Shown: positions 1 through 64,000 of the stretch, piece after piece
Position numbering within the stretch: the first letter of the stretch is position 1
Layout: each line of letters opens with the position of its first letter
Notes under the pieces: generated by a model
Told to the model about the DNA's origin: nothing
Databases searched by the model: none
The model's input: only the letters and a program-made list of their open reading frames with translations
Made by a program: the position numbers and the translations under genes
Assembly: GCA_023131225.1 (NCBI GenBank)
Contig: JAGLZW010000009.1
Coordinates: forward strand, 1 to 64,000
Length of the DNA: 64,000 nt
Source of the DNA: Candidatus Bathyarchaeota archaeon
Lineage (GTDB): Archaea; Thermoproteota; Bathyarchaeia; Bathyarchaeales; SOJC01
Direction of reading: 5' to 3'

Positions 1-1857
1 AAAGAAGCAGCAAAAGACCCTGTAGCCTTTTGGGCTGCAAGAGCAAAAGAAGGACTAGAATGGTTCCAACCGTGGACTGAAACATACCAGTGGAATCCAC
101 CATACTATAAATGGTTTGTCAATGGCAAAATCAACGCTTCCTACAACGCCCTCGACCGCCACGTCAAAACATGGCGAAAAAATAAAGCAGCAATCATCTG
201 GGAGCCAGAATCAATAAACGAGCCCACCCGAGTGCTTACTTATAACGACCTCTATCGCGAAGTCAACAAATTCGCTAATGTACTGAAAAGCTTAGGCGTA
301 AAGAAAGGCGACCGCGTAGGCATCTATTTACCTATGATTCCAGAAGTGCAAATCGCCATGCTAGCTTGCGCACGCATAGGAGCGATCCACAGCGTCATCT
401 TTTCAGCTTTCAGCGGCGAATCATTGGGAAATAGGATGAAGGACGCGGAAGCAAAAGTTTTGGTTACTGCAGACGGTTACTTCAGAAGAGGTAAAGTTGT
501 TAACCTAAAAGCCAACGCAGACATAGGCGTCAAAGACGCAAAAATCAAACAAGTTGTCGTCGTTAAACGCGCAGGAAACGAAATCAAGATGACCGAGGAT
601 AGAGATCTTTGGTGGCACGAGTTGATGGCCAAGGCTTCGCTTTACTGCGAACCAGAACCTATGGACAGCGAAGACACACTTTTTATCCTTTACACGAGCG
701 GCACCACGGGAAAACCAAAAGGTATAGTTCATCACACAGGTGGCTACTTGACTGTCGCCCTTTGGACTGCTAAATGGGACTTTGATCTCCACGACGAGGA
801 CATATTCTGGTGCACCGCTGACATAGGCTGGGTTACAGGACATACTTACGCGTGTTATGGACCATTACTTAACGGCGCAACTATCCTAGTTTATGAAGGT
901 GCATTAAACTTCCCAGAAGTCGACAGATGGTGGGAAATCGTAGAAAAATATGGTGTCACAGTGTTCTATACGGCTCCAACAGCCATACGGATGATACTGA
1001 GGTGGGGCGAAGAATGGCCTAAGAAACACGACCTCAGCAGCCTACGTCTTCTAGGCACAGTCGGCGAACCGATCAACCAAGACGCTTGGATGTGGTATTT
1101 CAAGCATATAGGTGGTGAAAGATGCCCCGTTATAGACACGTGGTGGCAGACGGAAACAGGTGCAACCCTCATAAATTCATTGCCAGGCATCGGTCCGTTC
1201 ATCCCAACAGTCGCTGGTAGAAGCTTCCCTGGTACAACTCACGACATCCTAGACGAAACGGGACAGCCAGTCAAAATGGGCGAAGGCGGATACCTCGTTC
1301 AAAAAAGTCCTTTCGCACCCGGCATGTTAAGAGGAGTCTACAAAGACCCAGAAAGATACAAAGCACAATATTGGAGTGTCTACAGCGATAAAACCTATTA
1401 CACAAGCGACGGGGCAATATTTTGGGACGAACTAGGGAACATACGCTTAACCGGCAGAGTTGACGACGTGATGAAAGTCGCAGGTCACAGGTTATCAACT
1501 GCAGAAGTGGAGAACGCGCTGACGCAACACACCTCAGTTGCAGAATGCGCAGTAGTCGCCGCGCCTCATGACATAAAAGGTGAAGTTCCAGTTGCCTTTG
1601 TTGTCCTAAAACAGGGAGTAACAGCCTCTTCTGCACTTGAAAACGAACTCATACAACAAGTGGTTAAAGTAATAGGACCTACAGCGAAACCTGCAAAAAT
1701 AGTGTTAACAGATGCGTTGCCGAAGACTCGAAGCGGAAAAATCATGCGGAGAATTCTGAAAGCCTTAGTGAAAGGCGAGACCGTTGGCGATGTAACAACT
1801 TTGATGAACCCTCAAACAGTTGAAGACCTAAAACAAAAGATTGGATATCAAGCCTAG
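1..1857 (+). CDS. acs: Acetyl-CoA synthetase, AMP-forming (5' end outside window)
   Basis: Activates acetate with ATP and CoA to acetyl-CoA through an acetyl-AMP intermediate, in the cytoplasm. The frame is open from base 1 and its upstream residues ([16 protein letters not shown]) match the conserved Acs N-terminal region, so the gene is cut by the window edge; the GTG at 232 is internal. About 618 codons are visible, against about 650 for the family. Visible signatures are the P-loop [11 protein letters not shown] near codon 231, the adenylate-binding region WWQTETG near codon 381, and the C-terminal [10 protein letters not shown], whose lysine is the usual catalytic and acetylation site. 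An inverted repeat follows the stop. Other acyl-CoA synthetases are possible, but the W-rich motifs favour acetate. Confidence 0.95.
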
Positions 1858-1866
1858 CTCCAGTGC

Positions 1867-1897
1867 AAATGGGGACGCTCCACAGCTATCCCCATTT
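1867..1897 (+). terminator. Inverted repeat after acs, possible terminator
   Basis: Arms AAATGGGGA (1867-1875) and TCCCCATTT (1889-1897) form a perfect 9-bp stem around a 13-nt loop, starting about 10 nt after the acs stop. No T-run follows directly. It could end the acs transcript or protect its 3' end. Confidence 0.5.
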
Positions 1898-1925
1898 CCG
1901 ATTATTTAAACTTCTTTCTGTGGAA

Positions 1926-2272
1926 AGAAAATTTTTTTACAACAACGAACACCGCATGCATGCATGTATATGATGGAAAAGCATGGTAAATTGTAAAAAA
2001 TAGTTGTAAAAAAACTGTGAAAATCCCTTTTTCTCTGGAAACCCTGATTTTACCGTAGACAACAATGGAAAAAAGGTTGTCGCGATTTTGAGTTTTTTAC
2101 GACCTTGAAAAAGAGGCTGAAACGCCTGTTTTGAGCTGCTTTCCTGATTTAGGTCTAACTCATTAACCTAGAAGATTGGGTAACCATTGCGCAACCGTTG
2201 CCTCAACTTTGAGTTTACCATAGATTTACATGGTTAATCGGTGTACTTAGGTCAGAATAGAGGAGTGACTCA
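1926..2272. repeat. Left island edge: alternating Y/R run and TTGTAAAAAA motifs
   Basis: This gene-free stretch holds TTTTTTACAA (1933-1942), a perfect 20-nt alternating pyrimidine/purine run with three overlapping CATG units (1953-1972), and two copies of TTGTAAAAAA (1991-2000 and 2004-2013). The same word set recurs at 14648-14721. No gene is visible in the rest up to 2272. It may be the left boundary of the accessory island. Confidence 0.45.
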
Positions 2273-2563
2273 ATGAAGAAAAAAGATAAGACGCCTGCAG
2301 AAAAGCAGAATAAGAAGCCTCAAAGTCAAAGCAAGGTTCACAAGTCAGGAATCAGCTTTGATTCAGAAGTATGGAAGCAGCTAGAAAACTACGCAGGGTC
2401 AGAGTTCAAGGGAAATAAGTCAAAGGCATGCATTAATCAGCGTCTCAAAGGTTTGCTGTTTTCCCAAATATATTCTAGGGATCTCTATTTTTCTCCCAAA
2501 ATACAGATCCAGCTGCATGCATGCCCTCAAAAGATGAATGTGACAATTTTAAATGGTTTTTAA
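2273..2563 (+). CDS. Small ribbon-helix-helix-like protein, C-terminus possibly replaced
   Basis: A 96-aa ORF with a Lys/Gln-rich basic leader (residues 1-24), then a segment (SGISFDSEVWKQLENYAGSE) resembling the strand-helix start of RHH/CopG DNA-binding proteins, then NKSKACINQRLKGLL as a candidate second helix. After about residue 63 the sequence stops looking like a folded protein. That tail contains an alternating GCATGCATGC run at 2514-2524, so the original 3' end may have been lost by rearrangement. GAGGAGTGACTCAATG gives a usable ribosome binding site. It could be a plasmid- or virus-type regulator. The family call rests on a pattern only. Confidence 0.45.
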   Translation: MKKKDKTPAEKQNKKPQSQSKVHKSGISFDSEVWKQLENYAGSEFKGNKSKACINQRLKGLLFSQIYSRDLYFSPKIQIQLHACPQKMNVTILNGF

Positions 2564-2662
2564 AATGGTTTGGATATCATTGATGCGCGCACAAATAACG
2601 ATCTGAAGCAGTAACAATATTGATTTAAAATTACATACTTTTAAATGCGTAGTAGTTTATTG

Positions 2663-2676
2663 GTTAATTAAATAAA
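2663..2676 (+). promoter_or_regulatory. Putative TATA region for the nurA-herA cluster
   Basis: TTAATTAAATAAAC lies about 50 nt before the nurA-like start in an A/T-rich leader (2630-2721). It is the strongest TATA-like element in front of the cluster. The transcription start is inferred, not seen. Confidence 0.3.
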
Positions 2677-2721
2677 CTTTCAATATTCACCAACTCTATT
2701 AGAGATTGATTCAAACAGTAT

Positions 2722-3792
2722 ATGTGGTTGGGAGTGTCGAAGATCGTTAGTGTTCCTAGGCAACCCGTTGGAATGAGTGTCTCAAAGAACAGTAGGTTGC
2801 TCTTTCATCCAACCTTTGAAGAAACACTAACAGAGCTTAAAAGAAAGAAAATTAGGTTGCCAAATAAACCCACAGATCAAGAGTTAGACTTCCGTGAATA
2901 TGGCTACCCACAAGATGGCGAATTAATAACGGGTGTTGAAGACTTCGGCAAACGTAAACTTGATCCTAATAAGGGAGAAGAAATCTGCAAATCTTCTCTT
3001 ATCTGCGCCTATGACGAATCTGTTAATAAATTTGAGGGATTGGAAGGAACAGCGTATCTCACTTCCCATTCAATAATCGTTCATGGAGAATACGATTTTA
3101 TTCCTGTCGATCTGTTAACTTTCTATTTTTACACAAGGTCTTTGTTGCTATCTAAAGACTCTAAATATGTCAAATATTCAGAAAACACGGAAGTAGATTC
3201 AAAAAGAGATTACATTGATGACCGGAAAAAATTACTGAGCGAGAATGTCCCAGAGAATTCGATTATTTTCATTGACGGTCCACTCGTGGGGAGTCAAATG
3301 ACAAGACAAACAATTGACTTAAATAATATATTACTAAGGAAGAAAATCGCTCCAATTTTTTTTGTTAAGAACAGTAATAGCAATTTAGTTATAGAAAATA
3401 TTAAACATTTAAAAAATCGCTATAATTCCGATATGCATTGGTCCTATAATTTTCTCAAAGAGGGAGAACGAACTAGTCTCTTCAGATACGTTGATAAGAC
3501 AAATCGGGATTTCGCGAAGATCTTTTGTTATTTGAAAGCATTTGATGCAAGTCCACAAAGAATCGAAATTGACCTAAATACCTTCAGAGAATTCGCCAAT
3601 AGCATCAATGATTTGTTTGATTTGGCGTATTATCTGCTTCTTGCTCAAGGAGATCTGAAGAACCCACAGATTAGATCAATAGCAATTGCCGAAAAATATG
3701 CGCGAGCCACTTTAAGATTGATAAATCTTCCACAAATGATGAAAGAACTAGGAATAACTCCAACTATGAATCAAGAAAGGTTTGCGTGGTAG
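2722..3792 (+). CDS. nurA: NurA-like nuclease of the island HerA cluster
   Basis: Likely a DNA nuclease of the NurA family (RNase H-like fold), which with HerA resects DNA ends in archaea. 356 aa, within the family range. Visible are an Asp-containing strand (ICAYDES, D98), a second Asp strand (IIFIDGPLVG, D185) and a C-terminal segment (NPQIRSIAIAEKYA) in the place of the conserved NurA C-terminal region. It ends 3 bp before the HerA-like gene, which supports the pairing. In core archaeal genomes nurA and herA usually sit with mre11 and rad50; here mre11 is absent and the neighbours are an SMC-like ATPase and a Dam methyltransferase. Base composition is A/T-rich, unlike flanking core genes. 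The family call is fairly secure; a defence role is inferred. Confidence 0.75.
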   Translation: MWLGVSKIVSVPRQPVGMSVSKNSRLLFHPTFEETLTELKRKKIRLPNKPTDQELDFREYGYPQDGELITGVEDFGKRKLDPNKGEEICKSSLICAYDESVNKFEGLEGTAYLTSHSIIVHGEYDFIPVDLLTFYFYTRSLLLSKDSKYVKYSENTEVDSKRDYIDDRKKLLSENVPENSIIFIDGPLVGSQMTRQTIDLNNILLRKKIAPIFFVKNSNSNLVIENIKHLKNRYNSDMHWSYNFLKEGERTSLFRYVDKTNRDFAKIFCYLKAFDASPQRIEIDLNTFREFANSINDLFDLAYYLLLAQGDLKNPQIRSIAIAEKYARATLRLINLPQMMKELGITPTMNQERFAW

Positions 3793-3795
3793 AAT

Positions 3796-5364
3796 ATGTG
3801 GATAGTTTTGGGTGAAGAAAAAGGAAGAATAAAACTCGTTTCTTCTTCAAAAATGGATGGAATCTTACCTAAAGGGTCATTCCTTACTGTTGAATCAAGC
3901 GAGAATAAACATATCTTGAGAGTTGTAGATAGCCAACAACACGAACCTTATTCCCCAACACCAATGTTAGTTGATATGGATTTGACACCTCTCAAACAAG
4001 ATCAGAAATGTCAAAATGTAATCCATGCCGTAAGAGTTGGGGACATAAAAGAAAGAAAAGACGGACTTATTGATTTTATTAGACCTCAACTACCAGCAAG
4101 AAGATCTAATCAAAGTGAAATTGATAGTGTGCTAGGTTTAAAATCGGTTGGTCCACAAGTTTTTGTAGCAACAGTCCAAGGTGGAAAGAATCAGATTCTT
4201 CGAGATGAGAAGGGTACTCCAATTATTGTTTCGGTTCCAACTGAATTTTTCTATCACCAGATATTAATTTGTGGAAAAACTGGGAGTGGAAAAACAGTTG
4301 CATCCAAGTATCTTGCTCAATACTTCGTTGAAGAACTAGAACACTATGGTGCCGTCTTAGCAGTAAACGTAAAGGACGTAGATTTCCTCAAAATGGAAAA
4401 AGCATCTATTACTGCTAACCCAAATTTGGTAGAGGAATGGAAATCAATCCAAAAAACTGCTCATGGAATCGAAAATTTTACAGTGTACTATCCTGCAAAC
4501 CAAATAATCGATCCCGGTCAAGGAGTAAATATGGATGTATGCAAGAACATTACACTCAATGTCCGTCTTATTGATCCTGAGGCTTTGTCGGGTCTTATAG
4601 TTGGATTCTCAGACATTGCAGCACAACATTTACCAAACATATTTAGAGCTTGGCAACATAAAAGACTTGAATCAAACCATGGAGAGTTTACTTTCGGAGA
4701 TTTTGTAAGGTATTTTGCCTTAGGTTCTGAGGACAATTATCGTTATGAAACGATTAATGCACGAGGAGATCCACTTCAAGTAACTTTACCTTGGGGTACT
4801 TATCATAATATTTTGCGAAATTTGAATTATGCTACAGAATTCTTTGATGATGAAACAGCCGAAACAATAAGCGCTCAAGATATTTTAGTTCGAGGAAAGA
4901 TGTCTGTCATAAATGTTGCCGGAGAAAAAGGAATACAATTTGGATCTGTAATTTTACGACACCTATTGAAAAACATTGTTGAAGAAAAAAGTACTGGAAG
5001 GTCTAAAGTTCCTATATTAATTATTATTGACGAAGTACATCAATTTTATGATACAGGTAGTTCGCGAGAAGCACTTGGTGAATTAGATACAATATGCCGT
5101 ACTGGTCGAAGTAAAGAAATTGGAGTGATATTCTCGTCACAGAATCCTTCAGATATACCAAGAGGGTTGTCAAACGTTATTAATACTAAATTCTTTTTCA
5201 AATCTGACAGGTCTTCAGCAAAAGATTATGGGATTTCTGTAACAAATGAAGAAGTTCAGAATCTTGGTAAGGGATATGCGATAGCCAATATTCATGGTTT
5301 ACCCCAAGTTAGGGTTGTGAAATTTCCGTTAGCTTTGTCAGGTGTATTTGAAAAAGGAGTTTGA
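3796..5364 (+). CDS. herA: HerA-like hexameric DNA translocase
   Basis: HerA/FtsK-superfamily ATPase that pumps double-stranded DNA and drives NurA cleavage. 522 aa. The N-terminal ~110 residues look like a HAS-barrel domain. Walker A GKTGSGKT is at residues 160-167, Walker B ILIIIDEVHQF near 410, followed by TICRTGRSKEIGVIFSSQNP, which fits the sensor region of the family. It starts 3 bp after the NurA-like gene and precedes a 51-aa ORF, so the genes are almost certainly co-transcribed. The HAS barrel and the NurA partner argue against a conjugation ATPase. That this is an island copy distinct from a housekeeping herA is an inference; no other copy is in the window. Confidence 0.85.
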   Translation: MWIVLGEEKGRIKLVSSSKMDGILPKGSFLTVESSENKHILRVVDSQQHEPYSPTPMLVDMDLTPLKQDQKCQNVIHAVRVGDIKERKDGLIDFIRPQLPARRSNQSEIDSVLGLKSVGPQVFVATVQGGKNQILRDEKGTPIIVSVPTEFFYHQILICGKTGSGKTVASKYLAQYFVEELEHYGAVLAVNVKDVDFLKMEKASITANPNLVEEWKSIQKTAHGIENFTVYYPANQIIDPGQGVNMDVCKNITLNVRLIDPEALSGLIVGFSDIAAQHLPNIFRAWQHKRLESNHGEFTFGDFVRYFALGSEDNYRYETINARGDPLQVTLPWGTYHNILRNLNYATEFFDDETAETISAQDILVRGKMSVINVAGEKGIQFGSVILRHLLKNIVEEKSTGRSKVPILIIIDEVHQFYDTGSSREALGELDTICRTGRSKEIGVIFSSQNPSDIPRGLSNVINTKFFFKSDRSSAKDYGISVTNEEVQNLGKGYAIANIHGLPQVRVVKFPLALSGVFEKGV

Positions 5365-5368
5365 ACAG

Positions 5369-5524
5369 TTGGATCAGTATTCTATTATAAGTTTTCTAGA
5401 GTCGCTTGCTGACGATGAGATAGAAAAAGTACTGATAAGACTAATTTCCGAGGGTAATCAAGGTGAGGATTTACTGAGAAAACTCCTCGAAACAATTGTG
5501 GGGATAAAAAATGATAACATATGA
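5369..5524 (+). CDS. Small acidic helical protein between herA and the SMC gene
   Basis: A 51-aa product read from TTG at 5369, behind the ribosome binding site AAGGAG (5354-5359) that lies inside the end of the HerA gene; a GTG at 5342 would overlap herA more. The sequence (SIISFLESLADDEIEKVLIR) predicts two amphipathic helices and no catalytic motif. Its last codons overlap the SMC start at 5511, suggesting translational coupling. No family is recognised. Tight packing makes it a candidate adaptor between the translocase and the SMC-like ATPase. Confidence 0.5.
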   Translation: MDQYSIISFLESLADDEIEKVLIRLISEGNQGEDLLRKLLETIVGIKNDNI

Positions 5525-7661
5525 CTACCTTATCGAGAGAAATCTTGGTCAAGGTAAATCAATCAGGTTCGATCCAGAGCAAATACCAACTAGACTTGAG
5601 AATGTTGTCGTAATTGAAGGCCCAAATTCATCTGGAAAAAGTACTCTCCTGAATATAATTGCTTTGGGGCTTTTCGGTATGAAAAGTTCAAGAATTAACT
5701 TTATTTTGAAAAGTAAATTAGATTCTCTATTAGATTTAAATCATCAAAAAATTACGTTTTCATTTAAAATTGTTTCAAAAAACGGAAAATTTACCTTGAA
5801 ATCAGAAAAAGCTGACATTAATGGAAATGAAATTATTGTGGAAGAAAGCGTTGACGGGAAAAAATTTAAACCTTTGAGTTTTGAGAATTTTCAAAGAAAA
5901 TATAATCTAATTTATGATATACCCAATAATCCAACTGAAAGGCTACCTGAGTTACTTAAAGAACTAAAAGATGAACAGCTTCAATTTGGGAATAGCTTCA
6001 AAAATTTTGGATTTTATTTGCATAATGTTATTACGGAAATAAATAGTTCTAGGAATCCTAAACGTCTTGAAGAACTTAGGAGAAAGCTTGCTGATGAAGA
6101 GAAAAAGAAGGGAGAATTAGCTAAAGAACTGCCTGAATTAGAGGCTTTTTTGAACCAGCTAGAAATGAATGCATATATTGATTACTTCTACCACTATTCG
6201 AATGAAGGCGAATTCTTAACAAGGAAAATCGACAAACTAGAAAGAGAAATTGGTAAAATAAAAAGAGATGGCAAAAAAATAACCAGGAGTATAACAAATA
6301 ACAGGAAAAAATTGGCTAGGCTCCGAAGAGAATTTAGTGAATATTATAAAAAAGTTACTCCATTAATTAAAAATGCATTACCAAAAAATGAACGATCACG
6401 ATTTAATATTTGGAAGGATGTTAACCCATATTGTGCTGAAAGTAACGAACTTAACACTGTGAAAATCGAAGCTACGCACTTTCAAGATATATTTTCTAAA
6501 GAAATTGAGGTACTGAAAAAAGATCGATCGTTTATAGATGCTAAGATAATGGCGCAATTATTCGAGGCTTTGAGCGAATTTGAGGATTCTATGCTGAGGA
6601 TTCCTGAATTGGAAGTTACGATTGGGGAATTAGTTCGTATATTGAAAAAAGAAAGTAATACTAGTTCTATTCTGATTACGAAATATGATACTCTGAATAA
6701 AATTATTGGGGACCTTAAAAATCTGAAACTAACTGTCGGGGAGTTACAAAAAATTGAAATGGCGTTGAAACTAGAATCAGATGTAAGTGAAGAATTTTGT
6801 GAAGAAACCATTGATGCCTTCGATGAAAACAATCGTCAATTAAAAGATATGAAAAATGATCTGGAGTTATATGCAATTAAGTGTAATGAGTATTTTCAAC
6901 GAAGTATTTCTAAAGGTATTAATCAACTGCAACTTGAAAACATGACATACAGAGAGTGCGTTAAGGAGATACCCAGAAATAGTAAAATCAATCAATATTT
7001 ATCACTAAGTGAAAAACAGGTCTTAGAACAAATCAAAAAACTACAAGACGACATTATTGAAAAAAGGGGAGAATTGTCAGGTCGTGAAGTAGTAATAACC
7101 CAGTATAGAAAGAACGTCAAACATTTAGAGAACCAAAAACCGCATAAATTTGAGAAACAAGTCGAGGTAATAGGTAGTCTTCTCCGAAAGACTGATGCTA
7201 TTAGCCAAAAAATTCTGTCTAGTCATAACATTAACCTAAAGAACTTGATAAATAAGAAGATAAAAGTGGAGCAAAAATTAAAGACGGAGGAGTTGAGGTA
7301 TTATGATGAAGTTTCTAAATATCTCGCTCACAGAATTGGCGCCTTCAGACATATTGACAAGATTTACAAAGCAAAAGTAGTTGATCTTATTTCAGGAAAG
7401 ATATTAACAGACAGCGAAGAGATAATTTACATTGGTGATATGGGTACTGGGCAAAGTCAAAGTGCGTATATTCTCAGTTTACTTAATGTAAAAGATGATA
7501 ATAGGAAGATAATAGCTCTTTTTGATGAGATTGCGATGATGGATGATGAATCTCTTAAACCAATTTATTCAAGATTGCGAGAACTCTACAAATCCAATAA
7601 GCTTCTGTTAGGAATTCTGGTTCAACGAAGTAACGAACCTGCAGTTAAAGAATTAGTTTAG
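5511..7661 (+). CDS. SMC/Rad50-like ABC ATPase without zinc hook
   Basis: 716 aa with a split ABC head and long coiled coil. Walker A GPNSSGKS is at residues 37-44. The middle (about 180-600) is rich in Lys/Glu heptads. The C-terminal lobe has a signature-like GTGQSQSAYI near 643 and Walker B KIIALFDEIAMMDD near 665. Rad50 has a CxxC zinc hook in mid-coil; none is present here. No Mre11 gene is nearby. It overlaps the small ORF before it and is followed after 10 bp by a winged-helix-like gene. It is strongly A/T-rich. It may sense or loop invading DNA for HerA-NurA; this is inferred from context. RecN-like or AAA_23-type ATPases are alternatives within the same superfamily. Confidence 0.8.
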   Translation: MITYDYLIERNLGQGKSIRFDPEQIPTRLENVVVIEGPNSSGKSTLLNIIALGLFGMKSSRINFILKSKLDSLLDLNHQKITFSFKIVSKNGKFTLKSEKADINGNEIIVEESVDGKKFKPLSFENFQRKYNLIYDIPNNPTERLPELLKELKDEQLQFGNSFKNFGFYLHNVITEINSSRNPKRLEELRRKLADEEKKKGELAKELPELEAFLNQLEMNAYIDYFYHYSNEGEFLTRKIDKLEREIGKIKRDGKKITRSITNNRKKLARLRREFSEYYKKVTPLIKNALPKNERSRFNIWKDVNPYCAESNELNTVKIEATHFQDIFSKEIEVLKKDRSFIDAKIMAQLFEALSEFEDSMLRIPELEVTIGELVRILKKESNTSSILITKYDTLNKIIGDLKNLKLTVGELQKIEMALKLESDVSEEFCEETIDAFDENNRQLKDMKNDLELYAIKCNEYFQRSISKGINQLQLENMTYRECVKEIPRNSKINQYLSLSEKQVLEQIKKLQDDIIEKRGELSGREVVITQYRKNVKHLENQKPHKFEKQVEVIGSLLRKTDAISQKILSSHNINLKNLINKKIKVEQKLKTEELRYYDEVSKYLAHRIGAFRHIDKIYKAKVVDLISGKILTDSEEIIYIGDMGTGQSQSAYILSLLNVKDDNRKIIALFDEIAMMDDESLKPIYSRLRELYKSNKLLLGILVQRSNEPAVKELV

Positions 7662-7671
7662 AGGAATTTAG

Positions 7672-8586
7672 ATGAATTCTGAAGAAAAAAGATACCTAAA
7701 AGATTTTTACAATACGTTGAGAGATAATATTCGAAGAGAAAGAAGTCTAAAAAGTAAATCTGTCTTGGTGTCATTTCTAGAAAGTCGAAGCGCATCAAGA
7801 TTTAAGTTGCTAAAAAACTCGACAATTCATTCAAGTTTAATTCCAAATGAAATTCTTATGTCTCTATTATCAAAAGGTTACATTCAGGTCCTGAGCAACA
7901 TCAACACTTATGTTGTAACAGCTAAGGGCGTTTGGGAAAATGAGCAAGATTTGGACATAATAAATGAGGACAAATTACTATCGTATATTAATACTAAATA
8001 TTTTACAGGTAAGCCTCCCGGCTCCAAATTTAAAAACGATTTGGATGATAAAGAAAAGACAATTCTTTTGGCTATGGTTTCAGCCAGAGCTTTTTCAGAG
8101 AACTCTTTGGCCGATCTAAAAAAAAGTGAAATGGTTAAGAACAAATGGAAAGAAATTCTGGAAAAATCGTATGACTTACTATACAGCCAAAATCAAATAA
8201 AAAAATCGAAGGAATCGTTCTTTAATAAGAAAGGAAACGAACATGTTGCTAGTAGCATATTCAGGCACAATAACCTGATGGTACAAAAAACAAGAGGAAT
8301 CTACGAATACAAAGGAAATTATCAATATTTTCTAAATCTATACGAGAACTCCGAATTTTCTACAGAAAAACTCAGTTACCTCTTCTGGAAAATTTTCAAA
8401 GGGGAAATTGATTCAAATTCAGTGGATGTGATAGTCGAATACTGCAACGATATTTCAAACAAAGAGAGTATCTATCTTTTTGATATGAAAGAACATATTT
8501 TCTCAATGCCAATTTATGACTCATTATTAAAAGACAATTTACTTGACTCACTAGCATCAAAAGCTAAATGGGCAAAGATAGGATAG
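7672..8586 (+). CDS. Unknown protein with winged-helix-like N-terminus
   Basis: 304 aa, mostly helical and Lys/Ser/Asn-rich. Residues about 45-85 (NSTIHSSLIPNEILMSLLSK, then GYIQVLSNINTYVVTAKGVW) have the helix-helix-wing order of a winged helix. The rest has no catalytic motif I can name. It begins 10 bp after the SMC-like gene with GAGGAATTTAG upstream. MukE/MksE-type winged-helix subunits partner SMC-like ATPases in known condensin-like defence systems, so a similar accessory role is possible, but no sequence match supports this. Confidence 0.6.
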   Translation: MNSEEKRYLKDFYNTLRDNIRRERSLKSKSVLVSFLESRSASRFKLLKNSTIHSSLIPNEILMSLLSKGYIQVLSNINTYVVTAKGVWENEQDLDIINEDKLLSYINTKYFTGKPPGSKFKNDLDDKEKTILLAMVSARAFSENSLADLKKSEMVKNKWKEILEKSYDLLYSQNQIKKSKESFFNKKGNEHVASSIFRHNNLMVQKTRGIYEYKGNYQYFLNLYENSEFSTEKLSYLFWKIFKGEIDSNSVDVIVEYCNDISNKESIYLFDMKEHIFSMPIYDSLLKDNLLDSLASKAKWAKIG

Positions 8587-8598
8587 CCGCCAAACAAC

Positions 8599-8607
8599 TT
8601 TTTAAAT
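8599..8607 (+). promoter_or_regulatory. TATA box for the Dam gene
   Basis: TTTTTAAAT is centred about 32 nt before the ATG at 8635, with no Shine-Dalgarno sequence between. This spacing fits a nearly leaderless archaeal mRNA. The methyltransferase could then be expressed apart from the upstream nuclease cluster, as needed if methylation protects the host. Confidence 0.5.
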
Positions 8608-8634
8608 GTTCAAATACTAAATTAACAAACAATT

Positions 8635-9444
8635 ATGGCAATTGTAAAAACCCCGTTAAGATATCCAGGTGGAAAGGCCAAAGCATTAAAAAAAATATTA
8701 CCTCATATTCCAAATGGCTTTTCTGAATATCGAGAACCGTTTCTTGGTGGAGGCTCCGTTTTTGTGGCTTTAAAACAACAAAACCCAAATTTATTTTGTA
8801 GAATTAATGATTTAAATAATGACGTTTCTTCTTTATGGATTTCCCTTAAGGAAAACCCAGACGAACTAATCGCTGCAATTAAAGAAATAAAAAACAGATG
8901 GACGAATGGCAAAAGTCTGTATAAGAAATTGGCCCATGCCAAAACTCAAGGGGTTTTTGGTCGAGCCCTAAGATTCTATATTTTAAACAGAATCACTTAC
9001 TCAGGCACAGTCGACTCTGGAGGATACTCTCCAGAATCTTTCGAGAAACGATTCACTTATTCACGAATTGAAAGTCTTCAACCTTTAGCTAACCTCTTAA
9101 AAAATGTGAAGATAACAAATGAAAGCTATGAGCGTTTGCTCTTTGAGAAAGGAAAAGATGTTTTCATTTTTTTAGATCCACCTTATTGGAAACCAAGAAA
9201 ATCACCATTATATGGAAGAAATGGGGACTTAAACAAATTTTTTGACCACAAACAATTCGCAGAAAACGTCAAAAAATGCAAACATAAGTGGCTTATTACT
9301 TGTGATGATTCAGACTTAATAAGGAGCTTATTTTCATTCGCATACACCTATCCCTGGGAAATGCTATACAATGGCTTGAATAAGAAAAAAGCAGTAAAGG
9401 GAAAAGAACTCTTCATAACAAACTACAAAATAAAAGATTTATAG
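8635..9444 (+). CDS. dam: Dam-type (D12 class) N6-adenine DNA methyltransferase
   Basis: Transfers a methyl group from SAM to N6 of adenine in duplex DNA. 269 aa, normal for the D12 class. Order of motifs fits the alpha group: LRYPGGKAKALKKILP (residues 7-22, near the SAM site), REPFLGGGSVFVA (motif I), then FLDPPYWKPR near 180 (motif IV, catalytic DPPY). The start is fixed by MAIVKTPLRYPGGK and a TATA box at leaderless distance. No cognate restriction endonuclease is adjacent; the neighbours are the NurA/HerA/SMC set upstream and a convergent SIR2 cluster downstream. The recognition site cannot be read from sequence. Confidence 0.92.
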   Translation: MAIVKTPLRYPGGKAKALKKILPHIPNGFSEYREPFLGGGSVFVALKQQNPNLFCRINDLNNDVSSLWISLKENPDELIAAIKEIKNRWTNGKSLYKKLAHAKTQGVFGRALRFYILNRITYSGTVDSGGYSPESFEKRFTYSRIESLQPLANLLKNVKITNESYERLLFEKGKDVFIFLDPPYWKPRKSPLYGRNGDLNKFFDHKQFAENVKKCKHKWLITCDDSDLIRSLFSFAYTYPWEMLYNGLNKKKAVKGKELFITNYKIKDL

Positions 9445-9507
9445 TCTGCAGAAGTTTAATAGCACGACGGTTTTAATTTGCTTTTATTTTTAAATTACAA
9501 TAAGCTT

Positions 9508-9526
9508 CGCGCGCGTGCATGCATAC
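9508..9526. repeat. 19-nt alternating pyrimidine/purine run between convergent clusters
   Basis: A perfect 19-nt alternating run (CGCGCGCGTGCATGCATAC) sits between the 3' ends of the Dam and ATPase genes. Such tracts can adopt Z-DNA. It shares GCATGC with runs at 1953, 14445 and 14708. Confidence 0.5.
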
Positions 9527-9625
9527 TCGCCAAAGCGTTTTCTTCACATTGTGTCTACCTTTATTGGATTACTAACCAAGATCATTAATGCTAGGATTCC
9601 AAAACGCTTTAACCCTAAGGGCTAA

Positions 9626-10768
9626 TCACTGCTCCAATACAAGTTTTCCGTCTTTGAATTCCTGCCACTCGTTTTCAGCTCCAATCAGAACTCTTTGATG
9701 ATTGGTGGTATCCTTAATGAAGTTCTCATCAATTGATACATGCTCCTCCATTGCTCCTTCAATGAGTGCATTATGCAGAGATATAATAAAGGGTCGTGGG
9801 TTTTTCTGGGTCTTCAAATGAATGTATCTGAGAACGCTCTCCTCAAACGGATATAACTCTGGCTTCTCACTTCCCTCGATTTTATACTTGCCGAGATAGT
9901 AAGCGGCTAGTCTGATTGCATCATCTGATTCGAATGGTCCTAAGGTAACTGTTCTCTCCTCCCCGATCTGAACAATCTCCGGAATGTACTCACTAGCAGC
10001 CTTACCGAAGATTTCAAATGCTTCTGGATGCATAGAAACTACTAGTGAAGCCCTCCCCAATGTAGCTCTGAAAAGATCGTTAATGTCATTGCCAAGCCTG
10101 TCAAGAGCTGCGTATCCTCTATGCGACCGCACGAATTCCTCAAATTGATCTATGAAGACTATCAATCTTCCCAATTTACACGCCTCCATCAATGCAACAA
10201 CATATCCAAAGACTTCCGTGGCCGAAGAGACCCTAATAGATCTTCGTATGTTGGCAAACTTCTTTGCTGTATCTTCCGGACCCATTTCAAGAATACGGAC
10301 AAGTGCTCCTACTAAACTTGGAAGTGGAATTCGATAAGAAGCCTTTAGCATATCTCGAATTCTACTATAGGATATTTCCCCAATCGCTTCTTTCATATTG
10401 TCAAAAACACCTTCAGCAACCATGGAGTCTATTATTCGTCCCAAAGTCGGAGATGTGGAATAGCCTCCTGTAGCTTCTGCCCATACCACATTTTGCTTTG
10501 CATCATAGAGCTTCCAATAGGCTGCCGCCATTAAAGCAGATTTTCCAGTTCCTTTGACAACACGAGGAGAATATACAAATATCAGGTTTGGCTTTCTGAC
10601 TATCAAGGACATGAGTTTTCCCATTTCTTTGGTAACTATTTCTTCGCAAAAAAGACGTCCGTTTAGTCTTCTATCATTCGCCCATATGTTGATAAAAGCC
10701 TGGTCTGTGAATGGATTGTCTTTTAGATCATACCTTCTCCAATCATGTTTTCTCCATTCAAATTCCAT
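9626..10768 (-). CDS. P-loop ATPase (STAND/Orc-like) of the SIR2 cluster
   Basis: 380 aa. The phosphate-binding loop VVKGTGKSALM (around residues 70-80) keeps GK[S/T], but the first Gly of the usual GxxxxGK is replaced by Val. Walker B is RLIVFIDQFEEF near 205, followed by a sensor-like strand ASLVVSMHPEAF. The C-terminal part resembles the lid and helical region of Orc/Cdc6- or STAND-type ATPases. It is the last gene of a three-gene minus-strand operon, starting 3 bp after the middle gene stop. It may be the sensor or regulator that controls the SIR2-like effector; this role is inferred. Confidence 0.7.
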   Translation of the reverse strand: MEFEWRKHDWRRYDLKDNPFTDQAFINIWANDRRLNGRLFCEEIVTKEMGKLMSLIVRKPNLIFVYSPRVVKGTGKSALMAAAYWKLYDAKQNVVWAEATGGYSTSPTLGRIIDSMVAEGVFDNMKEAIGEISYSRIRDMLKASYRIPLPSLVGALVRILEMGPEDTAKKFANIRRSIRVSSATEVFGYVVALMEACKLGRLIVFIDQFEEFVRSHRGYAALDRLGNDINDLFRATLGRASLVVSMHPEAFEIFGKAASEYIPEIVQIGEERTVTLGPFESDDAIRLAAYYLGKYKIEGSEKPELYPFEESVLRYIHLKTQKNPRPFIISLHNALIEGAMEEHVSIDENFIKDTTNHQRVLIGAENEWQEFKDGKLVLEQ

Positions 10769-10771
10769 TTA

Positions 10772-11812
10772 TCATTTCCTCCTTTTTAGCAATCTTACGT
10801 ATGTTACATACATTTCTGCATTGATCTGTGGAAGATTCAGTCCCTTTATGAGGACTCCACTAGATCTACCAAGGAAGAGAGTACCTCTACTAAGCTCAAC
10901 AATCACTTCTGGGCTTCCCTTTGCTAAAGCTAGCAATTCATTATTGAATTGAGTATCGCTGATGCCTAGTTCTTCCGCAACTATATCTCGAAGCTCCAAA
11001 ATATTCACAACATTTCCCCAAGAATTTCTTGTCAACAGCTTGTAAGCTCTAACTAGGGAGTCTTCAAAAGAATTAGTGGAGATCTTACGCTCATAGAGAA
11101 TACTTCCGTTTCTTAGCTTGAGATTCCTGCAATAGTTTCCGGAACTTTCTGCTTTCTCAGGAACGAACTCACAAGTTAAGCACAAATGTTCACGATCCTT
11201 TTGCATTCTCCAATTCAAAAGGCTGAAATCATACAACAGGTCTCTAATAGTGTAAAACGACGCAACATCTGTTTGAAACTCATTCTCCATGAGATAGTCT
11301 TTAATTCCGCTGATTCCAGTTCTCCCCTTGAACCTTCTTGGAATATGAAAGTGTCCACCAATTTCCTGAAGATGTGAGATGAAAAGAAAGTATGCTTTAT
11401 ATCTTGAAGCAAGAATGAGTTCTATCAGCGAGTCGATTGCTGAAGGATAATCTGACTCGATCAAGGAGTTAATGTTCCTGATTCGTTCTGGACATTGGAT
11501 TTTTCCGTTCACAACTTTGAAGATTCCAACTCCTTTTGCGAAAGCTACAGTGTCTCGTGCCATACTTGCATAAGAACGTCTTTTGGTATCACCTAGTTGA
11601 CGGAGGGCTCTTCTTGGTCCCATTTGTGTTATCAGAAGTCGCATTGATTCTCTTTTTACACGATCTTTCTCAATAAGCGTCCTGATGTTTTGAGAAGAGA
11701 AGATCTTACCTGAGTGAGTAACACTGTATTGGACTAGTTTGACGATTTGAGATTTGGATCTAACTTTTCTCACAGATCCCCACTGACATACGGTATCTGA
11801 TCGTTTTTTCAT
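10772..11812 (-). CDS. Unknown 346-aa protein between SIR2 and ATPase genes
   Basis: No family recognised. The product is basic at the N-terminus (KKRSDTVCQWGSVRKVRSKS). Residues about 20-95 look like a helix-turn-helix segment with a wing-like VGIFKVVNGKIQC. The end (SRGTLFLGRSSGVLIKG) may be a second beta-rich winged unit after IVAEELGISDTQFNNELLAL. Its start overlaps the SIR2 stop by one base (TAATG), a sign of translational coupling. It may bind nucleic acid and bridge sensor and effector, but nothing catalytic is visible. Confidence 0.6.
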   Translation of the reverse strand: MKKRSDTVCQWGSVRKVRSKSQIVKLVQYSVTHSGKIFSSQNIRTLIEKDRVKRESMRLLITQMGPRRALRQLGDTKRRSYASMARDTVAFAKGVGIFKVVNGKIQCPERIRNINSLIESDYPSAIDSLIELILASRYKAYFLFISHLQEIGGHFHIPRRFKGRTGISGIKDYLMENEFQTDVASFYTIRDLLYDFSLLNWRMQKDREHLCLTCEFVPEKAESSGNYCRNLKLRNGSILYERKISTNSFEDSLVRAYKLLTRNSWGNVVNILELRDIVAEELGISDTQFNNELLALAKGSPEVIVELSRGTLFLGRSSGVLIKGLNLPQINAEMYVTYVRLLKRRK

Positions 11813-12846
11813 TACAACACAGCCTTAATATCTGCATCGACATCTAGTTGTTCAAATTTTTTTGGAACAGCTATAAAACTGCTTGAAGGTAAGTGTCGTC
11901 GTCTGACGATACCCTTTGCATTTGGTGAAACTAGGATTACCTTAATGTCTCGGTTTCTTTCATAAGCATCAAGGAAAATCTGCCATACATTCGGATCTCC
12001 GAATTCATAGCCAACAACTACACAAAGATCGCACAAAGTGAGTTTCTCTTTCAGAAGATACAACAATTCCAACTGTGGCTCTTTTGCAATATAACTGTAT
12101 GTTCCTGGATATATTAAATCAGGAAATGCAGGTCTTCCTGCAATAACTAAGGACCCCCGGGGAGGATAAAAGGCAACTCGATCAATATCACCATTATCTA
12201 GTTTAGCGTACGTTATTGTCCCATGAAGCTTGAAAAGACGCAAGATTGTGCTTGCCTGTTCATAATAATATGGATCAAAGCGATAGTTCCCCCTCGTTTC
12301 TTCTCTGTATCCATCATATAATGCCAACCCATTCCTCCGACAATATTCCTCAATCGTGTTGTCGTAATTAGTGGTAAACACGTCGAGTGGTGGACAAGTA
12401 TCTCTTCCAGCCGGATTACAATTTCCAAGATCAAAACAGTTGCTTGTGTCCTTGAAGAACTTTCCATATATAGTGAAAATCAGCTCAGTAGTGCTTGCAT
12501 CATTGACACAGCATCTTCGCACGATATATTCCTTTATCCTTAGAGCGATTCTTTTGTCTCTCTTATTCGGCTTTAGGCTCCCAAGATTGTATTTTGTTAT
12601 CTCTGAAAAGAACGCTCCCATCTCATATATCATTCTACGGGGATTGGTCCAAAACTCCAAGACAGAAAGTATAGTCTCTATATCATTTCTAAATCCGTAC
12701 ATCTTTGCATGCTGCCTAGTGTCTTTTATCCTCTTGGAATAGTGAGTCAAATCTCTCTCTACAAGATCTGCTAGTTGCTTAGAGTCAGGAATATTAAAAG
12801 GAACGGAAGCTCCTGCACCAAGAAATACTAGGACTCTAAAGGTCAA
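11812..12846 (-). CDS. SIR2-like NAD-binding protein, putative defence effector
   Basis: 344 aa. The Rossmann signature VLVFLGAGASVP (residues 5-16), TTNYD (158-162), LFKLHGT with H208, and VVGYEFGDPNV near the C-terminus match the SIR2-like group seen in antiviral NADases rather than the protein-deacetylase sirtuins, whose zinc-binding CxxC pairs are not evident. Proteins of this group deplete NAD+ upon infection in several known systems. First gene of a three-gene operon with two unknown partners. Expression is probably driven from the divergent region 12847-13139. NADase activity is inferred from family motifs. Confidence 0.8.
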   Translation of the reverse strand: MTFRVLVFLGAGASVPFNIPDSKQLADLVERDLTHYSKRIKDTRQHAKMYGFRNDIETILSVLEFWTNPRRMIYEMGAFFSEITKYNLGSLKPNKRDKRIALRIKEYIVRRCCVNDASTTELIFTIYGKFFKDTSNCFDLGNCNPAGRDTCPPLDVFTTNYDNTIEEYCRRNGLALYDGYREETRGNYRFDPYYYEQASTILRLFKLHGTITYAKLDNGDIDRVAFYPPRGSLVIAGRPAFPDLIYPGTYSYIAKEPQLELLYLLKEKLTLCDLCVVVGYEFGDPNVWQIFLDAYERNRDIKVILVSPNAKGIVRRRHLPSSSFIAVPKKFEQLDVDADIKAVL

Positions 12847-13006
12847 GCTAGGACTCCCTTAATCTTCTTAACAGATTAATTGATCCCTGGCTAACTTGAA
12901 ATTTTCGCATCTTTCTTCACTATTTCTGTGTTTTTTGGGGTGCCTATGGAGGCCCTTTATCTTTCTGTATAGATCTCAGCCACATAACACAGCCACTCTG
13001 AATTCC

Positions 13007-13029
13007 GAGAACAAGGTTCTCTTTTTTTT
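13007..13029 (+). repeat. Hairpin GAGAAC-AAG-GTTCTC plus T8 in divergent region
   Basis: Perfect 6-bp inverted repeat (13007-13021) followed by eight T residues. It lies in the 293-bp spacer between the divergent SIR2 operon and the methyltransferase remnant. It could be a + strand terminator left from a lost gene, or an operator palindrome. Confidence 0.45.
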
Positions 13030-13060
13030 GGGGTTGTTGATTGAATCATGAAATTAGAAG

Positions 13061-13076
13061 TCCTCCTGGCGGAGGA
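13061..13076. repeat. Inverted repeat TCCTCC-TGGC-GGAGGA
   Basis: Perfect 6-bp arms around a 4-nt loop, about 70 nt before the methyltransferase start. It may be an operator or an mRNA hairpin. The GGAGGA arm has ribosome-binding-site character but is too far from the start. Confidence 0.35.
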
Positions 13077-13142
13077 ATTAATATACTAAAGGAGAGACAT
13101 AGCATAAATATGTTTTATCACACTTAGATAGCGGATGCTTTG

Positions 13143-13745
13143 ATGGCAAATAACAGAATAATGTTTGGCAATTCTGAGGATATGCGTGAACTCCAAGAAA
13201 ACAGTATCCATCTTGTTGCCACAAGTCCTCCATACTTCAATGCTCCTTTTGACTATCCAGACCTATGTGAGAGTTACGAGGAATTCCTAACATTGATTCG
13301 TAAAGTAGCAAAGGAGCTAAAAGGAATTCTTGATGAAGGCAGAATTGCGTGTTTTGTGTGTGATGATACTCTAATTAAAGGGAAGAAATATGCAATAGTT
13401 GCAGATATTACGAAGATTTTCATTGAAGAAGATTTTAGATACAGAGACAAAATCATATGGATTAAGCCAGAAGGTTACATCAGGATAAGTCAAAGAAGTG
13501 GTGTTCAAATCCAACATCCTAATCCCATGTATTATTATCCTGACAACTTACAAGAATCCATTCTAATTTTTCAGAATGGTGATTTTAATTATAATGAAAT
13601 TCCAAAAAAGAAAAGGGAAAACTCCAAGGTTGACATGGAAGAAGGGTCAGAAGGAAAATGGTATCTGACAGATTGGAAAATTACAAATGTTTTGCCTTTC
13701 AATAACCGACATGCATGCGTCGTTTGGAGAAAGGATACACGCTAG
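13143..13745 (+). pseudogene. Truncated N4/N6 DNA methyltransferase
   Basis: The N-terminal part carries the catalytic motif LVATSPPYFNAPFDY near residue 29 and continues as a beta-class or N4-cytosine type methyltransferase to ITNVLPFNNRH. The family then normally has a C-terminal segment ending in the FxGxGT SAM-binding motif; this is missing. The reading breaks at 13709-13720, a 12-nt alternating run containing ATGCATGC, and ends 10 codons later. The product would lack its SAM site and is probably inactive. The start is ATG 13143 (TTG 13140 is adjacent), with TTTTATCA at 13113 placed for a leaderless message. Confidence 0.75.
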
Positions 13746-14083
13746 CCGAGATTGTCATCACGCTAAAATTTGAACCCAAAGAAGTGGAGCGAATCTACAA
13801 TGGCTGGATTCGATTAAGTCAGAAAGATGCGAATTTTCCAAATTTAGAACGACTGAACCAAAACCTGATGAGTCATCTGCTGAAGGATCATAGCGAACTT
13901 GCCGATCTTCTACTAGATGCAAAGAACATTGGTGAATTCAGAAGATCCCACTGCGAACAGGTTGATAGAAGTGGATTATGTCTGTTCTGGACCTATGAAA
14001 AACGGGATGGCTCTGAATTTCATATAGAAGCATCTGCATTACGCTGTGCCTTCTGCATAAATTTTCATCAAAAAACGATATGA
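13715..14083 (+). CDS. Unknown HTH-like protein, possibly N-truncated at the GCATGC junction
   Basis: 122 aa. The first ATG lies inside the junction that ends the methyltransferase. Residues 5-32 (EKGYTLAEIVITLKFEPKEV) resemble a helix-turn-helix that normally sits deeper in a protein, so an N-terminal portion may be lost. The C-terminus has a Cys pattern (HCEQVDRSGLC, then LRCAFCINFH) that could bind a metal. No family is named. The sharp change between a methyltransferase and this gene at one short motif suggests a recombination scar. Confidence 0.45.
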   Translation: MRRLEKGYTLAEIVITLKFEPKEVERIYNGWIRLSQKDANFPNLERLNQNLMSHLLKDHSELADLLLDAKNIGEFRRSHCEQVDRSGLCLFWTYEKRDGSEFHIEASALRCAFCINFHQKTI

Positions 14084-14085
14084 CA

Positions 14086-14403
14086 TCATTCCGATCTAGA
14101 CAACAATCGCGCGCGAATATGCTCTTCAAATCCATGTTCAACCTGTCCCAAGCCACCACCGAAAACCAGCCAGTATCCTCCTTCCACATCTTGTTTTGGA
14201 GGTAAGAACAACATCTCCTCAGGTTTTCCTTTCAGCTGAACAGTGAAACTCATAAAACCTGGGGCATGAAGTTCTTTCAAAGACCCCATGTCTGGTTTTC
14301 CTGAGATCGGATCAATTTGGTGAAAGGCTTCATCTTTATTCTTGGCCCACACTACAAACCATTCTTCTGGATTTCCTGAATAATGCCCTATCCAAATCTT
14401 CAT
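14086..14403 (-). CDS. Small unknown protein
   Basis: 105 aa beginning MKIWIGHYSGNPEEWFVVWA, behind a strong ribosome binding site (GGAGGG, 7 nt before ATG). It is rich in aromatic residues and Gly (GGYWLVFGGGLGQVEHGFEE near the end) and probably a compact alpha/beta domain. No catalytic motif is recognised. It is convergent with the gene before it, with 2 bp between stops. It is carried in the accessory island; function unknown. Confidence 0.6.
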   Translation of the reverse strand: MKIWIGHYSGNPEEWFVVWAKNKDEAFHQIDPISGKPDMGSLKELHAPGFMSFTVQLKGKPEEMLFLPPKQDVEGGYWLVFGGGLGQVEHGFEEHIRARLLSRSE

Positions 14404-14444
14404 AAATCAACCCTCCAAAGAATATTATATCTCGATTAAATACT

Positions 14445-14461
14445 TATGCGCGCGCATGTAT
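14445..14461. repeat. 17-nt alternating purine/pyrimidine run
   Basis: A perfect alternating run (TATGCGCGCGCATGTAT) lies just upstream of the 105-aa gene. It is one of three runs of at least 17 nt within 12.5 kb. Confidence 0.5.
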
Positions 14462-14647
14462 CTAGTACTTTTATTGAAGTCTTTGATGGGAATGCATTTC
14501 TTATCCTTTGATAAAAGGTGTCATGCATAAGAATATCTGGATCATAAGATTTCATAAGATACTCACTATGCTGTTAAACAGCAAACCATGCTTGACGCGC
14601 ATGTCTAGTAACTTCCGAACCCCCATTTTTTTGCGACGACGACGCAA

Positions 14648-14721
14648 TTTTTTACAAGTGTAGAAGAAAAGGCAATGATAAGACTCCATGTAATTGTAAA
14701 AAACTATCATGCATGCATGCA
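14648..14721. repeat. Right island edge: TTTTTTACAA, TTGTAAAAAA and CATGCATGCATG
   Basis: TTTTTTACAA (14648-14657), ATTGTAAAAAAC (ending near 14704) and a 14-nt alternating run (14708-14721) repeat the words found at 1933-2013. The surrounding 14404-15510 has no convincing gene: the only + ORF (14713-14904) starts inside the run and has no family features. Together with the left copy it brackets the accessory genes. Confidence 0.45.
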
Positions 14722-14904
14722 ATGGATGTGAAATCATTCCCGGAGCTTGACAAAAAATGGTGGCTGTGGTTGGCCATTAATTCAAAACAAGCACGAAAGG
14801 AGAAAGGAGATGCTACTGCCTTCCACAACCCCCTTGTAGAAATTAGTTCTATAATTAAGTTCTATATAAAACTTTCACAAAGGATCATATTTCTAAAATA
14901 CTAG

Positions 14905-15510
14905 AAGGTTTTTTAGTTAAAAGTTACTGTTTTCCAAAACTTCTCCAAGATTACCGTATGTTCTCTGAATAACCTCTATGCAAGACAAGAAGTGTTGCCG
15001 TTTTGGATATAAACTAGTATGAAGTTTGTCGAAACTTATAGCAACACAACACTCTAACCGTGAAAAGATGCGACAAAACTGTTCACGCTAGAAATAAAGT
15101 ATGCCACATTCCCTAATTCCAATATTATTAGATAGCTTGGTGAATCGCCAACTATTTCGATCATTAGCATTTTCTATAAAAGCATGCCAGAAGTCTCAAA
15201 CCACAAAACAAGCAGTTTTGACAAGAAAGAAATTTTGAATGAATTAGAATTGCTGAGATACTCATGCGCTTGATAAGTGCAATGCGTTTGCCATTAGTTG
15301 GGATGGGAAGGTGGTTAAAAAGTCACTTTAAGGAGAAGGGAGTTCTTGAATTCCCCAACCAAGCTTAGTACACAACTTTTAGTTACTTAAGTTCTGGTTT
15401 CTTTCTAGTGCACAGAGCCATAATTTTCGCTCACATTCTGCAAACATAGTTTTATTAGCTTCACCGTAGATTTTTTATGAAAGTCTCGTAAAGAATTCTA
15501 GGGATTAAAA
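14905..15510. other. Gene-free stretch before the ribosomal operon
   Basis: About 600 bases without a coding frame or tRNA signature on either strand. The last 50 bases contain ATTTTTTATG (around 15468), a TATA-like element that could serve the L13e operon. Confidence 0.5.
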
Positions 15511-15756
15511 ATGACTTCACGAAAGTATTCAGTTGTTCGTAAAAAAAGTGGCAAAAAACGTACGGGCAGAGGGTTTAGCAGAGGAGAACTAAAAAAAGCC
15601 GGCATTAATTTCAACCAAGCTTTACACATTGGATTGCCGGTTGATGTAAGAAGACGAACGATGTATGATGAAAATGTGAAACTCGCGAAACAACGACTAC
15701 AAAGCTTCAAAACTATCAAAAAACATGCTTCAAAAGCAAAAGAAAAAACCTCTTGA
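15511..15756 (+). CDS. rpl13e: Ribosomal protein L13e
   Basis: 81-aa large-subunit ribosomal protein found in TACK archaea and eukaryotes. The core RTGRGFSRGELKKAGI and GLPVDVRRRTMYDENV match the family; the length is typical of archaeal forms. It starts the operon L13e, COG1325-like RNA-binding protein, Rpp30, Pop5. Its TGA overlaps the next TTG start (TTGA). Its presence is one reason for placing the organism in TACK rather than Euryarchaeota. Confidence 0.9.
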   Translation: MTSRKYSVVRKKSGKKRTGRGFSRGELKKAGINFNQALHIGLPVDVRRRTMYDENVKLAKQRLQSFKTIKKHASKAKEKTS

Positions 15757-16211
15757 ATCAGTTACCGGATGAGCATAAGTTGAAGCTTCCTATAGCATAT
15801 GTAGATATTCGATTCTCGGTTCATGCAACCGAGGACCCAGAGAAGGTAAAAAAGGCAGCACAGAGCTTGTTTTCAGCGGATCACATTACAGAAGTAACTT
15901 TCACGGAAAAAGTTTTGAAGGGCTATTATGGCAATCGCATAGTTCTTTTTAAAACACGGATAAAGGATAAAGAGATTATTGAGGCTTTTGTTAAAAAACT
16001 TTCCATTTGCCTTAGCAAACAAGATAAAGAAAGAATTTTTAAGGAATCAAACTTGTTTGTAGAGAGAGGTAACTTGTATCTTCGTCTTGACAAACAAGCT
16101 GCGTTAGAAGGCAAACTTGAGCTTCAGAAAGATGACCCAATTCATATACGTATTCACTTCAAAAAGAAGAAAATTATCGAAATCTGTCGAGAACTCGGGA
16201 TAATGCCATGA
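15753..16211 (+). CDS. COG1325-like RNA-binding protein (exosome-associated)
   Basis: 152 aa. LPIAYVDIRFSVHATEDPEK, the central GYYGNRIVLFKTRIKD and the C-terminal DDPIHIRIHFKKK match the archaeal COG1325 family, predicted to have a dsRBD-like fold and linked by gene order to exosome and RNase P genes. Starts at TTG overlapping the L13e stop and ends with ATGA overlap into Rpp30. A role in RNA processing is inferred from family and neighbours. Confidence 0.75.
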   Translation: MNQLPDEHKLKLPIAYVDIRFSVHATEDPEKVKKAAQSLFSADHITEVTFTEKVLKGYYGNRIVLFKTRIKDKEIIEAFVKKLSICLSKQDKERIFKESNLFVERGNLYLRLDKQAALEGKLELQKDDPIHIRIHFKKKKIIEICRELGIMP

Positions 16212-16945
16212 AGCAATTTGCCGACCTCCACTTGCAACCACCTCTAGATAAGAGAGAACAAATAGAGAAGCTAATATGCAAAGCAACAGATCTAGGCTAT
16301 AGTCTAGTGGCAATTTCTCTACCTCCAAAAATAAAACAGGATACAATCCTCTTCTTGCGGAAAACTTGTAAGAGTCACGGTGTTGATTTCGCAACAAGAA
16401 TCGATTTGACTCCGAAATCTTCCAATGCACTATTGAAAAGCCTTAGATTGTTTAGACGAAGATTCCAGATAGTAGGTGTAAACTGCATTTCAAAATCGAT
16501 TGCTAGGCAAGCGGCCAAGGACCATCGAGTTGATATGCTTGCTTTTCCGTCCAGCAACCCACGCAAACGATTTTTCGATCAAGCTGAGGCAAGAGTAGCC
16601 TGTCAAGGCGTTGCTGCTTTTGAAATTGATATGGCGTTACTCCTTCAGGAAACAGGCTTCTATCGGATGCGTCTCCTCTCTTCTTTAAGAAAAGAAGTGG
16701 CAATTGCCAAGAAAAATTGTATCCCTATTGTGATAAGTAGTAATGCATGCAATCCTCTTCAATTGCGTGGACCTAACGATCTTGCAAACCTTGCCTTATT
16801 GTTTGGGATGGATAATGTGTCTGCTCTGAATGCAGTTTCTGTCACACCTTCAACTATTGTCAAACGAAATAGAGAAAAACTCGACTCGAGTTATGTGGCA
16901 AGAGGCGTGCGTGTGGTTAGGAGAGGAACAAACTGCGATTCGTAA
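16208..16945 (+). CDS. rnp3: RNase P protein component Rpp30
   Basis: 245-aa subunit with a PHP-like TIM-barrel fold, which binds RNase P RNA and helps cleave the 5' leader of pre-tRNA. Visible are the N-terminal FADLHLQPP, then TRIDLTP, VGVNCISKS, HRVDMLAFPSSNPRKRFF and a late NACNPLQLRGPNDL. The start ATG overlaps the previous stop (ATGA). The Pop5 gene follows immediately and the two subunits form a complex. Confidence 0.9.
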   Translation: MKQFADLHLQPPLDKREQIEKLICKATDLGYSLVAISLPPKIKQDTILFLRKTCKSHGVDFATRIDLTPKSSNALLKSLRLFRRRFQIVGVNCISKSIARQAAKDHRVDMLAFPSSNPRKRFFDQAEARVACQGVAAFEIDMALLLQETGFYRMRLLSSLRKEVAIAKKNCIPIVISSNACNPLQLRGPNDLANLALLFGMDNVSALNAVSVTPSTIVKRNREKLDSSYVARGVRVVRRGTNCDS

Positions 16946-16956
16946 GAAGACGTTAT

Positions 16957-17253
16957 TTGGCTTTAAAAGCCGATAGTGACCAATCCATTGATGAGAAGAG
17001 TTTGATGAACGCAATTTGGGACATGGTGTATCAGCTTTTTGGGGAATTTGGCGCCAGTCAGACTGCCTTGTTTCTAGTGAAACGAGATAACGAGAAAGGA
17101 ATTGTGATTGTCAGATGCTCGCATAAGGCGTTGAATATGGTCAGAGCAGCTATTACTTCTGTTACGGATATTAATAGAAAACGCGCAGTGATTCGTGTTG
17201 TTGCGGTTTCTGGAACGCTGAAGGCGCTTCGAAGAAAGTTGTTTGAACATTAG
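16957..17253 (+). CDS. rnp2: RNase P protein component Pop5
   Basis: Partner of Rpp30 in RNase P; folds as an RRM-like domain. 98 aa from TTG 16957, with GIVIVRCSHKALNMVRAAIT and TLKALRRKLF conserved. The frame stays open upstream to 16921 and reads VRRRYLALKADSD, the usual Pop5 N-terminus, so TTG 16957 probably cuts off RRRY. No ATG, GTG or TTG exists in that extension; the best-placed alternative is CTG 16933, 9 nt after AGGAG (16919-16923), overlapping the Rpp30 end. Confidence 0.85.
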   Translation: MALKADSDQSIDEKSLMNAIWDMVYQLFGEFGASQTALFLVKRDNEKGIVIVRCSHKALNMVRAAITSVTDINRKRAVIRVVAVSGTLKALRRKLFEH

Positions 17254-17270
17254 CGCAGAGGTCGTTAACA

Positions 17271-17774
17271 ATGAATAAATTTGCAGACTTTAAAGTCGCG
17301 GTTAAGAAGTGGGTGAAGAATGCAGAGAAAATTGTCGTAGTTGGCGTTGGCAATGAACTACGCAGAGACGACTTCGTTGGTGTTGAAATAGTAAGAGGAT
17401 TAAAAGATAAAGTTTCTAGGCTCGTGATGCTTATTGAAAGTGAAACCGTACCTGAAAGCTTTATAGAACCAATAACCAAGTTTAACCCTACTCACATTTT
17501 AGTTATTGACGCAGGTTTACTGGGGCTAGAGCCGGGTGAAGCCAAGCTCGTGGAATCAAGCAAAATACCAAGTTCACCCTCAGTGGCAATTTCAACCCAC
17601 GCTCTTCCCCTTAAAATATTCTGTGAATACTTGAAAAAAGCGATAGGTGCTAAAATCGCCTTAATAATTATACAGCCTCAAAGAACTGATTTCGGTGAAG
17701 GCTTGAGCAGGAAAGTTGAAAGGGCTGCTGGAAAGTTGAAAAAAACTTTGACTGAAATCCTGAGTACAATTTGA
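17271..17774 (+). CDS. hycI: Hydrogenase maturation protease (HycI family)
   Basis: Cleaves the C-terminal extension of a [NiFe]-hydrogenase large subunit after nickel insertion. 167 aa. VVVGVGNELRRDDFVGVEIV (metal-binding Asp/Glu), HILVIDAGLLG (second Asp) and ISTHALPL (His) are all in place. It begins 17 bp after Pop5. It implies the organism has a hydrogenase, whose genes are not in the window. F420-reducing hydrogenase maturation would fit with the CofE gene nearby. Confidence 0.88.
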   Translation: MNKFADFKVAVKKWVKNAEKIVVVGVGNELRRDDFVGVEIVRGLKDKVSRLVMLIESETVPESFIEPITKFNPTHILVIDAGLLGLEPGEAKLVESSKIPSSPSVAISTHALPLKIFCEYLKKAIGAKIALIIIQPQRTDFGEGLSRKVERAAGKLKKTLTEILSTI

Positions 17775-17965
17775 GGCTTTCTTACTATCCATAGCAATGC
17801 CTTCCAATTCAACAATTTTATACTACAATCTCTAAAGAAACCAAAGAATCGCTCAAACACGACAGTAACTCATTATTCTCAATACTAATTCTTTCTTCAT
17901 AAGACAGTTAAATCCAAACTTCACTAGTCAAACCCTATAAAACCATGGGGGAATAGAAGGCAAAA

Positions 17966-18151
17966 ATGAAAATTGAAAAACCATTTTCTCTCCAAAAACG
18001 CAGACAACTACAAAGCAAACTCAAGCAGGCACTAAAAGCAGAAATGCGGACACTTTCTACAGAAATGCAGCAAATTCTCTGTGATGACCTAGTCACAGCA
18101 TTACAAAATAGGTTAATTGTGCTGACCAAAGTCAAGCCAGAATACTGCTAG
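17966..18151 (+). CDS. Small basic helical protein
   Basis: 61 aa, highly charged (QKRRQLQSKLKQALKAEMRT), probably two helices. AGAAGG lies 6 nt before the ATG. It precedes a winged-helix regulator in the same direction. No family recognised. The 190 bases before it hold no gene. Confidence 0.5.
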   Translation: MKIEKPFSLQKRRQLQSKLKQALKAEMRTLSTEMQQILCDDLVTALQNRLIVLTKVKPEYC

Positions 18152-18231
18152 ATAATGGAGAGAAACACTGATTTAGAATACATAAATAATTTATATCCAA
18201 ATCACCGAAGACACGTTAAAGAGGTTTGAAC

Positions 18232-18522
18232 ATGCGACGCTCCAAACTTGAAATGTACGTAGATATCCTAAAAGTTCTGTCTCAACGTGGGCCTCTCAAA
18301 CTAACTCATATTATGTACAAAGCTAATGTCAACTGTAGCGTCCTCAAGCAGTACCTAGAATTTTTAATCCAACAAAACCTTGTCGAAGAACGAACAGTCG
18401 GCAAAAAACGCGTAGTCTACGCCATAACTCATCGAGGAATTACAGTCCTAAAGCACTTCCGTGAACTCAAAACAGTCCTTCCGATAATAGAGGAATCACG
18501 GCGCTTACCAGCTATTCTCTAA
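18232..18522 (+). CDS. Winged-helix transcription regulator
   Basis: 96 aa. RSKLEMYVDILKVLSQRGPL starts a typical archaeal winged helix; LTHIMYKANVNCSVLKQYLE is the recognition region and GKKRVVYAITHRG the wing. Start chosen at ATG 18232 behind GAGGT; a TTG 6 nt upstream is also in frame. Such stand-alone domains usually bind promoter DNA as dimers. Target unknown. Confidence 0.8.
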   Translation: MRRSKLEMYVDILKVLSQRGPLKLTHIMYKANVNCSVLKQYLEFLIQQNLVEERTVGKKRVVYAITHRGITVLKHFRELKTVLPIIEESRRLPAIL

Positions 18523-18687
18523 ACCCTCTTCTCTTTTCTTTGCCATGTCGCTTAACTATTCTTTTCTATCAGAAGGAATAATTCCAAATAATTTAGTAAG
18601 AAGCTTAAGAATCTGTAAAGTTATGTCGTAAGATTTAATAGAGCTAATGGTTCACATGTACAGTAGGCGTGTTTATCGCATTCTGGT

Positions 18688-19065
18688 GTGAACAGGTTGA
18701 CAATAAGCAAATCGCTTGGGAAGAGCCCTACTGTGTTGCTGGAAAAGATTAGAGAAAGCTTAGATAAACTCAATGAAAAGATGGAAGTTTTCATCGAGCT
18801 TCAGAAGCAAAGAAGAAACCAAGACTTTATTGTTCAAGACTTGCCTGAAGCTTTAGATGTAATGACTCTTCTATCGTTGCCTGACCATTTGAGAAAAACA
18901 GCAATAACGATTTGCAAGCTTGGACGTGCTACTGCGCAGGAGGTAGCAGAGCAGACGAAGCGTGCGCGGGCAGTGGAAAGTGGCTATCTAAATCAGCTTG
19001 TTCTAATGAGTTATTTGAAGAAAGAAAGAAAGGGACGCAAAGCCTATTTCTTTGTTGAAAAGTAA
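18688..19065 (+). CDS. Winged-helix (MarR-like) regulator upstream of MinD
   Basis: 125 aa. A coiled N-terminal segment (VLLEKIRESLDKLNEKMEVF) is followed by a winged helix (LPDHLRKTAITICKLGRATA, then ESGYLNQLVLMSYLKKERKG). GTG 18688 is the listed start; TTG 18697 is possible. It lies 14 bp before a MinD-like ATPase, so the two probably act together, for example as a DNA-bound site and its ATPase. This partnership is inferred. Confidence 0.75.
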   Translation: MNRLTISKSLGKSPTVLLEKIRESLDKLNEKMEVFIELQKQRRNQDFIVQDLPEALDVMTLLSLPDHLRKTAITICKLGRATAQEVAEQTKRARAVESGYLNQLVLMSYLKKERKGRKAYFFVEK

Positions 19066-19079
19066 AGGATTGAACAGGC

Positions 19080-19856
19080 TTGGGCAAAATCATAGCCATT
19101 CACAGTTACAAGGGCGGTACGGGAAAAACACTTTTAACGATAAACCTTGCCGCTACATATGCAAGAAGGGGGAAGAAAGTCTGTGTTCTCGATTTGGATT
19201 TTCGTGCACCCAGCCTTCAATCCATCTTTAAACTACATGGTTCTGAATATTGGCTAAACGATTATCTGAATGGCGCTTGTGAAATCAATAAAGTCCTATT
19301 TAATTACACTCCTCAATGCGAATGCAGCGGTACAATGTTGGTAGGATTAGCGAATCCAGCGACTGAAGCCTTGCGGGACATGTCCGCGAAGGATCGCAAA
19401 TGGGAGATGCGAGCCCTGGGACGATTATTATCACTGAAGAATACACTTCTTAACGACATGGAATTGGACTACCTTTTGCTTGATACTAGTCCAGGACTGC
19501 AATATTCTTCTATAAATGCAATAGTGAGCGCAGATCTTATTCTTGTCGTGAGCACGATAGACGCGTCTGATATTGAAGGGACTAAAAGGATGACGCATGA
19601 GTTGTATGACTTGTTTGAGAAGAAAACGGCGATTTTGATGAACAAGGTGCCTATTGAGTTTCTGTCGACTCCAGTAGAAAGAGATAGCGTATACAAACGT
19701 TTTGAGAACACTCATACTTTACCCATTTTGAAGATAATACCGTGTTATTGTGATGTGCTGCGTGCTGGCGGAACAAAGATATTTGTAAGAGACGAACCTG
19801 ATCACCCCTTTACTGAGCATATTCAAGAGATCGCCACGAAAATAGAGAAGTTTTAA
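19080..19856 (+). CDS. minD: MinD/ParA-family ATPase
   Basis: 258 aa. The deviant Walker A HSYKGGTGKTLLTINLA at the N-terminus (starting near residue 8), KKVCVLDLDFRAPSLQ (switch I region) and YLLLDTSPGLQYSSINAIVS (Walker B/switch II) define the MinD/ParA group. TTG start behind AGGATTGAACAGG. No C-terminal membrane-targeting helix of bacterial MinD type is obvious. The co-transcribed winged-helix protein makes a regulatory or positioning role more likely than cell-division placement. Confidence 0.85.
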   Translation: MGKIIAIHSYKGGTGKTLLTINLAATYARRGKKVCVLDLDFRAPSLQSIFKLHGSEYWLNDYLNGACEINKVLFNYTPQCECSGTMLVGLANPATEALRDMSAKDRKWEMRALGRLLSLKNTLLNDMELDYLLLDTSPGLQYSSINAIVSADLILVVSTIDASDIEGTKRMTHELYDLFEKKTAILMNKVPIEFLSTPVERDSVYKRFENTHTLPILKIIPCYCDVLRAGGTKIFVRDEPDHPFTEHIQEIATKIEKF

Positions 19857-20015
19857 ACCTCAATCTTTGCTGTCATTTTTGCATTTGTTGCTTATTCTGA
19901 GTTCTCAGCACTACGTTTTAAATATGAATTAAGCTTGAGCGCACGCCGAAATCTTAAGATTAGACCATTTATCATGTTTTCCAAATAGACGATTAATAGA
20001 CTCCGAATATGAGTG

Positions 20016-20540
20016 CTAATTGGAGATTAGCTCACTTTGCTCTAATCCCAGTTTAAAAAATTCTTCTAGCGACATACATAAGTCTTCGCAGGTTAATATC
20101 AGCTCCTTCAACCATGGCTTAGGAAGGGACTCATTATTTATTCTGCTCTTCAAAATTTTGATATCCAGCGGTATCTTCTTAATCCTCGAATCTTCGATGA
20201 AAGCGGCTAAGGCATCAACTGCTATAAGTGATGTGTCTAGGGTGCTTTTTGATTTAAAACCTGTTCGGTGGTCGTGGGCTTTTATGGCGTGGAGAGCACT
20301 TTTTGACAACTTTCCCTTCAGACTTTCTGCAGCCACGATGCCATGCTTGCTCATATCGTTTCTGACAGTGCCATAGTCTAAGTCGTGGAGCAACCCAACA
20401 AGTTCCCACTCATCTTCGTTCTTGCCAAGTCTTTTTGCAATGATCCGCATTGCCTTAGATACCAAGATGGCATGGGAGCGCTTGCTCGAATTCTCAATAA
20501 GCTTCAGAGCTTGTTCCCTCGAAATGGTGCAATGATTCAT
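20016..20540 (-). CDS. HD-domain phosphohydrolase
   Basis: 174 aa from ATG 20540 (an upstream ATG at 20594 would add 18 unconserved residues). RSHAILVSKAMRIIAKRLGK, LVGLLHDLDYGTVR (HD pair), SKHGIVAAE and HAIKAHDHRTG place the metal-binding His and Asp of the HD superfamily. DTSLIAVDALAAFIEDSR continues the helical core. Likely hydrolyses a nucleotide or phosphate ester; substrate unknown. Divergent from mobA. Confidence 0.8.
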   Translation of the reverse strand: MNHCTISREQALKLIENSSKRSHAILVSKAMRIIAKRLGKNEDEWELVGLLHDLDYGTVRNDMSKHGIVAAESLKGKLSKSALHAIKAHDHRTGFKSKSTLDTSLIAVDALAAFIEDSRIKKIPLDIKILKSRINNESLPKPWLKELILTCEDLCMSLEEFFKLGLEQSELISN

Positions 20541-20642
20541 GGCGTTCCAATATGCAGTAATACAATTCAATAAAAAAAGGTTGTTGAAATGCAATACTGG
20601 TGTTCTCGCAGATGCGTAACAGTATTATGACGGTTTCTATGA

Positions 20643-21290
20643 ATGTTCTTGTTAAAAGCTGATGATTTTTTCATGTCTGCGGTTGTCGTTGCTGGAGGGA
20701 TTTCCAAGCGTTTTGGACAGGATAAAGGTTCGATTAAATTGGATAAAAAACCCTTGGTTCTTCACGTGTTGGATAAGCTTACTGCAGTAGTTGATGAAGT
20801 CGTTGTAGTTGTAAGTTCGGAAATGCAAGAGAGAAAATTCGCTGAAATAATCAAGCAAAAAGCCCGCATTGTAATAGACAAAACGTATGTCCAATCGCCC
20901 CTAAATGGCGCTTTAACTGGCTTCGAAACTATTCAAAGTGAATACACATTACTACTTGCGTGCGACACACCTTTTTTATCTTCCAAAATACTCAACTTCG
21001 TCTTGGACGTGTGCATAAACAAGAATGCGGCAATTCCAAGATGGCCAAACGACGACATTGAACCCTTACACGCAGCCTACCATGCTGAAACGGCAGCTAA
21101 AGCCGCAGAAATCGCCCTAGAAAATGGAAAACTAGACATGCGTTCCATGATAGAAAACATGCAGAATATCCGGTATATCTCCGCGATAGTTCTTCGAGAG
21201 TTTGACCCAAAACTCACGACATTCTTTAATATCAACACACCCAGCGACTTGGAAAAGGCAGAAGCAATGATAAAACGCCACACTTATTAG
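20643..21290 (+). CDS. mobA: Molybdenum cofactor guanylyltransferase MobA
   Basis: Attaches GMP to molybdopterin. VVVAGGISKRFGQDKGSIKL is the nucleotide-binding loop and LLLACDTPFLSS the metal-binding Asp strand; TFFNINTPSDLEKAE is the usual C-terminus. The true start may be ATG 20673 (MSAVVVAGG), since the first ten residues are unconserved. CofE follows after 25 bp. A related guanylyltransferase, CofC, works next to CofE in F420 synthesis, but the AGGxSxRFGxDK motif fits MobA. Confidence 0.85.
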   Translation: MFLLKADDFFMSAVVVAGGISKRFGQDKGSIKLDKKPLVLHVLDKLTAVVDEVVVVVSSEMQERKFAEIIKQKARIVIDKTYVQSPLNGALTGFETIQSEYTLLLACDTPFLSSKILNFVLDVCINKNAAIPRWPNDDIEPLHAAYHAETAAKAAEIALENGKLDMRSMIENMQNIRYISAIVLREFDPKLTTFFNINTPSDLEKAEAMIKRHTY

Positions 21291-21315
21291 TTCACAGCGC
21301 GAAAAATATTTCCTT

Positions 21316-22074
21316 ATGAGAACTATTAAAATAACTCCTATAACAGGACTGCCAATAATCAGAAAAGGAGACAAACTATCCACACTAATCTGCAACGCTG
21401 CTGAAAACCAAGGAACTCCAATTCAAAATGGCGACATAATCGTAATCACCCATGTGATAGTCTCTCGTGCAGAGGGCAGCACCATCAATCTCGACACTAT
21501 AGAACCTTCTCACTTTGCTAAAGCCATTGCTCAAAAAAGCCATAAAGATCCTGCACTCGTAGAAGTCGTTCTAAGAGAAGCTGAAAGTATCATCCGCATG
21601 CACAACGGTAGCCTCATAACACTAACAAGACACGGATTTATCTGCGCTAACTCTGGGGTCGACAAAAGTAACGTACCAGGTGGAAGAACTGTCGCTTTGC
21701 TACCGAAAGATCCAGACGAATCAGCTAGGCAAATCAGGCAAGAAATAGAAAAAGAAACCGAAAAAACAGTTGCAGTCATCATCTCAGACACTCATGGACG
21801 ACCCCTCAGAGATGGAGAAATCAACATTGCCATAGGCATTGCTGGACTAATTCCAATTCGTGACAGAAGAGGTGAAAAAGACCTCTTTAATTACGTTTTG
21901 AAAGTAAAACGCACTGCTATCGCAGATGAACTTGCTTCTGCCGCAGAACTTGTGATCGGACAAGCAGACGAAGCCATTCCCGTGGCTATCATGAGAGGTT
22001 ATTCTTACCAAAAGTCCGAAAAGGCAACAGCAAAAGACATGCTTAGACCACTTGAAAAGGAATTTTTCCTCTAA
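21316..22074 (+). CDS. cofE: Coenzyme F420-0:L-glutamate ligase CofE
   Basis: GTP-dependent ligase adding glutamate to F420-0. 252 aa, family length. Visible are ITPITGLPIIRKGD, GDIIVITHVIVSRAEG, ICANSGVDKSNVPGG (metal/GTP site), ISDTHGRPLRDGEINIAIG and VKRTAIADELASAAELVIGQ. Its last codons overlap by 4 bp the end of the convergent aminotransferase. It implies F420 use, which fits hydrogenase or methylene-H4MPT-type chemistry in Bathyarchaeia. Confidence 0.93.
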   Translation: MRTIKITPITGLPIIRKGDKLSTLICNAAENQGTPIQNGDIIVITHVIVSRAEGSTINLDTIEPSHFAKAIAQKSHKDPALVEVVLREAESIIRMHNGSLITLTRHGFICANSGVDKSNVPGGRTVALLPKDPDESARQIRQEIEKETEKTVAVIISDTHGRPLRDGEINIAIGIAGLIPIRDRRGEKDLFNYVLKVKRTAIADELASAAELVIGQADEAIPVAIMRGYSYQKSEKATAKDMLRPLEKEFFL

Positions 22075-23366
22075 CTACTGCTATAATTCTTCGCATATCT
22101 CTCAGTCTCTGCCAAAAGCTTCTCTAAATCTTCTTTGGAATGAGCGTTGCTTATAGCCCCACTTTTCTTGGGTAAGAAGAAAACGCCATTCTCAATTAAG
22201 GCCATGTGATATTCTTCAAGTTTTTTTCTATCAGTTTTGAAGGCAACGGCTGTATTTTTCACATGTTCTTTGGTGAAATGCACATGAAACAGCGAGCCTG
22301 CACAGTGAACTTTAGCGTCAATATTGCTTCTCTCAAAAACGCCCTCAAGTCCTCTTTTAACCCTTCTTCCTTCAATGTTAAGCTTATTAATTATTTTACC
22401 ATCCTCTAAGGTTCTAAGCATCGCTAATCCAGCACTCAACGATACAGGGTTTGCAGTGAAAGTTCCACCTTGAAATGAAAAACTGGGCCTTTCAAAAAGC
22501 AGCGGATCCATCCTTTCCATAATATCCTTTCTGCCAACTACTGCGCCTATTGGAAAGCCTCCTCCTAAAATCTTGCCAAGTAGTGTAATGTCAGGAATCA
22601 CACCATAATATTGCTGACCCCCACCAGGCGCCAACCTAAACCCAGTAATAATTTCATCAAAAATTAACAACGCGCCCTTTTGGACGCAAAGCTCCTTCAA
22701 ACCTTTCAAAAATTCTTTCTCGGCTGGTATGCATCCTCCCGCACCGAGAACGGGCTCAACTATAACTGCAGCAAATTCTTGATTTTTGATTTTTCGCTTT
22801 GTTTCTTGTAAGTCGTTGAATGGCGCAACTATTGTGTCTTTCAATGCACCTTCTGTTAGGCCGTCCGATTCTGGCATGTCAAAAGGAGGTTTAACAGCCA
22901 AATGTAACGCGTCATATCCACCATGCCAGCCACCCTCAAACTTGATGATTTTGCTTTTTCCAGTATAAGAACGTGCAAGCCTAGTGGCATATATTGCAGC
23001 TTCAGTGCCAGAGCTGCAAAACCGTACCATTTGAGCGCTTGGCACCATCTTGACCACTTGCTCTGCCATAGCAATTTCGAGTTCATGACACACACCATAA
23101 TGTGTTCCGCGTTCAATCTGCGCCTTAACGGCTTCTTTTATGTTCGAGGGATTATGCCCCAGAATATGTGTATAGTGGCCCATCCAGAAGTCTATGTAAA
23201 TGTTGCCATCTATGTCTCTTATTTTGCTCCCTTTTGCCCAATCAACATAAAAAGGGTATGGCTCAAAGTAGCGGATGAAGTACGATACGCCTGCAGGCAA
23301 AACATGCTTGGCACGTTCATGAAGTTGCTTTGATTTAACAGTTTTCGAAGCATAATCTTTTTGCAT
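22071..23366 (-). CDS. hemL: Glutamate-1-semialdehyde aminomutase-like class III aminotransferase
   Basis: 431 aa PLP enzyme. VRFCSSGTEAAIYATRLARS binds PLP phosphate, LLIFDEIITGFR holds the pyridine-contacting Asp, and LLGKILGGGFPIGAVVG has the Schiff-base Lys. These match HemL, which makes 5-aminolevulinate. No other tetrapyrrole gene is in the window, and HemL-like aminotransferases with other substrates are common in archaea, so the specific reaction is less certain than the family. Confidence 0.8.
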   Translation of the reverse strand: MQKDYASKTVKSKQLHERAKHVLPAGVSYFIRYFEPYPFYVDWAKGSKIRDIDGNIYIDFWMGHYTHILGHNPSNIKEAVKAQIERGTHYGVCHELEIAMAEQVVKMVPSAQMVRFCSSGTEAAIYATRLARSYTGKSKIIKFEGGWHGGYDALHLAVKPPFDMPESDGLTEGALKDTIVAPFNDLQETKRKIKNQEFAAVIVEPVLGAGGCIPAEKEFLKGLKELCVQKGALLIFDEIITGFRLAPGGGQQYYGVIPDITLLGKILGGGFPIGAVVGRKDIMERMDPLLFERPSFSFQGGTFTANPVSLSAGLAMLRTLEDGKIINKLNIEGRRVKRGLEGVFERSNIDAKVHCAGSLFHVHFTKEHVKNTAVAFKTDRKKLEEYHMALIENGVFFLPKKSGAISNAHSKEDLEKLLAETERYAKNYSSS

Positions 23367-23705
23367 TCAACTTCAAAGCTCCTAATACCAAGCTTTATTG
23401 GATGTTAATTTAAATACTTACTTCAAAAGATTTTACAGTGCACAATCTGAGCGAAAATAAATCGTGCTTGAGCAGTTTTTTGAAAGCGTATGAAAATATC
23501 TATACTTCAATGCGCGCGTGTGTTCTCTTAGGCTTTACAAGAAGGAAAAATGTGAGGAAGATATATCTGAATTCATTGAATTTGCGTTCTCGAGTGAGGA
23601 CTTGCATGGTACATACAAGGCAACGTGAAAAACTCATAAGGAGTGTTAAGCAATAGCCCAGCTTCATAGAAAAGCATAAGATATCTCTAATATAATTCTA
23701 ATATA
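23367..23705. other. Gene-free spacer with a 14-nt alternating run
   Basis: No supported gene. A short ORF (23438-23656) lacks a ribosome binding site and conserved features. The run at 23510-23523 (ATGCGCGCGTGTGT) resembles those in the accessory island. Confidence 0.4.
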
Positions 23706-24425
23706 ATGACTGTTGAACGAGAGATTCTAATCGCTGTGCTGAAGCTAACAAAAGATAGCCCAATCAAGTATTCATTAATCGGTAAAAATGCCAGAATCCC
23801 CGCCCAAATGGCGGAAAGCTTTCTACGAAAATTTGCACACGCCAATCTCGTTAAATGGAAAGGAAAGATAATTGAAGCTGCTCCACATCAACGAGTTAGA
23901 ATTGCGGTTCAAGCCATAAAGCTCGGCGCAGATTTTGAACGCGTTTGCAGACTGCTGGAATGGAAAGAGTTCGAAAGCATTACAACTACGGCTTTTGAAG
24001 CTTACGACTATTGTGTTGTAAATAATTTTAGGTTTAAGGGAAAAAATGGGAAACGATGGGAAATCGATATCTTAGCCTACAAACAACCGTTAATAGCCTC
24101 AGTAGATTGCAAACACTGGAAACACAAGTGGACAAGAGCGCCAATCACAAGAATGGTAGAGCTGCACGTGGAAAGAACTGAAGCCTTTGCAGATATCTTA
24201 CCCAGCCTCTACGCCAAAGTCAAACTAGGCAAATGGAAGCACACAACGGTCATCCCAATCATCTTATCCCTTTTGTCAAGTCCCTTTAAATTTCACCGCA
24301 GCACACCTATAGTTCCCGTGCTAAAACTGCAAAACTTTTTAAATGAACTGCCAGCTCACATGAATTTATTAACACACTTTCCTCAAAAACTGACGAAAGT
24401 TGATAGAGAAATAACAGAATACTAG
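23706..24425 (+). CDS. PD-(D/E)XK nuclease-like protein with winged-helix N-terminus
   Basis: 239 aa. Residues 1-70 read as a winged helix (KYSLIGKNARIPAQMAESFL, then LVKWKGKIIEA). The centre has FRFKGKNGKRWEIDILAYKQ followed by LIASVDCKHWKHKW, which gives the E/D...D-x-K layout of the Mrr-like restriction-endonuclease fold. ARAPITRM-like Arg-rich helices follow. Such proteins are conserved in archaeal chromosomes and may act in repair. Substrate unknown. The ATG has no clear ribosome binding site, so it may be leaderless. Confidence 0.7.
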   Translation: MTVEREILIAVLKLTKDSPIKYSLIGKNARIPAQMAESFLRKFAHANLVKWKGKIIEAAPHQRVRIAVQAIKLGADFERVCRLLEWKEFESITTTAFEAYDYCVVNNFRFKGKNGKRWEIDILAYKQPLIASVDCKHWKHKWTRAPITRMVELHVERTEAFADILPSLYAKVKLGKWKHTTVIPIILSLLSSPFKFHRSTPIVPVLKLQNFLNELPAHMNLLTHFPQKLTKVDREITEY

Positions 24426-24550
24426 CAATGTATCATCCAAAAGTTCTCTTGCGACGTCAATTTAGCGTAAAACACGGCAAAAACATAATCATGCTTGGAT
24501 TTCAATACAATTTTTTTTTACAAAATAGTGACAAATCCAGCTTTCCATTA

Positions 24551-25300
24551 TTAACTTGCCCTTCTTGTCAGTACAATCAGTCGAGGGGAACCTTGCTGAA
24601 AATCTTGCTCTTCATAGCCTCCATAAACTTTCTCTTTTGCAAGTCCTGCTTTTTCCAACATTTTTTGCAATTGCGGGAAAGAGTATAATCGTAGGTTATG
24701 GTCGAATGTTCTTGATTTGCCAGTGTTCTTATCTAAGATAAGCCATTGCGAGTGGAGTTCCAACCCTTTAGCGTCTAAAGTACGTCTTTCCATCATGTAA
24801 AAATGAGTGAATTCTCCCCAATCTTTCTTCTGAAAAACCTGCAAGAGATATTCGCGATTCACAATATCCATCAAGAATGGGCCATCTTGTTTAAGTGTTC
24901 TTACAATTTCCTTTAGGCTTTTCATGTCTTCTTTTTCTGAGGGCAGGTAGCCGAAACTTGTAAACATGTTGATTATAGATGCGAAGGTTTCCGACCGGAA
25001 TGGCAGATGCCGCATTTCGCCCCTTACTAGTGGAAAGTGAACGTGTTTTTCCGTCATCTTTTCTTTGGCAATTCTAAGAAGATTTGGCGATATGTCGAGT
25101 CCTATTATATTCCATCCTTTATTGCGGAGAAGAACTGAGTGGCGGCCTGTGCCACAACAAAGATCCAGAACTAAACCTTCTGCTTTCACAACGTTTTCAA
25201 TGAATTCAACTTCTTTTTCCGTAGACCGAGCGTCTGCTATTTCTGCCCAGTAATCATTCAATTCATCAAAAAGTGAAGTAAACCACTCCTGCTTGTTCAT
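24551..25300 (-). CDS. SAM-dependent class I methyltransferase
   Basis: 249 aa from ATG 25300, which overlaps the Hjc stop (ATGA); ATG 25315 would add five residues. GLVLDLCCGTGRHSVLLRNK is motif I, IIGLDISPNLL the acidic ribose-binding strand, and FASIINMFTSFGYLP motif IV. FxxxYxxIAD-like residues near the start (WFTSLFDELNDYWAEIADAR) recall small-molecule or sterol-type methyltransferases. Substrate unknown. Co-transcribed with hjc. Confidence 0.85.
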   Translation of the reverse strand: MNKQEWFTSLFDELNDYWAEIADARSTEKEVEFIENVVKAEGLVLDLCCGTGRHSVLLRNKGWNIIGLDISPNLLRIAKEKMTEKHVHFPLVRGEMRHLPFRSETFASIINMFTSFGYLPSEKEDMKSLKEIVRTLKQDGPFLMDIVNREYLLQVFQKKDWGEFTHFYMMERRTLDAKGLELHSQWLILDKNTGKSRTFDHNLRLYSFPQLQKMLEKAGLAKEKVYGGYEEQDFQQGSPRLIVLTRRAS

Positions 25301-25740
25301 GACTGAGCTTTCCATCCTTTCTCCAGCTTAAAGTTTCCTTTGTCCCGTTTTAGAATGCGTTCTTGATCTTGAAGTCTTTGCTTTTCCCAATCTTCCCATG
25401 GTATTTGGCGGAAGATCCATTTTTTTCCTAGGTGAGCCGCTAAAATGGCATGCTTAAATTCTTTAGAACCAGGTATGAGTTCGTCGAGAAATCTGAAGAG
25501 TTTGTCGACTTGTTTCTTTGGAAAGTAGGCGTAGTAATTGGCGTTTTTTACTTCGAAGGCATAGACATGCTGATCTTTGCGAGCGATTACGTCAGGAAGG
25601 GGCTGGAGGCTTGGGTTGCTTACAGGTACTCTGACAGCGTTGTAGCCGCTTTTTTGTAGCTTCTTGACCAAGACTGTCTCGCTATAGAACCCTCGTCTTC
25701 GCCATTTCCTCAAATCAGCTATCTTTAGAGGTTTTCCCAT
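25297..25740 (-). CDS. hjc: Hjc-type Holliday junction resolvase
   Basis: 147 aa from ATG 25740 (MGKPLKIADLRKWRRRGFY); the longer ORF to 25836 adds unconserved residues. FYSETVLVKKLQKSGYNAVR holds the catalytic Glu, LQPLPDVIARKDQHVYAFEV the Asp and the E-x-K pair that ends in Lys. These are the archaeal Hjc signatures. It cleaves four-way junctions in recombination and repair. First gene of a two-gene operon with a methyltransferase. Confidence 0.85.
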   Translation of the reverse strand: MGKPLKIADLRKWRRRGFYSETVLVKKLQKSGYNAVRVPVSNPSLQPLPDVIARKDQHVYAFEVKNANYYAYFPKKQVDKLFRFLDELIPGSKEFKHAILAAHLGKKWIFRQIPWEDWEKQRLQDQERILKRDKGNFKLEKGWKAQS

Positions 25741-25967
25741 TGTTAAACGCACTCGAGAACTTTCTGTTAATATTAATTGTAACGTAGGAAAGTTATATTT
25801 TTCCAACGAACAAGTTTCATGTTGAAAACACGCCATTTGTCACTTTTTCTATTTTTTCCTTTCTAAAAGTAGATTTCTAATGAATACGCCCCATCCAAAT
25901 TCTGTATTCATAATCTATTTCAGAACCTAAGACAATAAAGGAGTCAGATTCAAAATAGGTTAGATAC

Positions 25968-26555
25968 ATGCCAAAAAAAGTAAAAGACATCATGATTCGA
26001 GACGTGAAGACCGCAAGCACAGAGGACACTGTTCTAAAAGCTGCAGAAGTAATGAATCGATACGAAATTGGCTCTATAGTAGTCACTAAAAATGGAAATC
26101 CTGTTGGGATTATAACTGAAAGGGACATATTGAAAAGAGTAGTTTGCAAAGAGAAGGACCCAGCAAAAACTAAAACAATCGAAGTTATGTCAAAACCGCT
26201 TGTAACGGTAAAACCTCATGTAACAATCACACGCGCCACACGAAAAATGGTCAAGCAGAAGGTCAAAAAATTAGTAGTGATAAACGCTGATCACTTAGTA
26301 GGCGTATTAAGCCTCACCGATCTAATATCACTGCTAGACACACAGAAGCCGATAGACAAACTTTCTCTGAAAGGCGCCTCAAAACGCGTGAAAAGAATTT
26401 TTGAAATATACTATGATCCTAAAAGACAGATACGCAAAAGATGCCCTCTGACAATGGGTAAGGGAATATCAATTAGCTGTATAGGTTCAAAGTGCATGTG
26501 GTACGTCACAGACAAATGTGTGTTCCTGAATTTGATTGAAAAAATCTCTAATTAG
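25968..26555 (+). CDS. Tandem CBS-domain protein with Cys-containing C-terminal extension
   Basis: 195 aa. Two CBS units (VKDIMIRDVKTASTEDTVLK ... GIITERDILKRVV, and VMSKPLVTVKPHVTITRATR ... GVLSLTDLISLL) form an adenosyl-ligand-binding pair. The last 60 residues carry CPLTMGKGISISCIGSKCMW and DKCVFLN, with four Cys that could bind metal or a cluster. Probably a ligand sensor; target unknown. Confidence 0.85.
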   Translation: MPKKVKDIMIRDVKTASTEDTVLKAAEVMNRYEIGSIVVTKNGNPVGIITERDILKRVVCKEKDPAKTKTIEVMSKPLVTVKPHVTITRATRKMVKQKVKKLVVINADHLVGVLSLTDLISLLDTQKPIDKLSLKGASKRVKRIFEIYYDPKRQIRKRCPLTMGKGISISCIGSKCMWYVTDKCVFLNLIEKISN

Positions 26556-26689
26556 AGAAGAAATATCTTGTCACACCTATAGTTCTATGTAAGAGTGAAG
26601 AATTCTCTGCCCTAATGCAGAAACTTGCATTTTTGCACACAACACCATGCCCTAACCAGCTAAAAATACGAGTTTGGAATAGCCGAATC

Positions 26690-26839
26690 TTATTTTTCTA
26701 CTTTGGCTTTTTTCCTTCTAAGGACGCGGTCTAAGAGTCTATTGATTATTGAGTCGTAGGTTTCACCTTTCTTTCCTACACTCTTTAGTACGTCTCTGGT
26801 TTCTTTTCGAATTTTTATGCTTGTTAATTCTTTCCCCAT
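26690..26839 (-). CDS. Small RHH-type antitoxin-like protein
   Basis: 49 aa, shorter than most gene finders report. MGKELTSIKIRKETRDVLKS gives the RHH strand and first helix; KKGETYDSIINRLLDRVLRR matches the KGETYDxII motif of archaeal VapB/DUF7557-like antitoxins. No toxin gene is adjacent: the flanks are non-coding. It may be an orphan antitoxin or a small regulator. Confidence 0.75.
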   Translation of the reverse strand: MGKELTSIKIRKETRDVLKSVGKKGETYDSIINRLLDRVLRRKKAKVEK

Positions 26840-27681
26840 ACTTTTTATCCCCTATTATGCCTCTCTCTCTATTGAGGATAACGAGTATTAACATTTACGC
26901 TTTTCCAACGTTTTTCGCGGCCTCTTAAAATATAGTTACGAAAATCTACGGACTTTACCAAAAAATACTCAGAAAACACAAGTTTGCGTAACTCGAGCAA
27001 AGTTGCGCGAAAATACTGCAAAAGTGCAGAAATTGGAAAAAATATACAGGTTATGCAATTGTATCCACACCATAGATAAATTTCCGAGCATCGAAGATTA
27101 GAGCCAAGACTAAACAGAATCCCACTGAAATCAATGAGAAAAATGAAAGAGAATGGAATATGAATATGGAACACGGAGGGCGTACAAAAAAGTAGAGAAT
27201 TTATGAGACAGGAGCAAGCCAGCAAATAGAACAGTAAATCAACAATACACTTTTTTTTCTGTTATGCAGGGTATGCTTTTGTATCCAGACTCAAATTGCT
27301 ATGGTTCAATCTACTGTCTCCTATGAGGTACTGGTTGTTCAGCTCATCAGTCCGGCAGAAAAACATGCTGGTGATGTAATATTTCATTGCAAATACTTAT
27401 ATCACCCACATCACCGATACTGCCATGGCTCACATTAAAAACTGTAAAATACGCGCTGTTTTGCCCTACCTCTATTACTTCAAAAGCATATGGTCCAAGC
27501 AAATGCCTCAAAAAGGGTTTCTTTTTTCGCAGGTTTTACGGCGAAAATTGTCAGCATCACCACAGAAATCACACCTTTCGAAAGAGAGGAAAGTATACAA
27601 AAGCATAACCGTCCACGGCTTCAACTTGCAGAGTCAAATAGATTAGACGCTTTTGCGTGCACCCTTACTCTCGTTAATGTT
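26840..27681. other. Gene-poor stretch
   Basis: 840 bases without a supported gene. ORFs in both directions (for example 26869-27225 and 27387-27810) overlap each other, lack ribosome binding sites and show no family pattern. The phrase TTATGCAATTGTATCCA near 27053 is partly repeated near 27272. Confidence 0.4.
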
Positions 27682-28100
27682 CTACTGCATGATTTCGTCG
27701 TGGAAAAGCTTCATCGGGTCTTTGATAGAAGGTCCTCCACGAACAACGATAACCATCTTTTTGACACCAAATCTTTTTACCTGCTTAATTTTTCCTCTTA
27801 TGTCATCTAAGTAGCCAACAAAATTAGTCTCTCAAGATTTGTTGCTTGTTAAGTTCTTGGTTATGTTGTTTGGCACGTTCAACTATTTGACCAACGATTC
27901 CATCTAATTATTCTTGGCTACTAACAAAAGTGTGCACGTTGAAAGTAGAAATTTCAAATTCTTTTGGGTTCCTATTGTACTTGTGAAGCTTGGAAATAAT
28001 GAAATCAGTTCTCTCCCTTAGTTCATCGATGCCTCTTTGAGAAATGCTGATTCCATCAGCTTCATGACAAGCAATCGTGGTGCGCGCTAGGCTGCTTAGA
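27682..28100 (-). pseudogene. Decayed gene with internal stop and frameshift
   Basis: Reading right to left from 28100 gives a protein-like frame (LARTTIACHEADGISISQRG ... NPKEFEISTFNVHTFVSSQE), a TAA, then LDGIVGQIVERAKQHNQELN in the same frame. A shift of frame near 27815 leads into VGYLDDIRGKIKQVKRFGVK and KMVIVVRGGPSIKDPMKLFH before the final stop at 27682. The even amphipathic pattern shows former coding. No family identified and no start codon is present. Confidence 0.6.
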
Positions 28101-28308
28101 AATTAATTATGTGGCTTCTTTCTCCTATTCGGGAGGGTTCTTTGGTTTTTTGTGAGTGCTTTTTTGTTGAACTTCAGTTTTCGTGGGTTCTTGATGTCTC
28201 GTTATCATGGAATGATGGAGAAAAACCCGTTAAGGAAGTCAATGGTGAAAATTCGACTATGTTCAAGACTAAAGGAAGAAACGGGTCTTGGACATAGTTA
28301 AACAGAGG

Positions 28309-29004
28309 TTACTCCTCTGCCTTGACGACCTTTTCCAGTTCGTCAATAGCCTCCTGCTCCAAATCTCGCATTTTCAGCAGGAGATTAGCAAATCGGCGTC
28401 GCCCCTTCAGAGTTGAGAAAAGTTCGACTATGGGCCGTTCCTTTTCGTGTGCACGCCACAACAAATTGGTACCCCATTTATCAGACTCTGGTGGAAAAAC
28501 TATCTGTATATTGGCATCAAATATCCCTATTAGTTGCTTATAGCATTCTTCAGCAGCTTTTACATGACCTCTGCTGGGGGGAGAGAATTCGTTAGCTATC
28601 TTCTCAAGATATTGAATCGCATAACTTCGGCAAAGATGGAGTACATCAAGTCTCCAAAATATCCAGTGTTCCAGCAGCTTGTACACGTTCTGTTTCGGAT
28701 CTATTCCTGTGGGGATCATTCGGACGTGCGTTTCATATGCAACAAGCCCATATGCCCCTTTCTCCTCCCCTGCCTTTATCCCTGTTTTTGACATCTGAAT
28801 GGCACAGCGTAGAGCACCTAATGCCGTTTCACGGTTAGACAACTTCTCCTTTGACTTCTCTCCAATAACGAGTATATAATGCAGGTGTTCCGGTCTTAGC
28901 GATACATATTCCTCCTCCGGCTTGAAGGCGTAGCTTCGACCAAGGAATTCTTTCTTTTCCTGATCGTATCCAGCAAGGATGGCGAAGTGCCCTCTATGCG
29001 CCAC
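28309..29004 (-). CDS. BtrH-like protein, C-terminal half (after in-frame TGA)
   Basis: Continues the reading frame of 29011-29397 across a single TGA. Its first codons read HRGHFAILAGYDQEKKEFLG and GRSYAFKP, the His/Gly-Tyr-Asp part of a BtrH_N/C39-like peptidase or acyltransferase fold, so it is the second half of one domain and not a separate protein. The rest (about 150 residues) is helical and ends in Glu-rich LEKVVKAEE. GTG 29004 could start it, but no ribosome binding site is seen. Either one readthrough protein or a broken gene. Confidence 0.6.
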   Translation of the reverse strand: MAHRGHFAILAGYDQEKKEFLGRSYAFKPEEEYVSLRPEHLHYILVIGEKSKEKLSNRETALGALRCAIQMSKTGIKAGEEKGAYGLVAYETHVRMIPTGIDPKQNVYKLLEHWIFWRLDVLHLCRSYAIQYLEKIANEFSPPSRGHVKAAEECYKQLIGIFDANIQIVFPPESDKWGTNLLWRAHEKERPIVELFSTLKGRRRFANLLLKMRDLEQEAIDELEKVVKAEE

Positions 29005-29010
29005 TGGACT

Positions 29011-29397
29011 TCATTCTACACACACAACAGGTCTATCAGCATCGATGGACTGGACAGCGGCTTTCCATAAAAGCTCATGCGCTGTCTTCTTGACCATAGT
29101 ATAGTTTCGACCGATAGCCTCGAAAAGATTTGCGATTCCTGGTTCTACATAGTCCGGAAATAGGAAAACGGACCCACCCATCCCAGATCCTAAGCTTTCA
29201 GCACGCCAACCTATGTAGAAAGCAGCACATGATGTGCCTGCTAAATAGACTTTTGAGTATTTCTCTCCCAGGTGGTTGAGACACAGTTTGAGGACTGAAA
29301 CCACTGTAAGATCGTCTGTTTCATCGCCAATGCCTCCCCAGATAAGATTAGGTATACCTTCTATCACCCGCTTCTTTGAACGATTGTATGACGCCAT
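29011..29397 (-). CDS. BtrH-like protein, N-terminal half (ends at in-frame TGA)
   Basis: 128 residues. VIEGIPNLIWGGIGDETDDL leads to VYLAGTSCAAFYIGWRAESL, which resembles the MGxSGxAF(R) segment that carries the nucleophile in BtrH N-terminal domain proteins. It ends at DADRPVVCVE followed by TGA, and the frame goes on as SPVAHRGHFAILAGYD. The ATG has AGGAGAGG upstream. Related proteins occur in peptide or butirosin-type biosynthesis, but many have no known function. Family placement by pattern only. Confidence 0.55.
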   Translation of the reverse strand: MASYNRSKKRVIEGIPNLIWGGIGDETDDLTVVSVLKLCLNHLGEKYSKVYLAGTSCAAFYIGWRAESLGSGMGGSVFLFPDYVEPGIANLFEAIGRNYTMVKKTAHELLWKAAVQSIDADRPVVCVE

Positions 29398-29580
29398 CTT
29401 TTTATCTTCCTCTCCTAAGGTTGTTTCCTTTCAGGATCAAAGCCAATTAAGTGGTCATTGACATGTACAGAGCTAAATTTATATTCTTCTGCTAAAAGAG
29501 CAAGATTTCTAATCTCTGGATAAGCATAGGCGGTTCGAATATAATAACCATATAAATTGGTTTAATCTTTGTTATATTTC

Positions 29581-29751
29581 TTAAATATTCTTAGCCGATA
29601 GAAGTTTCCTGCCACATTTTTTGCAGACAACTGCCATCCTTTCATTTCTTGTTCCACAGTACGGGCAATGTAGTAGTGTACGTACGTGTTGTTTTGCACG
29701 ATAGACTACAATATGGAGCGCTTCGTTGCGCCAACTAGGATAGATGCTCAT
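29581..29751 (-). CDS. Small zinc-ribbon protein
   Basis: 56 aa. LLHCPYCGTRNERMAVVCKK followed by CGRKLLSAKNI gives two CxxC pairs 15 residues apart, a zinc ribbon. The N-terminus MSIYPSWRNEALHIVVYRAK is basic. Function unknown; short ribbons of this type often bind nucleic acid or partner proteins. Too short for standard ORF limits. Confidence 0.65.
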   Translation of the reverse strand: MSIYPSWRNEALHIVVYRAKQHVRTLLHCPYCGTRNERMAVVCKKCGRKLLSAKNI

Positions 29752-29932
29752 CAAATCTCTAGATAGATATGCGTCTCTACATTACTAAAACCTTTTTGTG
29801 CTAGCATATGTTGCGCGAGATTGCCATATTGATAAATTCTTATCCATGTTTTAGGGATGCTTAGGCTACTTTTAGTTAGCAGCAACAATTTTATTCTATT
29901 CTTTGCAAATCTCTGTCTCGAGGTATTGATAG

Positions 29933-30337
29933 TTGAAAGTTTTTAATCAGACCATGGAGTTCTCTACTAAAGGAGAAATAGACTTCATAGATCTTACAGA
30001 AGAAGTTCAGGAAACAGTCTTTAAATCCCAAGTGAAAAATGGTATAGTCCATGTTTTCGCTCCCCACGCAACTGGAGTAATAGTTCTCACGGAGCACGAC
30101 TGGAATCTACTGAAAGACATCAAAAGAATGTTAGAAAAATTGATTCCAAAGCAAACATCGTATAGCCATCCATCAAACGCCCACTCACACCTTCGCTCCA
30201 TGTTCCTTCCTCCCGACAAAACGTTACCCGTAATTGATGGAAAACTGGTCCTAGGGACTTGGCAGTCCCTCCTCTTTGTGGAGACCGATGTCCATCCGAG
30301 ACGAAGAACAGTGATAATTCAAGTGCTCGGAGAATAG
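29933..30337 (+). CDS. yjbQ: YjbQ-family protein (UPF0047)
   Basis: 134 aa. EFSTKGEIDFIDLTEEVQET, VHVFAPHATGVIVLTEHDW and HLRSMFLPPDKTLPV are the family signatures, with GTWQSLLFVETDVHPRRRTV at the end. YjbQ proteins have secondary thiamin-phosphate synthase activity, though the physiological role is debated. TTG 29933 is preferred because MKVFNQTMEFSTKGE aligns with usual N-termini; ATG 29954 is the alternative. Confidence 0.9.
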   Translation: MKVFNQTMEFSTKGEIDFIDLTEEVQETVFKSQVKNGIVHVFAPHATGVIVLTEHDWNLLKDIKRMLEKLIPKQTSYSHPSNAHSHLRSMFLPPDKTLPVIDGKLVLGTWQSLLFVETDVHPRRRTVIIQVLGE

Positions 30338-30411
30338 ATATACAGGTAAACTTGATTTTTTGCCGTTTCTGTAAATATACGTTTCATCTTCGCTCTGATT
30401 CCGAACAATAA

Positions 30412-30440
30412 AGCGCCTTAAGATAACAAAAAATGGCGCT
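30412..30440. repeat. Inverted repeat AGCGCC ... GGCGCT
   Basis: Six-bp arms at 30412-30417 and 30435-30440 with a 17-nt loop in a 352-bp gene-free spacer after yjbQ. It may be the yjbQ terminator. Nothing else is visible in 30338-30689. Confidence 0.3.
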
Positions 30441-30689
30441 CAAAGCCGCTTGTTAAACATACATTTTAACACATAAAGTTAAACTATGTGATATTCGGGA
30501 TTCTTTCGCCACTTAGAAAGGAGAAACTTGACCTTTACGTCAACTTTTGAGCCAGTAGTCGACTAATGATTGAATAATTCGTTATGCCATAAGTTAAGGG
30601 AAGTTAGGCAGGTGAAAAATTTTAAAGCATTAATTTAGCTTATAAAGTTCGGCTAAATTCGTCGAAAAATAGATCTTCTACTTGTGTGT

Positions 30690-30821
30690 TCAATAGTCTT
30701 GTATTTGCCAAATGATTCTTACGTAATCTTTGATAAGTCGTTGTTTTTGCCGTTTGTCTTCCAGAGCATCGATACGTCGCCGTAAATGAAATGCGCGGCG
30801 TTTCAGTTTTTTAATGTTCAA
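30690..30821 (-). CDS. Small very basic protein
   Basis: 43 aa from TTG 30821 (GTG 30830 also in frame), behind GAGAGGTG. NIKKLKRRAFHLRRRIDALE then DKRQKQRLIKDYVRIIWQI is a basic coiled helix. No family is named; it may bind nucleic acid. It is divergent from the hotdog remnant. Confidence 0.4.
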   Translation of the reverse strand: MNIKKLKRRAFHLRRRIDALEDKRQKQRLIKDYVRIIWQIQDY

Positions 30822-30984
30822 AAAAATCACCTCTCTCGACAATGAAATTTGGTTGAAGAGTGCGTTTCTCGCTAATAAGTGTTGTGTTGCCAAAATATAT
30901 GCGGGGTATATAGGTTCTTACGTCTTCGTTTTGCATATAGAAATAAATAATTGCGTTAAGATCTACGTTTTCCAATGATAAATA

Positions 30985-31424
30985 ATGCAATCTGAACTCA
31001 AAAAGTTGATTAACCTTGGCGAAAGCAGCCCTCATTACCAACTTTTGAACATGAAAATCGAAGAAGTGATGAAGGATTATACTCGTCTATCAATAAAAAT
31101 CGATAAGAGACACATTCAGTTCCTAAAAACAGTTCACGGCGAAGTTATAGCAAGTTTAGCTGATTCAGTAGCGGTGTGGGCAATCTACGGCTCAAATAAT
31201 CTTAAAAGCACTCTTGTAACCATAGAGATGAAGATTGATTTTTTGAAACCTATAAAATCGGGCAACTCATTGCTGAGGTTAGAAACATCCATAGAGGCTC
31301 TAAAATTTTTGTAAGCGATGTAAACGTTAGAAACTATAAAAATGCTCTAATTGCAAAGAGTTTTTTGACTTATTATCTAGTAAAAGATGAAAGTCAACAC
31401 AAACTTGACATATGCCTTCAATAA
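30985..31424 (+). pseudogene. PaaI-like hotdog thioesterase with one frameshift
   Basis: Frame 1 gives the N-terminal part (VHGEVIASLADSVAVWAIYG, then KIDFLKPIKSGNSLLRLETS), typical of acyl-CoA thioesterases in the PaaI group. It ends early at 31314. Reading in another frame from about 31290 restores the expected second half: HRGSKIFVSDVNVRNYKNAL and IAKSFLTYYLVK, stop at 31422-31424. A one-base change in GAAACATCCATAGAGG accounts for the break. It could be a real mutation or an assembly error. Confidence 0.75.
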
Positions 31425-31542
31425 GCTTTAGTTTTTTTTGGAAAAAAACTGCAGTGAAATTTTTTTAGTCTATGCATGAAGACGATCGACACGTACTTGC
31501 TTCTTCTATGGAACGCTTTGGCACATGCAGGTTCTACACTTT

Positions 31543-33228
31543 CTACATGCCACTTTTTCGCTCAAATTGCTGCTCGTAAATTTCTCTAACTTTCTGTATA
31601 GTATCCCCCTCTTCAAGGTTTTTGTCATCGCGAATTCGAGTAATTCTGGCAAAACGAAGAGCCATGCCACATTTGTATTTTGGGCTTCTTTGAATTTCAT
31701 TATAAGCAACCTCTACCACTATTTTTGGCACAACAATAATTTTGTACCTTTCATCTTTGATAGTCAACTCTTTTAGTCGTTGGGTCATTCTGATGATTTC
31801 AGCGTCAGTTAAACCTTTGAAAGTCTTTCCTACAATCAACAATTCGCCACTCTTTATGTCTCGAGCAGCAAGATAGTAGTTTGAAAGCCAACCATGCCTA
31901 CGTCCATATCCATACTCTGCCGCAACTATAACCAAGTCTAGAAACTCAAGAACCTTTTTAATTTTAAACCATCTTTTTCCACGAACTCCCGGTGTATAGA
32001 GGCTGTCAACTCTTTTCGCCATCAAACCTTCGTGTCCAGCTTCGATGGCTTCTTCTAAAAATTTTTCAGCTACTCTGATATTTTGAGTGACAATTTGTTT
32101 CGTTAGAGGGATTGTCCGTATGACGTTGGTTAGTTTTTTTCTTCGCTGTGTGTAGGTTTCATTAATGAAGCTTTGACCATTAATATATAGTGCATCAAAT
32201 AGGTAAAGCTTAACTGGAATTTTTTCAGCTGTGAATTGAATTTTACGGATTCGCCTGAAACGCCTCATTAAATGTTGAAAAGGCATAGGACTTCCATTTT
32301 TACCAACAGCGATGACCTCGCCTTCTAGAATGGCTTCGTTTGCCTTAACCTCACTTTGGATAAGTTCAACGATTTCCGGGAGGCTTTCTGTTACGTCTTT
32401 CAATCGCCGACTGAAAATTTTCACAGCGTTTCCTGACTTGTGAATTTGAATACGGGCTCCATCCAACTTGTATTCTAACGCGGTCTGTCCGTCATGCTCC
32501 TCTAAAGCTTCAGCAACCGTTGCAGCTGTCTGGGCCAACATAGGTTTTACTGGTCTGAAAACTTCGAGTTCTAGTTTCAACAAGCCTTCTTTTCCTTTGA
32601 ACTTTGCTATAGTGGCAACTTTGCCAATGTCGCCTGTAAGCATACTTGCTGTTTGAACAACGCCAAACGGGATGTTGAATGCTTGTGCTACTGTAAGCTC
32701 CATTAAGCCTTCGTGGAAACCAGTCCGCATTTCGCCAATTAAAACTTTCACGACGTATTTAGCCTCGAGCGGTGTTGCTGAACCTAGCAGTGTTTCAAGC
32801 AGTCTTTCTTTCTTTTCTCTTGAGCCAGTTCCCGTTGCCTCTGCGATGGCTTCGAAAGTACGCTGCACTTCAAGTATTGTTAATTGCTTTTGGAAAAGCA
32901 TAGCTTGTTTCCTAATTTTGCCTTCTTCGAATATAATTCTGGTCGCGTCGCCTAAATCACCAGTTTTACTAAAGGCTTGAGAAAACATGTTGTTGTCAAT
33001 ATTGGTTATTTTTCGTATTGTTGTGCTAATGGTCATCCAACTAATTTCTAAAACACGTTGATCGCATCTTGGAAAGACTCTACCCATAAGCATTGATATT
33101 GCGGGTTCAATCTCCTCGGTTTCAAGTTGTAGAATGAATAAAGCAACCCAGTTGACCATAGCCTTACGTTTTGTTGTTGACTCTAGCTTTTCGCAAAGCT
33201 CTGCTAGAGTTCGGAATAATGTTGGCAT
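31543..33228 (-). CDS. lig: ATP-dependent DNA ligase
   Basis: 561 aa, family length. Seals nicks in replication and repair through a lysyl-AMP intermediate. Motif I ALEYKLDGARIQIHK (catalytic Lys near residue 253), SRRLKDVTESLPEI (motif Ia/III region), AILEGEVIAV (motif III), EGLMAKRVDSLYTPG (motif IV) and KRWFKIKK (motif V) are intact. The N-terminal 230 residues form the helical DNA-binding domain. Confidence 0.95.
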   Translation of the reverse strand: MPTLFRTLAELCEKLESTTKRKAMVNWVALFILQLETEEIEPAISMLMGRVFPRCDQRVLEISWMTISTTIRKITNIDNNMFSQAFSKTGDLGDATRIIFEEGKIRKQAMLFQKQLTILEVQRTFEAIAEATGTGSREKKERLLETLLGSATPLEAKYVVKVLIGEMRTGFHEGLMELTVAQAFNIPFGVVQTASMLTGDIGKVATIAKFKGKEGLLKLELEVFRPVKPMLAQTAATVAEALEEHDGQTALEYKLDGARIQIHKSGNAVKIFSRRLKDVTESLPEIVELIQSEVKANEAILEGEVIAVGKNGSPMPFQHLMRRFRRIRKIQFTAEKIPVKLYLFDALYINGQSFINETYTQRRKKLTNVIRTIPLTKQIVTQNIRVAEKFLEEAIEAGHEGLMAKRVDSLYTPGVRGKRWFKIKKVLEFLDLVIVAAEYGYGRRHGWLSNYYLAARDIKSGELLIVGKTFKGLTDAEIIRMTQRLKELTIKDERYKIIVVPKIVVEVAYNEIQRSPKYKCGMALRFARITRIRDDKNLEEGDTIQKVREIYEQQFERKSGM

Positions 33229-33295
33229 ATGAATCGCTTTAGAAGAAAAGATAATTTAAGGGAAGATAAGCGTTCCCAGTTTAAAAAGTGGCCTT

Positions 33296-33682
33296 TTAGA
33301 ATAGTTGCGATGCAAGTTTGTCTTTGACTTCCTTTATCTTCTTCTGCAACTTCACAGCTTCTTTGCTTTTCTCTTTTTTCAACCCTTTGTAGCAGTCTAG
33401 AATATATTCTAAGGCACTGACACCGAAGCGGTCGAACCCTTTTTGAAAAGAAATGTCAGCAGACTTGTTGAAACGTTCAATAGCGGTTTTATATTTCTTT
33501 AGCATGAAACTGCATTCACCAGCCTTGAATAACATGTTTGAAGCGTCGAAGAAATTGCCCTTCTTTTCGTAAAGTTCTGAAGATTGAAGGAACTTTTCTG
33601 CAGCTTCCTCGTATTTCTCGGTCTCGTATAAAATGTTGCCTTGCTTGTGAAGCTTAATTGGATCTTCTTTTTGAACACTCAT
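33296..33682 (-). CDS. TPR/SNAP-like repeat protein
   Basis: 128 aa. Three helical pairs (LHKQGNILYETEKYEEAAEK, NMLFKAGECSFMLKKYKTAI, DRFGVSALEYILDCYKGLKK) have the A-x-x-x-W/L...Y...A spacing of tetratricopeptide repeats. Cytoplasmic protein-interaction scaffold; partner unknown. It stands 67 bp after the ligase promoter side and may share regulation. Confidence 0.75.
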   Translation of the reverse strand: MSVQKEDPIKLHKQGNILYETEKYEEAAEKFLQSSELYEKKGNFFDASNMLFKAGECSFMLKKYKTAIERFNKSADISFQKGFDRFGVSALEYILDCYKGLKKEKSKEAVKLQKKIKEVKDKLASQLF

Positions 33683-33825
33683 CAGTTTTTCACCCGCAAC
33701 TTTTTATTCATTTACCTCTTAGTGTTTTAAATGTTTCCGCATGGGCATACACGATTTTGAGAAATAAATGCAAGGTATCAAAGCTTATATGTGTATGCTC
33801 TAAACGGTTGGTTCGTGATAAATGC

Positions 33826-34092
33826 ATGTTTGGAATGATGGAGACACTGAGAAAACAGTTAACTAGTCCTAGCAGATTTTTTAGCGGTGTGCGAACCCAA
33901 GACTGGAAGTCCGCTTTTGTTTTCTTGTTATGGATGAAAATTTTCATTTCTGTTGTCACGCCTATCGTTAATTATCTTGGAATAGATACACTCTACAAAG
34001 CTAAAGAATGTGGAGCCATAATTGTTTTGGTTGTGTTTGTAGCCTTGAACTTTGTTGGAATATTCCTTTTAGCTACGACGGTGGGTTTTTAA
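33826..34092 (+). CDS. Short YIP1-like membrane protein, probably truncated
   Basis: 89 aa. ETLRKQLTSPSRFFSGVRTQ followed by two hydrophobic segments (WKSAFVFLLWMKIFISVVTP and AIIVLVVFVALNFVGIFLLA) resembles the first half of archaeal YIP1-family membrane proteins, which are normally near 200 aa. It stops at TTVGF just inside the second segment. Likely a remnant or a short variant. Confidence 0.5.
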   Translation: MFGMMETLRKQLTSPSRFFSGVRTQDWKSAFVFLLWMKIFISVVTPIVNYLGIDTLYKAKECGAIIVLVVFVALNFVGIFLLATTVGF

Positions 34093-34610
34093 TCACCGAG
34101 GCAGCTCAAAACTCAGCCAAGGAACAGCGATATTTCCTTAAAAAGCTACCCAAGAAAGGAACCTATACGCTGATAATCCTTGTATCAAACGAACTAAAAG
34201 TAAATGTAGGAAAACTCGGCATAGAAACGTTCTTGCCAGGATACTACGTTTACACAGGTTCTGCCCTCGGAAAAGGTGCAACTAGTTTGCCAAACAGGCT
34301 TGCAAGAAATCTTAAGACTTTGAAAAAGAAACATTGGCACATCGATTTCTTACTCTCCAAAAAAGAGGCTAGCATAGAGGCTATAGCTGCTGTTTCAGGC
34401 AAACAGAATTCTGAGTGTGAGATAAATCAATTTATCAGAAGCCAAATGAAGGCAAAGGTTCTAATTCCAAAATTTGGTGCGTCTGATTGCAAAAACAACT
34501 GTGAGAGCCATCTTTTGTATGTTGGGAATAAGGCTATTAAGCGCAAAATTTGTGTTTTGTTTGAAGGAAAGTTTGGTGAAGACAGCACTTTTTTAGACCT
34601 AGGGGAATAG
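34008..34610 (+). CDS. Uri-type GIY-YIG family protein (DUF123)
   Basis: The conserved domain begins near 34161: KKGTYTLIILVSNELKVNVG, GYYVYTGSALGKGA, NRLARNLKTLKKKHWHIDFL, then SECEINQF and PKFGASDCKNNCESHLLYV. These match COG1833, a GIY-YIG-related putative nuclease. The only canonical start in frame is ATG 34008, which lies inside the YIP1-like gene and adds about 50 unconserved residues; no ATG, GTG or TTG is near the domain edge. Either a non-AUG start or a disrupted 5' end. Confidence 0.75.
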   Translation: MWSHNCFGCVCSLELCWNIPFSYDGGFLITEAAQNSAKEQRYFLKKLPKKGTYTLIILVSNELKVNVGKLGIETFLPGYYVYTGSALGKGATSLPNRLARNLKTLKKKHWHIDFLLSKKEASIEAIAAVSGKQNSECEINQFIRSQMKAKVLIPKFGASDCKNNCESHLLYVGNKAIKRKICVLFEGKFGEDSTFLDLGE

Positions 34611-34677
34611 TGTCAAATTAAAAAAGTTCTATAATGACTTTGAACGGTATAATGCGCTTTAAGTAACATAGTTACTT

Positions 34678-35106
34678 CTACAGGGACCATAAGTGGAGAT
34701 TTCTCTGTGGATCAAGTTCCCTTGTAAGGGATCCGCTTTCCGCCGCAATTAATACAAGCTCAGCCGTTGCATCAACTAAACATCCTGGTAAAACATGACC
34801 ACCAAAAGCATTGGCATCGACGTCACTGACCACTATATGCCCATGAACAACAAGTTCAGCCTTTTCTTTGACGGAAATGTTTCCTATACACGACACTATT
34901 TCCAAAGGACCAGTTTTTTCAATAGGTATATACTTCCCTTCTTTGTAGTAACCCAAAACTGCCTTTTTCAATGTGCCTATAAGGAAAAAGAAGCCGGAGT
35001 TAACATTACTATGCTTAGCTGCCAAAGCAATAGTCTCAAGCAAATCCTCATTTTCAAAGAATCTAGCAAAAACCGCCTTTTCGATTTTGGATTCAACAAT
35101 TTTCAT
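34678..35106 (-). CDS. PPC/DUF296-domain protein
   Basis: 142 aa from ATG 35106. ENEDLLETIALAAKHSNVNS, FFFLIGTLKKAVLGYY and VVHGHIVVSDVDANAFGGHV then LPGCLVDATAELVL are the PPC domain, which forms trimers and binds DNA when fused to AT-hooks; stand-alone archaeal forms have no fixed role. The His in HGHI and GGH are typical metal ligands. Confidence 0.85.
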   Translation of the reverse strand: MKIVESKIEKAVFARFFENEDLLETIALAAKHSNVNSGFFFLIGTLKKAVLGYYKEGKYIPIEKTGPLEIVSCIGNISVKEKAELVVHGHIVVSDVDANAFGGHVLPGCLVDATAELVLIAAESGSLTRELDPQRNLHLWSL

Positions 35107-35369
35107 AAGAATATCTCTTTGTGGAATGCACAGCGCTATAGCATTAAAAGCTTTTGGAAAATGTAGAGTCATAAAGTCATTTTAACATGAAATAGAGAAG
35201 CACCAATAGCAAAGACTTCATTAAAGCATCACAATTAATCAATTTCTAGAAGGAAGTGCACAAAATGCCTTAACGAAGACTTAAAAGAGATAAGACACCC
35301 CAAAAATGAGGGCAAATACGTAACACTTATCTAAATTTCCTTTGAATAGCGTGCTGTGAGGAACCGATA

Positions 35370-36878
35370 GTGAAGCTTAAAGCAAAAATAATTGATTTGG
35401 AAATTGGCAAACAGATGGTCTTGCTTCACGAAAAAGATGCCCAAGAAATCGGAACTCTAGCTCACGATTGGGTAAAAATTATTTCTGGAAAACGAAAGGC
35501 TGTGGCTTTCGTTGACACAACGAAATCTTATTTAACGCAAGGAGAAATTGGGATTTTTAGAGATGTTCATAAAGAGTTTAAAGTTAAAGATGGCGTGGGA
35601 ATATCTGTTTCTGTAGCGGAACCACCAGAGTCAATAAAGTTTATTCACAAGAAGATAGGTGGCGAACCTCTCAACAAAGAAGAATACTATACTATAATGC
35701 ATGACCTAGTCAATTACAGACTTGACGAAGTGCAGATTGCAGCTTTTGTATTAGCCGAAGAGTTTCATGGCTTAACAATGGACGAAATTGAATACTTGAC
35801 CCGCGCCATGGTTGACACAGGGAGTGTGATTGACTTCGACCGTTCATGCTATGACAAGCACAGCATAGGAGGCGTGCCAGGCAACAAAGTTACATTATTA
35901 ATTGTTCCTATTGTAGCAGCAGCTGGATTGCTTATTCCAAAAACTAGCAGTCGCGCCATAACCAGTGCCTCAGGAACTGCTGACACAATGGAAGTACTTG
36001 CCAATGTTGAATTTGACGCCACTGAGCTGAAGGAAATCGCATCGAAGACATCTGGAGCAATTGTTTGGGGTGGAAAACTTGGCATCGCACCAGCTGATGA
36101 CTTGCTAATTCGCGTTGAACATGCGTTAAACATTGACCCTTTTGGACAAATGTTGGCAAGTATTCTCTCCAAAAAACTCTCAGTTGGAGCGGACCATGTA
36201 GTAGTTGACATTCCTGTGGGAACAGAAGCAAAGGTTACTACAGTGGAGGAAGCACGAAAACTTGCCAAAAACTTTGTCGAACTAAGCGAACGCTTTAACA
36301 TGCATCTTCAGTGTGGTATCACTTATGGAGGGCAGCCCGTCGGACACATGATAGGCCCGGCGTTAGAAGCACGAGAAGCACTAATCGCGCTGCAAGGAAA
36401 AGGACCTGCAAGCATAGTTGAAAAATCTACAGCATTGGCAGGCATGCTTTTAGAAATGGGGTTCAAAGCTCAACCTGGTCAAGGCAAGGATTTGGCTAAA
36501 AAAATTCTTGCTTCCGGAAAAGCTTTGAAAAAAATGCGAGAAATTATTGAGATTCAAGGAGGCAACCCAAGACTTCGATCTGAAGACATCGTCATTGGGC
36601 ACCACACCATGGTACTTAAAGCACCTTGCGATGGGTTCGTGACAAACGTCAGCAACACCGCAATAACCACTATAGCTAGAGCAGCTGGGGCGCCCCGAGA
36701 AAAAGGGGCTGGAGTAGCGCTGCGCTGGAAGAGAGGGTACAAAGTAAAGAAAAACGACATTCTATTAGAAATCTACGCCGAACGAACATCGAAACTCAAC
36801 ACTGCATATAATTTAGCTTTGACTATGAACCCTGTCACTGTTGAAGGAATGCTTCTTCACAAGATCCCAGAATTTTAA
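35370..36878 (+). CDS. deoA: AMP phosphorylase
   Basis: 502 aa, the archaeal AMP phosphorylase length. Converts AMP and phosphate to adenine and ribose-1,5-bisphosphate, feeding the archaeal Rubisco pathway or nucleotide salvage. The 80-residue N-terminal beta domain is present (KLKAKIIDLEIGKQMVLLHE); KHSIGGVPGNKVTLLIVPI is the phosphate site and SSRAITSASGTADTMEVLAN the nucleoside site. GTG start. No Rubisco or ribose-bisphosphate isomerase gene lies in the window. Confidence 0.93.
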   Translation: MKLKAKIIDLEIGKQMVLLHEKDAQEIGTLAHDWVKIISGKRKAVAFVDTTKSYLTQGEIGIFRDVHKEFKVKDGVGISVSVAEPPESIKFIHKKIGGEPLNKEEYYTIMHDLVNYRLDEVQIAAFVLAEEFHGLTMDEIEYLTRAMVDTGSVIDFDRSCYDKHSIGGVPGNKVTLLIVPIVAAAGLLIPKTSSRAITSASGTADTMEVLANVEFDATELKEIASKTSGAIVWGGKLGIAPADDLLIRVEHALNIDPFGQMLASILSKKLSVGADHVVVDIPVGTEAKVTTVEEARKLAKNFVELSERFNMHLQCGITYGGQPVGHMIGPALEAREALIALQGKGPASIVEKSTALAGMLLEMGFKAQPGQGKDLAKKILASGKALKKMREIIEIQGGNPRLRSEDIVIGHHTMVLKAPCDGFVTNVSNTAITTIARAAGAPREKGAGVALRWKRGYKVKKNDILLEIYAERTSKLNTAYNLALTMNPVTVEGMLLHKIPEF

Positions 36879-36977
36879 TGAGTAATTCTGGATTCTACTC
36901 AGGAATGTGGAAGAGTGGAACAACAAGTCGTCAATTATCTGAGAGAGGCGTAAAATCAAGATAGATATTTTATCAAA

Positions 36978-37397
36978 CTATTTTTCCAACAGCAGATTCC
37001 TAGCGTTTTTGACCCATCGATTAGTGATTTTGGATGAAATCTGGAGTTGTTCCGCCAACTCTTCAGCAGAGGCTGCCGACAAATCTGCCACCGTGGAAAT
37101 TCCTAGCGCTTTCAGTTGCTCAGCTCTTTTTTCGCCTATTCCTTTCACCCGTGTTAACTTTGTAATGGACTCAACTGTTGGAGAAGGAGTGATGAAATGT
37201 AATTTTTGTTTCTTAGGGCGCATGCTATAGCCAAAAATAAAGGATGTAGTTCCGAAAAGAGCCAAGACAAAGACAACCGCGCTGTAAATCAGCATCCCAC
37301 CCAAAACCGCTTCTATGGCCGCCCTATCGAATAAGGCATAACCTGCCGCCACAAAGAGTATCACACCGATGATGTATAAGATGCAATCTGAACGCAA
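36978..37397 (-). CDS. Two-TM protein with helix-hairpin-helix domain
   Basis: 139 aa. Two N-terminal membrane segments (ILYIIGVILFVAAGYALF and LIYSAVVFVLALFGTTSFIF) precede KLTRVKGIGEKRAEQLKALG and STVADLSAASAEELAEQLQI, a pair of HhH motifs. TTG start. It may tether DNA or a partner at the membrane; inferred. Confidence 0.75.
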   Translation of the reverse strand: MRSDCILYIIGVILFVAAGYALFDRAAIEAVLGGMLIYSAVVFVLALFGTTSFIFGYSMRPKKQKLHFITPSPTVESITKLTRVKGIGEKRAEQLKALGISTVADLSAASAEELAEQLQISSKITNRWVKNARNLLLEK

Positions 37398-37487
37398 TGT
37401 TTTTCCCCAATCGTGTTATCATGATTCCTTTTTAACGCATAAATAGCTTTTCTAATGTTCTGGAAATAAAAAAGGGAGAAGGAGGAG

Positions 37488-37709
37488 CTATTTCCCTACT
37501 ACTTTGCGCGTTGCAATCTCAATGTCTTCTGATTTCACAGTTTTTCGCCCTGCGTGCATCGCATATTCTATGGCCTCTTTGGCAATTTTGATTCCAATAT
37601 CTTCAAGGGCAACTGCTAACGCTTGTGCAGCACTTTCGCTCACTCTGTCCGCTTTGGCTTTTTTGATTATTCGGTGCATGGGTGCAATAGACAACTCTAA
37701 ATCAGCCAT
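37488..37709 (-). CDS. Archaeal histone
   Basis: 73 aa, three-helix histone fold. LSIAPMHRIIKKAKADRVSE (helix 1, loop 1), AAQALAVALEDIGIKIAKEA (helix 2) and AGRKTVKSEDIEIATRKVV (loop 2, helix 3) fit HMf-type histones without tails. It packages DNA as dimers and longer polymers. Strong ribosome binding site GGAGAT and TATA box upstream. Confidence 0.96.
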   Translation of the reverse strand: MADLELSIAPMHRIIKKAKADRVSESAAQALAVALEDIGIKIAKEAIEYAMHAGRKTVKSEDIEIATRKVVGK

Positions 37710-37715
37710 TTAACC

Positions 37716-37754
37716 ATCTCCGTAGCCTCTTTTTCTGTTTAAGCCAGTATTTAA
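37716..37754 (-). promoter_or_regulatory. Histone promoter and ribosome binding site
   Basis: On the minus strand, GGGTTAAATA (37748-37757) is a BRE/TATA-like element, and GGAGAT (37716-37721) lies 6 nt before the ATG. The expected transcription start is near 37725. Confidence 0.55.
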
Positions 37755-37836
37755 CCCTTATCCTTTCTTCTCAGACAAAATTCGTTCTATCCGTCTATAG
37801 CAATGCCTAAAAGCTAACAATAAACATTGAAAAGTC

Positions 37837-38631
37837 ATGAGATTCGTGGATGTCCATCTACACCTGTCAGACCCGGAATACGAAGCACAGGTCGATGAAG
37901 TAGTAGAAGACGCCGAAAGTTCAAACGTTATTGCTTTGGTATCTAACTCGGTGAACTTTCAAACAAGTCTTCAGAGCATCAAACTCGCAGAAAAATATCC
38001 CACGCTTGTGTACGCTGCTTTAGGAATACATCCGTGGAATGTCAAGGAGTTATTGCCTGATGAATTAGAATGTATAGTAGACTTGATCCTTAACTATAGA
38101 AAGTATGAAAGAATGGTCGCGATTGGTGAGATAGGGTTAGATTACAAGTATTTGAAGGGGGAAAAAAAGGAACTCATGAGCAGGCAGTATGAAGTGTTTT
38201 GTGAGATGTTGCACCTTAGCGAAAAGCTTTCCTTACCTGCAGTAATTCATTCAAGAGGAAAAACCTCAGAAATCATGAATATACTCTCCTCTTACAACAT
38301 CAAGAAAGTATTGTTACACTGGTTCAGCAATCCAGTGAAACTGCTGCCTGAAATTGTAGACCGCGGATATTATATTACAGAAGGCCCTGCAACAGTTTAT
38401 TCGACCCACATACAAGACATTATTCGTCGAATTCCCCTCGAAAATCTGTTAACTGAAACAGATGGCCCTGTCAGATTCTTTAGGCTGCCTTTTAAAGGAA
38501 AGATGACCACACCTTCATTTATACCGCTGGTAGTAAATGCAATAGCAAAAATAAAAGGCAAACAGGAAGCGGAAGTGGCTAAACGGATTTTTCAGAACTT
38601 TGTGACCTTTTTCGAGATAGAACCGACATAA
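37837..38631 (+). CDS. tatD: TatD-family metal-dependent hydrolase
   Basis: 264 aa TIM-barrel hydrolase, related to TatD DNases. Metal ligands are visible in FVDVHLHLSDPEY (HxH), AIGEIGLDY (Glu), AVIHSRG (His), VLLHWFS (His) and LLTETDGP (Asp). Substrate is not certain; bacterial TatD removes damaged DNA ends. Confidence 0.85.
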   Translation: MRFVDVHLHLSDPEYEAQVDEVVEDAESSNVIALVSNSVNFQTSLQSIKLAEKYPTLVYAALGIHPWNVKELLPDELECIVDLILNYRKYERMVAIGEIGLDYKYLKGEKKELMSRQYEVFCEMLHLSEKLSLPAVIHSRGKTSEIMNILSSYNIKKVLLHWFSNPVKLLPEIVDRGYYITEGPATVYSTHIQDIIRRIPLENLLTETDGPVRFFRLPFKGKMTTPSFIPLVVNAIAKIKGKQEAEVAKRIFQNFVTFFEIEPT

Positions 38632-38722
38632 CCAAATTGCTTTTATGGAAGCCATAATTATTAAGAGAACCAAAGAAGGAAACAGTTACAAGAGTCAAAA
38701 ACACAGGGGATGAACAGAAACT

Positions 38723-38959
38723 TTGGGCAAAGTGCGGCAAGAGCACGTGAAGAAAGCTGCCCGCGAATTAGTAGGGCTATACCCGGACAAATTCAGTACC
38801 GACTTTCAAAGCAACAAAAAAGCAGTAGAATCTCTAGCTCAAACCTCTTCAATTAAGCTTAGAAACAGGATAGCTGGATATATTACCAGGCTGGTCTCAA
38901 TTGCCAAAAAGGCAGAAGAAAGTGAAATGGAAGAAAGCGTTGAAGAGGACAAACAGTAG
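38723..38959 (+). CDS. rps17e: Ribosomal protein S17e
   Basis: 78-aa small-subunit protein shared by archaea and eukaryotes. GKVRQEHVKKAARELVGLYP and KLRNRIAGYITRLVSI are diagnostic. TTG start confirmed by the family N-terminus MGKVR. Acidic tail of Glu residues at the C-terminus. Start of a run of three close + strand genes. Confidence 0.92.
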   Translation: MGKVRQEHVKKAARELVGLYPDKFSTDFQSNKKAVESLAQTSSIKLRNRIAGYITRLVSIAKKAEESEMEESVEEDKQ

Positions 38960-38973
38960 GAGCTCAAAGCTAA

Positions 38974-39351
38974 ATGGCTACAGCAGGGGATTATAGAAAA
39001 GGATGGGCTCTCCGTTACCTTAGAGAAGCAAAAGCAGAACTTCTAGCAGCTCAGAAAACGCCTTCTATTGCATACAGCCTAATACTCGAAGCAATGAGGA
39101 AAGCGCAGGCAGCAATATACTACAGCTTAGGCGACCCTGCCTTCATAGAATCAATCGTATACCAAGCGTTTTATACCCAACAGCAGTCAACTGACGAACC
39201 TGTGCTTAAATGTCTGATTGAAATTGAGCGGACAATACAAAAGCTTTCTCGAACGTCTGATTTACAGCTTCCCAAGACAATCAAGCATGTTGATGATATT
39301 GTGCAAATTGCATCTGATATTGTCGAACTTTTTATTGACGAAAAAGATTAG
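38974..39351 (+). CDS. HEPN-like all-helical protein
   Basis: 125 aa. YRKGWALRYLREAKAELLAA and IAYSLILEAMRKAQAAIYYS are consistent with HEPN-like four-helix bundles; the Rx4-6H catalytic motif of HEPN ribonucleases is not seen. GGAG precedes the ATG, 15 bp after S17e. Function unknown, possibly structural. Confidence 0.6.
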   Translation: MATAGDYRKGWALRYLREAKAELLAAQKTPSIAYSLILEAMRKAQAAIYYSLGDPAFIESIVYQAFYTQQQSTDEPVLKCLIEIERTIQKLSRTSDLQLPKTIKHVDDIVQIASDIVELFIDEKD

Positions 39352-39357
39352 TCTGGA

Positions 39358-39660
39358 ATGAGAAGGTTGACTATTAGAATAGAAGTAAATCTTCTAGGTA
39401 CTCTACAAGAAATAACTAAGAAAAGGAATGTTTCACTGGAATTTGATAGCTTTGTAGCCGTCAAAGATGTGATTTCTGAGCTAGCAACCTTTTTTCCATC
39501 CAAGTTTAAACAAGTTTTGATTGACCCTGAACTCAACGATCCTCGACCAAATATGATTATTTTGCTTAATAAGAAAGAGATTGGTGTACTTGATGGACTC
39601 GACACTAGAATTGAGGATGGTGACAATTTGGTTTTGATTCCAGTCTCACATGGAGGCTAA
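39358..39660 (+). CDS. moaD: MoaD/ThiS-like ubiquitin-fold sulfur carrier
   Basis: 100 aa. RIEVNLLGTLQEITKKRNVS, IIILLNKKEIGVLDGLDTRI-type strands and the C-terminal VLIPVSHGG with the essential Gly-Gly tail. It accepts sulfur as a thiocarboxylate for molybdopterin synthesis, or serves in tRNA thiolation or protein tagging (SAMP-like). mobA in the same window supports a molybdopterin link. Confidence 0.85.
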   Translation: MRRLTIRIEVNLLGTLQEITKKRNVSLEFDSFVAVKDVISELATFFPSKFKQVLIDPELNDPRPNMIILLNKKEIGVLDGLDTRIEDGDNLVLIPVSHGG

Positions 39661-39688
39661 TGGACACCCCCACGTGATAATAAGTCCC

Positions 39689-40456
39689 TCAGCTTGATAT
39701 GTCAGATGCATGAAAAACTTCTCTCATTTTAACGATAGCATCAAATTCCATGAATTCGCCATTTACTATTTTCAGTTTTTCCTTTATTCTTTTTTTCTTT
39801 ATAGTTATAACATTGTAAGAGTTACAGAAGAAACCACGAAGCTTTTCGCAGGACACGCTTCCAGCATGAATTACTTTCATATTTTGTATTTGCCATCGCC
39901 AGGGTCTGTGCCTGTGACCACACAATACGAGGTCTACTTCTGATTTTATTAGACTCCTTAGAACGTCGCCTGCATCTATAACAGTGATCTGGTCTGCACC
40001 CGTATCTGGGACAGGAATTATGTGATGGTGAATTGCTACTATCTTCAATTTATCTTGATGTTTTGCAAGCGTGCTTTCTAGCCAGAGGTTTTGTCTGTGG
40101 CCTACTTCTCCGTCGTCTCTGTCGGGTCTTGCAGAGCTAACCACAACAATAACAACATTTCCTACCTCTGTAATTTGTGAAAAGGAGAAAAATCGCCTAA
40201 AGAGTAGGTAGCCTGTAGAGCGATAGTCGTGGTTTCCGCTTACATAAATGACCTTCTCTGCTTTCAACTTTTTCAATTGTGCTGCGACGGTTTGGAATTC
40301 AGTCATTAAGCCCTCTTCAGTTAGATCTCCAGTTACTAGAACCACGTCTGGAGACATTGCGTTGATCTCTTTTAAAGCGTCTTGCAGTGTTTTTTTTCGA
40401 AACATTGAGCCACAATGGATGTCAGAAATTTGAACTAGCAACATGTTTTTGTTCAT
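39689..40456 (-). CDS. Calcineurin-like metallophosphoesterase
   Basis: 255 aa from ATG 40456 or 40444. VQISDIHCGSMF (DxH), VVLVTGDLTEEG (GDx), VIYVSGNHDYRS (GNHD), VAIHHHIIP and LVLCGHRHRPW (GHxH) give the full dinuclear metal site. Likely a cAMP- or nucleotide-directed or unspecific phosphodiesterase. Confidence 0.85.
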   Translation of the reverse strand: MNKNMLLVQISDIHCGSMFRKKTLQDALKEINAMSPDVVLVTGDLTEEGLMTEFQTVAAQLKKLKAEKVIYVSGNHDYRSTGYLLFRRFFSFSQITEVGNVVIVVVSSARPDRDDGEVGHRQNLWLESTLAKHQDKLKIVAIHHHIIPVPDTGADQITVIDAGDVLRSLIKSEVDLVLCGHRHRPWRWQIQNMKVIHAGSVSCEKLRGFFCNSYNVITIKKKRIKEKLKIVNGEFMEFDAIVKMREVFHASDISS

Positions 40457-40678
40457 CCTTTTGACTATTTCATGGCTTCTTTTATAGATGTTTTTGTGCT
40501 GCAGCAATCTGCAAAAGCAGGTAGATGATGCTTATTCAGATGTTGGTGGAGATAGCTCCCACATTTTCCTCCCTTTTTTTTGTGTATCTTCTGAGGAAAC
40601 GTGTGTATCAATACTAATTACCCGTTCATAAGTCATTTATGTTTAGCTTCTTCAGATTAAACTCTTAGTGGAACTATC

Positions 40679-40963
40679 ATGAGCCAGGAATTTGAGGAAC
40701 AGCAGAGGCTTGCATACGAACTTAAAGAGCAATTGAAATCATTGGAAGAAGAAGAAAAGAGTCTGATCGAGAGAGTAAAAATCCTCGAAGCAAAGCTGGA
40801 AGTTCAGAACTTGCTGGATAAGGTTAGAGCGAAGAGAGAAACAAATGGTCAGCTTCGAGACAGAATAAAGGAACTAGAAGAGAGACTGAAATCACGAGAG
40901 AAGCCCCCTATCCAAGCACAATTAGCATCACAACAAGAAGGAATACCAAGGGAGCATTTCTAA
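40679..40963 (+). CDS. Coiled-coil protein
   Basis: 94 aa, nearly all heptad repeat (LAYELKEQLKSLEEEEKSLI, RIKELEERLKSREK). Could be a prefoldin-like or scaffold protein, but lacks prefoldin signature turns. Start ATG at 40679 after a T-rich, TATA-like region. Confidence 0.6.
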   Translation: MSQEFEEQQRLAYELKEQLKSLEEEEKSLIERVKILEAKLEVQNLLDKVRAKRETNGQLRDRIKELEERLKSREKPPIQAQLASQQEGIPREHF

Positions 40964-41053
40964 TTAGACCTCTTGTGCATGTTGAAGAGTTTGACACTTT
41001 TGGGAAAATCTACGGAGTAAATGCAAAACTCCGTTTTTCAAGTCATTTTTGCT

Positions 41054-41560
41054 TTATCTTGCATGATCTAGTTGTTTCACTGTGTTCCACAATTGGTCTC
41101 CGATGTAATGGATGTTTTTTAGGATTTTTCCATGCTCAAGTTCTTTTGCCTTTTCTGTGCTATAGAGTGCTATGGCAATAGCTATGGGTTTTTGGTGGCG
41201 TTCGTCGGAGATTACGACAATGTCTCCTTTATTGAAGGCTCCTTCGAAGTTGACAATGCCGGGAGCCATAATATCTGCTCCATTGCATACGTATGGGACT
41301 GCTCCCATGTTTACCGTTGCTTTCGGCAGGTTTGACAAAAGCTCGTGAGATACAAGTGTAGGAAAGAGCTTGTTGTCTGACTTTACGAAAATTGGTTTTC
41401 TATTGATTAGAAATATTTCTTCATTGTTAGTTTTAGCAAGTTCGATAGGTGGCTTCAGCGCTGGTAGCTGTTTAGTGTGGATTTTAGCTCTTTTGAGGAA
41501 TTCTGAGAGCAGCTTCTTTGCTTCCTTTTCTTTCAGGAACTGACGTTCGATTTTCGACAC
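41054..41560 (-). CDS. PUA-domain RNA-binding protein (MCT-1/Tma20-like)
   Basis: 168 aa. The N-terminal pre-PUA half ends at PLLLINRKP-like EIFLINRKPIFVKSDN; the PUA domain is KATVNMGAVPYVCNGADIMA, PGIVNFEGAFNKGDIVVISD and PIAIAIALYSTEKAKELEHG. Relatives of MCT-1 and eIF2D act on tRNA or ribosome recycling. Function in archaea is inferred. Confidence 0.85.
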   Translation of the reverse strand: MSKIERQFLKEKEAKKLLSEFLKRAKIHTKQLPALKPPIELAKTNNEEIFLINRKPIFVKSDNKLFPTLVSHELLSNLPKATVNMGAVPYVCNGADIMAPGIVNFEGAFNKGDIVVISDERHQKPIAIAIALYSTEKAKELEHGKILKNIHYIGDQLWNTVKQLDHAR

Positions 41561-41813
41561 ATTGTCACCAATTAGCTATTGTTACAGTAATTAAAAATGT
41601 TAACTTAACTGTTAGCTTCCTATTTCATATACATTCAAAGCGAGGAAAATTGACCATCAACTTAACCGGAAACTCACAGTAAAGATTGAAGCCCCAAAGA
41701 TTTTTTAATTAAGTCCTTCGTGCAGGTCCGTGTGCGCTTATAGAAATTAGTTCCATAAGCTTTAAATGGTTTTTAAGGTTATAGAAATAGTAGCTGAGGG
41801 AGAAGGAGAAACA

Positions 41814-44069
41814 ATGTGTGCGAACGCAGTCAAGTCGTTACGCTTGAGTGTTTTAGGTCTTATAATCCTAATGCTTTTTTCCCTCTGTCTCTTGAATCCC
41901 GTAAAAGCTGATCCCGCAGCCATCCTCAAGATTTCTCTCCCAGATGGCACATATGTCGGCCCCGATTCAGATCCATGGTTAAGCGAATGTTGGTTGTTAA
42001 ACCTTACTGGGACATCCCAAACTTTTACTGTTAGAATTAACAACACTAGCGCTGCAAAAAGATCATACGACACACACCTCATTATTACCCTAAATGACAT
42101 TGGCTACAATAACCTTGAAAATCTTGTTGTGAGTAGCATCCCTATACCGAAATCGGCATTCCGATACGGCTCTCCAACTCCATACAACCTTTGGACTTGG
42201 CCGTCAGGTGATGTTTATCCTACATGGTTTAACGATACCTATGTCAATATTGGAACTGTACCCCGTAAAGGATATAAGGAAGTCGTAGTTTCTGTAACAT
42301 TTTCAAATACAACAGGCATTAGGATGCATTTTGATGCCTACGGAAGTAAAGTTAATCCCCCACCTACAAGAACCGGCGACATAACCCACAACTCCATTTC
42401 CGAAGATTCCACAGTTTTACTCCAACCCGGACCGCCAGCACCTCAACATCCAATAGCCAAGTTCTTTTATGACCCAGCTTATCCGAACACAGATGAGATA
42501 ATAACTCTCAATGCTTCCGAAAGCTACGATCCAGACGGCTATATCGTTAGTTATAGTTGGAATTTCGGAGACGGAACCCCCGTCGTTATAGAAAGCGACC
42601 CAATAACCAATCACACTTACACGGCCTTTGGAAACTACACAGTAATACTGGTTGTCACGGATAATGACGGTCTGACAGACAACTCTACAGCAACCATAAG
42701 TGTCAGACAGCATCCCGTCGCTGCTTTCAGTTTTTCGCCATCTGACCCATTGGAGCATGAGGTAGTAACCTTCGACGCGTCAACTTCAACACCTGATGGA
42801 GGGATCATTATCAGCTGCGAGTGGAATTTTGGAGACGGAAACATCACGACAATCACCTCCCCCATCATAAACCACACGTATTCCACGTTTGGGAACTACA
42901 CAGTCACTCTAAACGTGACAGACAGCGAGGGAAAATGGGACACAGAATCCAAATCGATTATGGTTGAAGCTTTGCCTATCGCTGACTTCTTGTGGTCGCC
43001 ATTTTATCCCTACACATACGAAAATGTCACCTTTGACGCTTCAGACTCGACCCCTGACGGCGGGGTTTTAATCAGTTACGCTTGGAATTTCGGAGACGGA
43101 ACCCCCGTCGTTATAGAAAGCGACCCAATAACAACACACCGCTACACTGCGAATGGAAGCTTTACAGTAACCTTAAACATAACGGACAGCGAAGGCAGAT
43201 GGGATACAGAATCAAAGACAATCACTATTCGCCCCCGAAGGTACTATTTGACAGTGGAGACAGATCCAGATAACATCACAACGATTCTAGGTGAAGGCTG
43301 GTACGATGAGAGAACAAACGTCAGCCTGACAGCGCCGGAATTTGTTCAAGTCTCAACAGGTGTCCAATACAGGCTCAGCTATTGGGATGTTGACAACAAC
43401 ACAATTCCGGGAAATCCTATCGTTGTATATATGGATGCTAACCACACAGCCACTGCCCATTACGTCCTACAATACTACTTGATAGTAACCACAAATCCCA
43501 GCGGTGCCACTACTCCTTCTGGCGAAGATTGGTATGATGTTGGGGCATATGCACCAATATCCACAGATGAATTTATCGACATTGTGTTCGGTTTATCCCG
43601 TTACAAGTTCTTCGGCTGGACAACAGCCAACATGTCTGAAATAACTGATCCATCTTCTTCCTCGACAACAGTGTTAATGGATAAGCCTAAAACTGTAACT
43701 GCAAACTACGAGACCCAATACTATTTGACGGTTGAGACTGATCCATTAGGGATTGCAACAATTCCAGGCGAAGGTTGGTATGACGAATCTACAAATGTGA
43801 CTCTTGCTGCACCTTCAGTTGTAGACTATAAGTTTCTCCATTGGGAGGTTGACACATTTCTGCAGGATGCGGGTGATGAATCAATTTCAGTAAGGATGAA
43901 CATGTCTCATACTGCCATCGCTTGCTACGAAGAGATTATTATAGGAGGTTCTACAGTTTCTGTAAAGTCGCCTCTACTGCCCACATGGATAAGCCTAAAC
44001 GTTATGCTCATTGCTGTCGTCTTTATTACGTCGTATTGGGTAAGAAAACGGCAAATGAGAACCAAATAG
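41814..44069 (+). CDS. Secreted PKD-repeat surface protein
   Basis: 751 aa from ATG 41814 behind GGAGAAACA; the ATG at 41766 puts 16 residues before a signal peptide. The signal is LSVLGLIILMLFSLCLLNPV ending near KADP. Then come a beta domain, three PKD units each with W-N-F-G-D-G, three repeats around GEGWYD or GEDWYD, and a C-terminal membrane helix (ISLNVMLIAVVFITSYWV) followed by RKRQMRTK. Probably anchored at the cell surface in adhesion or sugar binding. Confidence 0.85.
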   Translation: MCANAVKSLRLSVLGLIILMLFSLCLLNPVKADPAAILKISLPDGTYVGPDSDPWLSECWLLNLTGTSQTFTVRINNTSAAKRSYDTHLIITLNDIGYNNLENLVVSSIPIPKSAFRYGSPTPYNLWTWPSGDVYPTWFNDTYVNIGTVPRKGYKEVVVSVTFSNTTGIRMHFDAYGSKVNPPPTRTGDITHNSISEDSTVLLQPGPPAPQHPIAKFFYDPAYPNTDEIITLNASESYDPDGYIVSYSWNFGDGTPVVIESDPITNHTYTAFGNYTVILVVTDNDGLTDNSTATISVRQHPVAAFSFSPSDPLEHEVVTFDASTSTPDGGIIISCEWNFGDGNITTITSPIINHTYSTFGNYTVTLNVTDSEGKWDTESKSIMVEALPIADFLWSPFYPYTYENVTFDASDSTPDGGVLISYAWNFGDGTPVVIESDPITTHRYTANGSFTVTLNITDSEGRWDTESKTITIRPRRYYLTVETDPDNITTILGEGWYDERTNVSLTAPEFVQVSTGVQYRLSYWDVDNNTIPGNPIVVYMDANHTATAHYVLQYYLIVTTNPSGATTPSGEDWYDVGAYAPISTDEFIDIVFGLSRYKFFGWTTANMSEITDPSSSSTTVLMDKPKTVTANYETQYYLTVETDPLGIATIPGEGWYDESTNVTLAAPSVVDYKFLHWEVDTFLQDAGDESISVRMNMSHTAIACYEEIIIGGSTVSVKSPLLPTWISLNVMLIAVVFITSYWVRKRQMRTK
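42557..43132 (+). repeat. 51-nt identical direct repeat in PKD units
   Basis: Bases 42557-42607 and 43082-43132 are identical over 51 nt and encode the W-N-F-G-D-G segment of the first and third PKD units. The middle unit has diverged. This points to recent gene conversion or expansion. Confidence 0.85.
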
Positions 44070-44109
44070 ACATCTTGGAAATTTGGACAAAAAGTCAACG
44101 AACACTTGG

Positions 44110-44595
44110 TTAGTTTCCGCTTTGGAAGGAAAAAGTTTCTTCTTTATATTTCCGCGTGATAATGGAAGTTCTAATGCGAAGTACGCCCTGCAGAGGGGCC
44201 ACGAACTGTGCAAGAAAAGAATGTAATTTCTCTTGGTCTTCAGCTACTATTTTTGCAATTATTAGTAATTCCTCAGAGAGCGAAGTGAAGACTTCTACTA
44301 CCTGTTCTTGTTTTGCCAGTTGTTCTGCAACTTTTCCGCTTTCTTTCGGATTGGTAAAAACTGTTACAATTGCAGTAAGCAGTTTCACTCCGGCTTTTTT
44401 AGGGTCAATCATAACGCAATATCTTCTGATTACTCCATATCTCTCCATCCTCTTTATGCGGTCATATACAGTAGAGTGCGCCAAATTCAAGCGCCGCCCG
44501 ATTTCTGTATATGTCTGCCTGGCGTTTTCTTGCAGAATTCTTAGTATACCCCAGTCTAAATCGTCAAGAATAACCAGTTGATTCTTAGTCTTCAT
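44110..44595 (-). CDS. Lrp/AsnC-family transcription regulator
   Basis: 161 aa from ATG 44595. DDLDWGILRILQENARQTYT and EIGRRLNLAHSTVYDRIKRM are the HTH; the second half is the RAM ligand-binding domain (LLTAIVTVFTNPKESGKVAE). Typically binds amino acids and forms octamers. Convergent with the surface-protein gene. Confidence 0.9.
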   Translation of the reverse strand: MKTKNQLVILDDLDWGILRILQENARQTYTEIGRRLNLAHSTVYDRIKRMERYGVIRRYCVMIDPKKAGVKLLTAIVTVFTNPKESGKVAEQLAKQEQVVEVFTSLSEELLIIAKIVAEDQEKLHSFLAQFVAPLQGVLRIRTSIITRKYKEETFSFQSGN

Positions 44596-44878
44596 AAACC
44601 GAACCTTCTCAAGAAAAAGTAGTCTTTGCATTTTTCATAATTTATCCTTTGCCATCGGTAAAATGTAGAAAAACTTGGCGGATTTCTGCAATTTTGCAAA
44701 TGGTTAGTAAGAATTTGTTTCGGAAAACTGTTTGAAAAGCATGGAATGTTCCTACAATTTTATGGGCTTTCACTGTTGCAGCCACGGTTTTGCGAAGTTT
44801 ATGTCAAATAGATTTAAATTAGACATTGAGAACTAGAAGATGGAAACTAGAAAATAGTTCTATAAGAATCTTCTAGTG

Positions 44879-45403
44879 ATGTTTAGAATGACTGAACCTT
44901 CAGAAATGCCTAAGGTCTGGGATCTTTTGAAGCGTTTTAAGGAAACCTGTCGTCGCAGAGGTTGGAAAACCTCCGATTACGAGGATATAGTTAAGATAGA
45001 TGACGAATACCATAATTTCATTGGAACGCGAACGATCCACCCATCTACCTTTAAACGAATTGTTACCAACAAGAAACGTGCCGTTCCTGAAGGAAAATCT
45101 TATCGCATAATAGATGTCTCTTATACCGCTTGGGTTTTTCAGCAGCCACCTTCAGAGCAATTAGTGGAAACTTTGATAGTGAATTCTGAGCTCTCCAAGA
45201 GAACAGCATTGTATGATTTAAGTGGGCTATATCAAGGCAAGCCACTCTGCTTAAAGTTGAATGAAACAGGCAGCCTCGTATTTGATGAATTTGAGAAATT
45301 TTTAACGAAAGCATATGGAGTAGAGACCAAACCACTTTACGGACCACGAACAAATGAACCTAAAACCTTTAAGTCAAAGCTTCTAAAAGCCTCACTTGGT
45401 TAA
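44879..45403 (+). CDS. Unknown protein
   Basis: 174 aa from ATG 44879 (GTG 44876 adjacent). MTEPSEMPKVWDLLKRFKET then GWKTSDYEDIVKIDDEYHNF; later IDVSYTAWVFQQPPSEQLVE. Mixed alpha/beta, no motif I recognise. Its stop overlaps the start of a dockerin-like fragment. Confidence 0.5.
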   Translation: MFRMTEPSEMPKVWDLLKRFKETCRRRGWKTSDYEDIVKIDDEYHNFIGTRTIHPSTFKRIVTNKKRAVPEGKSYRIIDVSYTAWVFQQPPSEQLVETLIVNSELSKRTALYDLSGLYQGKPLCLKLNETGSLVFDEFEKFLTKAYGVETKPLYGPRTNEPKTFKSKLLKASLG

Positions 45404-45581
45404 AATTGACATCTACGATGTTGTAATGCAAGCTAATGCCTATGGCAGCCAAGGGACTAGTATGCCAGATAGAAAATGGTTTTCAGGAGCAGACGTGGCG
45501 CCTTCCGGTGGCAATGTTGATATCTTTGACATCGTTTGCACATCTGGTCCATATGGATATACATGGGGAGGCACGCCTTAG
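45396..45581 (+). pseudogene. Dockerin-like fragment
   Basis: VKIDIYDVVMQANAYGSQGT and NVDIFDIVCTSGPYGYTWG are the two EF-hand-like halves of an archaeal dockerin module, like those at 53815-54462. The first half lacks its DINGDG calcium loop and there is no signal peptide, so this is the 3' end of a lost secreted protein gene. TTG 45396 overlaps the previous stop and may still allow translation. Confidence 0.55.
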
Positions 45582-45693
45582 ATTCAGAAGATTCATATAT
45601 ACATCTTACTGAAACAATGATTAATGATGTCCCGTTGAGAAACGCAAGCTTTCTTAAGGAACATAGTTGATATTTTCTGCTCGGAGAGAGACT

Positions 45694-46275
45694 ATGGCAA
45701 GAGAAGAAAAGAAGGACGAAAACGAAAAGATAAAGAAGCTTGCCGAGTTCAAGTCGATGCTTGAGAAGAAGATAACTGCAGCAAAGGTCGATTTGGAAAA
45801 TTTCAAAATGCTTCTCGAGTTTGCCAATGAAACTCTATTGGAAAAAGGATTTAAAAGAGCAGAGATTACAGAGCTCAAACCTGCTAAGGTGCCTTCGTTG
45901 CCGCCTGTTGTGGAATATGAAACTGTGTTTCCTCTTAAAGCCGTGACAGGAGATCTTCTAGCGAATCTATACATGAGCAGAGATTCTATGCGTGTAACAA
46001 TTGCTGAGGGCAAAAGATTTGACGTAAAAACTCCACCTTTTCAACAGTTTCTAGTTGAGCGTGTTCTAAAAAAAATGCAGGAGAAAGACAGTCAAGCTGC
46101 AAGTGAAGGCGAGATGGCTCCTGACAAGATTTTCTCTTACGAGATAATTTTGGACGGTGATGCCATTCGAGAGATCGTGATCAAAAATCTTACAGCTGAT
46201 AGGCTGCGCGAGTTAAAGTCAAGCATCCGATGGACATTAGAGAAAATGTACGAAAAAATGAAAAAAAATGTTTAA
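45694..46275 (+). CDS. Unknown coiled-coil protein
   Basis: 193 aa from ATG 45694 (MAREEKKDENEKIKKLAEFK); the ATG at 45667 is less likely. A charged coiled coil (residues 1-55) is followed by a globular part (AVTGDLLANLYMSRDSMRVT, VKTPPFQQFLVERVLKKMQE). Ends KMKKNV. Cytoplasmic; no family is named. Confidence 0.65.
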   Translation: MAREEKKDENEKIKKLAEFKSMLEKKITAAKVDLENFKMLLEFANETLLEKGFKRAEITELKPAKVPSLPPVVEYETVFPLKAVTGDLLANLYMSRDSMRVTIAEGKRFDVKTPPFQQFLVERVLKKMQEKDSQAASEGEMAPDKIFSYEIILDGDAIREIVIKNLTADRLRELKSSIRWTLEKMYEKMKKNV

Positions 46276-46718
46276 CACTTGCCCCTTCTATGTATGTCTA
46301 TCAAAATAGATGATTCTATTTGTTTGGAAAGGCAAAAGCGTTTTCCAGAAGGCGTCGATCTCCCTTTTTTCCTTTTTGGATTCCTTTCAGGGCTTGTTCT
46401 CTAAGCAGCATCGGCTCGGCTATATGATATCTTCTGAAGCTCCGCGAAATGCGCATTAGAGATGCACGTCGCAAAGAGAACAAAGCGCCTTATGGGCAGG
46501 GCTCCTGCAACGTGGATGATGCGGCCTCGGGGACATGATGTCTACCAAAATCCCAAGATTAACGATATATGCGCGTTAACAAAAAGTCGCCGGGCGAAGT
46601 AGCCTTGGTTAAAATGGAGATATCTCCCGTCTCTTCTCCGATTTTTTCTGTCTAACTGCATCCACTCTGGTAAATCTTAAATGTTGAAGATGTGAAAAAA
46701 TTGGGGAGGTTGGCGTGT
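46276..46718. other. Gene-free stretch with one possible tiny ORF
   Basis: No supported gene or RNA. A minus-strand ORF at 46316-46456 would give 46 aa (MRISRSFRRYHIAEPMLLRE ...) with plausible composition, but no ribosome binding site is seen. The segment 46440-46560 is more G/C-rich than its surroundings and could hold a small RNA. Confidence 0.3.
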
Positions 46719-47312
46719 ATGCAGGTAAGCTTCAGAAGTAAGGATGAGACCTTGCTCGCAACTCTGTATGGGGGTTCATCTGTGGGGGTTGTTCTTTGTC
46801 CGCCGCATCCTCTGTACGGCGGCAGCAGGGATGATACTAGAATTGTTAGAGTTGCCAGAGAACTTGCGTCTCATGACGTCTCTGCTTTGTGCATGGATTA
46901 TGGTGGTTATGGTAAAGGGGTCAAGGAGGTTCAAAATGTATTGGATGCGACTTCGTTCATGCGGAAAAGAGTTGATTCTTTAGGTCTTCTGGGATATTCT
47001 TTTGGCGCCGTAGTCGCGTCTAATGTAGCGGTTCAAGTTGAGACTAATTGTTTTGTTGCCATTTCGATTCTGAAGAAAGTGAATAGTCTAAAGGCGAACT
47101 TAAACTTTGATTGCCCCAAACTCTTTGTACATGGAAAACACGACAAAGTAGCGCCATACTCGGATTTTAAACAACTCTACAAAAAAGCAAGAGAAAGAAA
47201 AGAGAAACTTATTTTAAACACAGATCATTTCTACATGGATGACTATCCAACAACAATTGATTTAGCTTCAAAAAGTATATGTGAATTTTTCAAAGAGGCA
47301 TTTTCCAAATGA
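46719..47312 (+). CDS. Alpha/beta-hydrolase
   Basis: 197 aa from ATG 46719 behind GGGGAGG; the GTG at 46692 would place that site inside the gene. VVLCPPHPLYGGSRDD (oxyanion region), LCMDYGGYGKG, GLLGYSFGAVVASN (nucleophile Ser in GYSFG), KLFVHGKHDKVAPY (Asp) and LNTDHFYMD (His) complete the fold. Likely a carboxylesterase or acyl hydrolase; substrate unknown. Confidence 0.85.
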   Translation: MQVSFRSKDETLLATLYGGSSVGVVLCPPHPLYGGSRDDTRIVRVARELASHDVSALCMDYGGYGKGVKEVQNVLDATSFMRKRVDSLGLLGYSFGAVVASNVAVQVETNCFVAISILKKVNSLKANLNFDCPKLFVHGKHDKVAPYSDFKQLYKKARERKEKLILNTDHFYMDDYPTTIDLASKSICEFFKEAFSK

Positions 47313-47352
47313 CCCGCGAGCCATGCTTTTTTCGCATCTTCTTCAGAAAAAC

Positions 47353-47395
47353 GGTGCTGGGGGGGATTTGAACCCCCTATCGAGTGGAGACATCA
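47353..47395 (-). other. Orphan tRNA 3'-half-like sequence
   Basis: Minus strand reads GGGGGTTCAAATCCCCC (47361-47377), a perfect T-arm, followed by CCAGCAC (47354-47360) as the 3' acceptor strand and then C and a T-run. A C at the discriminator position would fit tRNA-His. The matching 5' strand GTGCTGG is not found within 250 nt upstream, and no D-arm is visible. So it is a remnant, a split-tRNA half, or a gene with unusual introns. Confidence 0.45.
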
Positions 47396-47562
47396 CCCCC
47401 CTAGCTTAAGGTGGCAAAGGTGCAATCACTGATGTTTTCCTGAGCAGGTCAGCCTGATATAACAGTTAAAGAGCTTCTAACAACGTTTCTGAGGTAATCT
47501 ATAAAAAGTAAAGACAATAAACACTTAACAAGTGTTCATAGATGCACACGAGGCTGGCTGTT

Positions 47563-47754
47563 CTATAAGTATTCATCAATTCTATTTTTGCCATTTCTTT
47601 GCATGTCTTCTATTAACGTGAAAATGCATGGTTCATCTGGCGTCGGGCATTCCATTGCGGGATGATACAGACATTTTTTCTTCCTTGCATACTTGGCATT
47701 GTTTATATCCTTCTTGATGCCCTGCATGGCACATTCACTCATGCAATTATACAT
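47563..47754 (-). CDS. Small Cys-rich protein
   Basis: 63 aa from ATG 47754 (the ORF extends to 47805). MYNCMSECAMQGIKKDINNA, KKKCLYHPAMECPTPDEPCI have six Cys and a His, suggesting metal binding. No family recognised. The region 47806-48072 after it has no gene. Confidence 0.45.
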   Translation of the reverse strand: MYNCMSECAMQGIKKDINNAKYARKKKCLYHPAMECPTPDEPCIFTLIEDMQRNGKNRIDEYL

Positions 47755-48072
47755 GTTCTTGTTGAAAGCTAACACTCGAATAATTAACAATTGCGGTTTG
47801 GTCACCGTATTTATGCGGAACTACTTCAACCATGCTTTGACAAGCGACTTGAAAACTCGGGCATGCATACTGCAAAGGCGGAGTATGAGTTTGCGTTATT
47901 GCAGTGTCTTGGATGTAGTTGTGGGGGCTTTCAAAAGGACAGAGACACACCTAGCCCTCCCCCCTACCCTTTTCTGCGGGCACTGAAGCTTTGAAGCCTA
48001 GCAACATAATATTGATTCCAGTTTCTGCGTGCGCATAGCTTGTTTGTCACTCATTTGATAGTTTCTTTATGA

Positions 48073-48255
48073 GGCTTTGGATATGATCTTGAGGAAATAC
48101 TCACCAAAGAAAATTTCAGTCAGTCTGATAGCACTGTAGCTGGTTCAGATTTAGAAGACGATGCAGTTCAAACGTTACGTAATATTCTCAAAGACCTGAC
48201 CAAGCAAGAAGTGTCTCAGCGGCGTACTTATACCTCTCTAGATCTGTCGAAGTAG
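48073..48255 (+). pseudogene. 3' remnant of a lost gene
   Basis: An open frame without a start codon reads GYDLEEILTKENFSQSDSTV, then DDAVQTLRNILKDLTKQEVS, and stops at 48255. The amphipathic pattern is protein-like. It overlaps the end of the convergent DUF2148 gene by 28 bp. Family unknown. Confidence 0.4.
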
Positions 48256-48791
48256 ACGCTTTTGCCGCTAGCGGAGAGAGGTATCCCCATAATGATGTGG
48301 GCTTCCGGCAGTAATTTTAGTCTCTTTGCTGCGGTTCCAACCCGATACATTATTCGGTTGTCTACGTTAAGGAGATTTGCTGTTTTTGCTGCTGAGCCCA
48401 AGGCTATACCCAAGTCTAAGGCTTTAAACAAACATGTAGGTCCCACAAAATCTTGACCCTGCGTTTTTTCCGCTTTGTTGAAGGCTTCGCAGGTTGTGTA
48501 GCCACATGCGCCGCAGTTGATACTGAGGGATTTTGGTCCTTTTACGCCGATTATCAAGGCTGCTTCAGAGTCGCGTAAGTTTTTGCTGTCTCGTCTGAAG
48601 GCTTTGATGTTCCTTTCTTCTGCAATCTTGTCCATTTCTGCTGCAATTTCATCTTTTTCTTTTCCATAGACTATCGCCATAACTAAGTCATCGATTCCCG
48701 CTGACTTGGGTGCGGTTCTTGCCGAGACCATCATTAGTTTTGCGGCCTCTAGAATTCCTTCCTTTTCTCCTTCTCTGCGAATTATAGGCAT
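48228..48791 (-). CDS. DUF2148 ferredoxin-like protein
   Basis: 187 aa. ILEAAKLMMVSARTAPKSAG (N-terminal), INCGACGYTTCEAFNKAEKT and GPTCLFKALDLGIALGSAAK match DUF2148, with C-x2-C-x4-C and a later Cys that may bind an Fe-S cluster. Last gene of a redox operon with a small membrane protein and a CoA-binding/thioredoxin fusion. Function unknown. Confidence 0.8.
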   Translation of the reverse strand: MPIIRREGEKEGILEAAKLMMVSARTAPKSAGIDDLVMAIVYGKEKDEIAAEMDKIAEERNIKAFRRDSKNLRDSEAALIIGVKGPKSLSINCGACGYTTCEAFNKAEKTQGQDFVGPTCLFKALDLGIALGSAAKTANLLNVDNRIMYRVGTAAKRLKLLPEAHIIMGIPLSASGKSVYFDRSREV

Positions 48792-48803
48792 TTTCTTTCC
48801 TTC

Positions 48804-48953
48804 TCACGGCAAGCCTGCTACTGCAGGTTCGAAAATGTTTTTCATTAAATCTGCGATTTTGTCTAATTGACCCGTAAATAATGCCATCGAAACAAATGTT
48901 AAACCTGCCAATAGAATAAGGGAGCCTATGATTCTTTTTTCTGAAATCTCCAT
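48804..48953 (-). CDS. Small single-TM protein
   Basis: 49 aa. MEISEKRIIGSLILLAGLTF and VSMALFTGQLDKIADLMKNI give one N-terminal membrane helix and an amphipathic tail. GGGG lies before the ATG. It sits between the fusion gene (12 bp) and DUF2148 (12 bp), so it is probably a real operon member that anchors a redox complex. Confidence 0.6.
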   Translation of the reverse strand: MEISEKRIIGSLILLAGLTFVSMALFTGQLDKIADLMKNIFEPAVAGLP

Positions 48954-48965
48954 AGATTCCCCGCC

Positions 48966-49793
48966 TCAGATATACTTCTTCAGCTTATTTTCAATTAGCA
49001 GCTTCGGGGATGCTCCAACTATGCGGTCCACTTCTGTTCCGTTCTTTATAATTAGCAACGTTGGAATTCCCATTACACTGAACCGTGTAGCTGTTTTCGG
49101 GTTTTCATCTACGTTAAGTTTACCAAAGACTATTTCGCCAGCATGCTCTTTAGCTAGCTCGTTTATGATTGGAGTAATCATGTGGCAGGGTCCACACCAC
49201 GGTGCCCAGCAATCTATGACCATTAGCGGATGTTCTTTGATAGCCTTGCCGAAATCGGCGTCTGTTACTGTGATTGGGCTAGAGATTTCATCGCCGCTTT
49301 TTGATTTTTTCATCATTTTTTGCATTTTTCTTGCCTTGATTTTTTCTAGTTCAGTGTCTTCTTTTTCTCCAAACAAGTGACCATGCTCCTTCATTATACA
49401 TTTATTCATTATTACTGCTACTTCAGCTTTTTGAGCTTTCTCTGCAGCTTGCTGATTAGTTATTCCGAGTTGCATCCAGATTAAATAAGGCTTTCCATGC
49501 TGCTTTTTCAGTTGGATCGCTTGGTCTATTACAGGCGGCACATCTTCTGAGGATCTGAAGATGTCAACGATTTCTATAGTTTTTTGCGTTTCTGGTGGTA
49601 TGTCCAGTAGGGTTTTGCAGGTTTTTTGTCCTAGGATTTGTTCTGCGTTAGGGTTGACCGGTATGACGTTGTAGCCTTTTTCTTGTAGATATCGGGCGAC
49701 TTGGTGGCTTGCTTTTGTGGAGTCTTGGGAGAGCCCGACGATGGCTAAGGTTTTATATTGTTTTAGGATTTGTTCTATGCTGGCTCGATTCAA
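48966..49793 (-). CDS. CoA-binding domain fused to thioredoxin
   Basis: 275 aa. Residues 1-140 form a CoA_binding_2 domain (LAIVGLSQDSTKASHQVARY, GYNVIPVNPNAEQILGQKTC, LIWMQLGITNQQAAEKAQKA, ending in NKCIMKEHGHLFG). Residues 170-275 are a thioredoxin (VIDCWAPWCGPCHMITPIIN with WCGPC, and MGIPTLLIIKNGTEV). A charged linker joins them. The fusion suggests redox control of a CoA-disulfide or CoA-bound protein; this is inferred. Confidence 0.88.
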   Translation of the reverse strand: MNRASIEQILKQYKTLAIVGLSQDSTKASHQVARYLQEKGYNVIPVNPNAEQILGQKTCKTLLDIPPETQKTIEIVDIFRSSEDVPPVIDQAIQLKKQHGKPYLIWMQLGITNQQAAEKAQKAEVAVIMNKCIMKEHGHLFGEKEDTELEKIKARKMQKMMKKSKSGDEISSPITVTDADFGKAIKEHPLMVIDCWAPWCGPCHMITPIINELAKEHAGEIVFGKLNVDENPKTATRFSVMGIPTLLIIKNGTEVDRIVGASPKLLIENKLKKYI

Positions 49794-49959
49794 CCTTATG
49801 TTGCCTTCTTTTGAGGCACTGGTGGTTATTGCAGTACTAAAGACTTTAGATTTCTCTATACGCGGCTCTTAGATTAAATCGGCCGCTACAACCCACAAAT
49901 TAGCTGCCAATAGGCGTCATATATCACTTCGAGTGTACGTGCTTTGAGATTAGATACAG

Positions 49960-51312
49960 TCAGGATTGGCTGAAATCATTTAGGATAGTTGCCATAAATT
50001 TAGTTCCCTTTATAAAGCCATCTATGGTCAGGTTTTCGTTTGGAGCATGACCTTTCGCATCTGCGTGACTGCAACCCGCAGAAACAACGGGGCAATCCAA
50101 CCAGTTTCGGAATAGATGCATAGGTCCTGAACCTGCACTAGTAGGATACACAACAGCTTTTTTCTTATAGATTTTTTCCGCCGCCTGAACAACAACATCT
50201 ACAAACTTGTCGGTTACGGGAGTTTTTGCTGGCTCAGTAGAACCATGTTCTATAGCTTCGACATCTCTGAAACCAGTTTTCTGCAAGTGGTTGACAAGCT
50301 TCTCTAGAATTTCGTTGGGCATCTGGTTGGGCACAAGTCTAAAGTCAAGTTTCACCATAGCTTCCTTTGGTAAAACTGTCTTCGAGCCGTGCCCCGTATA
50401 GCCCGTGAGAAAACCATTAATTGTGCATGTGGGACTGTAAAGCAGTGCTTTCTTTGCTTCTATCCCGGTTTTCCCGCGTAAAAACTTTTTTAACCCCAAA
50501 GTTTTCTTTAGTTTTTCTTCTTCAAGCGGAATGTCGCTCAATAGTTGGAGTTCTTCTTTAGAAGGCTGTTCAACGTCGTCATAAAAGCCTTCAATTAGTA
50601 TATCTCCGTCTTTGTTTTTCAAACTGTTTAAAGTCCAGACGAGGCGCCACGCAGGATTTGGAATTAGCGGAGCATTTGCAGAGTGAACATCCCTAGACGC
50701 ACCTTTAGCTTTTAACTCAACCGACAACACACCTTTGAGCCCTAGGTAAATCTCGGGTCGTCCTTCATAGTTCGTTCCGCCAAACTCCCATATTGTAGCG
50801 TCATTGGAAAACAAGTCTTTATGCCGCTTAACAACAGGTGCAAAATGGGGGCTGCCGATTTCTTCTTCGCCTTCAACAACAAACTTTACATTTACAGGAA
50901 CGTCGCTAACAACTTCAAGAAAAGCCTCAATGGCCTTTATTCTCGAAACAATATTTCCCTTATTATCAGAGACGCCTCGACCATAAATTTTTCCCTCATA
51001 AACTTTGCCGCTGAAGGCATCGAATTTCCATTCTTCCAAGGGTTCAGGCGGTTGAACGTCATAATGATCGTAGAACAGCAGTGTTTTCTCTGAATTTTTC
51101 GACTTGAGCTCTCCATAAACAACGGGATATCCATCTTTTTCAGGAATTATCTCAGTAGAAAATCCAGCCTCACACAGCATTTTTTCAACCATTTCGGCAC
51201 ATTCTTGCATCCCTTCACCCTTTGCAGAGACGCTGGGCTGTTTCACCAACCTTGCCACTTCTTGAATGAAGTTCTGCGAATGCCTGTCAATATAGCCATA
51301 AACTTTTTTCAT
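49960..51312 (-). CDS. M20-family peptidase
   Basis: 450 aa from ATG 51312. LLFYDHYDVQPPEPLEEWKF (first metal His/Asp), YGRGVSDNKGN (bridging Asp), VVEGEEEIGSPHF (catalytic Glu pair) and VVSAGCSHADAKGHAPNENL (final His) show a complete dizinc site. Likely a cytosolic dipeptidase or deacylase. It lies 17 bp after a nitroreductase gene and probably shares its transcript. Confidence 0.9.
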   Translation of the reverse strand: MKKVYGYIDRHSQNFIQEVARLVKQPSVSAKGEGMQECAEMVEKMLCEAGFSTEIIPEKDGYPVVYGELKSKNSEKTLLFYDHYDVQPPEPLEEWKFDAFSGKVYEGKIYGRGVSDNKGNIVSRIKAIEAFLEVVSDVPVNVKFVVEGEEEIGSPHFAPVVKRHKDLFSNDATIWEFGGTNYEGRPEIYLGLKGVLSVELKAKGASRDVHSANAPLIPNPAWRLVWTLNSLKNKDGDILIEGFYDDVEQPSKEELQLLSDIPLEEEKLKKTLGLKKFLRGKTGIEAKKALLYSPTCTINGFLTGYTGHGSKTVLPKEAMVKLDFRLVPNQMPNEILEKLVNHLQKTGFRDVEAIEHGSTEPAKTPVTDKFVDVVVQAAEKIYKKKAVVYPTSAGSGPMHLFRNWLDCPVVSAGCSHADAKGHAPNENLTIDGFIKGTKFMATILNDFSQS

Positions 51313-51329
51313 GCCCACAAAAAGCACCG

Positions 51330-51839
51330 TCAGCTTAGAGGTTTGCCGAATTCTTCTTCGAAGAAGGTTTCTGAAATTTTCTTACTCGGTCTAGGCTTTG
51401 GAATTTCGTCAGGCACGCCGATGGGCAGTAGAGCAATTACGCGCTTCTCCTCAGGGATAGTAAGAATGTGCTTCACTTCCTCTTCGTTGAAAGCCCCTAT
51501 CCAGCATGTACCATAGCCTAGGGCAACGGCCGCCAGAGCCATATGTTCCACCGCTATCATGGGGTCTTTTTCATACCATCTTTTAGATATTTCAGGATCA
51601 CCTATAGCCGTTACAATTGCCGCATCATCTGCCAAGAACATCTGATTGTTTGCTGCCTTAGCCAAAGCCTGCTTTCTTTCCGCATCACGCACCACCACAA
51701 AACACCACGGCTGTCGGTTAGCGGCAGAAGGCGCCAAGCGAGCAGCTTCAAAAATCATCTTCAACTCTTTATCTGAAATAGAACCAGATTTATATTTTCT
51801 AATGCTTCTCCAAGTTTCTATTGTTTCAAAAATATCCAT
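51330..51839 (-). CDS. Nitroreductase-family flavoprotein
   Basis: 169 aa. ETIETWRSIRKYKSGSISDK (FMN phosphate-binding Arg-Ser-x-Arg), APSAANRQPWCFVVVRD and GYGTCWIGAFNEEEVKHILT are family signatures. Reduces nitro groups, quinones or related substrates using NAD(P)H. First of two genes with the M20 peptidase. Confidence 0.9.
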   Translation of the reverse strand: MDIFETIETWRSIRKYKSGSISDKELKMIFEAARLAPSAANRQPWCFVVVRDAERKQALAKAANNQMFLADDAAIVTAIGDPEISKRWYEKDPMIAVEHMALAAVALGYGTCWIGAFNEEEVKHILTIPEEKRVIALLPIGVPDEIPKPRPSKKISETFFEEEFGKPLS

Positions 51840-51958
51840 ACTCTTTCTCTCTATCTTGGATTCATACTTCGTAGAACCATATTATCCTTTACCTAATTTA
51901 GGTTTTAAGCAAGAGGCTTTTAATCAGAAAACCGCATTAGAATTCGAGGTACACTAAA

Positions 51959-53167
51959 ATGGTTGAGCAAAAAGATGTTTCAGATTTTCTCAAGCAACAT
52001 GATAGTCAAGCTTCTCTTGACGAGATATCCGAAGGGCTTCACATAGCAAAGTATGGACCTGATTCCGCCTATGCTATACTTCAAGTTTTGAAATCGAAGG
52101 GTGTGGTTGATAGAAAAGGTGAAATGTGGATTCTAACAACCGATGTTGAACTAATTGTGCCTGAGGCAAAGCCGAAAGAGAAAGTTGTCACTGCTGCCAA
52201 AGAAGAAAGCGAGCCGCAACATGATGTTAATAAAATAGTTAAAGCAATGGCTAAGACTCTAGCTAACGCTGTGAAAGAGGCAAGAGAGCCAGCAGACGAG
52301 TGGGAACTTGCCACAAAACCCATGACAACCGAAATCGAACGTAAAGAAAAAAAGCTTAGCTCCCTAGTACTGCGACCGAGCTCCGCAGGAAAAGCCAAAA
52401 AAACCTTGACAGCCCTTCCAACCGGAACTTTCATTGACCACTTGTTTCTCACAATTGAAGGGCCCCCGTTGAATGGTCTACCTATCGTAGGTCAGTTCGC
52501 ACTCACTGGCTTGCCTGGCGCGGGCAAATCAATTCTTGTGGAGGAAATTGCCATAAATGTTTCTTCTGTGGAAAAGAAAGTTCTCTACGCAACGGCTGAA
52601 GACATTTGGCAGAGTCCTTCATCTCGTTTTGACCTGCAGTCTCGCATGAAAGAAAAAGCCGATTTTTTAGGAAAAGATTGGAGTAAAATCCAGGAAAACT
52701 TGTTTGTGCTAGACACGGTCATGTTTCCAGAGCTACTTGACTGGGATACCTTTGCAGAGGTTTACCGCTACGTTGTAGAAAAGGAAAACATTGATTTAGC
52801 CATTATCGACTCTGTGACTGTTCTTGAATCGTATAGAGGCGCACTGAAATACCGAGTTATGGAGTTAGCTAGACACAACCAGAAGAAAGGGGTCACGTGC
52901 ATCTATGTAAATCAACGCGGTAAAGAATCGTGGGATACTTATGAGATGGCAGGAGGCATTGGGCTTGCCCATAACCTTGATGGCACTATAATAGTTGACT
53001 ACGGGCGTGTATACTGGCAGGATCAGCAGATGGACTTGGAAGTGAAGAGAGGTGAGTTCGTCAGAATAGCGCGAGTCTTGGACTGTCGAATGTGCAATTT
53101 CAAACGTGATAGAATCCGCATTGAGATCACAAAAGAGGGTCTATTGAGACCTGTAAAACCTTCCTAG
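51959..53167 (+). CDS. KaiC/RadA-like ATPase with N-terminal winged helix
   Basis: 402 aa. Residues 1-65 form a winged helix (DISEGLHIAKYGPDSAYAIL-type). Then a charged linker and the RecA core: FALTGLPGAGKSILVEEIAI (Walker A), LAIIDSVTVLESYRGALKYR (Walker B), CIYVNQRGKESWDTYEMAGG. No second KaiC domain. It may act in signalling or recombination; targets unknown. GAGG near the ATG. Confidence 0.8.
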   Translation: MVEQKDVSDFLKQHDSQASLDEISEGLHIAKYGPDSAYAILQVLKSKGVVDRKGEMWILTTDVELIVPEAKPKEKVVTAAKEESEPQHDVNKIVKAMAKTLANAVKEAREPADEWELATKPMTTEIERKEKKLSSLVLRPSSAGKAKKTLTALPTGTFIDHLFLTIEGPPLNGLPIVGQFALTGLPGAGKSILVEEIAINVSSVEKKVLYATAEDIWQSPSSRFDLQSRMKEKADFLGKDWSKIQENLFVLDTVMFPELLDWDTFAEVYRYVVEKENIDLAIIDSVTVLESYRGALKYRVMELARHNQKKGVTCIYVNQRGKESWDTYEMAGGIGLAHNLDGTIIVDYGRVYWQDQQMDLEVKRGEFVRIARVLDCRMCNFKRDRIRIEITKEGLLRPVKPS

Positions 53168-53256
53168 AGGCTTCGATTTCGTAAATGGACGCATTCGCTG
53201 ACTAGACGATTTTTATACAGGTTTACATATTCTCCAGCAGAAAGGGGCAGTATTCG

Positions 53257-53796
53257 ATGACAATAATAATAGATGATGCGGGTATAGGAGACCTCCTTTT
53301 CGGTGTGGTCATAGGAGCCTTTCGTGATGAAACACAAGAATTTAGATATGAAATTTTGGATGTCAGATATTTCAGAAGTCAACAATTCCGCCAAAAAGAG
53401 TATCTGAACGAAGCTTCAAAGATTGTACTCCACTTACTGGACAGATTCAAACTCAAAGCAGAGGAACCAATCCACATCTGCAGGGGCTACATCTTCGACG
53501 AGGCTGTTAAAGATTTGGGAAAGAGATACGGCGATGACCGAATCCGCCGAGTCAAAGTGACAGGAGAAACACAACGCCTTACAGAAACAGCTTACCTTGA
53601 TGAAATAAGAAACTTGGGCTACAAACCCCTAAAAGAGAGGGACACAAAGAGGGCAAAAAACTTCTTCCACATGATGAACTGGTTGAAGAAAAACCCAAAC
53701 AAATTGAAATACGCCAAAACTGGCTGGCCACGCCTATCTAGATACCACTTATTTAAATCATATCACCAAGCGGAATCAAGAGAAAACCGAAAATGA
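53257..53796 (+). CDS. Unknown protein, possible RNase H-like fold
   Basis: 179 aa. The N-terminus MTIIIDDAGIGDLLFGVVIG has an Asp pair on a first strand, as in RNase H-like nucleases, and the later VKDLGKRYGDDRIRRVKVTG may be a second strand. The acidic triad is not complete by eye, so activity is doubtful. Divergent from nothing; convergent with the surface protein. Confidence 0.5.
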   Translation: MTIIIDDAGIGDLLFGVVIGAFRDETQEFRYEILDVRYFRSQQFRQKEYLNEASKIVLHLLDRFKLKAEEPIHICRGYIFDEAVKDLGKRYGDDRIRRVKVTGETQRLTETAYLDEIRNLGYKPLKERDTKRAKNFFHMMNWLKKNPNKLKYAKTGWPRLSRYHLFKSYHQAESRENRK

Positions 53797-53814
53797 CACT
53801 TTCAATAAGAAAAA

Positions 53815-54462
53815 CTATTGGTTGATGCCTTGTCGCTTTCTTCTCCACCTTGGCATGGCATAGGCCATCAGTGCGACCATCATTGCAGCCGAAGCCACAA
53901 TTGTCCCAAGCGGAACTTCTGGAATAACACCAGTTGATGTTATAATTTTTGTATCCATAGCTGTATCTGTTAGACCATCATCGTCTGTTACCCTAAGAGT
54001 GACATTGTATTCTCCAGGGATCAAGTATACAAAGGATACCACAACAGGAGATGTTGTGCTCTCATCATAGACGCCATCACCATCAAAATCCCATTCATAC
54101 AAGACGATCGTTCCGTTATAATCATAACTCTCACTAGGGTCAAATTCTATAGGTATACCCACAGGCGCAGTGTGCACGCTCTCTGTAAACGATGCCACAG
54201 GCATATGTGCACCAAACTTCGCTATTATTTTCACTACATCAAAAATGTCTATCTTTCCATCAGCAACAACATCTACGTTTGGATTCCAATACTTGTCACC
54301 AGATTGATAACCGTAGGCTTCCTTCACTACCATAATGTCATCCATATCAACTCTGCCATCACGGTTGACGTCTTCTGGTAAGTAACAAGCACAGGGGCTT
54401 GCAAGGGAAAGCATTATGACGCTAGCTAGGAAAGATGCCAACAGTAGATATGAGAATCGCAT
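53815..54462 (-). CDS. Secreted dockerin and PKD protein with C-terminal anchor
   Basis: 215 aa. Signal peptide (FSYLLLASFLASVIMLSLAS), a two-repeat dockerin (DVNRDGRVDMDDIMVVKEAY and VADGKIDIFDVVKIIAKFG), one PKD unit (IVLYEWDFDGDGVYDESTTS), then IPEVPLGTIVASAAMMVALM and RWRRKR. The PEVPLG-helix-Arg tail resembles PEF-CTERM-type archaeosortase signals. Dockerin and the fragment at 45396 suggest a family of surface proteins. Confidence 0.85.
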   Translation of the reverse strand: MRFSYLLLASFLASVIMLSLASPCACYLPEDVNRDGRVDMDDIMVVKEAYGYQSGDKYWNPNVDVVADGKIDIFDVVKIIAKFGAHMPVASFTESVHTAPVGIPIEFDPSESYDYNGTIVLYEWDFDGDGVYDESTTSPVVVSFVYLIPGEYNVTLRVTDDDGLTDTAMDTKIITSTGVIPEVPLGTIVASAAMMVALMAYAMPRWRRKRQGINQ

Positions 54463-54575
54463 GTTATTTGCTCCATTAACTCTTAACCTTGTTTTTAGAT
54501 ATTAGCCTAGTTTCAAAAATTGACACATTCTAAATTTTGACCTATTGACTGCACGTATGAACTTGGGTTTTTTTG

Positions 54576-55226
54576 CTATGAAAGATTGAGTTTTTTCAAT
54601 CCTTTAAGAATCTCCTCAACTCCAATTTCAGGTGGTATGTCTGTGTCTTCACATTTGAATTTTACAAATGGAGCCTTGCCTTTGTAGTATTCTAGAAGAG
54701 GTTGCGTTTGTCTTTCATAAACTTTCAACCTTTCCTTGATAACTTTTGGTGTATCATCAATCCGCTGATAGAGTTCGCCACCACATTTATCGCAGATTCC
54801 TGGTTTCTTGGGTTTCAAATACCGAATATTGTAGACCTCTCCACAGTTTCTGCAGATTCTTCGGCTTGAGAGTCTTTCAATGATGATCCACTCGGGTATA
54901 AGGAGGAGGATGATTACATCAATCTTCGCGAAAGTGCCAAGTGCCTTCGCTTGTTCAATAGTTCGAGGATAACCATCTAATATGAAACCCCTTTTGCTAT
55001 CATCTTTGGCAAGTCTTTCTTTCAGAACCTCGACTATGATGTTGTCCGGGACTAGTTCCCCTTTGCTCATATACTCCTTGAGTTTTTTGCTTAACATTGT
55101 TTCTTCTTTCACTATCTCTCGAAGAATATCGCCCGTCGCTATGGCCGGCATGCCGAGTCTTAACTGTAACCTTGAGGCATATGTCCCCTTTCCTGAACCC
55201 GGCGGGCCGAGAATTATGAGGTTCAT
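54576..55226 (-). CDS. adk: Adenylate kinase
   Basis: 216 aa. NLIILGPPGSGKGTYASRLQ (P-loop), FILDGYPRTIEQAKALG, and a zinc-binding lid (CRNCGEVYNIRYL and GICDKCGGELYQ, Cys4) followed by RIDDTPKVIKERL. Interconverts ATP, AMP and ADP. The long lid and zinc site are typical of bacterial-type Adk also found in Bathyarchaeia. Confidence 0.95.
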   Translation of the reverse strand: MNLIILGPPGSGKGTYASRLQLRLGMPAIATGDILREIVKEETMLSKKLKEYMSKGELVPDNIIVEVLKERLAKDDSKRGFILDGYPRTIEQAKALGTFAKIDVIILLLIPEWIIIERLSSRRICRNCGEVYNIRYLKPKKPGICDKCGGELYQRIDDTPKVIKERLKVYERQTQPLLEYYKGKAPFVKFKCEDTDIPPEIGVEEILKGLKKLNLS

Positions 55227-55459
55227 TTTTCATGTCTCCTAGGAACTCGTGGTTTTAAAGAAGTTTACAGCTTGGTAATTAAGCATTACTGCAAGAGTAA
55301 TATTGGTAGCTACGCTCTGTACTCAAAAATTGCGTGGATTTTACCTATTTGCTTTAAGAGCCTTCTGGTTGTCTTTCCGCAAAATCTTTTTTCTACGCTC
55401 TTACTAACGTTCCTTAGAACTTTTTCAGAAAGTGAAAATGATCCGCAAAAAACTCAAAA

Positions 55460-55933
55460 TTATTTATGATAAATGTATATTGTGTGTGATGGGTAGCCGA
55501 GCTTTGGGTTTTCACAGAAGTTTTCCGTTTTTACTGGTTTCCACCCTAGAATCTCGTAGTCGTGAGAAACTACTCGTGCACTGGGCTTCAACTCTTTTTC
55601 CAGCTTTGGCTTGACTTTGTCATTCGCGCTAGTTGTGAGATATAAAAACACGACGTTTGCTGGAGAAAGGTTCACTTTGAATAAGTCGTTTTGGACGATT
55701 GTTACTCGGTCTTGGATGCCGAGTTCATGAATAGTTGCTAAAGCTTTTTTGGCTAAATCTTCTCGCAGTTCAACGCCGACCGCTCTGGCTCCAAATTCTT
55801 GGGCGGCCATAATTACTGTTCGTCCATCCCCAGCGCCTAGATCGTAGAAGGTTTCACCAGGCTTTAGGTCCGCAAGTCTTAGCATGTGCCTGACAACTGG
55901 AAGAGGGGATGCAACGAAAGGAGCGATGGACAA
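55460..55933 (-). CDS. SAM-dependent methyltransferase (small)
   Basis: 157 aa. LKPGETFYDLGAGDGRTVIM (motif I), RAVGVELREDLAKKALATIH (acidic strand) and VVFLYLTTSANDKVKPKLEK (motif IV region). C-terminus has conserved SHDYEILGW. Resembles the histone-methyltransferase DOT1-like fold of archaeal aKMT proteins or small-substrate enzymes; substrate unknown. Confidence 0.75.
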   Translation of the reverse strand: MSIAPFVASPLPVVRHMLRLADLKPGETFYDLGAGDGRTVIMAAQEFGARAVGVELREDLAKKALATIHELGIQDRVTIVQNDLFKVNLSPANVVFLYLTTSANDKVKPKLEKELKPSARVVSHDYEILGWKPVKTENFCENPKLGYPSHTIYIYHK

Positions 55934-56000
55934 TCTGTGGATTTCTCCTTCTATGCTTTTGTGTTATCGATTTGGATATTTTAATGTTTGTTGATGTTTA

Positions 56001-56327
56001 CTATGCTACATATGTGGTTTTCTTCTTTGGCATAGTTCGTCTTGCCTCACCGCACTTCAGACAGCTTTGCTGGCAAAGTTCAAGGTATTTCTCCTCGTCT
56101 TCTTTTACGACTCCAGCCGCCTGTTGGCAAAGCTCACTTTGTTCAATGCAACCTGATTCTTTACATAATTTTGAAATGAAGCTACAACACTGCTCCACAT
56201 CTTCTGGGCTAAAAGCAACACGATTTGTCCTTACAAGTAAGCAGAGTTCCCTTGCTAGGACACAAGTTCGCATGTATTTGAACCTGCTCAAGGTTTTTTT
56301 CCTTAATCTTTTCCTACTTAATTCCAA
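56001..56327 (-). CDS. Cys-rich four-helix protein (DUF326-like)
   Basis: Up to 108 aa; ATG 56273 may be the true start (MRTCVLARELCLLVRTNRVA). VEQCCSFISKLCKESGCIEQ and LELCQQSCLKCGEARR give about ten Cys, in CxxxC pairs like DUF326/Csp copper-storage bundles. Possible copper binding; inferred. Confidence 0.65.
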   Translation of the reverse strand: MELSRKRLRKKTLSRFKYMRTCVLARELCLLVRTNRVAFSPEDVEQCCSFISKLCKESGCIEQSELCQQAAGVVKEDEEKYLELCQQSCLKCGEARRTMPKKKTTYVA

Positions 56328-56480
56328 GCATCCTTACTCCAAAGTGTGTATTAGTTTTTTGGTCGAGCAATTTATAGTTTTGGAAGCTTTAATAGCTATG
56401 GCTAATCTGTCTTTAAGTTGTTGGCTGGAATGCCAATACTCGCACATGAATTCGGACAGTGGAATTGGCAGTTCTCTCAA

Positions 56481-59441
56481 CTAATCTGCCCAGAACCTTC
56501 TCCTTAGCGCTTTTCGTTCAGCTTCAAGCACTAATTCAAAGAAGTGATCTGTAGGCTTTTTCTCTTTTTTAAGGATACTTTTAACATCGTCGGGTTTTAC
56601 TCTTCGAGCAGAAAGAGCTATTGCCGCAGTTTTTCCATAACTTGAAATCAATTGTGCAGTCTTCATAGCTTGCTGGTGCATTTTTCTTTCAAATTTAGCC
56701 AGTTTTTCTCCTCTCTTTTCCACCAAGGACCTCACATGATTTTCTTCATTTCTCAGTATTCCTAAAGCGTTGGAACCACACTGTGGACAGACTGGGTGGT
56801 CAGGTAGGTTTTTTATGCGTATCATTTCCAAGTAATCCCAACAATTTGTGCAGATAAAGCTTCGGACTTCGTTTAACAGTCTTGCCTTTGCCGATTCGAC
56901 GAGAATAAACCGCATTCTTTCCGGTGGAATCAGGTCTGTTTTCATGCTAATGCGTTCTATGCCGACTCTTGCCACTGGAGTCGCCGATCCTTGCGTGTCA
57001 ATTTTAGCTATTGCTACTTCGTTCCTTCGAAGTTCGTCTATCAATCGAAGAAGCCTTTCCAAGTCTAAATCTTTAGTGAATGTTTCTTTAAGTGCTTCGT
57101 CGTAAATTGCAGTGCCTTCGAAACTTTTCAATAGCTGCCTGAGGCTAACAGAGCTAAAGTCTGCCCACTTCTTCAGAGCTCCAAACCTTCTTGCGACGTG
57201 AATCATTCGACGCTTGAAAATTCCAGTTTTTACTGTTGCCTTTGTCAAGGCGTCACGTATTATATTGTTTGATGTCTGCCTAAGTTCGTGGAACAGGGCT
57301 ACTATGTTGTCAGCGTTTGTTGTTCCAATTGTTTGAATGAAAATCCGATAGGGATCGTGCTGAACGGCAACTGTGTGGCCAGTTCGCTCTGATAAATAGT
57401 GACCAAGTAGCTGGGCTAATGCACGATTAGTCAAGGAGCCGAAGTTCGCATGTATGATTACGAAGTCTTCCCAGTCTTCTATGGTCATACGCTTGTCTGT
57501 CGGGACAGGATAGTTCTTCTTTACTTGTTCAAATGTTCCTTGCAACGCTCGTGACACAGTGTCCTTGTCTGCCGGGTATTTCTCGGCTAACTGAGTGACA
57601 ACTTGGCTGATTGGCTTCCCTCTCTTTATTTCCCGCTCAACAAAACCTCGAATCTTCCCAACTTCCTGTGACACTTCGAAAGGCACCGGGATTTCTTCTC
57701 CTACCCAACTAGGGATTGCGCCAGTGGGATCATCAACGGATTTTACGTATATCTTATCGCTGTCTATGTGAAGAATTTTCCATGGGCTCCCGCGGATGAT
57801 GAATTTAACGCCTGGCTTCCCATATTCGGCTGTAAAGGCTTCGTCCAAAACGCCTATTGCAGTGTTTGATGGCTCGTCTATGACTAAGTAATGCTTTTCT
57901 GCTGGTATCATAGATAAATTGTCAAAGTAGTACTCGAACAACGCCTTGCTTCTACGGGGCTTTAAGGCAACAAGGTCTTCAAATGAGACCCATGCGATTC
58001 GTGGAAACCGCGTATGCATGTAAGTTAGAATTTTCTGCAAGTCTTCCATCGCAAGGTCAGCATAGGGATAGGCTTTATTGAAGAGTTCTATAATGTCACC
58101 GAAGAAAAGGCGTCTCCTCTTCATCAACAATCCAGCAATTTGGTGAGCAAGGACGTCGTAAGGCTTGTAGGGAACAGCTACAGGTTCAAGCTCTCCACTA
58201 TAAGCCATGCGGCCAATAGCCATGGCTTCCAGCGTATCATCAGAATCCATAGTAACTATAACTCCTTTAGCTATACGCCCGACTCTGTGACCACTTCTGC
58301 CGATGCGTTGAATTAGCCGCGTAACTTGTCTGGGGCTCATATATTGGACAACGAGATCTATTCTACCTATGTCTATGCCTAATTCTAGCGAGCTTGTGCA
58401 AACAAGTCCTTTCAGTTCTCCGTTTTTCAGTCCTCTTTCTGCTGCTATTCTTGAAGGCTTAGCTAATGAACCGTGGTGAATAGAAACTGGAAAGTCTATG
58501 TCCCATATTTTAAAGCGGCTAGCTAGCACTTCAGAAATTGTACGTGTATTGGTAAAAAGCAATACTGATCTATGCTTTTCAATATAGTTGCGTATGATTC
58601 GAAGTCGAGCTGCAACTTCTGGATGAGTATAGAGAGACGAAGCAAGCTCATGGTCTTGAGAAGTTGCCTTTGGGAAAATTATTTTCAACTGCATCTCTCG
58701 GGCAACAGACACTTTCACTATTTCTACTGGTCTTCCGTTGCCTACTAAGAACTGGGCTACTTTCTCTGGGCTACCTATAGTGGCGGATAGACCTATCATC
58801 TGAAATTCGCTGTCGGCGATAGTTCGTAACCTTTCTAAGGCAAGTGAGAGTTGGCTGCCGCGTTTACTGTCCGCCATTTCATGAACTTCATCGATGACTA
58901 CCCATTTTACATGCCGTAGATGTTGGCGCAACACCCATCCGGTTAGTATAGCCTGCAACGTTTCAGGTGTGGTTATCAATATGTCTGGGGGGCTTCTTGA
59001 TTGTCTGGTTCTTTCTTTAGTGTCAGTGTCTCCATGTCGCACCGCTAGTCTTATGTCCAGATTGTTGCACCACCACTGTAGACGCTCCAACAAGTCGCGG
59101 TTCAAAGCACGCAACGGCGTGATATACAAAACCTTAATTCCACGTCGGCGGTCGGGCATTTTAATGAGCAGGTTCAAAAGGGGGAGAATTGCTGATTCTG
59201 TCTTACCGGTTGCAGTTGGAGAGATAAGTAAAACGTTTTTACCTTCAAGAATTTTGGGTATGATTTTTTTCTGAGGTTCCGTTGGAGTTTGGAATCCTCT
59301 CTGCTCAACAAGCCTTCGAATTGGCTTTACAAACAGGTTAAAAACGTTTTCGGATTCAGCTTTCAAGAAAGATCTGAGACTCCAAACGTAGGAAAATAGT
59401 GAAGAAAGCTTCTCTAAAAGTGTTCTGGTTAACAGCTGCAT
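56481..59441 (-). CDS. lhr: Lhr-family DEAD/H-box helicase
   Basis: 986 aa superfamily 2 helicase, unwinding DNA or RNA-DNA hybrids in repair. Motif I LISPTATGKTESAILPLLNL, motif II VVIDEVHEMADS, motif III GLSATIGSPEK, motif VI QRIGRSGHRVGR, then the winged-helix and Lhr-specific parts. A Cys4 zinc site (CTNCWDYLEMIRIKNLPDHP and VCPQCGSNALG) lies near the C-terminus. The 35-residue N-terminal extension may be non-coding. Confidence 0.92.
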   Translation of the reverse strand: MQLLTRTLLEKLSSLFSYVWSLRSFLKAESENVFNLFVKPIRRLVEQRGFQTPTEPQKKIIPKILEGKNVLLISPTATGKTESAILPLLNLLIKMPDRRRGIKVLYITPLRALNRDLLERLQWWCNNLDIRLAVRHGDTDTKERTRQSRSPPDILITTPETLQAILTGWVLRQHLRHVKWVVIDEVHEMADSKRGSQLSLALERLRTIADSEFQMIGLSATIGSPEKVAQFLVGNGRPVEIVKVSVAREMQLKIIFPKATSQDHELASSLYTHPEVAARLRIIRNYIEKHRSVLLFTNTRTISEVLASRFKIWDIDFPVSIHHGSLAKPSRIAAERGLKNGELKGLVCTSSLELGIDIGRIDLVVQYMSPRQVTRLIQRIGRSGHRVGRIAKGVIVTMDSDDTLEAMAIGRMAYSGELEPVAVPYKPYDVLAHQIAGLLMKRRRLFFGDIIELFNKAYPYADLAMEDLQKILTYMHTRFPRIAWVSFEDLVALKPRRSKALFEYYFDNLSMIPAEKHYLVIDEPSNTAIGVLDEAFTAEYGKPGVKFIIRGSPWKILHIDSDKIYVKSVDDPTGAIPSWVGEEIPVPFEVSQEVGKIRGFVEREIKRGKPISQVVTQLAEKYPADKDTVSRALQGTFEQVKKNYPVPTDKRMTIEDWEDFVIIHANFGSLTNRALAQLLGHYLSERTGHTVAVQHDPYRIFIQTIGTTNADNIVALFHELRQTSNNIIRDALTKATVKTGIFKRRMIHVARRFGALKKWADFSSVSLRQLLKSFEGTAIYDEALKETFTKDLDLERLLRLIDELRRNEVAIAKIDTQGSATPVARVGIERISMKTDLIPPERMRFILVESAKARLLNEVRSFICTNCWDYLEMIRIKNLPDHPVCPQCGSNALGILRNEENHVRSLVEKRGEKLAKFERKMHQQAMKTAQLISSYGKTAAIALSARRVKPDDVKSILKKEKKPTDHFFELVLEAERKALRRRFWAD

Positions 59442-59558
59442 ACGTAGAGTCGGCGATTCGCAGTAACCAGCTACTATGCTAGCAAAAATGATTTCAGTTT
59501 GAAAGCTTTATTTCTCCAAAGTATAAGAGATACCAAGCACACGCAGCAGGGAAAAATC

Positions 59559-60659
59559 ATGAGACTCCACAAAAAAATAAAAGACATCGCTTCAAGCTAT
59601 CACCCTGATAAAGTCAAGATAGGCGTTCTAGGTTCACATTCCGCCTTAGAAATCGCTCATGGAGCAAAACAGGAAAGCCTTGAGGTGGTTGTGGTTTGCC
59701 AAAAAGGAAGAGAAAAAACATACACAAAACACTACAAAAACCTGTTCACCTATGCCTTAGTATTAGAGAAGTTTGTTGACATAATTAAAGATGAAAATCA
59801 GGAAAAACTGCGAGAACTGAACACGATTTTTGTTCCAAACAGGTCTTTTTCAGTATATGTGGGATATGATAACATAGAAAACGATTTTCTAATTCCAATC
59901 TTCGGAAATAGGCGCATTCTAAGAGCTGAGGAAAGAAATCTGCCAAAAAACCAATACTATTTGTTGAAAAAAGCAGGCATAAAAATGCCGAAAATCTTCA
60001 GCTCCCCCGAAGATATAAACCAACTGGTAATAGTCAAAGTTCCTGAAAAACAAAGAAAAATTGAGCGCGCCTTCTTCTACGCCTCTTCACCAGAAGAATA
60101 CATTAAAAGAGCCGAAGAAAGAATAAGAAAAGGCGTAATCGACAGACATGCTTTGGAAGAAGCCATAATTGAGGAATATATTGTAGGAGCAAAGTTCAAC
60201 GCGAACTTCTTCTGGTCCCCACTAGACGACGAAATAGACCTTTTAGGGTTTGATAGGCGAATCCAAACAAACTTGGACGGCGTTTTAGATTTGCCCGCCG
60301 ACGAACAATTAGAGGCTAAGATAACCGTGCAAAATGTCGAAGTGGGACACATGGGCGCCACAATGCGAGAGTCACAATTGGAAAAAATTTTCGCAGCTGG
60401 AGAACAATTTGTCGAAGTATGCAAAAAAGAGTACCCGCCAGGCATGATAGGGCTTTTTGCACTGCAAGGTGCTATGAACAAAAACCTTGAATTCTATGTC
60501 TTCGATGTTAGCCATAGAATTCCAGGGTGCCCATGCGTAGAGCCAACTTCACCCTACATGAAATACAAGTATGGAAAGGAAGTTGGACCTGGAAGAAGGG
60601 TAGCTATAGAGATTAAGAAGGCAATAAAGCAAAAGAAGCTTGAGGTAATAGTGACTTGA
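59559..60659 (+). CDS. purP: FAICAR synthetase PurP, copy 1
   Basis: 366 aa from ATG 59559; the ATG at 59499 would add 20 residues. IGVLGSHSALEIAHGAKQES, FLIPIFGNRRILRAEERN, EYIVGAKFNANFFWSPLDDE and FDVSHRIPGCPCVEPTSPYM match the ATP-grasp PurP family, which makes FAICAR from AICAR, ATP and formate. The stop overlaps the next start by 4 bp. Confidence 0.88.
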   Translation: MRLHKKIKDIASSYHPDKVKIGVLGSHSALEIAHGAKQESLEVVVVCQKGREKTYTKHYKNLFTYALVLEKFVDIIKDENQEKLRELNTIFVPNRSFSVYVGYDNIENDFLIPIFGNRRILRAEERNLPKNQYYLLKKAGIKMPKIFSSPEDINQLVIVKVPEKQRKIERAFFYASSPEEYIKRAEERIRKGVIDRHALEEAIIEEYIVGAKFNANFFWSPLDDEIDLLGFDRRIQTNLDGVLDLPADEQLEAKITVQNVEVGHMGATMRESQLEKIFAAGEQFVEVCKKEYPPGMIGLFALQGAMNKNLEFYVFDVSHRIPGCPCVEPTSPYMKYKYGKEVGPGRRVAIEIKKAIKQKKLEVIVT

Positions 60660-61735
60660 TCGAGATAGAAGAGATATTAAATAATTATGACAAAGACAAA
60701 ATCTCCATTGGTACTATTGGCTCGCATTCAGCCCTTAACATTTTCAAAGGTGCCAAAGACGAAGGATTGCGCACTGTGTGTATCTGCAAAAAGAGTGATG
60801 AAATCGTTTATCGAAGGTTTCCAGTAACCGACGAAATTCTCTTGGTTGAGGATTTTAGAGAACTTCTAGACGACAGGATTCAGGAAAAACTGCGAAGGCT
60901 GAATACAATTCTCATTCCCCATGGCTCGTTCAACGCTTACCTAGATTTGGATGAAGTAATGGACGATTTATGTGTGCCAATGTTTGGAAACAGACAGTTG
61001 CTTCAATGGGAGGTTGACAGAAAAAAACAGGAAATATGGCTAAGAAGAGCCGATTTGCAGCTGCCTAAGACCTTCGACGAGCCAGACAACATAGAAGGAT
61101 TGACAATTGTGAAGTTTCCAGGCGCAAAGGGTGGAAAGGGCTATTTCCTTGTAGATTCTCCGGAAGCCTTCTACCGAAAATCGGAAGATATGATTCGGAA
61201 AGGCTTTATAAAAAAAGAAGATGTAGGTAAGATTCACTTGCAAGAATATATTTTCGGCGTGACAGTTTATCCATCATATTTCCGTTCGCTGCTCCGCAAA
61301 AGGGTTGAATTGCTGTGTGTAGATAGACGCTACGAGTCTTCTATCGATAGTCTTGGACGCATTCCCGCAGAGGAACAGCTTAAGATGAATTGCTTGGCTC
61401 CCACTTATACGGTTATTGGCAACTTTCCAATAACACTAAGGGAATCATTGCTTTCCAAGTATATACGGATGGGCGACAATGTGGTGAAGGTTTCTGAGGA
61501 AATTGCTCCTCCAGGTATTATAGGACCGTTCTGCCTTGAAACGATAGTTAACGACGTTCCGGAAGTTTTTGTGTTTGAAATATCTGCTAGGATAGTTGCT
61601 GGAACAAATGTTGGCGTAGGCACATCGCCATATTCTTATTTGATGTATGGCGAACGAATTTATATGGGCAGAAGAATTGCCATGGAGGTAAAAAGCGCTG
61701 TGGCCGAAGGAAAAATAGGTGAAGTTGTAACCTGA
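60656..61735 (+). CDS. purP: FAICAR synthetase PurP-like, copy 2
   Basis: 359 aa from TTG 60656. SIGTIGSHSALNIFKGAKDE, DLCVPMFGNRQLLQWEVDRK, VKFPGAKGGKGYFLVDSPEA and VFEISARIVAGTNVGVGTSP are the family motifs. The Gly-rich loop PGAKGGKGYF is better formed here than in copy 1, where the matching place is VPEKQRKIERAFFYA. One copy may have another substrate. Confidence 0.88.
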   Translation: MIEIEEILNNYDKDKISIGTIGSHSALNIFKGAKDEGLRTVCICKKSDEIVYRRFPVTDEILLVEDFRELLDDRIQEKLRRLNTILIPHGSFNAYLDLDEVMDDLCVPMFGNRQLLQWEVDRKKQEIWLRRADLQLPKTFDEPDNIEGLTIVKFPGAKGGKGYFLVDSPEAFYRKSEDMIRKGFIKKEDVGKIHLQEYIFGVTVYPSYFRSLLRKRVELLCVDRRYESSIDSLGRIPAEEQLKMNCLAPTYTVIGNFPITLRESLLSKYIRMGDNVVKVSEEIAPPGIIGPFCLETIVNDVPEVFVFEISARIVAGTNVGVGTSPYSYLMYGERIYMGRRIAMEVKSAVAEGKIGEVVT

Positions 61736-61785
61736 CTATCTCGCTAACATGCAACTTTCTTCTGTTTGGAGATCTTTTGTCCAGT

Positions 61786-64000
61786 TTATCTCCACTTCAA
61801 TATTTTTCTGTTATAGAAAATCTCTGGAAGTATTAGAAAACCAGACATAGCAGTCACTATGACAAGGGCCCATTCAAGCGGATCATCCATCACTACTGTT
61901 CCAAACAGTCCAATAAACGGCACAAGAATTGTCAGGATTGCTGAGCCTATAACAGCAATTAGCAAGAATTTATTTGAAAGGAATCCTACTTTGAAAGCGT
62001 TGTGTTTCTCAGATCGACAATTCCATACGACGAATAACTCCTGCAGCGTCGCTCTTGTAAAAGCCATAGTTCTAGCCTGTGCCAACTTCAGCTCTGTCAA
62101 AGGTCCGGGAAGCAGATAGTACTGCCAGTAGAATAGACCTCCAGTTAAGAGGAATTGTAGTGTAAAAGTGGTAATTATCGAGGCCATTCTTCCATGTAAC
62201 ACTCCTTCTTTCGGATTTCGTGGAGGTCTTTGCATCACATCTTTCTCTGGAGGATCCATTGTTAATGCAAGGGCTGGCCCTCCATCAGTCACTAGGTTTA
62301 GCCATAGAATCATACCTGCGGTTAGAGGAAGTTCGAGGCCTAGTAATGCAAAAGCTCCGATAAGTGCCAACTCATCAAAGTTGCATCTTAGTAGAAAGAA
62401 GGAGAACTTCCTTATGTTGTCATAAATTGTGCGTCCGCCTTCTACGGCACTAACAATTGTGGCGAAGTTATCATCCGCAAGCACCATGTCCGCTGCCTCT
62501 TTCGTTACATCCGTGCCTGTAATGCCCATAGCAATCCCTATGTCTGCCTGCTTCAACGCTGGAGCATCATTAACGCCGTCTCCAGTCATGGCAACGATTT
62601 CCCCTTTCTTCCTTAAGGCTTTCACAATTCGAAGCTTATGTTCAGGGGAAACTCTTGCATAGACCCTTATGTCCTTAACAATCTTTTCAAACTCTTCATC
62701 ACTCATAGTATCAAGTTCAGCGCCTGTTAAAGCCATGTCAGCAGGGTTACCCTTGATTATGCCTATTTCTTTGGCCACTGCTACAGCAGTAAGTTTGTGG
62801 TCGCCAGTTATCATAATGGTCTTGATGCCTGCTTGTTGACACAACTTATTAGCTTCTTTAGCTTCTTCCCTTGGAGGATCAATCATCCCCACTAAGCCTA
62901 CAAACACCAAGTCGCTTTCTACATGCTTGTTTATCTCTTCTGTTTTGCTGAGTTCGCGGAAGTCTTCAGGTTTAATGTCGGTTAATTCTTTGAAAGCCAC
63001 TCCCAGCACACGGAGCGCGTCAGTTGCCATTTGCCCGTTTGTTTTCAAAATCTTTTGTTTTTCTTTTTTGGTTAGTTTTTTTGGTTCTCCGTTTTTGAAG
63101 ATTTTCGTGCAGCGATCTAGAATGACTTCGGGGGCACCTTTCATGAAAGCCAGCAATTTCTCTTCAGACATTTCGTGAACGGTTGTCATTCGTTTCCTTT
63201 CTGAAGTGAAGGGTATTTCGTGAACCCGAGGATATTTCTTCTCTAATTCTTTCTTTGTCATTCCTGCTTTTGTCGCTGCAACGATCAAAGCTCCTTCTGT
63301 TGTGTCGCCGATTACTTTCTCGCCATCATACGATGCGTTGGTACAAACTGCACCAGCGCCAAGAAGCAAATTTAGATTTGTGTCTTCCTTTGCGTCTGAA
63401 GGCTTGCTATCCAGCAGAAATTGTCCCTTTGCCTCGTAGCCCACGCCTGTGACTTCAATCATTTCGCTGTTTGTGAAAATTTTGCGGACAGTCATTTCAC
63501 CTTTCGTTAGTGTACCGGTTTTATCGGAGCAAATCACAGTAGTAGCGCCTAGAGTTTCTGCAGAAGCAAGCCGTCTAATTATTGCATTTCGTTTCGCCAA
63601 CTCACGAGCTCCTAAAGCTAGTGAGATTGTTACTACTGCTGGAAGACCTTCTGGAACCGCTGATACCGCCAACGCAACTGCTGTCATGAAGTTCTCTACT
63701 ACTGTTCCAGGTCTCGCGGGGTCCAACAGTTCTAGGACAAATATGGCGATACATGCAAAAACGATAATTATTCCTAACTTCTTTGCAAAGCTTTCCAGCT
63801 TAAGCTTTAACGGTGTTTCCTCTACTTCAACTGATTGCACCATTTCAGCGATTTTTCCAAACTCGGTTTCCATGCCAGTAGAAGTTACTACAGCCTTTCC
63901 TCGACCATATGTTACATAAGTCGCCGTAAATATCATATTTCTTCTATCGGCTACAGGCGCATTTTCATCAACAGTTTCGGTTCTTTTCCCTACTTGTGTA
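61786..64000 (-). CDS. P-type Ca2+-transporting ATPase (5' end outside window)
   Basis: The frame stays open to base 64000 (upstream residues QVGKRTETVDENAPVADRRN), so the gene is cut by the edge; ATG 63936 is internal. 738 codons seen. ICSDKTGTLTKGEMT is the phosphorylation site, TGDGVNDAPALKQADIGIAM the hinge, and PEGLPAVVTISLALGARELA the M4 ion path of the IIA (SERCA/PMR1) group. Exports Ca2+ or Mn2+. Confidence 0.93.
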   Translation of the reverse strand, partial: TQVGKRTETVDENAPVADRRNMIFTATYVTYGRGKAVVTSTGMETEFGKIAEMVQSVEVEETPLKLKLESFAKKLGIIIVFACIAIFVLELLDPARPGTVVENFMTAVALAVSAVPEGLPAVVTISLALGARELAKRNAIIRRLASAETLGATTVICSDKTGTLTKGEMTVRKIFTNSEMIEVTGVGYEAKGQFLLDSKPSDAKEDTNLNLLLGAGAVCTNASYDGEKVIGDTTEGALIVAATKAGMTKKELEKKYPRVHEIPFTSERKRMTTVHEMSEEKLLAFMKGAPEVILDRCTKIFKNGEPKKLTKKEKQKILKTNGQMATDALRVLGVAFKELTDIKPEDFRELSKTEEINKHVESDLVFVGLVGMIDPPREEAKEANKLCQQAGIKTIMITGDHKLTAVAVAKEIGIIKGNPADMALTGAELDTMSDEEFEKIVKDIRVYARVSPEHKLRIVKALRKKGEIVAMTGDGVNDAPALKQADIGIAMGITGTDVTKEAADMVLADDNFATIVSAVEGGRTIYDNIRKFSFFLLRCNFDELALIGAFALLGLELPLTAGMILWLNLVTDGGPALALTMDPPEKDVMQRPPRNPKEGVLHGRMASIITTFTLQFLLTGGLFYWQYYLLPGPLTELKLAQARTMAFTRATLQELFVVWNCRSEKHNAFKVGFLSNKFLLIAVIGSAILTILVPFIGLFGTVVMDDPLEWALVIVTAMSGFLILPEIFYNRKILKWR

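What the first reader, a model, noticed from the sequence alone, without database searches (positions are those of the whole stretch)
2722..9444. Compact NurA-HerA-SMC-wHTH cluster with Dam methyltransferase: candidate new defence system
Seen: five tightly packed + strand genes (NurA-like, HerA-like, 51-aa ORF, SMC/Rad50-like ATPase, unknown winged-helix-like protein) followed by a D12-class adenine methyltransferase with its own promoter. Known: HerA, NurA, Rad50 and Mre11 form the archaeal end-resection set, and HerA-linked systems occur in prokaryotic defence. Unusual here: no Mre11, no zinc hook in the coil, an added winged-helix-like gene and a modification enzyme. Inference: SMC-driven DNA sensing passes to HerA-NurA degradation, while Dam marks self DNA.
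Basis: partly seen in the sequence, partly recalled or inferred. Interest (0 to 1): 0.85.

Follow-up and report, generated by a model that had tools for sequence, protein, structure and literature searches.

The report
Methylation-linked HerA–NurA–SMC defence cassette
A five-gene cassette that appears built to sense and shred foreign DNA, usually sitting beside an enzyme that chemically marks DNA, recurs in scattered archaea and bacteria; I found no description of it, and it looks like a new ATP-driven form of restriction-modification immunity.

Summary
The cluster is real, and it is not a chance assembly. NurA–HerA–microprotein–SMC/Rad50-like ATPase–tandem winged-helix genes recur at 29 distinct loci in several archaeal and bacterial phyla. 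The order is kept wherever contigs allow, except in Bacteroidota, where NurA is convergent. Distribution is rare and patchy. In the window it lies in a 13.5-kb block absent from a same-genus genome with 96–97% identical flanks. The genome has another NurA–HerA pair and a zinc-hook Rad50, so this is not the housekeeping repair set. A DNA methyltransferase adjoins the cassette in 20 of 29 loci, from at least four families and in several orientations. Other neighbours are known defence genes (type I R-M, Hachiman, PD-λ-5, Sau3AI). Main correction: the 'Dam adenine' enzyme is 56% identical to M.CbeI, an N4-cytosine GGCC methyltransferase, so GGCC-m4C is the likely mark. New: the '51-aa ORF' is a conserved microprotein gene. 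In three Bacteroidota, the NurA operon carries a stand-alone relative of the non-catalytic C-terminal half of Sau3AI beside a complete Sau3AI-type R-M system, which links the cassette to site recognition. Best reading: a modification-linked, ATP-driven DNA-degrading defence system. No function was tested; how it senses targets is inferred.

The parts
2722..3792 (+). NurA-family nuclease subunit (the real start may be the internal ATG near 2773)
   Evidence: Pfam NurA 3.1e-8; D98, D185, D237, H239 and E324 invariant in 18 homologues
3796..5364 (+). HerA-type hexameric ATPase/translocase; Walker A GKTGSGKT, Walker B LIIIDE, RxGRS (candidate arginine finger) present
   Evidence: the most conserved component (mean pairwise identity 51%)
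5369..5524 (+). 51-aa helical microprotein gene between herA and smc, overlapping the SMC start
   Evidence: a positional equivalent of 36-68 aa at every locus where the herA-smc gap is readable except L053
5511..7661 (+). SMC/Rad50-like coiled-coil ATPase, no zinc hook
   Evidence: AAA_23 2.9e-7; AlphaFold2 pLDDT 87.5; best PDB folds Rad50, MukB, Smc5/6, Lamassu LmuB, JetC; no CxxC
7672..8586 (+). 304-aa protein with two winged-helix-like units; candidate partner or site-reader of the SMC-like ATPase
   Evidence: AlphaFold2 pLDDT 91; weak, non-significant PDB hits to MukEF, ScpB, FadR, MarR; no Pfam or NCBIfam family
8599..8607 (+). TATA-like TTTTTAAAT 27 nt before the methyltransferase start (possible promoter; pattern only)
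   Evidence: read directly
8635..9444 (+). D12 (alpha-class) DNA methyltransferase of the M.CbeI group; predicted N4-cytosine methylation of GGCC
   Evidence: PDB 7m6b E=2e-95, 56% identity, 72.5% over a 40-residue stretch taken as part of the target-recognition region; M.CbeI activity from PMC3425538
1943..15423 (.). strain-variable block carrying the cassette; replaced by about 0.5 kb in same-genus genome G118
   Evidence: blastn of the window against L070

Best explanation
It is a mobile, modification-linked, ATP-driven DNA-degrading defence system, that is, a restriction-modification system whose restriction part is a HerA-NurA translocase-nuclease controlled by an SMC/Rad50-like ATPase. 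The methyltransferase marks host DNA (here most likely m4C at GGCC). The SMC-like ATPase, with the tandem winged-helix protein and the microprotein, examines DNA that lacks the mark or shows foreign features such as free ends. It then loads or licenses HerA, whose hexamer threads the duplex into the NurA dimer, which digests it. Shown here: gene identity, conserved active-site and ATPase motifs, conserved order, island location, recurrent methyltransferase and defence neighbours, and the Sau3AI C-domain gene in the NurA operon of three Bacteroidota. From published work: HerA-NurA forms an ATP-driven dsDNA-degrading complex. Inferred: the sensing step, the role of the microprotein, and that the mark protects against this cassette.
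For: Same cassette at 29 loci in archaea (Bathyarchaeota, Methanosuratincola, Methanosarcinales, Methanoperedens, Thermoplasmata, Asgard) and bacteria (Bacillota, Bacteroidota, Neomarinimicrobiota). The search query was HerA alone, so the methyltransferases were not selected for. A methyltransferase adjoins in 20 of 29, from at least four families: M.CbeI-type D12 (10 loci; downstream same strand, downstream opposite, or upstream divergent), other D12, N6_N4 and m5C. In L089/L090 it overlaps the winged-helix gene by 4 bp. Bacteroidota L055-57 carry a stand-alone Sau3AI C-terminal-type gene overlapping nurA, beside a Sau3AI-type R-M system. Neighbours include HsdMSR, Hachiman HamA, type IV restriction and PD-lambda-5. 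Island presence/absence. Rare and patchy: 2/163 genomes of the order, 6/393 and 8/390 in two archaeal phyla, 1/296 Flavobacteriales. HerA-NurA digests dsDNA exonucleolytically with HerA dependence (PMC12977600; PMC5715905).
Against: No restriction or anti-phage test exists. At least four loci (L051, L052, L092, L094) show no methyltransferase in the flanks read. The Bacteroidota loci already have a complete Sau3AI R-M system, so the cassette is not the only nuclease there. Archaeal HerA-NurA needs DNA ends and NurA alone does not cut circular dsDNA (PMC12977600), so how closed foreign DNA would be attacked is unexplained. No subunit that reads GGCC has been identified in the archaeal loci.
Confidence: 0.68

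Rival explanations
1. End-degrading follow-up system. The cassette is a RecBCD-like machine that destroys DNA with free ends (linear viral genomes, or fragments cut by another restriction enzyme). It does not read methylation itself; methyltransferases or R-M systems sit nearby because they cut the substrate or share the island.
For: HerA-NurA acts from ends (PMC12977600). Bacteroidota loci sit beside a full Sau3AI R-M; L047 is beside type I R-M. Some loci have no adjacent methyltransferase.
Against: In the ten M.CbeI-type loci I saw no restriction enzyme next to the methyltransferase in the genes checked, and in two the methyltransferase overlaps the cassette operon. The Sau3AI C-domain gene overlaps nurA, pointing to site reading inside the cassette.
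Confidence: 0.2
2. Alternative repair or recombination module: a duplicate of archaeal NurA-HerA-Rad50 end resection carried by mobile elements for their own repair or integration.
For: Gene content resembles the archaeal repair set; one copy lies on a viral contig with terminase and head genes.
Against: No Mre11, no zinc hook, extra winged-helix and microprotein genes, repeated methyltransferase and defence neighbours. The genome already has another NurA-HerA pair and a Rad50. Only one viral contig found; none in the plasmid or phage record collections.
Confidence: 0.06
3. The methyltransferase is an independent orphan or anti-restriction gene and the five core genes are a standalone abortive-infection or anti-plasmid system (as DUF4297-HerA or Wadjet).
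For: DUF4297-HerA, a HerA-nuclease system, kills without methylation (PMC11291478). Wadjet JetC and Lamassu LmuB are among the fold matches of the SMC-like protein. Methyltransferase absent at some loci.
Against: Methyltransferases of unrelated families take the adjacent place at 20 of 29 loci and in several orientations, which is hard to explain by hitch-hiking.
Confidence: 0.2

Closest known systems
Archaeal HerA-NurA (with Mre11-Rad50) end-processing set
   Same: NurA nuclease next to HerA translocase; catalytic motifs kept; a Rad50-like ATPase in the same operon
   Different: No Mre11, no zinc hook, added microprotein and tandem winged-helix protein, methyltransferase neighbour, island location; a separate NurA-HerA pair exists in the same genome
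HerA-nuclease defence systems (SIR2-HerA, DUF4297-HerA; 'HerA/FtsK capture' systems of PMC10853773 and PMC12839542)
   Same: HerA ATPase coupled to a nuclease in defence islands
   Different: Nuclease is NurA; an SMC/Rad50-like ATPase, winged-helix protein and microprotein are constant members; methylation-linked. The capture papers do not mention NurA
Wadjet (JetABCD) and Lamassu (LmuABC)
   Same: SMC/Rad50-like ATPase (fold hits JetC, LmuB) controlling a nuclease; winged-helix partner reminiscent of MukE/JetB
   Different: No JetD or LmuA nuclease recognised; HerA-NurA in place of the nuclease; partner fold match not significant
M.CbeI/R.CbeI and Sau3AI type II R-M systems
   Same: Methyltransferase of the M.CbeI group (window) or M.Sau3AI-type (Bacteroidota), with relatives of Sau3AI
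   Different: In the archaeal loci no classical restriction enzyme accompanies the methyltransferase in the genes checked; the five-gene cassette takes its place
BREX, DISARM and other multi-gene ATP-dependent R-M-like systems
   Same: Multi-subunit ATPase machinery linked to a methyltransferase
   Different: None of their hallmark components was seen among the annotated genes

Membership tests
Archaeal NurA-HerA-Mre11-Rad50 repair set | NurA and HerA adjacent with intact motifs | tested here: met
Archaeal NurA-HerA-Mre11-Rad50 repair set | Mre11 nuclease in the cluster | tested here: not met
   No Mre11-like gene among the window cluster genes
Archaeal NurA-HerA-Mre11-Rad50 repair set | Rad50 zinc hook CxxC | tested here: not met
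   a zinc-hook Rad50 fragment is elsewhere, at C10 (below the curated cut-off)
Type II R-M (CbeI/HaeIII specificity) | Methyltransferase of the cognate family | tested here: met
   56% identity to M.CbeI
Type II R-M (CbeI/HaeIII specificity) | Stand-alone site-specific endonuclease gene beside it | tested here: not met
   Window neighbours are the cassette and the SIR2 operon
Restriction-modification in general | Unmodified DNA degraded, modified DNA spared | not testable with these tools
   needs experiment
Wadjet / Lamassu | SMC-like ATPase with coiled coil | tested here: met
Wadjet / Lamassu | Cognate nuclease and kleisin subunits (JetD, JetA, LmuA) | tested here: not met
   Core genes give no PADLOC match to these
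SIR2-HerA / DUF4297-HerA | HerA at curated family score with cognate effector | tested here: not met
   NCBIfam HerA_antiphage_2 22 bits against cut-off 850; effector is NurA
Dam adenine methyltransferase | NCBIfam dam cut-off and closest relative a Dam enzyme | tested here: not met
   TIGR00571 107 bits, just below cut-off 114.85; closest relative is the m4C enzyme M.CbeI, 56% against 26% to DpnM

The most novel reading that the evidence does not exclude
A categorically new class of restriction-modification: the restriction subunit is a processive SMC-gated HerA-NurA DNA pump-nuclease whose self/non-self decision is set by interchangeable methyltransferases, with a dedicated site-reader (a stand-alone Sau3AI C-domain in Bacteroidota, the winged-helix protein elsewhere) and a conserved regulatory microprotein.
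Probability: 0.4. Interest if true: 0.88.

Novelty: new variant of a known kind. Interest (0 to 1): 0.74.

Why it matters
If true, it adds an ATP-dependent restriction architecture shared by archaea and bacteria, with an SMC/Rad50-like gate on a HerA–NurA shredder and modular methyltransferases. It would give HerA–NurA, whose role in end resection was recently questioned (PMC12977600), a clear antiviral setting. It makes testable predictions: GGCC-m4C in the host, methylation-dependent restriction, and an essential 36-68-aa microprotein that standard annotation overlooks.

Tried and rejected
Housekeeping repair set: rejected (other NurA–HerA pair at C19 beside genes that look like orc1/cdc6 and the DNA polymerase D small subunit by my reading; Rad50 zinc-hook fragment at C10). 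Chance assembly: rejected. Known PADLOC or NCBIfam system: only partial HerA and ATPase-head hits, far below curated scores. Plasmid and phage record collections: no HerA match; SMC in plasmids none. Common GATC theme for all methyltransferases: dropped once the window enzyme matched M.CbeI (GGCC). L050 m5C enzyme as a HaeIII-like GGCC enzyme: not supported, closest PDB relative is HhaI. D12 gene of L058 as cassette methyltransferase: reassigned to PD-λ-5. Literature searches with NurA, HerA, SMC and defence terms found no description; the 2004 and 2013 comparative-genomics papers most likely to mention such neighbourhoods were not held, so prior mention cannot be excluded.
Full report
WHAT IS THERE. 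Pfam supports NurA (3.1e-8), HerA (HerA_C 2.6e-8, DUF87 1.3e-5), an SMC/Rad50-type AAA_23 domain (2.9e-7) and D12 (1e-33); the 304-aa protein has no family.

NOT THE HOUSEKEEPING SET. The same genome (1.9 Mb) has another NurA–HerA pair on contig 19, further HerA-type genes on contigs 17 and 28, and a Rad50-like fragment with a zinc hook at the end of contig 10, just below the Pfam cut-off. A same-genus genome (G118) with 96-97% identical flanks has about 0.5 kb where the window has 13.5 kb (1943-15423). The cluster therefore lies in a strain-variable island.

NOT A CHANCE ASSEMBLY. A HerA search of 398 genomes of the phylum gave three further full-length homologues (42-73% identity) and many weak matches. 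Their surroundings contain NurA, HerA, SMC-like and winged-helix genes in the same order. Scans of the GTDB and viral collections and of two further archaeal phyla bring the total to 29 distinct loci. Record titles name Thermoproteota/Bathyarchaeota, Halobacteriota-type methanogens, Thermoplasmata, two Asgard-type genomes, Bacillota, Bacteroidota and Neomarinimicrobiota. Wherever contigs reach, the order is kept. The exception is Bacteroidota, where nurA is convergent with herA-smc-winged helix. The system is rare: 2 of 163 genomes of the order, 6 of 393 and 8 of 390 in two archaeal phyla, and only the seed genome of 296 Flavobacteriales. The HerA tree mixes archaeal phyla: the window's nearest relative (90% over 325 columns) is in a Hodarchaeota MAG. 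This implies transfer, or contamination in that one MAG. PADLOC and NCBIfam contain no matching system; the two NCBIfam HerA equivalog models score 22-25 bits where their curated cut-offs are 850-970.

THE MICROPROTEIN. The interval between herA and smc is about 100-200 bp at the loci measured and holds an ORF of 36-68 aa with a shared pattern (acidic, predicted helical, roughly ...DxExxIxxLI...EEIxxILL). It is present at every locus where the interval could be read except L053, commonly overlapping the flanking stop or start codons. L053 has a transposase gene inside its SMC region. It is a real gene.

SMC-LIKE AND WINGED-HELIX PROTEINS. Models built only from these loci are confident locally (pLDDT 87.5 and 91). 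The SMC-like model matches Rad50 (E 3e-10), MukB, Smc5/6, Lamassu LmuB and JetC. It has no zinc hook. The winged-helix protein has two helix-plus-wing units. Its best PDB matches are MukEF, with ScpB, FadR and MarR among the rest, but none is significant (best E 0.05), so the resemblance to SMC partner proteins is a lead only. The SMC-like and winged-helix proteins are the least conserved components (mean pairwise identity 23% and 25%, against 51% for HerA and 39% for NurA), as expected for parts that face the target.

NUCLEASE AND TRANSLOCASE. NurA residues D98, D185, D237, H239 and E324 are invariant in 18 sequences. HerA keeps Walker A, Walker B and an RxGRS motif that I take as a candidate arginine finger. 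Published archaeal HerA–NurA is a HerA hexamer with NurA that processes dsDNA with ATP (PMC5715905). It digests dsDNA exonucleolytically regardless of end structure, and its authors now suspect an antiviral role (PMC12977600).

THE METHYLTRANSFERASE IS PROBABLY NOT DAM. The window enzyme matches PDB 7m6b at E 2e-95, against 2e-11 for DpnM. 7m6b is M.CbeI, an alpha-class N4-cytosine methyltransferase of GGCC (PMC8616854; PMC3425538). Identity is 56% overall and 72.5% over a 40-residue stretch that I take as part of the target-recognition region. M.CbeI and DmtB, which share 57% identity, have the same specificity (PMC3425538). The predicted mark is therefore m4C at GGCC; this is inference by homology.

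METHYLTRANSFERASES AS RECURRENT PARTNERS. Twenty of 29 loci have a DNA methyltransferase in the gene set next to the cassette: M.CbeI-type D12 at ten, another D12 group at two, N6_N4 type at three, m5C at five. The M.CbeI-type gene is found downstream on the same strand, downstream on the opposite strand, and upstream divergent; in L089 and L090 it overlaps the winged-helix gene by 4 bp. L058 carries PD-λ-5, L047 type I HsdMSR, and L051 Hachiman HamA plus a type IV restriction enzyme. L051, L052, L092 and L094 show no methyltransferase in the flanks read. I made no formal significance test; relatedness among loci would complicate one, but several families and several orientations argue for repeated, selected association.

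A SITE-READER IN BACTEROIDOTA. Four Bacteroidota loci lie beside an m5C methyltransferase and a Sau3AI-family endonuclease (NCBIfam 3e-165 for L055). In three of them (L055-L057) a gene overlapping nurA encodes a protein related to the C-terminal, non-catalytic half of Sau3AI (blastp 1e-12; PDB 2reu/7xm0 1.5e-4; PADLOC REase_II 5e-10) and lacking the catalytic N-terminal half. That half is, from prior knowledge of Sau3AI, a DNA-binding domain; I did not test binding. This ties NurA to the target sequence of the neighbouring R-M system and is the strongest hint that the cassette reads sites.

MECHANISM. Best model: host DNA is marked by the methyltransferase; the SMC-like ATPase with the winged-helix protein and microprotein licenses HerA–NurA on unmarked or foreign DNA; HerA pumps DNA into NurA for destruction. 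The marking chemistry is inferred from homology, the pump-nuclease from published HerA–NurA, and the gating from gene content. An end-dependent variant (RecBCD-like, working after another nuclease or on linear viral DNA) is not excluded.

COMPARISON. HerA-nuclease defence systems (SIR2-HerA, DUF4297-HerA; PMC11291478), HerA/FtsK capture systems (PMC10853773, PMC12839542) and SMC-based systems (Wadjet, Lamassu) are known. The combination described here was not found in the literature searched. The library is open-access only and two key older papers were not held. I therefore file it as a new variant of a known kind, with a real chance that it is a new class.

Noticed in passing
window 9626-12846 (- strand): Three-gene minus-strand operon: a SIR2-domain protein (11812-12846), an unknown 346-aa protein and a 380-aa protein that looks ATPase-like (only a sub-threshold nSTAND1 hit). 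The unknown protein has no relative in 320 genomes of the phylum. Possibly a second, separate defence system in the same island.
   Followed up: partly
window 13140-13745: N6_N4-type methyltransferase fragment lacking the half with the DPFLGSGTT motif that is present in the 303-aa homologue of L038; probably a decayed gene.
   Followed up: partly
L063 (IMGVR_UViG_3300040733_000068): The cassette plus M.CbeI-type methyltransferase sits on a viral contig beside terminase and head-morphogenesis genes: a defence cassette carried by a head-tailed virus or provirus.
   Followed up: partly
L055, L056, L057 (gene upstream of nurA, e.g. L055:15791-16570 -): Stand-alone relative of the C-terminal half of Sau3AI, separated from the catalytic half, in the NurA operon.
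   Followed up: yes
L053:4706-6145: Cassette apparently disrupted: SMC reading frame truncated and followed by a DDE_3 transposase gene, and the microprotein shortened.
   Followed up: no
L041, L042 (own genome contigs 28 and 17): Further HerA-type genes, each beside a gene whose sequence suggests a divergent NurA-like protein; their role was not examined.
   Followed up: no
L048: A Hodarchaeota MAG contig carries a cassette 90% identical (HerA) to the window's: recent transfer between phyla or MAG contamination.
   Followed up: no
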